From: a virus
Direction: 5' to 3' (one strand)
Length of the DNA: 21,295 nucleotides
Virus record (IMG/VR): IMGVR_UViG_3300025162_000200
Span: 1-21,295 of that record
Positions 1 through 21,295 of this stretch are shown here, one piece after another. The notes under the pieces are model-generated. The model was not told where the DNA came from. It was given only the letters and a program-made list of their open reading frames with translations, and did no database searches. A program made the translations under genes and the position numbers. How positions within the stretch are numbered: position 1 is the first letter of the stretch; every line of letters begins with the position of its first letter.

Positions 1-66
1 TTGTAAGATGAATCTTTTAAATTTATCGCAACCAATAGTGTTTATATATTGTGCTACTTTTATCAT
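1..66 (-). CDS. Possible 5' end of a gene leaving the window on the left
   Basis: An ATG at 66-64 on the minus strand opens a frame of 22 codons that is still open at the window edge (it begins MIKVAQYINT). It lies just downstream of a leftward phage-type promoter, so some gene almost certainly starts here. The ATG is only 4 nt from the promoter's ACGTATAAG element, whereas other genes with this promoter start 15-27 nt after it. The true start may therefore be further left. Too little is visible to suggest a function. Confidence 0.35.
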   Translation of the reverse strand, partial: MIKVAQYINTIGCDKFKRFILQ

Positions 67-70
67 AATA

Positions 71-103
71 CTTATACGTACTTTTGTTATAAAATGTTAC
101 AAA
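71..103 (-). promoter_or_regulatory. Phage-type promoter (TTTGTAAC-N16-ACGTATAAG), leftward
   Basis: On the minus strand TTTGTAAC (103-96) is followed after exactly 16 nt by ACGTATAAG (79-71). This is the same two-part motif seen before six other genes in the window. It faces out of the window to the left, directly after the terminator that closes the preceding leftward unit. Confidence 0.7.
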
Positions 104-134
104 AAAAGCATATATAAAAACATATATGCTTTTT
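103..134 (-). terminator. Hairpin terminator, A/T tracts on both sides
   Basis: AAAAAGCATATAT (103-115) and ATATATGCTTTTT (122-134) are perfect reverse complements around a 6-nt loop, giving a 13-bp stem. It follows the last gene of the leftward unit. Read leftward, the stem ends in a run of seven T, part of which is the T-run of the next promoter's TTTGTAAC. Terminator and downstream promoter are thus fused. Confidence 0.75.
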
Positions 135-153
135 CAAAAATAATTATTTTAAT

Positions 154-375
154 TTAATTTTCCAAGTGATATTCACTAACAGCAAGTACCATTATGTTTT
201 TTGGCAATTTTCGATTTTTTAATTCATTAATTGCAATACTAGACATAAGACTACTTGAAAAAATTTCGCCTACGTTCATCCAATTTCTATCATTAATTTC
301 AAATAGTGTTTCTTCAGTATCAGCATTAATGAATTTAATTGTTATTCTTGGATTTTCTTTAGTGTATCTTGGCAT
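154..375 (-). CDS. Small hypothetical protein (73 aa)
   Basis: Last gene of the leftward unit, starting 1 nt after the stop of the membrane protein before it, so probably translated by coupling. It begins MPRYTKENPRITIKF and looks like a small soluble alpha/beta protein: a strand-rich N-terminal half, then a helix with the pattern SSLMSSIAINEL. There is no signal peptide, membrane segment or metal-binding motif. I do not recognise it. Its place after three membrane-protein genes suggests a shared role, but that is only context. The hairpin terminator follows its stop by about 20 nt. Confidence 0.65.
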   Translation of the reverse strand: MPRYTKENPRITIKFINADTEETLFEINDRNWMNVGEIFSSSLMSSIAINELKNRKLPKNIMVLAVSEYHLEN

Positions 376-376
376 G

Positions 377-622
377 TTATAATTTTAATGAAAGTTTAAT
401 TAAATTTGCTTTAAATGCTTTTCTAACAAAGAAAAATAGAAAGATTTCAAATAATGTATGCATGATTGCAAAAAGATAGTGAAATATAGTGACAAATATG
501 GCAACAATCACTCCAAAGGTTAATTTACTTGCCCAAGTATTGAATTTCGTGAACATTGTTTTAATACGTTTCCAATGAATTTTTTCTTTTTTCCAGAGAA
601 TTGACATTAAATTTGTTTTCAT
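377..622 (-). CDS. Small membrane protein (81 aa)
   Basis: The N-terminal third is basic (residues 1-30, many Lys). A hydrophobic stretch at about 36-66 is long enough for one long or two short membrane helices. The tail is short and basic, so the positive-inside rule would keep both ends in the cytoplasm if the stretch forms a hairpin. The start overlaps the stop of the upstream gene as TAATG, a sign of translational coupling. No family recognised. Phage proteins of this shape include small holin-like or superinfection-exclusion proteins, but nothing specific points there. Confidence 0.65.
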   Translation of the reverse strand: MKTNLMSILWKKEKIHWKRIKTMFTKFNTWASKLTFGVIVAIFVTIFHYLFAIMHTLFEIFLFFFVRKAFKANLIKLSLKL

Positions 623-1230
623 TAGAATGGTAATTTACGAATTAATGAATCGGGAATCATAGCATATTCCTTTGGTGGAATATAAAGACAATTAATTATT
701 GCAATTTCAGGTAAAATAAAATCACCACATAACCAATTATTTGATTTAACATCATAGCATAAATGTTTTTTACAAAAATAAGCAACACTATCAGAATTAC
801 TTGATAGAATATAAATATTATTAAATCCGAAAGTATACCTTAATTCATTACTTTTAATAATAATAACAAATTTTTCTTTTTTATTATTACATTCAAATGC
901 TATGGACATTGTTCTTTTTCTACTAGAATCAAATTTTTTCAATGAATCAAACTTATAATCATTAATATCAAATTTATTATTACAAATAAATGCTGATGAA
1001 TCTTTAAATAATTTTTTTGATAGATTAAATTTGATTAAATTAGAATTATTACTAAACTCTACTTTAGTTTTAGACCTATCACGTACAATATAACCACTGG
1101 TAAGTGTGCCAACAAGTGACACACCACCAATGATTGCTAATATTAGATATCTGTTCTGCCAAAAATTCTTTTTGAAAAAACATAACGATATAATAGTGAC
1201 AAGTAAAATTGAGATTAAATAAATATACAT
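622..1230 (-). CDS. Membrane-anchored hypothetical protein (202 aa)
   Basis: Two hydrophobic segments lie at the N terminus (about residues 3-18 and 28-47), separated by a short basic turn (KKNFWQNR). A polar domain of about 150 residues rich in Asn, Ser and Lys follows, with strand-like alternation and five scattered cysteines. This suggests a two-pass anchor with a C-terminal soluble domain on the cytoplasmic side. It sits between the large membrane protein upstream and the small membrane protein downstream, overlapping the latter by one base (TAATG). Family not recognised. Possibly a subunit of an envelope complex encoded by this unit. Confidence 0.65.
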   Translation of the reverse strand: MYIYLISILLVTIISLCFFKKNFWQNRYLILAIIGGVSLVGTLTSGYIVRDRSKTKVEFSNNSNLIKFNLSKKLFKDSSAFICNNKFDINDYKFDSLKKFDSSRKRTMSIAFECNNKKEKFVIIIKSNELRYTFGFNNIYILSSNSDSVAYFCKKHLCYDVKSNNWLCGDFILPEIAIINCLYIPPKEYAMIPDSLIRKLPF

Positions 1231-1259
1231 GATTTTAAATTTTAATGATTAAACAAATT

Positions 1260-2738
1260 CTATTCTTCTTCTGAATTAACCCATTCAATACCGGGGCAAT
1301 AATCAGTATAACTTGCTGAAAAATACTCACCAAATATACCAGTACTGCTTCCAACACCATGACCAAACATACATAGTAAATTCCAAAGAAATTTTCCTGT
1401 ATTAACTAAAACAATTTTCCAAAGCAAATTATAAAAGATAAATTTAATTGGAGTTAGAATAACATAAAAAACACCATATGCAATACCAAGAACGATATAT
1501 TTTAATGGATAGTAAATTCCATAAATAAATGGCTCGATATACCATACTCTTTTTCCACCGTGATATTTATTGATAATTGATTGTGCCCAACCAGTGAAGA
1601 AGATATAAAGAACATAAAAAATACCTCCAACAACTGCCAATGCGCCAATACTTGCAAATAAATACCAAAATTTAATACCATTATCAATTGCATATGTTAA
1701 TACCAATGAAAGTACATTAACAGTAAGAAACATAAATGCTAATATAATTACAGATATTACAACACCTGCAATTTGCTTGGTTCTTTTAATAATTAATTTC
1801 AATTTAGCAGGCTCATAAGTGAACATTTTTTCAATTGAATCAATTAATTTATTAAAACCATCAACAATTGGTTTCATTCTTGCATTCCATTTTTCTTTAC
1901 GAAGTTCATGTAAACGTTCATGTTCTATTTCTTTTAATCTTGCTTCACGGTCCTTAGCCCAACGAATATTATCCATTACTAAACGTTTATCATCACGTTC
2001 TTTACGCCAAGTATCCCATTTAGTTTTCAATTCAACTCTTTTATCTGAATATTCTTTGGGATTATTATTAATATCTAATCCATATTTTTCTAAAATAAAT
2101 TTCTGAAGAAAATCACCATCCATTTTATCTAAATAAAGTTTAGTGGTAAGCGGAAATTTAAAATCGTTACTTTTTCGTCTACCATTTTCATAATATTCAA
2201 ATGCTTCACTTTCTTCAACACCATCAATCCAAATATTGGTAGATTTTTCAAGACACCAATACAAGAACATTGGTACAACTGAAGCAGCAAAACATAAAAT
2301 ATGCCATAGTGTTACAAAAACACAAGCAAATAATGAAAAAATTAACAGCCAAAAATATGGACAGCCATTTTGCATGGTTTTAGGTGTTGGAGCAAAAACT
2401 CCAAGTACATATTTAATCAAGCGATAATGCCATGATTTTAAACTTACTCGCATAAGTTTAGGCTTTTCAGCTTGAATAATATATTGTTCTTGACCTTCAT
2501 AAAGATAAATTTTATCATTATAGAAGAACGAACCTAATGTAGACTCAACTACTTTAATATAGTACTGATTGCCATCTTTATAAAGAAAACCTTTATAATA
2601 GGCAACATTGGGTTGATTAAATTCAACCACTTTGTTTAGTAACAATTCCAGTTTTTCAACTTTGGTTGTAATTAACTGAACTGCTTTTGGCTTTTCAACC
2701 TTGTCCGTAGTGGACGGTTTTTTCTTTTTACTTGTCAT
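1260..2738 (-). CDS. Large multi-pass membrane protein with central coiled coil (492 aa)
   Basis: Order of parts: a Lys-rich N terminus; a soluble, strand-rich domain (about 20-105); a long hydrophobic region at 128-163 (one or two helices); a highly charged helical region at about 230-320 rich in Lys, Glu, Arg and Trp that looks like a coiled coil; then hydrophobic stretches at about 323-350, 357-382 and 405-440. A Gly-rich tail follows, ending near TDYCPGIEW. The start overlaps the stop of the HAD gene as ATGA, so the two are translationally coupled. No enzyme motif visible. The architecture suggests an inner-membrane scaffold or channel-like protein made by the phage. Function unknown. Confidence 0.75.
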   Translation of the reverse strand: MTSKKKKPSTTDKVEKPKAVQLITTKVEKLELLLNKVVEFNQPNVAYYKGFLYKDGNQYYIKVVESTLGSFFYNDKIYLYEGQEQYIIQAEKPKLMRVSLKSWHYRLIKYVLGVFAPTPKTMQNGCPYFWLLIFSLFACVFVTLWHILCFAASVVPMFLYWCLEKSTNIWIDGVEESEAFEYYENGRRKSNDFKFPLTTKLYLDKMDGDFLQKFILEKYGLDINNNPKEYSDKRVELKTKWDTWRKERDDKRLVMDNIRWAKDREARLKEIEHERLHELRKEKWNARMKPIVDGFNKLIDSIEKMFTYEPAKLKLIIKRTKQIAGVVISVIILAFMFLTVNVLSLVLTYAIDNGIKFWYLFASIGALAVVGGIFYVLYIFFTGWAQSIINKYHGGKRVWYIEPFIYGIYYPLKYIVLGIAYGVFYVILTPIKFIFYNLLWKIVLVNTGKFLWNLLCMFGHGVGSSTGIFGEYFSASYTDYCPGIEWVNSEEE

Positions 2739-3235
2739 TTCGATTTAATTTTAATTATTATTTTTTCTTTAATTCCGCTTTGTTTAATTCCTTCATTTGC
2801 ACGTCTACACCATATGAAATTATCGGGTATCCAATTACTTAAATTTAAATCATCAATTATAACATAATTTTTTATGTTATGTTCTTCAACATATTTTAGA
2901 ATTTCAAATGCTCGACATTTTTCTATCTGTTGCAATGATCTATAATCACTACCCATCAAATTATCAGTAAAATCAGATATTTTAAATTTAACTTTATTCC
3001 ATTCAAATATCTCATTTATTTGTTCTAAATTATAATGATATTTCCAATCCGAAGACAATATTAATATAGGATTAAACATTTCACAAACATCATTTAATAT
3101 TTTCACGCATTTTTTATCAAAAGGATAACAATCATATTTAGGATGCCATCTTTTTTTATTCATAAAATATTGATTAGTAGTCACCATAACATCATCTAAA
3201 TCGATGAACAAATATGTTTGATTATTAAAATTCAT
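2735..3235 (-). CDS. Small HAD-superfamily phosphatase-like protein
   Basis: Predicted HAD-fold hydrolase of 166 aa. Motif I is IDLDDV with the nucleophile and acid pair at D12 and D14. Motif II is the Ser in LSSDW (61-62). Motif IV is IIDD (D128, D129). The lysine or arginine of motif III is probably in EKCRAF (about 106-108). The lack of a large cap and the order of motifs resemble the small HAD domains found in phage and RNA-repair proteins. The substrate cannot be read from the sequence; 3'-phosphate ends of nucleic acid or nucleotides are plausible. A second HAD protein at 5277-5867 shares the LND(V/I)CE...L-S pattern, so the two look like paralogues. First gene of a five-gene leftward unit, 15 nt from its promoter. 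Confidence 0.75.
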   Translation of the reverse strand: MNFNNQTYLFIDLDDVMVTTNQYFMNKKRWHPKYDCYPFDKKCVKILNDVCEMFNPILILSSDWKYHYNLEQINEIFEWNKVKFKISDFTDNLMGSDYRSLQQIEKCRAFEILKYVEEHNIKNYVIIDDLNLSNWIPDNFIWCRRANEGIKQSGIKEKIIIKIKSK

Positions 3236-3250
3236 TATTTTTATTTCCTA

Positions 3251-3282
3251 CTTATACGTAAGTCAAGTGTAAAGGTTACAAA
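3251..3282 (-). promoter_or_regulatory. Phage-type promoter for the leftward HAD/membrane unit
   Basis: On the minus strand TTTGTAAC (3282-3275), a 15-nt spacer, then ACGTATAAG (3259-3251); the ATG of the HAD gene follows 15 nt later. The spacer is one base shorter than the usual 16. The site lies in the gap after the stop of the UVR-motif gene, so the five genes downstream can be expressed separately from it. Confidence 0.7.
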
Positions 3283-3287
3283 TTTTG

Positions 3288-3656
3288 TCAAAAATTTTGT
3301 CTTTCAAAATCCATTATCATTCCATCGGGTGTGATAATCATATAAACTTTAGAGTAAACAAGTGTTTCATCTGTTGGTTCATATTGCTCAATTACTGCAC
3401 TATTACCTTCAACGACTATTTTAACACCATAACCATCATTTTTCAATCGTTCTTTAATACGATCAGCCTTTTCAAAATTTTCAGACATAAGTGCAAATGA
3501 ATATACCATAATCAAATCTTGTGTCTGAATTTCATCTATGTTAATATCATCATTAAGTTCTAAATCACTTAATTTACTAGGATCAATTATATAACCAAAC
3601 TTAGTACTTAATTTCTTAGCAATATATTTATTGAGTTCTTCTTTCCAGTTTACCAT
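3288..3656 (-). CDS. Hypothetical protein with a UVR-like helical motif (122 aa)
   Basis: Residues about 46-72 (QDLIMVYSFALMSENFEKADRIKERLK, given here only to mark the span) match the helix-turn-helix pattern of the UVR motif, in which an A...NFEKA...R/K.+L core mediates UvrB-UvrC contact. The N terminus is a charged helix. The C terminus is strand-like with the pattern VYMIITPDGMI. No nuclease or helicase domain is present, so it is not UvrB or UvrC itself. A small protein-interaction module is the safest description. It has its own host-type promoter about 20 nt upstream and is divergent from the AAA ATPase gene. Confidence 0.65.
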   Translation of the reverse strand: MVNWKEELNKYIAKKLSTKFGYIIDPSKLSDLELNDDINIDEIQTQDLIMVYSFALMSENFEKADRIKERLKNDGYGVKIVVEGNSAVIEQYEPTDETLVYSKVYMIITPDGMIMDFERQNF

Positions 3657-3678
3657 AGTTTTAAATTAAAATATTGTG

Positions 3679-3710
3679 CAAATATAGCGATAATTAATTT
3701 AAGTAGCAAA
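3679..3710 (-). promoter_or_regulatory. Host-type Bacteroidetes promoter (TTTG-N20-TATATTTG)
   Basis: On the minus strand TTTG (3710-3707), 20 nt, then TATATTTG (3686-3679). This fits the known Bacteroidetes vegetative pattern TTTG / TAnnTTTG. It drives the UVR-motif gene, whose ATG is at 3656, and is back to back with the rightward promoter at 3731. Confidence 0.75.
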
Positions 3711-3730
3711 TTATTATTTTTAAAACCAGC

Positions 3731-3761
3731 TTTGCGATAAGAAAAAAATTACATATCTTTG
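3731..3761 (+). promoter_or_regulatory. Host-type Bacteroidetes promoter (TTTG-N19-TATCTTTG)
   Basis: TTTG (3731-3734), exactly 19 nt, then TATCTTTG (3754-3761): a full match to the Bacteroidetes -33/-7 consensus. It drives the AAA ATPase gene with a leader of roughly 50 nt. Use of a plain host promoter here, in contrast to the phage motif elsewhere, suggests early expression by the unmodified host polymerase. Confidence 0.8.
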
Positions 3762-3821
3762 CAAAGAATTTAAAGATAAATTATATTGAAAAACACACAA
3801 TCACTAATTAAATTTGAAATT

Positions 3822-4877
3822 ATGAATGAAGAAGAACACGCATTGTTGGAAGAACAATTACCTGAATTAGTAACACAAGAAATACCCGATCAACCATCAG
3901 ATAAAGAATCATCAAATGCTAAAAATGATTATTCACAATGGATTGTTGGTAAAAACAACATGTTCATTCCATCTGAAGAAATAATAACAACCAATAAATT
4001 AATTCCATCACGATATAAATTAGAATGGAGCAATAGTTATGATAGATGGTGCTTTGTTAAAGAAGAAATCAATTCTGATGAATTATTAAAGCTGCCCTCA
4101 CCAGTATTTCAATCAATTATTAATGATATTGAATTTTTCTGGAATAATAAACATCTTTTCGACAAATATCAATATGTTCATAAAAGAGGAATACTATTAT
4201 ATGGTACTGCGGGATGTGGAAAAACTTGTTTATGTTCATTATTGTCTGATCAAGTGATACAAATGGGTGGTATTGTATTAAGTATTAGTAATTCACAAAT
4301 GCTTGAAGCATATTCATATGCTATTGCTCAGATATTTAGATTTATAGAACCAAATACAAAAATTTTAACAATTTTTGAAGATTTAGACGGATTGGTTAGA
4401 AGTATCGATGCTGAAACAAAATTATTAAATATTTTGGATGGAAATAATCAATTAAATAATGTTGTTAATATAGGTTGCACAAACTATCCCGAAAATCTTA
4501 AAGATCGAATTCTAAATAGACCATCCAGATTTGATAGAAGATATGAAATAGGTTTACCAAATGCCGAAATGAGAGAATATTATTTTAGACATAAGATAAA
4601 TGAAAATGATTATACTGATGAATCAATATCAGAAGTTGTTGTGAAAACAGATGGTTTAACATTAGCGCATTTAGGAGAATTTATTAAATCTGTATATATT
4701 TTTGGTAAAAGTATGGATGAAACCATCGCAATATTAAAAGGGATGAGTGAATTTATTTCATCAAAACCTAATATGGAAAGTAGCAAGAAAATTGGATTCA
4801 ATGCCAATATAGGTAATAGTGGTAAAAATTTTCAAACACCACAAACAACAATACCACTACCACACCATAGATGTTAA
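3822..4877 (+). CDS. AAA+ ATPase (BCS1/FtsH-like module)
   Basis: 351-aa protein with a classic AAA core. Walker A is GTAGCGKT (128-135), Walker B is ILTIFEDLD (181-189), sensor 1 is the Asn in GCTN (221), and arginine-finger region is RPSRFDRRY (233-241). The N-terminal 100 residues are acidic and not recognised; the C-terminal tail after about 310 is Ser/Asn-rich and ends in PHHRC. It probably unfolds or remodels a protein or complex; the target is unknown. I chose the ATG at 3822 rather than an in-frame TTG at 3786. The bases before it (TAAATTTGAAATT) closely match the leader of the LemA-like gene at 11143, and the TTG would add 12 residues outside any conserved part. The host-type promoter upstream suggests early expression. 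Confidence 0.85.
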   Translation: MNEEEHALLEEQLPELVTQEIPDQPSDKESSNAKNDYSQWIVGKNNMFIPSEEIITTNKLIPSRYKLEWSNSYDRWCFVKEEINSDELLKLPSPVFQSIINDIEFFWNNKHLFDKYQYVHKRGILLYGTAGCGKTCLCSLLSDQVIQMGGIVLSISNSQMLEAYSYAIAQIFRFIEPNTKILTIFEDLDGLVRSIDAETKLLNILDGNNQLNNVVNIGCTNYPENLKDRILNRPSRFDRRYEIGLPNAEMREYYFRHKINENDYTDESISEVVVKTDGLTLAHLGEFIKSVYIFGKSMDETIAILKGMSEFISSKPNMESSKKIGFNANIGNSGKNFQTPQTTIPLPHHRC

Positions 4878-4891
4878 ATTTTTTTATAAAT

Positions 4892-4924
4892 TTTGTAACT
4901 TTTTCAATTTGATATACGTATAAG
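4892..4924 (+). promoter_or_regulatory. Phage-type promoter (TTTGTAAC-N16-ACGTATAAG)
   Basis: TTTGTAAC (4892-4899), 16 nt, ACGTATAAG (4916-4924); the ATG of the next gene is 24 nt on. The flank TTTTTATAAA just upstream is shared with the copies near 6919 and 8663, so conservation extends beyond the two core boxes. Confidence 0.75.
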
Positions 4925-4948
4925 TCGTATTATTTTAAATAAAACATA

Positions 4949-5260
4949 ATGAATCTAAAAGATTTGACGAAAGAACAAGCAATTGAGATTGCAAAATTAG
5001 TATATGGTTTTCCCGATTATATTAAATCCGATTTTGAGGTTAAATATCAGCCATATGACGAAACAATGTATGAAGATGCAAGAGAAGTTATAAAAATATT
5101 TTTCGATGCGATTGTTTGTGGAGATACAGTTAAAAAGATTATGGTTGAAATTTGTCCTAATTCAGATTGTTGGGTATATTATATAGAGGATATGGCACAT
5201 AGCCTTCCAACAAGAAATCAGAAATTAGTACAAAAAAAATTAATAGAATTTAATTTTTAA
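4949..5260 (+). CDS. Hypothetical protein (103 aa)
   Basis: Begins MNLKDLTKEQAIEIAKLVYG, an N-terminal helix of a kind common in short phage proteins. The rest is acidic, with a likely helix-strand mix and two Cys (CPNSDC). There is no membrane segment and no known catalytic motif. It is the first gene after a strong phage-type promoter and is followed within 20 nt by the second HAD phosphatase and the ATP-grasp gene, so the three are probably co-transcribed. Family not recognised. Confidence 0.7.
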   Translation: MNLKDLTKEQAIEIAKLVYGFPDYIKSDFEVKYQPYDETMYEDAREVIKIFFDAIVCGDTVKKIMVEICPNSDCWVYYIEDMAHSLPTRNQKLVQKKLIEFNF

Positions 5261-5276
5261 TTAAAAAGATATTTAA

Positions 5277-5867
5277 ATGATTATTCCTGAGAAAAACAAG
5301 TATAGTGCTATCTGCTTTCTTGACGTAGACGGTGTATTAAATCATGAACTCTTTTATAAAGAGCGTTATAAGCATTTAACCAAATTTCGTAATGTACCAT
5401 TATATAAAACGGTTAAGAAACATCTACGTAAACTTTTAAAGACTAAAGAGATTTCTGATTTTGATTATTATAAAGGTGAAATTGATGAAAATATCATTAA
5501 ATTACTCAATGATATTTGCGAAGAATTAAATATGGCTGTTGTTCTATCTGCTTCAATGAGATTAAATAATACTGTTGAAAAATTACAAGAAATTTTTAAT
5601 TATTGTGGTGCTACATTTACTATTATTGATAAAACACCATATACTGGTTATGAAAGAGGAACTGAAATAAGTAAATGGTTAAAAGAAAATTGTGATAAAT
5701 GGTTTGATGTTAACTATTATGATTTCTATAATTTTATAATAATTGATGATGATAGTGATTTTTTAATTAGTCAAGCACCACATTTATTTCAGTGCGATAA
5801 TTATTCTGGCTTAACGCCTACTATATGTTATAAAATAAAACAATTTTTAACACATAAAACATTTTGA
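5277..5867 (+). CDS. HAD-superfamily phosphatase-like protein (196 aa)
   Basis: Motif I is FLDVDGVLN with D16 and D18. Motif II is VLSAS (S91). A conserved basic residue in ERGTEISKWL (R127 or K133) would be motif III. Motif IV is IIIDDDSDF (D157, D158). It ends with the LTPT segment typical of the small HAD proteins related to those in RNA-repair enzymes. An insertion of about 40 basic residues (about 25-65) between motif I and the next helix is absent from the paralogue at 2735-3235. Likely a phosphomonoesterase on nucleotides or nucleic-acid ends; the substrate is not visible. It precedes the ATP-grasp gene by 1 nt, so the two probably act together or are at least co-translated. Confidence 0.78.
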   Translation: MIIPEKNKYSAICFLDVDGVLNHELFYKERYKHLTKFRNVPLYKTVKKHLRKLLKTKEISDFDYYKGEIDENIIKLLNDICEELNMAVVLSASMRLNNTVEKLQEIFNYCGATFTIIDKTPYTGYERGTEISKWLKENCDKWFDVNYYDFYNFIIIDDDSDFLISQAPHLFQCDNYSGLTPTICYKIKQFLTHKTF

Positions 5868-5868
5868 A

Positions 5869-6633
5869 ATGAAATTTTTAATTCAAAAAATCAACGGTGA
5901 GATCAAGCATGATTTTGCATTTACATTGTTGGAATCAATACGATATAATAATTGGTTAGAAAATGGTAATAAAATAAATTTCAAATATCTTAATACTTTA
6001 GTATCTGATGAACCTGATGATATTAGCCCATTAATACAATTCAAGCCATATCATAAAAAATATGTGCCAATTGGTAGTGTTGAGTTTGTTACACAATTTT
6101 TACAACATTTTTATAATTTAACACCTAAACCAATTAATGTTCCTGTCGAATTATTTCCTTATGCGGGAAGAACAATTATTAATGATAACGAAACTCGATC
6201 ATTTGGTCTTATTGGTAATTGGTTTATTAAAAGTAATGATAAGATAAAAGGATACAAAGAATTACAGAAATCAGAAGATTATTATGATATTATACTACCT
6301 TACGGTAATTATCAATATTCCAAATATATTAATATTGAATCAGAATGGAGAGCATTTGTATATGAAGGTAAATTGGTTGGATTACAAAATTATGGTGGAA
6401 ATTTCAGATTATTTCCAAATGTTCAAAGCATTAATGAAATGATCACTGCCTATAAATCAGCACCAATTGCATATACATTGGATGTTTTGGTTGATACACA
6501 ATTTCAAAACGAAGGAACTTATGTATGCGAGTGTCACGACTTTATATCTTGTGGTTTATATGGTTTTGCTGATCATAAATTACTTCCATATATGTTTTAT
6601 CGTTCATTTAATGAACAAATTAAAAAAAAATGA
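5869..6633 (+). CDS. ATP-grasp ligase, R2K-like
   Basis: 254-aa protein resembling the R2K clade of ATP-grasp enzymes found in phages. Visible signatures: a basic FIKS...IKG segment (about 119-128) for nucleotide binding, the hallmark SEWRAFVYEGKLVG (158-171), NYGG (174-177), then YTLDVLV (202-208) and CECHDF (220-225), where the Asp and Glu would bind metal-ATP. ATP-grasp ligases join a carboxylate to an amine through an acyl-phosphate. For R2K members a role in peptide-like modification of host or phage components has been proposed from genomics, not proven. It directly follows the HAD gene. The fold call is good; the substrate is unknown. Confidence 0.75.
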   Translation: MKFLIQKINGEIKHDFAFTLLESIRYNNWLENGNKINFKYLNTLVSDEPDDISPLIQFKPYHKKYVPIGSVEFVTQFLQHFYNLTPKPINVPVELFPYAGRTIINDNETRSFGLIGNWFIKSNDKIKGYKELQKSEDYYDIILPYGNYQYSKYINIESEWRAFVYEGKLVGLQNYGGNFRLFPNVQSINEMITAYKSAPIAYTLDVLVDTQFQNEGTYVCECHDFISCGLYGFADHKLLPYMFYRSFNEQIKKK

Positions 6634-6658
6634 AAAACAATTATAAAACGTTGATAAA

Positions 6659-6895
6659 ATGATAGAAACGAGATATAACGGAAATTTCGGATTAATTGAA
6701 ATAAAAAAAATTCGAAAGATGTTTAGTGGGAACAGTCTGCTTTATCATATGAATTTTATTAATGATAAACGAATATGTATTATAACGCCATTACATTGTT
6801 TTTTAAATGAGAATAATGAACCTAAAGTTGTAGCAGATTTGAAATCTGGTGATAAAATTTGGATTCAAACAAGCGAATTAAGTAACTTAAAATAA
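6659..6895 (+). CDS. Hypothetical protein (78 aa)
   Basis: Starts 25 nt after the ATP-grasp gene. It is a small, strand-rich protein with the pattern ITPLHCFLNE and then VVADLKSGDKIWIQT. The segment is faintly like the Hint/intein core, where a nucleophile region is followed by a ...DLK.GD.I pattern. It is too short for an intein, and the match may be chance. No membrane segment. Family not assigned. Confidence 0.6.
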   Translation: MIETRYNGNFGLIEIKKIRKMFSGNSLLYHMNFINDKRICIITPLHCFLNENNEPKVVADLKSGDKIWIQTSELSNLK

Positions 6896-6918
6896 ATTAT
6901 GAAAAAATTTTTATAAAA

Positions 6919-6951
6919 TTTGTAACTTTTTCAGGTTAAGTTACGTATAAC
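6919..6951 (+). promoter_or_regulatory. Phage-type promoter (variant ACGTATAAC)
   Basis: TTTGTAAC (6919-6926), 16 nt, ACGTATAAC (6943-6951), the last base differing from the usual G. The upstream flank TTTTTATAAA is present. It lies 60 nt before the ATG at 7012, with a host-type promoter in between, so the downstream gene has two promoters in tandem. Confidence 0.65.
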
Positions 6952-6973
6952 TATTTGAATAAAATAATTTAAC

Positions 6974-7004
6974 TTGCATTATTCGAAATATTTTAATATC
7001 TTTG
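6974..7004 (+). promoter_or_regulatory. Host-type promoter (TTG-N20-TATCTTTG)
   Basis: TATCTTTG (6997-7004) is identical to the -7 box before the AAA gene, with TTG (6974-6976) 20 nt upstream. Only 7 nt separate the box from the ATG at 7012, so its transcript would be almost leaderless. Confidence 0.6.
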
Positions 7005-7011
7005 AAAAACA

Positions 7012-7440
7012 ATGAAAACTATAAATGATAATTTAGAAGAATTAAAAAATAAAATAATGGAATCGTTTTCAAACGAAGAAGTTAAAAATTTATTAATATA
7101 TAAAGATAAAAATGGCAATAATGTTGATAAATTTTATTTAATGAATAAAAATTCTAATATAGAATCAACAGGTTTTTGTTATTTAGTTTCTCTATTAATT
7201 TATCACGTGGATGGAAAATCAAAAAAATGGATGTTTAAGACAATAACTGATGAATTATTTTTAAAAGAAAATGGTTCACATTATTTTCTTTTAAATAAAA
7301 TTAATAATGAAATATTGGATTTAACAGCCAATCAATTTAACGGAACAGAAATTCCTTATGAAAAATCCAAAGGAATACCTATAAGGTTTGTCAATAAAAA
7401 TGTTAAAAAATATGCTAAAATTTTAAAAATTATATTATGA
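7012..7440 (+). CDS. YunG-like protein (142 aa)
   Basis: Contains GFCYLVSLLIYH (about 54-65), GSHYFLLNK (about 88-96) and EILDLTANQFNG (about 100-111). This Cys / His / Asp order and the LDLTA-Q-F signature match the family that includes Bacillus YunG, whose members may have a papain-like or transglutaminase-like fold. The Cys-His-Asp trio looks complete, but no activity is established for the family to my knowledge. It overlaps the zinc-ribbon gene as ATGA. Tandem host-type and phage-type promoters precede it, which would allow expression at more than one stage. Confidence 0.65.
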   Translation: MKTINDNLEELKNKIMESFSNEEVKNLLIYKDKNGNNVDKFYLMNKNSNIESTGFCYLVSLLIYHVDGKSKKWMFKTITDELFLKENGSHYFLLNKINNEILDLTANQFNGTEIPYEKSKGIPIRFVNKNVKKYAKILKIIL

Positions 7441-7646
7441 AAGACGAAGTTAAAAACACAAAAATCAATGTTGTCTGTAATAGTTGTGGTAAAGTATTCA
7501 CAACCAACATTGGATGGGCAATGAAAAGAAAAGGTAATCTTGTTTGCTCAAAATGTTCTAAAAATAATAATATCGAGATCACTGATGGCATCGATGTTGA
7601 AAAGGCGATTGAAATTCTTAAAGGATATGGTTTGAAAATCCAATAA
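7437..7646 (+). CDS. Small zinc-ribbon protein (69 aa)
   Basis: Two CxxC knuckles, CNSCG (14-18) and CSKC (about 37-40), about 20 residues apart, form a one-zinc ribbon. A short helical tail with DVEKAIEILKGYGL follows. The length and layout fit a small nucleic-acid or protein-binding ribbon. Start and upstream stop overlap as ATGA. The partner is unknown; the neighbouring Mom/Hef-like gene begins 3 nt after its stop. Confidence 0.7.
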   Translation: MKDEVKNTKINVVCNSCGKVFTTNIGWAMKRKGNLVCSKCSKNNNIEITDGIDVEKAIEILKGYGLKIQ

Positions 7647-7649
7647 CAT

Positions 7650-8639
7650 ATGAGAAGTAAAGAAGATATTGAACATCAATATGGCACATTGCCTGACACG
7701 TTAAATTTAAATAAAATAAATACGCTTTTAAATAAGAGTACTAATAAATTTAAATTACTAAATAACGTAAAAGGCGATGTTATCAATTTTCTTTTATCGG
7801 AAAAAATATTATTTGAAGAAGATGTTAAAACATTTATAAATAATAAAGGTGTTGAACAATCAATAAACACCATAAATATTGACAAAAAGTTGATAATTAT
7901 AGTAATTGATGATTACAGTGTTTGGAATAAAAAAAATCTAATTAAAGGAACTGCCGAAAAAATACATTTTGCTTTTGTTAACGAAGGTTATAGAGTTATT
8001 TGGATAAAGAAATTTGAATGGGAAAATACCAATAAGCAAAACGTATTAAAGTCGATGATATTACACTCAATTAACAAAACAAAATTTAGGTATTTTGCTA
8101 GAAATACAGTATGCGAATGTATTAATAATTCCGATTTGAAAGATTTTTTCAATACATCATCATTTTATGGATTTAGATCAGCTTCAACTGCTGTTTGTTT
8201 AAAAGATAAAAAAACTGGAGAAATTTTACAAGCAATGAGTTTTGGTCATCCATATTATGGAAAAGGAAAATATGGTCAAAATTGTGTTGAATGTATTAGA
8301 TCAGCAGGTAAACCACACACGGTAGTAGTTGGTGGAATGACTAAATTAATGAAATTTTTCATTCAAAATTTTGGACATACGTTTGATACTATATTATATT
8401 ATGTGGATGATGCACACCATCAAAATGATTCAATGGATTCACTTGGGTTTACATTTTCACATTTTTCAGGTGGTGGCGTTCATAATGTTTGGAATAAAAC
8501 AGGAGCAATGTTTATGAGAACACCTGCATTGCATAAAGAAATCATGTTTTTTCAAAAAATAGGAGAAATATATGGTGTTCCTGATGTGGGAAATTCTGTA
8601 TTTTTATTTAAAAATGAGTTAATAACTCAGGTAGAATAA
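7650..8639 (+). CDS. Phage Hef/Mom-like protein: degenerate nuclease-like domain plus GNAT-like domain
   Basis: 329 aa. The segment at about 100-140 (EKIHFAFVNEGYRVIWI, then FEW, then KSMILHSI) has the look of the C-terminal end of the Vsr-like nuclease domain in phage Hef-type homing endonucleases. Residues about 147-290 (YFAR, FYGFRSAST, QAMSFGHPYY, VVVGGMTKLMKFFI, YYVDDAHHQND, LGFTFSH) follow the order of the GNAT-like module that accompanies those nucleases and is also related to phage Mu Mom. I cannot see a clean catalytic set for the nuclease, so it may be degenerate or divergent. Either a free-standing mobile endonuclease or a base-modifying enzyme would fit. The family assignment is from memory of sequence patterns. 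Confidence 0.55.
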   Translation: MRSKEDIEHQYGTLPDTLNLNKINTLLNKSTNKFKLLNNVKGDVINFLLSEKILFEEDVKTFINNKGVEQSINTINIDKKLIIIVIDDYSVWNKKNLIKGTAEKIHFAFVNEGYRVIWIKKFEWENTNKQNVLKSMILHSINKTKFRYFARNTVCECINNSDLKDFFNTSSFYGFRSASTAVCLKDKKTGEILQAMSFGHPYYGKGKYGQNCVECIRSAGKPHTVVVGGMTKLMKFFIQNFGHTFDTILYYVDDAHHQNDSMDSLGFTFSHFSGGGVHNVWNKTGAMFMRTPALHKEIMFFQKIGEIYGVPDVGNSVFLFKNELITQVE

Positions 8640-8662
8640 TTTAATTGCAAATTTTTATAAAT

Positions 8663-8695
8663 ATTGTAACTTTTTTGAATTGATATACGTATAAG
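8663..8695 (+). promoter_or_regulatory. Phage-type promoter for DNA ligase
   Basis: ATTGTAAC (8663-8670), 16 nt, ACGTATAAG (8687-8695); the ligase ATG is 22 nt on. The flank TTTTTATAAA precedes it, as at 4892 and 6919. Confidence 0.75.
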
Positions 8696-8717
8696 TAATA
8701 TAATTAATAAAACAATT

Positions 8718-10106
8718 ATGACAATCAAACGAATTTTTGACGAAATTGGTAACGAATCTTCCACTAATGAGAAGATGGCAATTCTTTCTAAATATAAAGA
8801 TAATGAATTACTAAAAAGAGTATTATATCTTGCCAATTCAAAACGTGTTAAATTTTATATAAAACAAATTCCAGAGTATACACACCCTCCATTTTTTGTT
8901 GGTGATAATTTATTTGAATTTGGATTGAAATCTGCACTAGATAAATTAGCAGTATTAAGTAATCGAACTATTACTGGTGGTGCTGCAATTCTACATTTAA
9001 AAAATATTTTAGAAGAAAATCCTGATGATATTGCTTATATTATTGAACGTATCATTGAAAAGGATTGCAAAATTGGTATGGGTACACGCAATATTAATAA
9101 AGTGTTTCCAGATTTAATTGAAAAAACAGGTTATATGGGATGTAAACCTTATTCAAAAGAGTTGATTCAGAAATTATTGTTAAAAGGTAAAGCCTATAGT
9201 CAAGAAAAAATGGATGGAAGATTTGTTAATGCAATCATTCAAGGTGGTGAAGTATCTAATGAATCAAGACAAGGCGAACCAACTAATTTGGAAAATCCAT
9301 TATTTTTATCTGAATTAGCACAATTAAAAGATTGTGTGCTAAATGGCGAATTGACAATGGCAGATGTTTCCCGATATGAATCGAATGGAATCATTGCTTC
9401 TTTAATTAGCATTGCTAATAAGAAAGAAAATGGCGAAGATGTATCTAAAGATATTGCCAAATTGGGAAGTAAACACATGCCATATCAGGAAGCGTTATCG
9501 TTAGTTCGATTTACTGCATGGGATATTTTAACAATTGATGAATATTTTAGTAGAAAATGTAAAAGACCTTATAAAGAAAGATTTGAAGAATTAAATCAAA
9601 CATTAAAAGGATTTTCGATGCTGAATGTTGTCGAAACAAGAATTGTTTCAACAATTGAAGAAGTAATGGCACATTTCGATGAAGTTTTAAATAATAATGG
9701 TGAGGGTGTTGTTGTTAAAAGTATGGATGGCGTTTGGGTTGATAGTAAGCCCATCTATCAAGTGAAAATAAAAAATGAAATTAATTTAGATTTACGAATT
9801 ACCGGATTTAATTATGGTACTGGTAAAAATAGTCAATTAATTTCATCACTTAATTGTGAATCTGAAGAAGGTTTATTAAAGACTTCTCCAACGGGAATTA
9901 CGGAAGATGATATGGAATATATTACAAATAATCAGGATAAATTATTGAATTGTATTCTTGAGATTAAATGTTCTGGCATTTCTCAAGATAGTAAAGGTAA
10001 TTATTCACTTTTACATCCAGTATTTAAATTATTGAGAAATGATAAATTGATTGCAAACACATTAAAAGAATGTATTGAAATTAGCAAATCACACACATTA
10101 CTATAA
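8718..10106 (+). CDS. ATP-dependent DNA ligase, T4 gp30-like
   Basis: 462 aa, close to the 487 aa of T4 gp30, with similarity along its length, for example STNEKMAILSKYKDNELLKR near the N terminus. It seals nicks in DNA using ATP. Nucleotidyltransferase motifs in order: motif I EKMDGR with the AMP-accepting lysine K164, motif III LNGEL (208-212), IIIa FTAWD (265-269), IV GEGVVVK (328-334), V VKIK (349-352), then an OB-fold C-terminal domain. The N-terminal 150 residues match the helical DNA-binding domain of gp30. Its own phage-type promoter precedes it. The last 6 bases overlap, tail to tail, the end of the GIY-YIG endonuclease gene on the other strand. A role in phage replication and repair is well supported. 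Confidence 0.92.
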   Translation: MTIKRIFDEIGNESSTNEKMAILSKYKDNELLKRVLYLANSKRVKFYIKQIPEYTHPPFFVGDNLFEFGLKSALDKLAVLSNRTITGGAAILHLKNILEENPDDIAYIIERIIEKDCKIGMGTRNINKVFPDLIEKTGYMGCKPYSKELIQKLLLKGKAYSQEKMDGRFVNAIIQGGEVSNESRQGEPTNLENPLFLSELAQLKDCVLNGELTMADVSRYESNGIIASLISIANKKENGEDVSKDIAKLGSKHMPYQEALSLVRFTAWDILTIDEYFSRKCKRPYKERFEELNQTLKGFSMLNVVETRIVSTIEEVMAHFDEVLNNNGEGVVVKSMDGVWVDSKPIYQVKIKNEINLDLRITGFNYGTGKNSQLISSLNCESEEGLLKTSPTGITEDDMEYITNNQDKLLNCILEIKCSGISQDSKGNYSLLHPVFKLLRNDKLIANTLKECIEISKSHTLL

Positions 10107-10865
10107 TTTAACTGCTGACCAGCCAACATATTTTTCATATTTAGATAGTATTTCTTTTTTCATATACTTATAATTATAAATTGGTTTCCCATTATTATAA
10201 TATGAATTTCTTAACGCACAGGTAGGTAAATTATGTTCATTACATGTCAACTCAAATGTACCGTTACACATGAAAATTAATTTATTATTGTTGTCATATA
10301 TATTAATCCTAATTGCTGCTGGATTTTTCTCACCCACTGATTTACCTAACATACTTTTCGACATTTTCCCTCGTGTTTCTTTTGATAATTTTCGTCCAAT
10401 AAGTGCATTTTTAGCGTTAAGTTTATGTTCTTCTGATTTAGGTATGCCTTTTAAAGATAAAGATTGTTTTAATCTAGTTTCGTCACTTAGTTTAATTCCC
10501 AGTTTAGCATTCCTCATTTTTTCTCTCGATTCATCAGTCAACACATAATCACAGCAATAGCCACCACCAATTGTCATATTATATCCATTTCTATATGAAT
10601 CATAATGTTTAATATAAAATATTTCACGATTATTTACTTCGGGTAAAGAAGATATATTATTTTCCAATATTTCTTCATGAAAGTTTTCAATTCCGTATTT
10701 TTTGAGGGCTAAATGGAATTTAAATTTACTGGCTTTAGTGCTTAAATAAATATGTTCATATCTTCTCAATTCAAATCCTCGACAAGTAAACCCAATATAT
10801 GATTTATTATTAATTTTATTGGTGAATTTATAAATAAGATATATTTTATTTTCAACTCGTTTCAT
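10101..10865 (-). CDS. GIY-YIG homing endonuclease with NUMOD3-type repeats
   Basis: 254 aa. The N-terminal GIY-YIG domain shows IYLIYKFTN (8-16), SYIGFT (22-27), the catalytic-region arginine in FELRRYEH (34-35), the metal-binding Glu in NREIFYI (E81) and the closing NGYNMTIGG. From about 108 to 180 there are three or four repeats of the type T.E...K...A..G, which fit NUMOD3 DNA-binding modules, and then a tail that may carry a DNA-binding helix. This is the layout of the Seg/I-TevI-like free-standing endonucleases of T4-like phages, which cut a target in a related genome to spread. It is on the minus strand with a ribbon-helix-helix gene overlapping its start, and its 3' end overlaps the ligase gene by 6 bp. 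Confidence 0.85.
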   Translation of the reverse strand: MKRVENKIYLIYKFTNKINNKSYIGFTCRGFELRRYEHIYLSTKASKFKFHLALKKYGIENFHEEILENNISSLPEVNNREIFYIKHYDSYRNGYNMTIGGGYCCDYVLTDESREKMRNAKLGIKLSDETRLKQSLSLKGIPKSEEHKLNAKNALIGRKLSKETRGKMSKSMLGKSVGEKNPAAIRINIYDNNNKLIFMCNGTFELTCNEHNLPTCALRNSYYNNGKPIYNYKYMKKEILSKYEKYVGWSAVKL

Positions 10866-11001
10866 TTTTATATTTAATTATTATAGTTTCAATAAATTTT
10901 GATTTATTTGTAATTTTTTTTAATAGCGCATATGCTTCATTAGAAATCGTAATACTTAATTTATTTTTCTTATCTGAATCAATTAATTTTGGTCTGCTCA
11001 T
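10852..11001 (-). CDS. Ribbon-helix-helix (CopG-like) protein, 49 aa
   Basis: A short frame from the ATG at 11001 to a TGA at 10854-10852. After a basic start (MSRPKLIDSDKK) comes a strand KLSITIS (14-20), helix 1 NEAYALLKKI (21-30) and helix 2 SKFIETIIIKY (34-44), the order expected for a ribbon-helix-helix DNA-binding dimer. It overlaps the start of the GIY-YIG gene by 14 nt in another frame, so the two are likely co-expressed and the small protein may control the endonuclease. A 22-bp palindrome lies about 60 nt upstream of its start and is a candidate operator. I see no good promoter of either type for this pair; TATTTATAAG at 11022-11013 on the minus strand is a weak -7 candidate. Confidence 0.7.
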   Translation of the reverse strand: MSRPKLIDSDKKNKLSITISNEAYALLKKITNKSKFIETIIIKYKNETS

Positions 11002-11059
11002 TTATATGTTTTCTTATAAATACTTTGTCAATTGAAAAAATCTTGTTTAAATACTCTTG

Positions 11060-11081
11060 ATATGTAAAATATTTTACATAT
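11060..11081. promoter_or_regulatory. Perfect 22-bp palindrome, candidate operator
   Basis: Half-site ATATGTAAAAT (11060-11070) is followed at once by its exact reverse complement (11071-11081). It lies between the leftward ribbon-helix-helix/endonuclease cassette and the rightward LemA-like gene, and ends 1 nt before the TTTG box of the rightward promoter. A dimeric repressor bound here could affect that promoter. Confidence 0.55.
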
Positions 11082-11082
11082 A

Positions 11083-11115
11083 TTTGTAACAAATTATAAA
11101 AGGATTACGTATAAG
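11083..11115 (+). promoter_or_regulatory. Phage-type promoter for the LemA-like gene
   Basis: TTTGTAAC (11083-11090), 16 nt, ACGTATAAG (11107-11115); the ATG is 27 nt on. It abuts the 22-bp palindrome. The leader TAAATTTAAAATT before the ATG is close to that of the AAA ATPase gene. Confidence 0.75.
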
Positions 11116-11142
11116 TATTAATTATTAACTAAATTTAAAATT

Positions 11143-11682
11143 ATGAAAAGTTTTTTAATTGGATTAGGTGTTTTAGTCTTTGCCGTTACTTTTGCCCTTA
11201 TATGGGGAATTACTTTAAGTAATAGTGAGATTGACATTAAAACTAAAGGATTGGCGCAGCAAAAGAATTGTACTGCTTATTTCGACAAGATGTGGAAAGT
11301 GCTTCAGCAAGATGCAAGTGTTGCTGATCAGTACAAAGAAGCATTTAAAGAAATTTATGTTCCATTGATTGAGGGTCGTTATGCTAAAGGTGATGGTACT
11401 TTGATGAAATGGATTCAGGAAAGCAATCCGACATTTAGTACAGAATCATATACTAAACTTATGACTGCAATCGAAGGTCAGCGTGAAGGTTTCTTTATCG
11501 AACAACAGAAGTTGATTGATATTGACCGTGAGCATAAAAGAATGCGCCAATCATTTCCCAATAGTATGATTATTGGTAAACGTCCTGATTTGAATATTGT
11601 TGTTATTACGTCAGCAAGAACCAATGATGCAAATAGTACTGGTCAGGATAATGATGTTGATTTGTTCAAAAAAACCAAGTAA
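11143..11682 (+). CDS. LemA-like membrane-anchored protein
   Basis: 179 aa. One N-terminal membrane helix (about 4-24) is followed by an SNSEIDIK segment and then long amphipathic helices to about residue 145 (CTAYFDKMWKVLQQ, YKEAFKEIYVPLIEGRY, LMTAIEGQREGFFIEQQKLID), and a short polar tail. This is the layout of LemA: a short N terminus, one membrane anchor and a helical bundle. LemA function is not well defined; bacterial members are often encoded beside TPM-domain membrane proteins, and a large membrane protein with a possible TPM-like region follows at 12229. Codon use differs visibly from the neighbours (more G and C, CAG for Gln, CGT for Arg), which suggests high expression or a different origin. 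It has its own phage-type promoter. Confidence 0.65.
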   Translation: MKSFLIGLGVLVFAVTFALIWGITLSNSEIDIKTKGLAQQKNCTAYFDKMWKVLQQDASVADQYKEAFKEIYVPLIEGRYAKGDGTLMKWIQESNPTFSTESYTKLMTAIEGQREGFFIEQQKLIDIDREHKRMRQSFPNSMIIGKRPDLNIVVITSARTNDANSTGQDNDVDLFKKTK

Positions 11683-11684
11683 AC

Positions 11685-11715
11685 TATAACAAAACAATAT
11701 CATTGCTCGTATAAG
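11685..11715 (+). promoter_or_regulatory. Degenerate phage-type promoter for the structured RNA
   Basis: TATAAC (11685-11690), exactly 16 nt, then TCGTATAAG (11707-11715). This matches TTGTAAC-N16-ACGTATAAG with changes at the edges of both boxes and the spacing kept. It starts 2 nt after the LemA-like stop. The -7 box also sits in a small hairpin (ATTGCT/AGCAAT, 11702-11719), so a weak terminator is the alternative reading. Confidence 0.5.
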
Positions 11716-11736
11716 CAATAAGTTCTTTGAATAAAT

Positions 11737-12080
11737 AAAGGAAAGGTCAGTCAATATAAGGCTATCATAACACTAGAGTTATGGCAATGCATGGATAATT
11801 ACCATGTCCTTTTCTTTTAAAACTACCTGATTTAACAAATAGGTGTGCGTGTTGAAATAAACAGCCTTACAATTGAAATCAGTACCAATGGGTAAGCATT
11901 AGATTTTGCCAAGATCGTTATTTGTTGAATGATTTGGTTTTGTGGGTGTCATGGATTCACAAGGCATAACAAATTACCATGTGGCTAGGGTCAGGTAGTT
12001 TTTTAAAATGTTGTCGGGTCATTCCCGAATGAACTGAGGGGATACGGGGTAGCCTTAGATAGATTGACAAAAAGCCCGTA
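11737..12080 (+). ncRNA. Candidate structured non-coding RNA, multi-domain
   Basis: No gene fits 11683-12228. By eye the region folds into several stems. Domain 1: a 10-bp stem, 11737-11746 with 11808-11817 (one G-U), encloses hairpins CATAAC/GTTATG (11766-11783) and CATGG/CCATG (11790-11806). Domain 2: a perfect 12-bp stem, 11819-11830 with 11991-12002, encloses a second stem, 11831-11841 with 11919-11929. Inside that, AAATC/GATTT (11876-11906) holds hairpin TACC-AATG-GGTA (11883-11894). Domain 2 also has CATGG (11950-11954) facing CCATG (11977-11981). Domain 3: TCGGG/CCCGA (12014-12028) and CTGAGG/CCTTAG (12034-12058). Stems with perfect complementarity across 160 nt are unlikely by chance. 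A tRNA-like element follows. I do not recognise the family; large phage RNAs such as GOLLD and ROOL are also found beside tRNA genes. Confidence 0.6.
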
Positions 12081-12083
12081 CAC

Positions 12084-12203
12084 GTTTGGGTGGCGGAACG
12101 GGTAGATTCAAGAAGGGCGGAATGCAAATAACCAAGCAGAGGGGTTCGATTCCCTGATGCGTAGGTCTAATCTTGAATGCAGGTTCGAGTCCTGCTCCAA
12201 ACA
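12084..12203 (+). tRNA. tRNA-like element, Leu-like 5' half, with a 57-nt insert in the anticodon loop
   Basis: Acceptor strands GTTTGGG (12084-12090) and TCCAAAC (12196-12202) pair over 7 bp with one G-U, followed by discriminator A12203 and no encoded CCA. TGGCGGAACGGGTAGA after the acceptor matches the D-arm region of leucine tRNAs (TGGCGGAATTGGTAGA), but the D stem pairs poorly (GCG with TTC). The T arm GCAGG-TTCGAGT-CCTGC (12179-12195) is perfect. The anticodon stem would be TTCAAGA (12107-12113) with TCTTGAA (12171-12177). Between them lie 57 nt instead of 7. That insert contains a second T-arm-like hairpin, GGGG-TTCGATT-CCCT (12141-12155). No anticodon can be named safely. It may be a tRNA with an insertion, a tRNA relic or a tRNA-like end of the upstream RNA. 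Confidence 0.5.
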
Positions 12204-12228
12204 CAAGTATTAATTAAAAACAAATATC

Positions 12229-13557
12229 ATGTATTACCTTGCATTATTAGTACCATTTTTTATGACATTAGGTTTCTATTTTTTTAGAAAAAATCAATTT
12301 AAATGGTGGGAATTTTTTATACCGATTGGTGTGGTTTTAATTACTATTGTTATTTCCAAATTAATTATTGATACTTCCAGTGTTAAATTTACAGAATATT
12401 GGGGTTCAACTGTAACAGCAATTTATGAACAAGAGCCATATAATTATTGGCAGCATCAAACCTGTTCATATACCACTACGGATAGTAAAGGTAATTCTAC
12501 AACACATTATTATGATTGTTCACATCAGGTTGATGAAGCACCTAAATGGTATGCTGTTACTGATTTAAAAGAAAGTTTTACAATATCTGAAAAAGATTAC
12601 GATCAATTATCATTACAGTTTAAAAATCAACGACAAATTGTAGATACTAAAGACAATTATGCTCCACGTGATAGATGTGTTGGTAGTGACGGTACTAAAT
12701 TTGAAGGAAAAAGTGTTGGAAATCAATCATATACTTATGAAGTTGTTTGGAATAAGGATGATAACACACGAAAAGCATTAACTAGTAGACATAACTATGT
12801 AAATAAAATTAAAGCAACCGATTTATCTATATTTAATATTTCTTTAGTTAATGAAAAACAAGCGGATAGTTTAAAACTATTTAAATACCCATTATGTAAA
12901 AATGATAATCTATTTCAAAACACAAATGGATTGAATTATCCAACCATTCTAGGTGGTAATGTTTCTGATACTATTCATGAGAAATTCAGAAGACTTAATG
13001 GTAAATTTGGTGTTAGCAATGAATTACGTTTATGGATATTAATTTTTGAAGATAAACCATTATCTATTGCAAAATATCAGGAAAATTATTGGGTAAGGGG
13101 AAATATGAATGAGTTGGTTGTGTGTATTGGTGTAAAAGATAATCAGATACAATGGTCATATCCATTTTCATGGGCGTTATCCAATGAATTAACCATTGAT
13201 GTTAGGGATAAGATAATGAACTTGTATCAATATAAAGATACAATTATAAAAAGGCAAATTCCTATTATTGCTAATAAATTAACTAAGAAATTGAAGATGC
13301 CTATTCAGTATGCTGATTCAACACTTAGAGTAAAATCGCCTAATTATCCTGTTTTAACAAATAGTACTTGGAATGAATTGTATACATACTTAGATAGTAA
13401 TTTATATAGATTTCATAGAAGAAGTTTTAAAGAATTTGATTACTTAACCGTTGAACCATCGAAGGGTGCAATTATATTTATTTGGATATTAGCACTTCTT
13501 ATTTCAGTCGGTGTTAATGTTTGGGTTATTACAAATGAATTTAATGAAGATAATTAA
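12229..13557 (+). CDS. Membrane protein with large extracytoplasmic domain (442 aa)
   Basis: Two membrane helices at the N terminus (about 2-18 and 28-46) and one near the C terminus (about 412-436) flank a polar domain of about 365 residues. This domain has CSYTTTDSKGN...YYDCSHQ (C79 and C97), which could form a disulfide across a short loop, and a strand-rich region. Residues about 265-335 (LRLWILIFED, YWVRGNMNELVVCIGV, IQWSYPFSWAL) faintly resemble a TPM domain. That would fit the LemA-like gene just upstream, since LemA and TPM proteins often go together, but the match is weak. No promoter directly precedes it, so it is probably read through from the RNA promoter or the LemA-like gene. 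Function unknown. Confidence 0.75.
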   Translation: MYYLALLVPFFMTLGFYFFRKNQFKWWEFFIPIGVVLITIVISKLIIDTSSVKFTEYWGSTVTAIYEQEPYNYWQHQTCSYTTTDSKGNSTTHYYDCSHQVDEAPKWYAVTDLKESFTISEKDYDQLSLQFKNQRQIVDTKDNYAPRDRCVGSDGTKFEGKSVGNQSYTYEVVWNKDDNTRKALTSRHNYVNKIKATDLSIFNISLVNEKQADSLKLFKYPLCKNDNLFQNTNGLNYPTILGGNVSDTIHEKFRRLNGKFGVSNELRLWILIFEDKPLSIAKYQENYWVRGNMNELVVCIGVKDNQIQWSYPFSWALSNELTIDVRDKIMNLYQYKDTIIKRQIPIIANKLTKKLKMPIQYADSTLRVKSPNYPVLTNSTWNELYTYLDSNLYRFHRRSFKEFDYLTVEPSKGAIIFIWILALLISVGVNVWVITNEFNEDN

Positions 13558-13561
13558 AATA

Positions 13562-13594
13562 TTTGTAACATTTTTATACTACTTAACGTATAAG
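13562..13594 (+). promoter_or_regulatory. Phage-type promoter for the long rightward unit
   Basis: TTTGTAAC (13562-13569), 16 nt, ACGTATAAG (13586-13594); ATG 26 nt on. No other match to this motif was found between here and 21295, so this one promoter may serve the whole run of genes that follows. Confidence 0.75.
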
Positions 13595-13620
13595 TACTAT
13601 GTTTAACAAAATTTATTATA

Positions 13621-13815
13621 ATGACTAACGAAGAAATTAAAGCAGAAACTGAACAACAGTATACAAATATTAAACAAGCAGAAAAACGATTGGAAGAATT
13701 GCGAAGTATTTGTAAACATGAAAAAACATTCAAAGGAAACTATTCCTATAGAATAGGAGTAATTCTTCCTGCAGAAATTTGTGAATATTGCGGTGAGTTA
13801 ATTAAATATATTTAA
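13621..13815 (+). CDS. Small zinc-binding protein (64 aa)
   Basis: An N-terminal charged helix (about 1-30), then CKHE (31-34) and, after a strand turn, PAEICEYCGELI with CEYC at about 54-57. The Cys-x-His...Cys-x-x-Cys set would bind one zinc. Small proteins with this pattern are common in phages and have no assigned role that I can name. First gene of the unit, right after its promoter. Confidence 0.7.
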   Translation: MTNEEIKAETEQQYTNIKQAEKRLEELRSICKHEKTFKGNYSYRIGVILPAEICEYCGELIKYI

Positions 13816-13826
13816 ATAATACTGAA

Positions 13827-14723
13827 ATGAGAAAAGCATGTAATAATTACAATCTTATCGTTAATGACGATAAATTCATAGGTGTTGCATTAGGATTTGA
13901 TTTTACATCTGAACACGAATGGGGCATTGAAGAATTAAGACGTATATGTGGAATACCAGAATCCAATAAAAAAAATATGGGTGTAAAAAATCGTACCATT
14001 TCGATTTGTCCTATGCTTATTCTTAATGAAGAAACGATAAATAATATACCGCATGCTATTTTATATACTGGAAATAGATATCATACTTTAGAAGAAAATA
14101 AAAAGTATGTTCCTGATGAACTTAAATATTATGCTGAAGATTTAAAAAGACATGAAGAAATAAGAAAAAAATTTCCAAATGATAAAGATTTGAAAGATAA
14201 TCTTATTACTGCTTGGGATGAAAGTAGTTTTGGTGTTGCTGTAAGGGGAGAAAAAGAGGTTGGGTATTTAAAAGAACTTCATCAGGAATTTTTAAATAAA
14301 AATATTGTTATTGCAATAACCAGTATGGGTAATCCATTTGGTGGTAGTTCACTCTCTTTATTAATTGCTGATCGTATTCCTAAAGATGTTATTGATTTAA
14401 TGTATAATGCTGATAAAAAATATTGGGATCGTATTGATTACGAAGAAAAAATTGGCATGAAAAAACTTGTCGATAAAAATAAAAGTAATGAATATCATTC
14501 ACTTCATTATTTTATGGCATGTTCTTCTAGGTGGATTAATTATGAAGATGAAGAAAATCGTGAAAAAATAAAAGCAGAAAATGACACTAAATATGATATT
14601 AGGTATTGGGTCAATTATTCCGATGATGATAATAATAGTGGTTGGTATACTGTTGAAGAAATAAAGCAATGGCTTACAGGTACTAAAAAATTAACTGAAA
14701 TTCGTAAAGCACATATTGATTAA
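13827..14723 (+). CDS. Hypothetical protein (298 aa)
   Basis: A soluble protein with an N-terminal alpha/beta region (GVALGFDF near 20, WGIEELRRICGIP near 32-44). A segment at about 165-195, NIVIAITSMGNPFGGSSLSLLIADRIP, looks like a strand, a Gly-rich turn and a helix, but it is not a Walker A motif. The C terminus is acidic and Trp-rich, ending near WYTVEEIKQWLTG, possibly a small helical tail. No recognised family. It is 2 nt from the next gene, so it is part of the same unit. Confidence 0.7.
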   Translation: MRKACNNYNLIVNDDKFIGVALGFDFTSEHEWGIEELRRICGIPESNKKNMGVKNRTISICPMLILNEETINNIPHAILYTGNRYHTLEENKKYVPDELKYYAEDLKRHEEIRKKFPNDKDLKDNLITAWDESSFGVAVRGEKEVGYLKELHQEFLNKNIVIAITSMGNPFGGSSLSLLIADRIPKDVIDLMYNADKKYWDRIDYEEKIGMKKLVDKNKSNEYHSLHYFMACSSRWINYEDEENREKIKAENDTKYDIRYWVNYSDDDNNSGWYTVEEIKQWLTGTKKLTEIRKAHID

Positions 14724-14725
14724 AT

Positions 14726-14944
14726 ATGAAAAGATTAGTTTGGTATTCAATGATTAACGAGGATAGTGATTGTGCATTTAAAGCAGTTGCACTAGGTAAA
14801 ATAATAAATATACCATTTGTAGGTAAATTAGAACAGATATTATATCGCAATGACTATTCAGATCAAAGTTTCTGCGAAAAACTTTGGGTAAGAAAATCTA
14901 AACTATTTGATAGAGATAATAAAATAAAAATAATATTATGGTAA
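14726..14944 (+). CDS. Small hypothetical protein (72 aa)
   Basis: A basic protein of mixed strand and helix (MKRLVWYSMINEDSDCAFKA near the start). No membrane segment or motif is visible. It begins 2 nt after the preceding stop and overlaps the next gene's start by 7 nt, so it is embedded in the unit. Not recognised. Confidence 0.65.
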   Translation: MKRLVWYSMINEDSDCAFKAVALGKIINIPFVGKLEQILYRNDYSDQSFCEKLWVRKSKLFDRDNKIKIILW

Positions 14945-15903
14945 ATGAAAAAGAAATTGAAGAATTTAACGAAATGATGTGTTATTTCTTTATTAATGAA
15001 ATTGGTGGAATTCTATGGCGTACTAATCATGATGCTGCTCATGGTAGATATGAAATCACTCCCGAAATGTTTGCTGATCTTACTGAATTAAGTAATCAGC
15101 AACAATTTTGTGTAAAACAATTAATTAAATTTGGTGTCGATCCAGAATCAGCCAATAATAGACCTGATGGCGATTATTGGAAATGGTTTCGTCATTGGGA
15201 TGAATGGAAAAATAAAATGTCTGATGATGAATGGTATGAGTTTGATAAAAAACTTACCAATAAAGAAGATGTAACAGAATATTTACGAGAATACTTGGAA
15301 CGAAAATTAAATAAAATGGAAAACATAGAAGAAAAAGAACTGGAATTAAGAATGTATTTTTTTGTACCTTTCAATGTATCAGATATATATAAAGGGATAC
15401 AAGCAGGGCATTCCGCATTGGAATATGCTAGAATGTTTGGACAAGATAAAGAATTTATTGATTTTGTAACCTTATATAAAACATGGATAATTCTCAATGG
15501 TGGAACAACTAATGATGAAAGAGAATTAGTTGATTTTGATTATAATAAAGCAGTTGGTACGTTAAATCAAATAGCAGATTCTCTATATGATAATGATATT
15601 AAGTTTACTGTTTTTCGTGAACCTGATTTAAATAATTCTTTAACTGCTATCTGTTTTATTGTTGATGAAAGAGTATTTAATAAAAAGGATTATCCTGATT
15701 TCATTGATTATATAACAAATATTAAAATGTATCCAGAAGCATTAACGATGATATATTTTGAAAATCGTGAAATATTTAAGAAAAAAAGTAATGCTGAATT
15801 GCAATTACTTTTTCCTGAATATTATAAGGAATGGATACGCTTTATTGGTGGAATTAAAAATGAATTTCTTCGTGATTTAATAAAAGATAAAAGATTGGCT
15901 TAA
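14938..15903 (+). CDS. Two-domain protein: unknown N-terminal domain plus peptidyl-tRNA hydrolase 2-like domain
   Basis: 321 aa. Residues 1-125 form an acidic, Trp-rich helical region (GDYWKWFRHWDEWKNKMSDDEW near 78-99) without a known match. From about 136 onwards the pattern LRMYFFVPFNV, IQAGHSALEYARMFG (154-168), a mid-helix, then IKFTVFREPDLNNSLTAICFIV (221-242) recalls PTH2-type folds, where a basic and gating residue set follows an AQ..HA segment. Here the Gln is kept (Q155) along with GHSA. An internal ATG at codon 127 could give the second domain alone. PTH2 enzymes release peptides from stalled tRNAs; phage homologues are not well studied. The fold is suggested, not certain. Confidence 0.6.
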   Translation: MVNEKEIEEFNEMMCYFFINEIGGILWRTNHDAAHGRYEITPEMFADLTELSNQQQFCVKQLIKFGVDPESANNRPDGDYWKWFRHWDEWKNKMSDDEWYEFDKKLTNKEDVTEYLREYLERKLNKMENIEEKELELRMYFFVPFNVSDIYKGIQAGHSALEYARMFGQDKEFIDFVTLYKTWIILNGGTTNDERELVDFDYNKAVGTLNQIADSLYDNDIKFTVFREPDLNNSLTAICFIVDERVFNKKDYPDFIDYITNIKMYPEALTMIYFENREIFKKKSNAELQLLFPEYYKEWIRFIGGIKNEFLRDLIKDKRLA

Positions 15904-15915
15904 ATAGTTATTAAC

Positions 15916-16491
15916 ATGACAATAGTTAAATTTCTAAATATTTTAAATAATAATCAAAAAGCAATCATACTTGCTGATATTGAAAATATTATGAATAAAT
16001 GCGAAGAAATTGCTTGTGTTGAGTATAACGATCAGAAAAATGCCAAAACTTCACATGATACTAATTGTCCTAGTTGTCATGCAAAAAAAGATCAGATTGT
16101 CGATAAAATAGCACTAGTACAAGGAAAAGGAAATGTAAGCAGTTCCTTTAATTTCAATTTAAAATTTATTACAGGCAATATGGAAATTGATACGCATGCT
16201 ATTAATCATTGCAATAAATGTGGTAATGAATGGAAAAAATTTAAAACAAAATACATATCCAAAACGAATATAGTAAGAGTTATTTTAAACTATCTTGCTC
16301 AAGTAAATATAAATTCAAACGAAAAAAAACAAAAATCAAAATTGGAAGCAATTAAAATTTTTGACAATTGTTATGCTGAATCCATCTATAGACTTTGTAA
16401 ACAAAATAGTGATTATCTTAATGATGAAACCATTAAGAAATTAAAACTTAAATGTCTTAGAAAACATTATAAATCTGTGTTTGATAAATAA
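15916..16491 (+). CDS. Zinc-ribbon protein (191 aa)
   Basis: Two CxxC knuckles, CPSC (51-54) and CNKC (99-102), are separated by about 45 residues that probably fold as the strands of a ribbon. Flanking segments are helical and basic. The C-terminal half (about 110-191) is Lys- and Cys-rich, with no clear second motif. A nucleic-acid or transcription-related role is possible for a ribbon of this sort. Function not assigned. Starts 12 nt after the previous gene and is followed by DHFR. Confidence 0.65.
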   Translation: MTIVKFLNILNNNQKAIILADIENIMNKCEEIACVEYNDQKNAKTSHDTNCPSCHAKKDQIVDKIALVQGKGNVSSSFNFNLKFITGNMEIDTHAINHCNKCGNEWKKFKTKYISKTNIVRVILNYLAQVNINSNEKKQKSKLEAIKIFDNCYAESIYRLCKQNSDYLNDETIKKLKLKCLRKHYKSVFDK

Positions 16492-16509
16492 CCTTAATTT
16501 TTTATTTAA

Positions 16510-17040
16510 ATGAAAGAATGTAAATTAATTGCAATTGCTGCAGTTTCAATTGATGGCGTTATTGGTATTGGCAATGAAATTCCTTGGCATATACCTGAAG
16601 ACTTTAAACACTTTAAACAAACCACAATGGGACATACCCTTCTTGTTGGTTATAACACCTATCTAACGTTGCCCAATAAAGCGTTAAATGGTAGAGATTT
16701 AATCGTATTGTATGGTGATAATGATATTAGTTCATTTGTTGAATATACAAACGTTTTCTTCTGTAAAGATTTGGTTGAACTAAACACCATGCTTTATGAA
16801 AGAGATGTTGATATTCTATATATCATCGGTGGATCAATGATCTACGATATATTTATAGATAATTGTGATGAAGCAATTATTACTTGGGTAAATAAAAGTT
16901 ATCCAAATGGTACAAAAACATTTCCGATTGTGAAATTATTTGCTAACTTTGTCATTGATGAAGATCAGGATTGGCAAAGAAGTACTGGTGGTATGTTGTA
17001 TAAAGTAACTAATTATAAAAGAGAAAATGGAAAGAATTAA
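16510..17040 (+). CDS. folA: Dihydrofolate reductase
   Basis: 176 aa, slightly longer than bacterial FolA. It reduces dihydrofolate to tetrahydrofolate with NADPH, supporting thymidylate synthesis during phage DNA replication. Visible signatures: IAAVSIDGVIGIGNEIPWHIP (about 8-29, written only as a span), the catalytic acidic residue D31 in PEDFKHFK (equivalent to D27 in E. coli), the NADPH-binding GHTLLVGYNTY with G47, GRDLIVL (61-67), and IIGGSMIYD (105-113) with the conserved Gly pair. No thymidylate synthase gene is seen in the window. It overlaps the next gene by 14 nt. The family call is firm; phage DHFRs can diverge from host enzymes in drug sensitivity. Confidence 0.92.
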   Translation: MKECKLIAIAAVSIDGVIGIGNEIPWHIPEDFKHFKQTTMGHTLLVGYNTYLTLPNKALNGRDLIVLYGDNDISSFVEYTNVFFCKDLVELNTMLYERDVDILYIIGGSMIYDIFIDNCDEAIITWVNKSYPNGTKTFPIVKLFANFVIDEDQDWQRSTGGMLYKVTNYKRENGKN

Positions 17041-17320
17041 TATTTTAAATAAAATAGGCATGCTATCTAATGAAGATAGAAAGCAACCATTGGTTCATAA
17101 TTGTTCTTTTTCTACATTTTATACCAATTTAGACCTTTCTGAACCAATTAAAATTGTTCCATATGGAAAGACTAATATTATATCTATTGATAAATATAGT
17201 CAGGATGTTGCTAGTTTTATATCATGGTGGACTAATTTTGTATTACCAGATTTAAACGGTTTTTCGGGATTCAGTAATGTTTATTTTGATTTAGTTAATT
17301 TCACAATTGACAGTAAATGA
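17027..17320 (+). CDS. Hypothetical protein (97 aa)
   Basis: Begins in the 3' end of the DHFR gene in another frame, with a normal ATG. Strand-rich, with aromatic-rich C-terminal half (SFISWWTNFVLPDLNGFSGF). No membrane helix, metal or nucleotide motif. It overlaps the next gene by 4 nt (ATGA). Not recognised. Confidence 0.65.
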   Translation: MERINILNKIGMLSNEDRKQPLVHNCSFSTFYTNLDLSEPIKIVPYGKTNIISIDKYSQDVASFISWWTNFVLPDLNGFSGFSNVYFDLVNFTIDSK

Positions 17321-17568
17321 AAGCAATCGATCTATACAAATTTAAATATGAAAATGATATTGAATGTCATTTTATAGATAATGATGTTATCATGTTTGTT
17401 AATTATGATCAGATAGAAGAATTTCGTAAAATTTTAGATACTGTAATATTTGATGATGAAGGAATTAATTGCATTATGAAAGATGGCTATTTTTGCTTTA
17501 TGATGCGTGAAATTTGTGATTATTATGATATTGATATACAAGAAATATTTAATAAAAAGGAGAAATAA
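17317..17568 (+). CDS. Hypothetical acidic protein (83 aa)
   Basis: Begins MKAIDLYKFKYENDIECHF, then FDDEGINCIMKDGYFCFMMREICDYYDID. The DEG...C.MKDGYF pattern with a C-terminal acidic helix occurs in short proteins of many large phages, as far as I recall, but no function is known to me. It overlaps the previous stop (ATGA), and its end is followed by the only Shine-Dalgarno-like site noted in the window. Confidence 0.7.
   Translation: MKAIDLYKFKYENDIECHFIDNDVIMFVNYDQIEEFRKILDTVIFDDEGINCIMKDGYFCFMMREICDYYDIDIQEIFNKKEK
17557..17562 (+). promoter_or_regulatory. Shine-Dalgarno-like site AAGGAG
   Basis: AAGGAG is 9 nt before the ATG at 17572. Other genes in the window lack such a site, as is usual in Bacteroidetes, so this one stands out. 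It could raise initiation of this gene or be chance. Confidence 0.35.
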
Positions 17569-17571
17569 ATT

Positions 17572-18330
17572 ATGCGTCACAGAATTATTAAAAGTGGTTG
17601 GGTAAATGTACATATTAATATTAATAATAAAACAGTAGATGTTTCAAATCATCCGTTTTCAACTAAAGAAGAAGCCGAAAGATCGTGTTATATTGGATAT
17701 GGTACAAATGTTGGTTGTTTTGAAATTAAATGGTATGAATACGAAGAAGTTGAAGATAATACAATAACTGTTGAATCTAAAGAATTAATAAGTGAATTAA
17801 AATTATTGCGTGATAAATGTGCTTCAGTAGCATGTCATGCTATTTCAGAATTTAATAATGAAATAACACCAGCACAAATGTTTAATCTTGTTAATAGTGT
17901 TGAATTAAATCAAACTAATTCAACAAAAATGAAAAAGGAATTAAATAATATTGATTTTGAATTGAAATATTTAAAGGAACATTCTACAGAATTTTCCGAT
18001 AAAATGTTTAATTTATCTTCATATATGCTAAATCGTAAAAAGGCATACATAATTGGAAATATTGAAATTCCTGATGATGAAACAGTTAGTGGTTGGTGGC
18101 GTGAAATATTAAATGAAAATAATGAAACTTTTATTATAAAAACCACTAATAAAGAAACTGATGAATTAACAATAAAAAATAGAATTATCAAAGAAATGGA
18201 ATATTTTGAAAGAACATTAAAATATTGTAAAGGTTTGAATGATAATATTAAACTTATCTATAAAAGTCAATTAGCACTTGCTCAAAGATTACTTTATCCC
18301 AAGAAAAATAAAAAACAATATAATGAATAA
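17572..18330 (+). CDS. Hypothetical protein (252 aa)
   Basis: N-terminal 60 residues are strand-rich with Cys (SCYIGYGTNVGCFEIKW). The rest is mainly helical, with a likely coiled-coil region at about 75-160 and a basic C terminus (YPKKNKKQYNE). WWREIL occurs near 175. No enzyme motif. The 3' end overlaps the start of the P-loop gene by 8 nt. Not recognised. Confidence 0.65.
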   Translation: MRHRIIKSGWVNVHININNKTVDVSNHPFSTKEEAERSCYIGYGTNVGCFEIKWYEYEEVEDNTITVESKELISELKLLRDKCASVACHAISEFNNEITPAQMFNLVNSVELNQTNSTKMKKELNNIDFELKYLKEHSTEFSDKMFNLSSYMLNRKKAYIIGNIEIPDDETVSGWWREILNENNETFIIKTTNKETDELTIKNRIIKEMEYFERTLKYCKGLNDNIKLIYKSQLALAQRLLYPKKNKKQYNE

Positions 18331-18607
18331 AGAATTAACAATTATTATTACAGGAAAAACTGGTTCAGGCAGATCAACCATGATGTATAATTTAATGGAA
18401 TTATTAAAAGCAAACGGATTTGATGTTGATGTTTCTTTAAAAGATAATTATGATTTTGTTGATATGAAAGATTTTTATGAAAATATGGAATCAAGAAAAG
18501 AAGAAAGATTAAAGAGTTTAAAAGAACATACAAAAATAATTTTAAAAGAAATGCAAATATCGTTAGATGCCAAAGAAAATAAAGTCGAAATCAATAACCA
18601 CGATTGA
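18323..18607 (+). CDS. Small P-loop protein with altered Walker A (94 aa)
   Basis: Starts with a strand TIIIT and then GKTGSGRST (11-19), the site of a Walker A motif. The expected GxxxxGK[S/T] reads GxxxxGRS, with Arg17 in place of the catalytic lysine. I chose the ATG at 18323 over an upstream TTG at 18278 because the latter lies within the preceding gene and adds nothing conserved. The remainder is a helix, then an acidic segment and a Lys/Glu-rich helix. It is too short for a full kinase or GTPase; no Walker B is obvious. Its last 41 nt overlap the MmcB-like gene. Confidence 0.65.
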   Translation: MNKELTIIITGKTGSGRSTMMYNLMELLKANGFDVDVSLKDNYDFVDMKDFYENMESRKEERLKSLKEHTKIILKEMQISLDAKENKVEINNHD

Positions 18608-19112
18608 ATGTGAAGTAGCAATTGCACTTTATTTTGGTGTCAGAACCAATATCATAGTACCTAATTTATCATGGGGATTTATTCAACATGAAATGGATAT
18701 GGCAGTAATAACAAAAAGTGGTTATTTAAAAGAAATAGAAATTAAAATATCTAAAGCAGATTTTTTAAAAGATTTTGAAAAGGGTCATGGTCATATTGAT
18801 AAATTAAATAGAATAACTGAATTTTACTATGCTATGCCAATTGATTTATATACAAAAGTAAAAGATTTAATACCTGTAAATGCAGGTGTTATTGTTTGTG
18901 AAAGGTATCATTATAAAGAATGGGATGGTGTTAAGTATATTTTAAAAGAACGAATAAGAGCAGATATTAAAAAGACTGCAATTAAAATAAAAAATGCTAG
19001 AAAATTAACAGTTGATGAACAATTTAAAATATCACGATTAGGTTGTATGAGGATTTTTAATTTAAAACAAAAATATATAACACTTTTAAATAAACATGAT
19101 ACCAAAATTTAA
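18567..19112 (+). CDS. MmcB-like PD-(D/E)xK-fold nuclease
   Basis: 181 aa. The core reads HEMDMAVITKSGYLKEIEIKISKADFLKDF (about 41-70), where E42, D44 and the E.E.K set at E56-E58-K60 would form the metal-dependent site of a restriction-endonuclease-like fold. After it come FYYAMP and AGVIVC, which fit the MmcB DNA-repair family. MmcB members are single-domain proteins linked to mismatch repair or mutagenesis; activity here is inferred from fold only. It overlaps the preceding gene by 41 nt, a long overlap, and the next by 17 nt. Confidence 0.7.
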   Translation: MPKKIKSKSITTIECEVAIALYFGVRTNIIVPNLSWGFIQHEMDMAVITKSGYLKEIEIKISKADFLKDFEKGHGHIDKLNRITEFYYAMPIDLYTKVKDLIPVNAGVIVCERYHYKEWDGVKYILKERIRADIKKTAIKIKNARKLTVDEQFKISRLGCMRIFNLKQKYITLLNKHDTKI

Positions 19113-19695
19113 TAACATACCAAACAATCATATCCAAATAAGGTATGAAACACCAAATGATGTTCAGAATATTGATTATTTCATATCCAGAGCAGTCGCT
19201 GTTGTAGGAGTAGTATTAGCATCAACTGATGATGGATTGAAGGTTTTAGTTGTCAAACGATCACATTTAATGCCAGATGAACCCAATAAATTAGGTTTGC
19301 CTTGTGGCTACCTTGACTGGTTGGAAACAACGTATCAAGCCATGATCAGGGAAGTTTATGAAGAAACATCTTTATATATTCTAGATTACGAAAAATTTAT
19401 TATCTTTGACAATAATCAGAAACCATTTAATATTATAGATGATCCTTATAAGGATAAACGTCAAAATATATCATTACTTTACATAACAGTATTAGATTTT
19501 ACTAATCATGATGCAGAATTTCCAATTGATATTGAGAAATTTACTTGTAAAGAAACTAATCTTGTTAAATGGATGAAATTAGATTATTTTTATAAAACAT
19601 ATGATTCATTAAATGATAGTTGTTGGGCATTTAATCATAATGAAGTGATAAAATCGGCAATTAAATTTAATGCTAAAAATTTTGAAAGAAAATGA
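19096..19695 (+). CDS. Nudix hydrolase
   Basis: 199 aa. Nudix box GYLDWLETTYQAMIREVYEE (71-90) matches Gx5Ex7REUxEE; the usual final Gly is Ser92 (EETS), a modest change. A strand AVAVVGVVLAS and KVLVVKR precede the box, as usual. A C-terminal half rich in Trp and Phe may be the substrate-specific part. Nudix enzymes cleave nucleoside diphosphates linked to another group. The substrate here cannot be read; ADP-ribose or NAD-related compounds are options, as for other phage Nudix proteins. It overlaps the MmcB-like gene by 17 nt and the next by 4. Confidence 0.82.
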   Translation: MIPKFNNIPNNHIQIRYETPNDVQNIDYFISRAVAVVGVVLASTDDGLKVLVVKRSHLMPDEPNKLGLPCGYLDWLETTYQAMIREVYEETSLYILDYEKFIIFDNNQKPFNIIDDPYKDKRQNISLLYITVLDFTNHDAEFPIDIEKFTCKETNLVKWMKLDYFYKTYDSLNDSCWAFNHNEVIKSAIKFNAKNFERK

Positions 19696-19958
19696 AAAAT
19701 TTAACAGAAGAAAGATTACTTGATTTAGGTTTTGAAAAGGTAACCGTAAGTCCAGATGAATCATTAGAAGATAGATGTTATTGTTACTTTATTTATGGTT
19801 CATATGATGCATTATCTTTAATATCTAATACAGATGATGATCCAAAAACAAATGGATATTACTATGTTGAATTTTTTAATTATCCAGATGAAGGAAAAAT
19901 GTTTTCATATAGGAAAGTTAAAAAATTAATTAAATTACTTGAATCAATAAAAAAATGA
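19692..19958 (+). CDS. Hypothetical protein (88 aa)
   Basis: An acidic, Tyr- and Cys-containing protein (EERLLDLGFEKV near the start, CYCYFIYGSYD in the middle), apparently with strands and a basic C-terminal helix. The opening ERLLDLGFEKV is common in small phage proteins but is not diagnostic. It overlaps neighbours by 4 nt on each side. Not recognised. Confidence 0.65.
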   Translation: MKNLTEERLLDLGFEKVTVSPDESLEDRCYCYFIYGSYDALSLISNTDDDPKTNGYYYVEFFNYPDEGKMFSYRKVKKLIKLLESIKK

Positions 19959-20254
19959 TAAAAAATAATACAAATACGGATGGCGATTATTTTGAAACTT
20001 TAGGAAGAAAACGTAAAGATAAATCTAATTTATTGCCTTGGGATAATTTTCCAGAATCTAATATTGATGATAAAGAACCAACTATAGAAGAGTTTAATGC
20101 ATACTGCGAGAAATTGGTTAATAAATTAAAACAAAATCCTAAATGGGAATTACAACTAGAATTAGGTAAAATGTTAATGCGAAATATTGATACTTTTACT
20201 GTTGAAGAAAGAAAAAGATATGATGAATTACTTATATTGTTAAAAGAAGAATAA
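19955..20254 (+). CDS. Hypothetical protein (99 aa)
   Basis: A charged, mostly helical protein with a Lys/Asn-rich N terminus. PTIEEFNAYCEKLVNKLKQ (about 62 on) and a C-terminal helix follow. No catalytic motif. Its stop overlaps the start of the helicase gene as TAATG. Not recognised; the location suggests an accessory of the helicase, but only by position. Confidence 0.6.
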   Translation: MIKNNTNTDGDYFETLGRKRKDKSNLLPWDNFPESNIDDKEPTIEEFNAYCEKLVNKLKQNPKWELQLELGKMLMRNIDTFTVEERKRYDELLILLKEE

Positions 20255-21295
20255 TGACAGAAAAAAACTTACCCGATGATTTTTTAACTGATATCAATTT
20301 AGATAATGTTGTTAATAACAACGATGTTGATAAAATAAAAAAATCAAGTAAATTAGCAGATAATCAATTACGTTTACCATCAGGTAAGGTTATTACTTTT
20401 AATGCAGAACAACTTGATGGCATTATTAAAATAAAAAAGTGGCTTAAAGGTGATAAAACTTTTTTTACATTAGCGGGTTATGCAGGAACAGGTAAATCAA
20501 CAATTATAAAAAAAATATTAGATAACTACCATTATGGCGTTGTTGTATCAGCACCAACACACAAAGCAAAAAAGGTGGTTATGAATACAACTGGTAAAGA
20601 TGGTCAAACTTTGCATAGTCTTTTAGGTTTACGTCCAGACGTTGATTTGGATAATTTTAATCCAAATTCGCCACAATTTAACCCAATTGCAATACCGAAA
20701 ATAACTGATTATAATTTTGTTATCATTGACGAAGCATCAATGATAAATCAAGAATTGTATAATTTTATTTTAGATAAAATAAAAGATAGTTCAACACATG
20801 TTCTTTTCATGGGTGATCCAGCACAAATTCCACCTGTTGGAGAGAAAGAAAGTGTCGTGTTTACACAAACCACCAATGAAATTCACCAATTAACTAAAAT
20901 CGAAAGACAAAACGATACTAATCCATTAGCATTTGTTTATGATGCATTAAGAAATAATTTAACTAAAATTGATGGTGGATTCAAGCGAATAAGTAATATG
21001 AATGATCTTGGTGAGGGTGTTATTTTTACTGCTGATAAGCGTGAATTTCGTAAAAAAATATTAGAAAAATTTACAAGTGAAGAATTTAAAAAAGATACTG
21101 ATTTTGCTAAAGTAATTGCATGGAAAAATGATACAGTAATGCAATCAAATAAAGTTATCAGAACCGAATTATTTGGAGATAAAACAGATATTATTGAAGT
21201 TAATGATATTCTTATGGGTTATAGAAGTGTAAGCAGCGAAAATCAAAGATATAATATTATTGAAAATTCTGCTGATTATAAGGTTATAAATAAAT
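20254..21295 (+). CDS. Dda-like SF1 DNA helicase, 5' part
   Basis: Open to the window edge: 347 codons are visible. Superfamily 1B helicase (RecD2/Dda type) that unwinds DNA 5' to 3' using ATP. In order: a short acidic N terminus, GYAGTGKS Walker A (75-82), SAPTHKAKK motif Ia (99-107), TLHSLLGL (119-126), DEAS motif II (159-162), GDPAQIPPVGE motif III (187-197) and a TKIERQ segment (214-219). The layout matches T4 Dda, which has 439 aa. The start is the ATG at 20254 within TAATG, where the previous gene ends. With the ligase it gives the window a T4-like replication flavour. Confidence 0.88.
   Translation, partial: MTEKNLPDDFLTDINLDNVVNNNDVDKIKKSSKLADNQLRLPSGKVITFNAEQLDGIIKIKKWLKGDKTFFTLAGYAGTGKSTIIKKILDNYHYGVVVSAPTHKAKKVVMNTTGKDGQTLHSLLGLRPDVDLDNFNPNSPQFNPIAIPKITDYNFVIIDEASMINQELYNFILDKIKDSSTHVLFMGDPAQIPPVGEKESVVFTQTTNEIHQLTKIERQNDTNPLAFVYDALRNNLTKIDGGFKRISNMNDLGEGVIFTADKREFRKKILEKFTSEEFKKDTDFAKVIAWKNDTVMQSNKVIRTELFGDKTDIIEVNDILMGYRSVSSENQRYNIIENSADYKVINK

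Follow-up and report, generated by a model that had tools for sequence, protein, structure and literature searches.

The overlapping genes for a 49-aa ribbon-helix-helix (RHH) protein and a homing endonuclease likely constitute a self-regulated homing cassette at the 3' end of a phage DNA ligase gene, in which an RHH autorepressor and its promoter would be kept constant while the nuclease can be exchanged. Judged from its recurrence in related records, the gene pair is not an isolated case but a member of a large family of phage cassettes. The window analysed here is the whole 21,295-base virus record (73% AT), and its features around the cassette are listed in Table 1.

Table 1. Features of the cassette and of its surroundings, in window positions
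Feature	Position	Strand	Basis
ATP-dependent DNA ligase gene, 3' end as cassette insertion place	8718..10106	+	phrog_114 (8.5e-104)
Homing endonuclease gene, GIY-YIG/NUMOD3, 254 aa	10101..10865	-	ORF list, Pfam, phrog
RHH (CopG-like) gene, 49 aa, proposed autorepressor	10852..11001	-	ORF list, family alignments, CopG profile match
TATTTATA box immediately 5' to the RHH start codon side, likely promoter element of the cassette	11015..11022	-	role inferred
Candidate RHH operator: half-site ACAAGATTTTT plus partly symmetric GAGTATTTAAACAAGA	11036..11056	-	position and half-sites shared with relatives
Promoter-like CTTG-N19-TATATTTG of the virion-protein gene	11056..11086	+	promoter pattern scan, consensus in the available part of PMC6847099
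Perfect 22-bp palindrome, read as promoter spacer	11060..11081	none	palindrome scan, copies in relatives
Gene of a 179-aa protein, phrog_1383 'virion structural protein'	11143..11682	+	phrog match

The gene pair and its relatives

The ORF coordinates agreed with the preliminary description in that the RHH gene overlaps the endonuclease gene by 14 nt (10852-10865); the endonuclease gene in turn overlaps the convergent ligase gene by 6 nt. The intergenic region is 141 nt long with an AT content of 85%, and the neighbouring gene beyond it, previously called LemA-like, has no Pfam support for that name, its match being to phrog_1383.

In the endonuclease, the NUMOD3 motif PF07460 was detected with 29.9 bits against a cutoff of 20.4, and GIY-YIG (PF01541) with an E-value of 0.092, under the Pfam cutoff that is passed by the family relatives L074 and L295. 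The protein also matched the homing endonuclease family phrog_314 at 1.7e-31, as well as phrog_5123 ('GIY-YIG motif'). By these profile matches it is a homing endonuclease with a NUMOD3 motif, probably a GIY-YIG enzyme. A second homing-endonuclease-like gene (phrog_3339) lies at 7650-8639, and no match to the RHH family was found in front of it in the window search. On the other side of the cassette, positions 12084-12204 contain tRNA-like parts, with acceptor-like ends, D-arm-like and T-arm-like stretches, and possible anticodon-stem halves TTCAAG/CTTGAA about 59 nt apart with a second T-arm-like stretch between them; this stretch was reported by neither ARAGORN nor Rfam and the fold stability of the region was not above that of shuffles.

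The 49-aa protein by itself had no Pfam match. The profile of its family matched the solved CopG (PDB 2cpg/1b01) with an E-value of about 0.004 (0.0038 for 2cpg), and the relative at L189 scored above the Pfam RHH_1 cutoff. An AF2 model of the monomer alone had a pLDDT of 87.5 and showed two helices with no strand assigned; a Foldseek search with this model gave no PDB match. CopG is an autorepressor.

Relatives were sought by RHH sequence only, disregarding the neighbouring genes, which yielded 34 and then 50 loci in partly overlapping sets, and a whole-record search found RHH matches in 10 of 13 records, with up to 10 in a single one. When the 126 matches were counted as distinct by their last 100 nt, 81 RHH genes were obtained, 19 of them occurring solely as the first of a tandem pair and 62 preceding another gene. 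An overlap with the following gene was seen for 51 of these 62, and for 8 others the gap is at most 10 nt. The next gene codes for a nuclease in 53 cases, as judged by profile match or homology, some of these assignments being by homology to a scanned relative and not by a scan of their own. Sixteen of the nucleases are GIY-YIG, 27 are HNH or endonuclease VII type, 9 belong to the phrog_559/681 kind with DUF723-type repeats and one is a LAGLIDADG enzyme (L080, PF14528 at 9.2e-16). Four further RHH genes precede full-length genes without firm assignment (L059, L275, L286 and L291), and the other five precede a fragment or another gene (L058 plus strand, L068, L073, the first copy in L263, and L064, where it is a terminase). 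The earlier proposal that the RHH protein and the homing endonuclease form one unit is thus upheld, as the pairing recurs; since the seeds of the search came from endonuclease-linked RHH genes, the linkage applies to this family and not to all RHH genes. Tandem RHH pairs before one nuclease were observed at L023, L062, L063, L067, L079-L083, L264-L266, L275-L277, L285 and L289-L295.

When loci were fetched by endonuclease similarity, a family RHH accompanied only 2 of 107 related GIY-YIG ORFs, and in L086 a homologous endonuclease lies at the ligase site with no RHH gene in front; therefore, endonucleases of this kind do not generally need the RHH protein. No credible relative was found in deposited phages by tblastn with three of the RHH proteins, five deposited phage records that have related endonucleases contained no match to the family profile (best E-value 1.4), and none of 393 pattern stretches from bacterial and archaeal genomes was confirmed as an RHH relative.

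The ligase site and exchange of the nuclease

When ligase loci without a cassette (L216, L225 and L171) were compared with loci carrying one (L189, L203 and L086), filled and empty sites differed by the cassette and by the last 46-66 nt of the ligase gene. As the similarity between ligases ends at this distance before the stop codon, the cassette appears to bring its own ligase end. No empty twin of the window's own site was found, and the comparison is one between relatives. A convergent cassette was present in at least 13 of 80 ligase loci, and of 9 filled relatives tested, 2 had displaced remnants of the ligase C-terminus on the far side of the cassette, with 45 aa at 82% in L085 (2511-2729) and 115 aa at 59% in L023 (1532-1885); the window has no such remnant. 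In L203 and L085 there are small genes outside the RHH family, that of L203 matching RHH models below the cutoff.

Two pairs of loci reveal what may change within a cassette. In L074 and L076 the DNA could be aligned up to position 3137 in both, that is, up to the nuclease start, and the alignment resumes from 3704 and 3824, respectively. The shared DNA is 83-84% identical and encodes the same RHH core, whereas the nucleases, GIY-YIG in L074 and endonuclease VII type in L076, do not align. At the ligase site, the nucleases of L051 (endonuclease VII type) and L055 (GIY-YIG) are likewise unrelated, with identities of 99% in the outer flank, 86% in promoter plus RHH gene and 82% in the ligase. 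As read from these alignments, in both cases only the nuclease is exchanged.

This retention bears on two other roles that could be imagined for the RHH protein. As an antitoxin-like inhibitor, it would bind the nuclease and keep it harmless. Small RHH proteins are common antitoxins, and weak matches to Pfam CcdA were obtained for 7 of 23 members of the family. However, the specificity for one toxin family that marks an antitoxin was not found, as closely similar RHH genes precede unrelated nucleases, which is hardly expected of a direct inhibitor, and a protein of about 50 aa would leave little room for a separate toxin-binding tail, so this role is improbable. Alternatively, the RHH protein could be a subunit for DNA targeting, by which the nuclease is led to its homing site. 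That it is kept at one site while the nuclease changes would fit such a guide, but it would need to make contact with several unrelated nuclease folds, and the endonuclease of L086 occurs without an RHH gene. Retention of one RHH with different nucleases speaks against both an inhibitor specific to the nuclease and a targeting subunit, and the latter is hardly to be expected either.

The palindrome and the candidate operator

In the preliminary description, the 22-bp palindrome was taken as a possible operator of the RHH protein, by which a mobile element might control its own cassette and a neighbouring phage gene. The palindrome, ATATGTAAAATATTTTACATAT, is exact as described and is the sole one in the window with arms of at least 8 nt. 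Among 400 dinucleotide shuffles of the window (73% AT), 17 reached an 11-nt arm, as did 7 among 5000 shuffles of the 85%-AT intergenic region; thus, the palindrome stands out where it lies but is no extreme case in the window as a whole. Its perfection, its location 59-80 nt upstream of the RHH start and its rarity for the intergenic region all favour an operator role, and through its overlap with the neighbour's promoter a bound RHH protein could reach the neighbouring gene: the palindrome begins right after CTTG and ends within TATATTTG, filling the spacer of CTTG-N19-TATATTTG. This arrangement has the form TTTG/TANNTTTG, given as the promoter consensus of Bacteroidetes in the available part of PMC6847099. 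Five promoter-like sites were found in the window compared to a mean of 2.65 in 20 shuffles, so single sites are uncertain, and among 269 distinct promoter-like sites in the loci covered by the scan, this is the only one with a palindrome arm above 7.

The distribution of the palindrome points the other way. It was not carried by other RHH cassettes in the comparison of their upstream regions; there were no exact copies elsewhere in the viral collection, and it is a single copy in the window even at up to 3 mismatches. Further copies do exist in the record of L011, where the 44% homologue of the gene at 11143-11682 in the window has a 2-mismatch copy in the same promoter spacer, 60 nt before it, and where a second 2-mismatch copy occupies the same spacer position in the promoter of an 84-aa protein gene. 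These two, in one record, were the only 2-mismatch copies among the records of 26 relatives; at up to 3 mismatches, 4 of the 26 records had a copy compared to 2 for a reversed-pattern control. The 8.5-kb locus L011 has no RHH-family match (best E-value 0.47) and no cassette within 4 kb of the homologue. The presence of the palindrome in relatives lacking the cassette, named beforehand as evidence against an operator, is therefore nearly what L011 offers, except that an RHH cassette lies elsewhere in that record, as two RHH matches in tandem, some 7 kb away from the homologous gene. That cassette has a different upstream sequence and a different candidate operator, and its distant RHH protein could in principle bind the palindrome copies in trans.

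With near-copies in two phage promoters and an L011 locus without RHH, the palindrome was rejected as a part of the cassette. It is probably a feature of the neighbouring phage gene's promoter and not the operator of the cassette, and control of that gene by the mobile element through the palindrome is unlikely.

A better candidate operator, on the basis of place and relatives, is the stretch 11036-11056. A TATTTATA-like box was found upstream of most of the RHH genes compared, and 5' of it most RHH upstream regions contain half-sites such as ATACTACTTTT; RHH cassettes carry half-sites of the ATACGAYTTTT type at the place equivalent to 11036-11056. Pairs of half-sites are inverted in L055 and L081 and direct in L070 and L260. 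A count of palindromic columns anchored on the box gave a weak signal because the half-sites differ in spacing and orientation, and a motif test was run next. The 61 upstream regions were reduced to 42 by removal of 5 near-duplicates and of 14 that belonged to the first member of a tandem pair or to a fused or non-cassette RHH gene; the half-site motif was trained on 22 of the 42 and tested on the 20 that came from a later search. It was detected in 14 of the 20 held-out regions at p ≤ 0.05 and in 18 at p ≤ 0.1, each compared to its own shuffles, values that may be inflated by common descent since the held-out regions are related to the training ones.

The window's site reached p = 0.02, but as a member of the training set. 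Its half-site ACAAGATTTTT (11036-11046) is weak, with a score of 9.2, and scores of at least 8.5 occur 19 times in the window compared to 11-22 times in five shuffles; as such a score is not rare by itself, the site was assigned by its position and by comparison with relatives. Of 50 ligase 3' ends without a cassette, 2 had the motif at p ≤ 0.05, which is not above chance, so that the motif accompanies the promoter of the cassette and not the presumed cut site, a further point against an RHH protein that targets the nuclease. As the -33 element of the neighbouring gene (11056-11059) directly adjoins this candidate operator, some effect on that gene is possible.

Proposed mechanism and comparison with known systems

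The above data are best explained by a free-standing homing cassette, made up of the RHH and endonuclease genes and lodged at the 3' end of the phage ligase gene, whose RHH protein would act as dimers on half-sites of the ATACGAYTTTT type, often paired, just upstream of the TATTTATA promoter element. Bound RHH would keep transcription of the two overlapping genes low irrespective of the type of nuclease, regulator and promoter being the constant part and the nuclease the exchangeable one. We infer DNA binding and repression by the RHH protein, and likewise that the nuclease would cut the ligase gene. More tentatively, and at slightly less than even odds, the promoter with one or two RHH genes may serve as a standard front end into which at least four nuclease classes have been plugged by recombination.

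The arrangement resembles the CopG-RepB operon of plasmid pLS1, in which an RHH protein of about 45 aa is encoded first, before a DNA-cutting initiator, with autorepression of the joint promoter; in contrast, that operon serves plasmid copy control and the partner is a replication initiator and not an exchangeable nuclease. In restriction-modification systems, the gene of a controller (C) protein, a small autoregulator, is located upstream of the nuclease gene and coupled to it. The upstream autoregulator and the paired operator sites are features proposed for the present cassette as well, but C proteins are helix-turn-helix proteins and are paired with restriction enzymes.

Among phage homing endonuclease genes, I-TevI represses its own promoter via its own DNA-binding domain, some free-standing T4 genes carry or displace promoters and seven free-standing T4 ones are called promoter-less cassettes (PMC2988022). 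These share with the present case the phage homing endonuclease and, for I-TevI, the repression of the own promoter that is proposed here, although no separate regulator gene is described in the available part of that source. At a given phage locus, an endonuclease of one class can take the place of one of another class (PMC10448857), a swap of nucleases comparable to the one described here, but the available part of that report mentions no retained regulator gene and promoter. An endonuclease VII type homing family has been described (PMC6083498, available in part). An RHH regulator coupled to homing endonucleases was the subject of none of the papers found, as judged mostly from search results.

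Transcriptional and translational regulation of free-standing homing endonucleases was named an area of ignorance in the available part of the T4 review PMC2988022. The question to which the present model speaks is how a phage is spared harm from the free-standing homing endonucleases in its own genome. The model is directly testable, as it concerns a small protein and short DNA sites. If the front-end reading is true, new homing endonucleases would inherit a ready-made dosage control, and some phage records would hold several such units. A dedicated regulator working with exchangeable nucleases would, if true, be a general answer to how homing endonucleases avoid such harm.

Follow-up and report, generated by a model that had tools for sequence, protein, structure and literature searches.

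What is encoded between the gene for a virion structural protein and the next gene downstream in a viral record from IMG/VR? In the window, the whole 21,295-base stretch of this record that was analysed, a gene matching PHROG 1383 (virion structural protein; positions 11143–11682, plus strand) is separated by several hundred bases from a gene matching PHROG 2087 (function unknown; 12229–13557, plus strand). A first-pass annotation had described the upstream gene as LemA-like, a name that is not supported, as the gene matches PHROG 1383 and no Pfam or NCBIfam model matched it. The same annotation had seen no reading frame in the interval, and none of at least 50 aa is present on the sense strand from the gene end at 11682 to the next gene start at 12229; the sole ORF of this size in the gap, of 56 aa with a TTG start, lies on the opposite strand. 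The G+C content was also said to exceed that of the surrounding genes, and it is 0.37 at 11720–12079 compared to 0.35 and 0.28 in the flanking genes (0.51 in a tRNA-like element farther 3' and 0.27 in the whole window). The analysis described below assigns the RNA encoded here to a new family of structured phage non-coding RNAs, called M1, and places it within a longer non-coding transcript.

The two flanking genes are immediately adjacent in many phages, and they lie 0.4–3.7 kb apart in a group that includes the closest relatives of the window. The PHROG 1383 gene also precedes the RNA in L017, L097, L143 and L147, and the PHROG 2087 gene follows it, directly or past other genes, in the long-interval group. 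The interval in several of these phages contains a boxA-like AGTTCTTTGA, a structured stretch, a tRNA-like element, a second conserved stretch and a terminator-like hairpin. The IMG/VR relatives are contigs of up to 365 kb, and the nearest match of the window DNA ligase among deposited phages is to Cellulophaga phages (48%); the M1 RNA is carried by large viruses of Bacteroidetes-type bacteria. Some separate features of these genomes were noted in passing. The PHROG 1383 homologue of L001 (7462–7983) is broken near its start by in-frame stops, counted as one TGA and one TAA, one of which could be the regular stop codon; a sequencing error, recoding or decay would account for them. Homing-endonuclease-like genes (GIY-YIG/NUMOD3; PHROG 3339) are found in the window at 10101–10865 (minus strand), near the RNA, and at 7650–8639 (plus strand). 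A CRISPR-like array with direct repeats of about 36 bases (GGTGGAAACCAACCTAAATTGGAAGGGTTTAACACC) and unique spacers lies at about 16240–16550 of L003, a 218-kb phage contig.

Three stems had been read by eye in the interval, and all of them are perfect Watson–Crick helices, of 12 bp (11819–11830 with 11991–12002), 10 bp (11737–11746 with 11808–11817) and 11 bp (11831–11841 with 11919–11929). The longest Watson–Crick stem in any of 60 dinucleotide shuffles was 11 bp. The folding energy of 11690–12215 is -144.9 kcal/mol (z -3.48), a value that none of 100 shuffles equalled, and the folds of 11700–12080 and 11817–12004 have z values of -2.72 and -2.51, respectively. It should be mentioned that energy alone is a poor test, because the conserved M1 domain of L097 has a z of only -1.3.

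Searches with the window RNA by blastn and nhmmer returned tRNA T-arm similarity only and no nucleotide homologues. Relatives of the RNA were located through the synteny of the flanking genes, and a 20-mer common to L097, L143 and L147 led to phages with the RNA elsewhere, near a DNA ligase gene (L009/L010, L006 and L011). Occurrences of this 20-mer in bacterial genomes (L213–L215) are attributed to chance, being without M1 structure and without a tRNA. Two conserved modules emerged from the relatives, M1 on the 5' side of the tRNA-like elements (alignment A4) and M3 on their 3' side (alignment A5), the latter with a covarying helix of five pairs. The first 35–40 nt of M1 are near-identical in six phages, and their coding neighbours differ by 30–45%. 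A covariance model of M1 built from six phages with the window left out, R1, matched the window at 11809–12007 with 27.5 bits (E 7.7e-5 over 1.34 Mb, a rough value, as are all E-values of the M1 models, because the calibration was shortened). A search of whole records brought in the 328-kb record G058 as a further member, and the second model that includes it, R3, again with the window left out, matched the same plus-strand positions with 34.1 bits (a similarly rough E of 1.1e-6 over 1.34 Mb), compared to 14.0 bits for the best non-member. R3 also matches M1 in G066 (44.5 bits) and G112 (46.2 bits), with a weak copy in G081 (20.7 bits). L237 (20.7 bits) is counted as a weak member only, and matches of 15–19 bits in L238–L241 and L245 were not accepted as M1.

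M1 is a domain of about 200 nt with five helices, P1–P5, present in ten phages including the window. Among these ten robust members the window copy has diverged most, and aligning it pairwise with the M1 of L231 by MAFFT was uninformative. R3 did not find M1 in Cellulophaga phage phi4:1, Lak-C1 or the 595-kb LR756511. At the corresponding site of L017, boxA, M3 and a tRNA-like element are present but M1 is not recognisable, and the window has no M3. The modules are evidently separable, since L144, L137, L145 and L014 have tRNA-like elements and M3 without M1. A nucleotide search of 50,697 GenBank phage records gave zero M1 matches, which indicates that isolate-based work has missed this RNA, and no description of it was found in the open-access literature. 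We are highly confident that M1 exists, with the structure described here, as a previously uncatalogued phage RNA family.

Alignment to R3 shows that the 12-bp and 11-bp stems read by eye are P1 (spanning 11819–12002) and P2 (11831–11929), the conserved helices 1 and 2 of A10, the alignment of the ten robust members fitted to the covariance model. P1 and P2 are paired in 98.9% and 97.1% of the A10 cells, respectively. P3 (11842–11846 with 11896–11900), helix 3, is weaker in the window, with three G-U pairs. The P4 hairpin (11902–11906 with 11912–11916), helix 4, has both-side changes at all five of its pairs, and P5 (11976–11978 with 11988–11990), helix 5, is weak in the window, where it has three pairs only. 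All of these helices lie on the plus strand. Over the whole of A10, 95.8% of cells are paired, compared to 80.1 after shuffling and 41–47% in slid controls, and both-side changes with pairing kept occur at 20 of 32 pairs (8.6 when shuffled), counts to be taken with caution as they rest on an alignment fitted to the model. The covariation score is 0.530 compared to 0.197 for shuffled alignments, and none of 500 shuffles reached the observed value on any measure. When the window is added to the six-phage set, three pairs of P1 and one of P2 gain both-side changes. The minimum-energy fold of the window does not include P2, so that the support for this helix is comparative and not energetic, and the reading by eye outdid folding there. 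Considering that ten phages keep the shape and change the letters, the M1 RNA itself must do something.

The 10-bp stem stands apart from the two conserved helices. It closes an extra 5' domain of 80 nt (11737–11817, plus strand) that is not seen in the relatives. This domain is an alternative to an outer pairing with 12050–12068, namely a possible helix spanning 11746–12068 (11746–11752 with 12062–12068, and 11758–11764 with 12050–12056) that occurs in the minimum-energy fold only and is without comparative support. An 80-nt linker separates M1 from the tRNA-like element in the window, and in the predicted fold it may pair back with the extra 5' domain. The window copy could also be regarded as a functionless remnant of a tRNA cluster, the product of chance or decay, considering that it is the most diverged robust member and has neither M3 nor the palindrome described below. 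We regard this as very improbable, because P1 and P2 show perfect pairing with compensatory changes, which decay would not yield; moreover, shuffled sequences fold worse than the window region.

How would such an RNA be transcribed? In seven of the ten robust members (L097, L147, L143, L009, L006, L011 and L250), a boxA (GTTCTTT) lies directly 5' of M1. The boxA-like element of the window, AGTTCTTTGA, is found at 11721–11730 (plus strand), 91 nt before P1, with a degenerate second boxA-like stretch at 11809–11818 within M1; L231 and L243 have no recognisable boxA beside M1. The background frequency of GTTCTTTGA is 0.013 per kb across the loci. The M1-type boxA sequence is also present in the leader and spacer of two of four Bacteroidales rRNA loci examined, the other two being without it. 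In pre-rRNA, boxA acts together with long-range leader-trailer helices (PMC10250234). From these sequence matches we infer that the boxA of the M1 loci would serve in antitermination.

The promoter assigned to the RNA in the first-pass annotation could not be substantiated. Between 10900 and 12300 there are 7 sigma-70-like sites compared to 7.1 expected by chance, and 11683–11720 contains no TAnnTTTG box. The nearest good Bacteroidetes-type promoter is located 5' of the virion gene, at 11057–11086 on the plus strand, a candidate consisting of TTG at 11057, a 19-nt spacer and TATATTTG at 11079–11086. Judged by these motifs, the window RNA is likelier to be transcribed by read-through from the virion-gene promoter than from a promoter of its own. 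In L009, L006, L011 and L212, the RNA does not follow the virion gene. A TAnnTTTG box lies just 5' of boxA in these phages, and the RNA there probably starts its own transcript.

Every M1 member is flanked, on at least one side, by a tRNA or tRNA-like element. This linkage, together with boxA, can be read in another way, in which M1 merely serves a phage tRNA operon as leader or spacer, with boxA and the long-range helix aiding tRNA transcription and processing, and is functionless afterwards. Ordinary tRNA-Leu genes do adjoin M1 in L231 and L243, and the leader-trailer helix is essential in rRNA maturation (PMC10250234). However, M1 is better conserved than the tRNA-like elements that accompany it, which have lost the normal anticodon arm, and the weak M1 copy of L237 comes after the tRNAs and not before them. 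A leader or spacer role is therefore considered somewhat unlikely, and we prefer M1 as an RNA with a function of its own. The tRNA-Leu genes near M1 suggest by inference that the tRNA-like elements descend from true tRNAs.

These elements, 92–170 nt in length, keep the acceptor stem, D loop and T arm, and a structured insert replaces the normal anticodon arm and variable region. The one adjoining M1 in the window (12084–12203, plus strand) has a 7-bp acceptor stem (12084–12090 with 12196–12202), a T arm at 12179–12195 and a Leu-type D loop with no D stem. In place of the anticodon arm there is a 7-bp stem (12107–12113 with 12171–12177), and the insert contains a second T-arm-like hairpin (12138–12155, plus strand); an internal hairpin of this kind is also found in the tRNA-like elements of L098/L099. 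No anticodon arm with a 7-nt loop is present in the window element, which was not called by ARAGORN or Rfam, and the element of L147 attains the Rfam tRNA cut-off. In a pattern search, long tRNA-like elements were found mainly in M1-type phages. Other very long tRNA-like genes were seen in L057 (9358–9470), L037 (1581–1699), L098 (5036–5204), L174 (1597–1765) and L176 (520–648 and 819–937), some of which have an exceptionally long variable arm or a pair of T-arm-like hairpins. In L250, a 345-kb phage record (about 1311–1493, 1501–1714 and 1717 onward), a giant tRNA-like element lies 5' of M1, with a second boxA and then a tRNA-type 5' half on the 3' side.

The genes near the RNA in its relatives point to RNA repair. 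Ten relatives encode an Rnl2-family RNA ligase on the 3' side of the RNA, and several have a Thg1-type tRNA 5' polymerase farther downstream; the pair is found at 7614–8477 and 8605–9453 of L097, and also in L143, L147, L212, L145 and others. This neighbourhood may possibly reflect tRNA repair. The tRNA-like elements could then be precursors of working tRNAs, with the inserts removed, the ends joined by the phage ligase and repaired by the Thg1-type enzyme, and M1 assisting. What remains after removal of the insert argues against such a pathway, as it has no normal 7-nt anticodon loop in L017 and L144 (CCGAAAGA) and a 4-nt loop in L006; the window element is unable to form a D stem, and no Rnl2-type ligase was seen in the window fragment. 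We find this precursor pathway quite improbable.

The retention of acceptor, T arm and D loop with loss of the anticodon arm would also suit a decoy, in which tRNA-like modules that have no anticodon loop would soak up, or evade, host tRNA-handling enzymes or the nucleases that cut tRNAs in defence. The HAD_SAK_2 domain is the HAD domain of Swiss Army Knife RNA repair proteins. Two HAD_SAK_2 genes and one R2K ATP-grasp gene are located in the window at 2735–3235 (minus strand), 5277–5867 (plus strand) and 5869–6633 (plus strand), and RNA-repair genes nearby, the two HAD_SAK_2 genes among them, would be in keeping with a decoy. The strong conservation of M1 or M3 is left unexplained by it, however, and a decoy role has little probability in our estimate.

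The inserts offer a different lead. An 8-nt palindrome is present in the insert of 11 of 15 tRNA-like elements, compared to a mean of 4.0 in shuffled inserts; 0 of 2000 trials reached 11, a figure that is not a strict probability because only base composition was kept and the elements are related. Nine of the palindromes are centred on TGCA (GGTGCACC four times, AGTGCACT and CGTGCACG twice each, CATGCATG once). The L145 insert has CGTGCATG, which is palindromic when G-U pairs are allowed, and the tRNA-like element of the window has no 8-nt palindrome. As an 8-nt palindrome is unable to pair with itself as a hairpin, the symmetric changes suggest pairing between two copies, or a DNA site. A kissing-loop argument from covarying palindromes was made earlier for OLE and GOLLD (PMC12286853). 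The palindromic loops of the relatives could thus be taken, as a lead only, to hint at homo-oligomer formation. That the transcript is a self-assembling RNA akin to GOLLD and ROOL, its tRNA-derived modules providing a symmetric kissing loop instead of decoding, is a tentative idea that we consider unlikely as it stands.

The best explanation for the homology, the conserved helices, the position of boxA, the linkage to tRNAs and tRNA-like elements and the absence of coding is a long transcript consisting of boxA, M1 and one or more tRNAs or tRNA-like elements, with M3 and a terminator in many relatives. We propose that RNA polymerase would enter from the virion-gene promoter, or from the RNA's own promoter at other sites, and that boxA would recruit host Nus antitermination factors. 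With these factors loaded, the untranslated structured RNA could be transcribed in full and the long-range P1 could form, as in pre-rRNA. The tRNA-processing enzymes may recognise the tRNA-like element, in which the structured insert would replace decoding, and excise it to leave a defined 3' end of M1. M1, with M3 where present, might then build up as a stable structural RNA working in the manner of GOLLD and ROOL. The mechanism as a whole, from boxA antitermination and tRNA-type release to a stable non-coding RNA with a GOLLD/ROOL-like way of working, appears to us about equally apt to be right or wrong.

To our knowledge, there are few known examples of large structured RNAs in phages, and even for the most familiar, GOLLD and ROOL, the function is unsolved. 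The M1 family is smaller and modular and is found in contigs of up to 345 kb. It brings together a conserved RNA domain, a boxA of the rRNA type and elements that derive from tRNAs but have no normal anticodon arm, and it opens a direct test of tRNA-like elements as processing or assembly modules of phage RNAs. The homologues, the covariation and the recurrent tRNA linkage strongly support the initial view of a structured non-coding RNA distinct from both GOLLD and ROOL. An Rfam scan of the region gave zero matches even at E 10, including none to introns, ribozymes, riboswitches or RNase P RNA (for which AGGAAAG and TAGATAGATTGAC looked similar by eye), and ARAGORN found no tmRNA in the window. 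GOLLD (RF02032) has no match in the window, and its best score in 12 relatives is 13.2 bits compared to a cut-off of 150. ROOL (RF03087) has no match at E 10, with which the full Rfam scans agree; this is weaker evidence than for GOLLD, as no positive control gave a match in the ROOL search.

The pre-rRNA leader, like M1, has tRNAs in its transcript and a boxA that closely precedes the 5' strand of a long-range helix, but M1 is accompanied by no rRNA, and the enclosed domain is a separate conserved RNA. The acceptor stem, D loop and T arm of the tRNA-like elements are those of tRNA and tmRNA, and tmRNA also exchanges the anticodon arm for a long stem; the elements differ from tRNA in the missing anticodon arm and in their length. 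ROOL resembles M1 as a phage or prophage RNA near tRNA islands. GOLLD, also phage-encoded, non-coding and beside or around tRNAs, consists of two domains, one 5' and one 3', whose linker sometimes contains tRNAs, an architecture similar to that of M1 (PMC12286853), and covarying palindromic loops as in the tRNA-like elements of M1 relatives. In contrast to GOLLD, which exceeds 800 nt, M1 is about 200 nt within a whole transcript of about 450–600 nt, and this transcript is led by boxA and carries tRNA-like elements without the normal anticodon arm.
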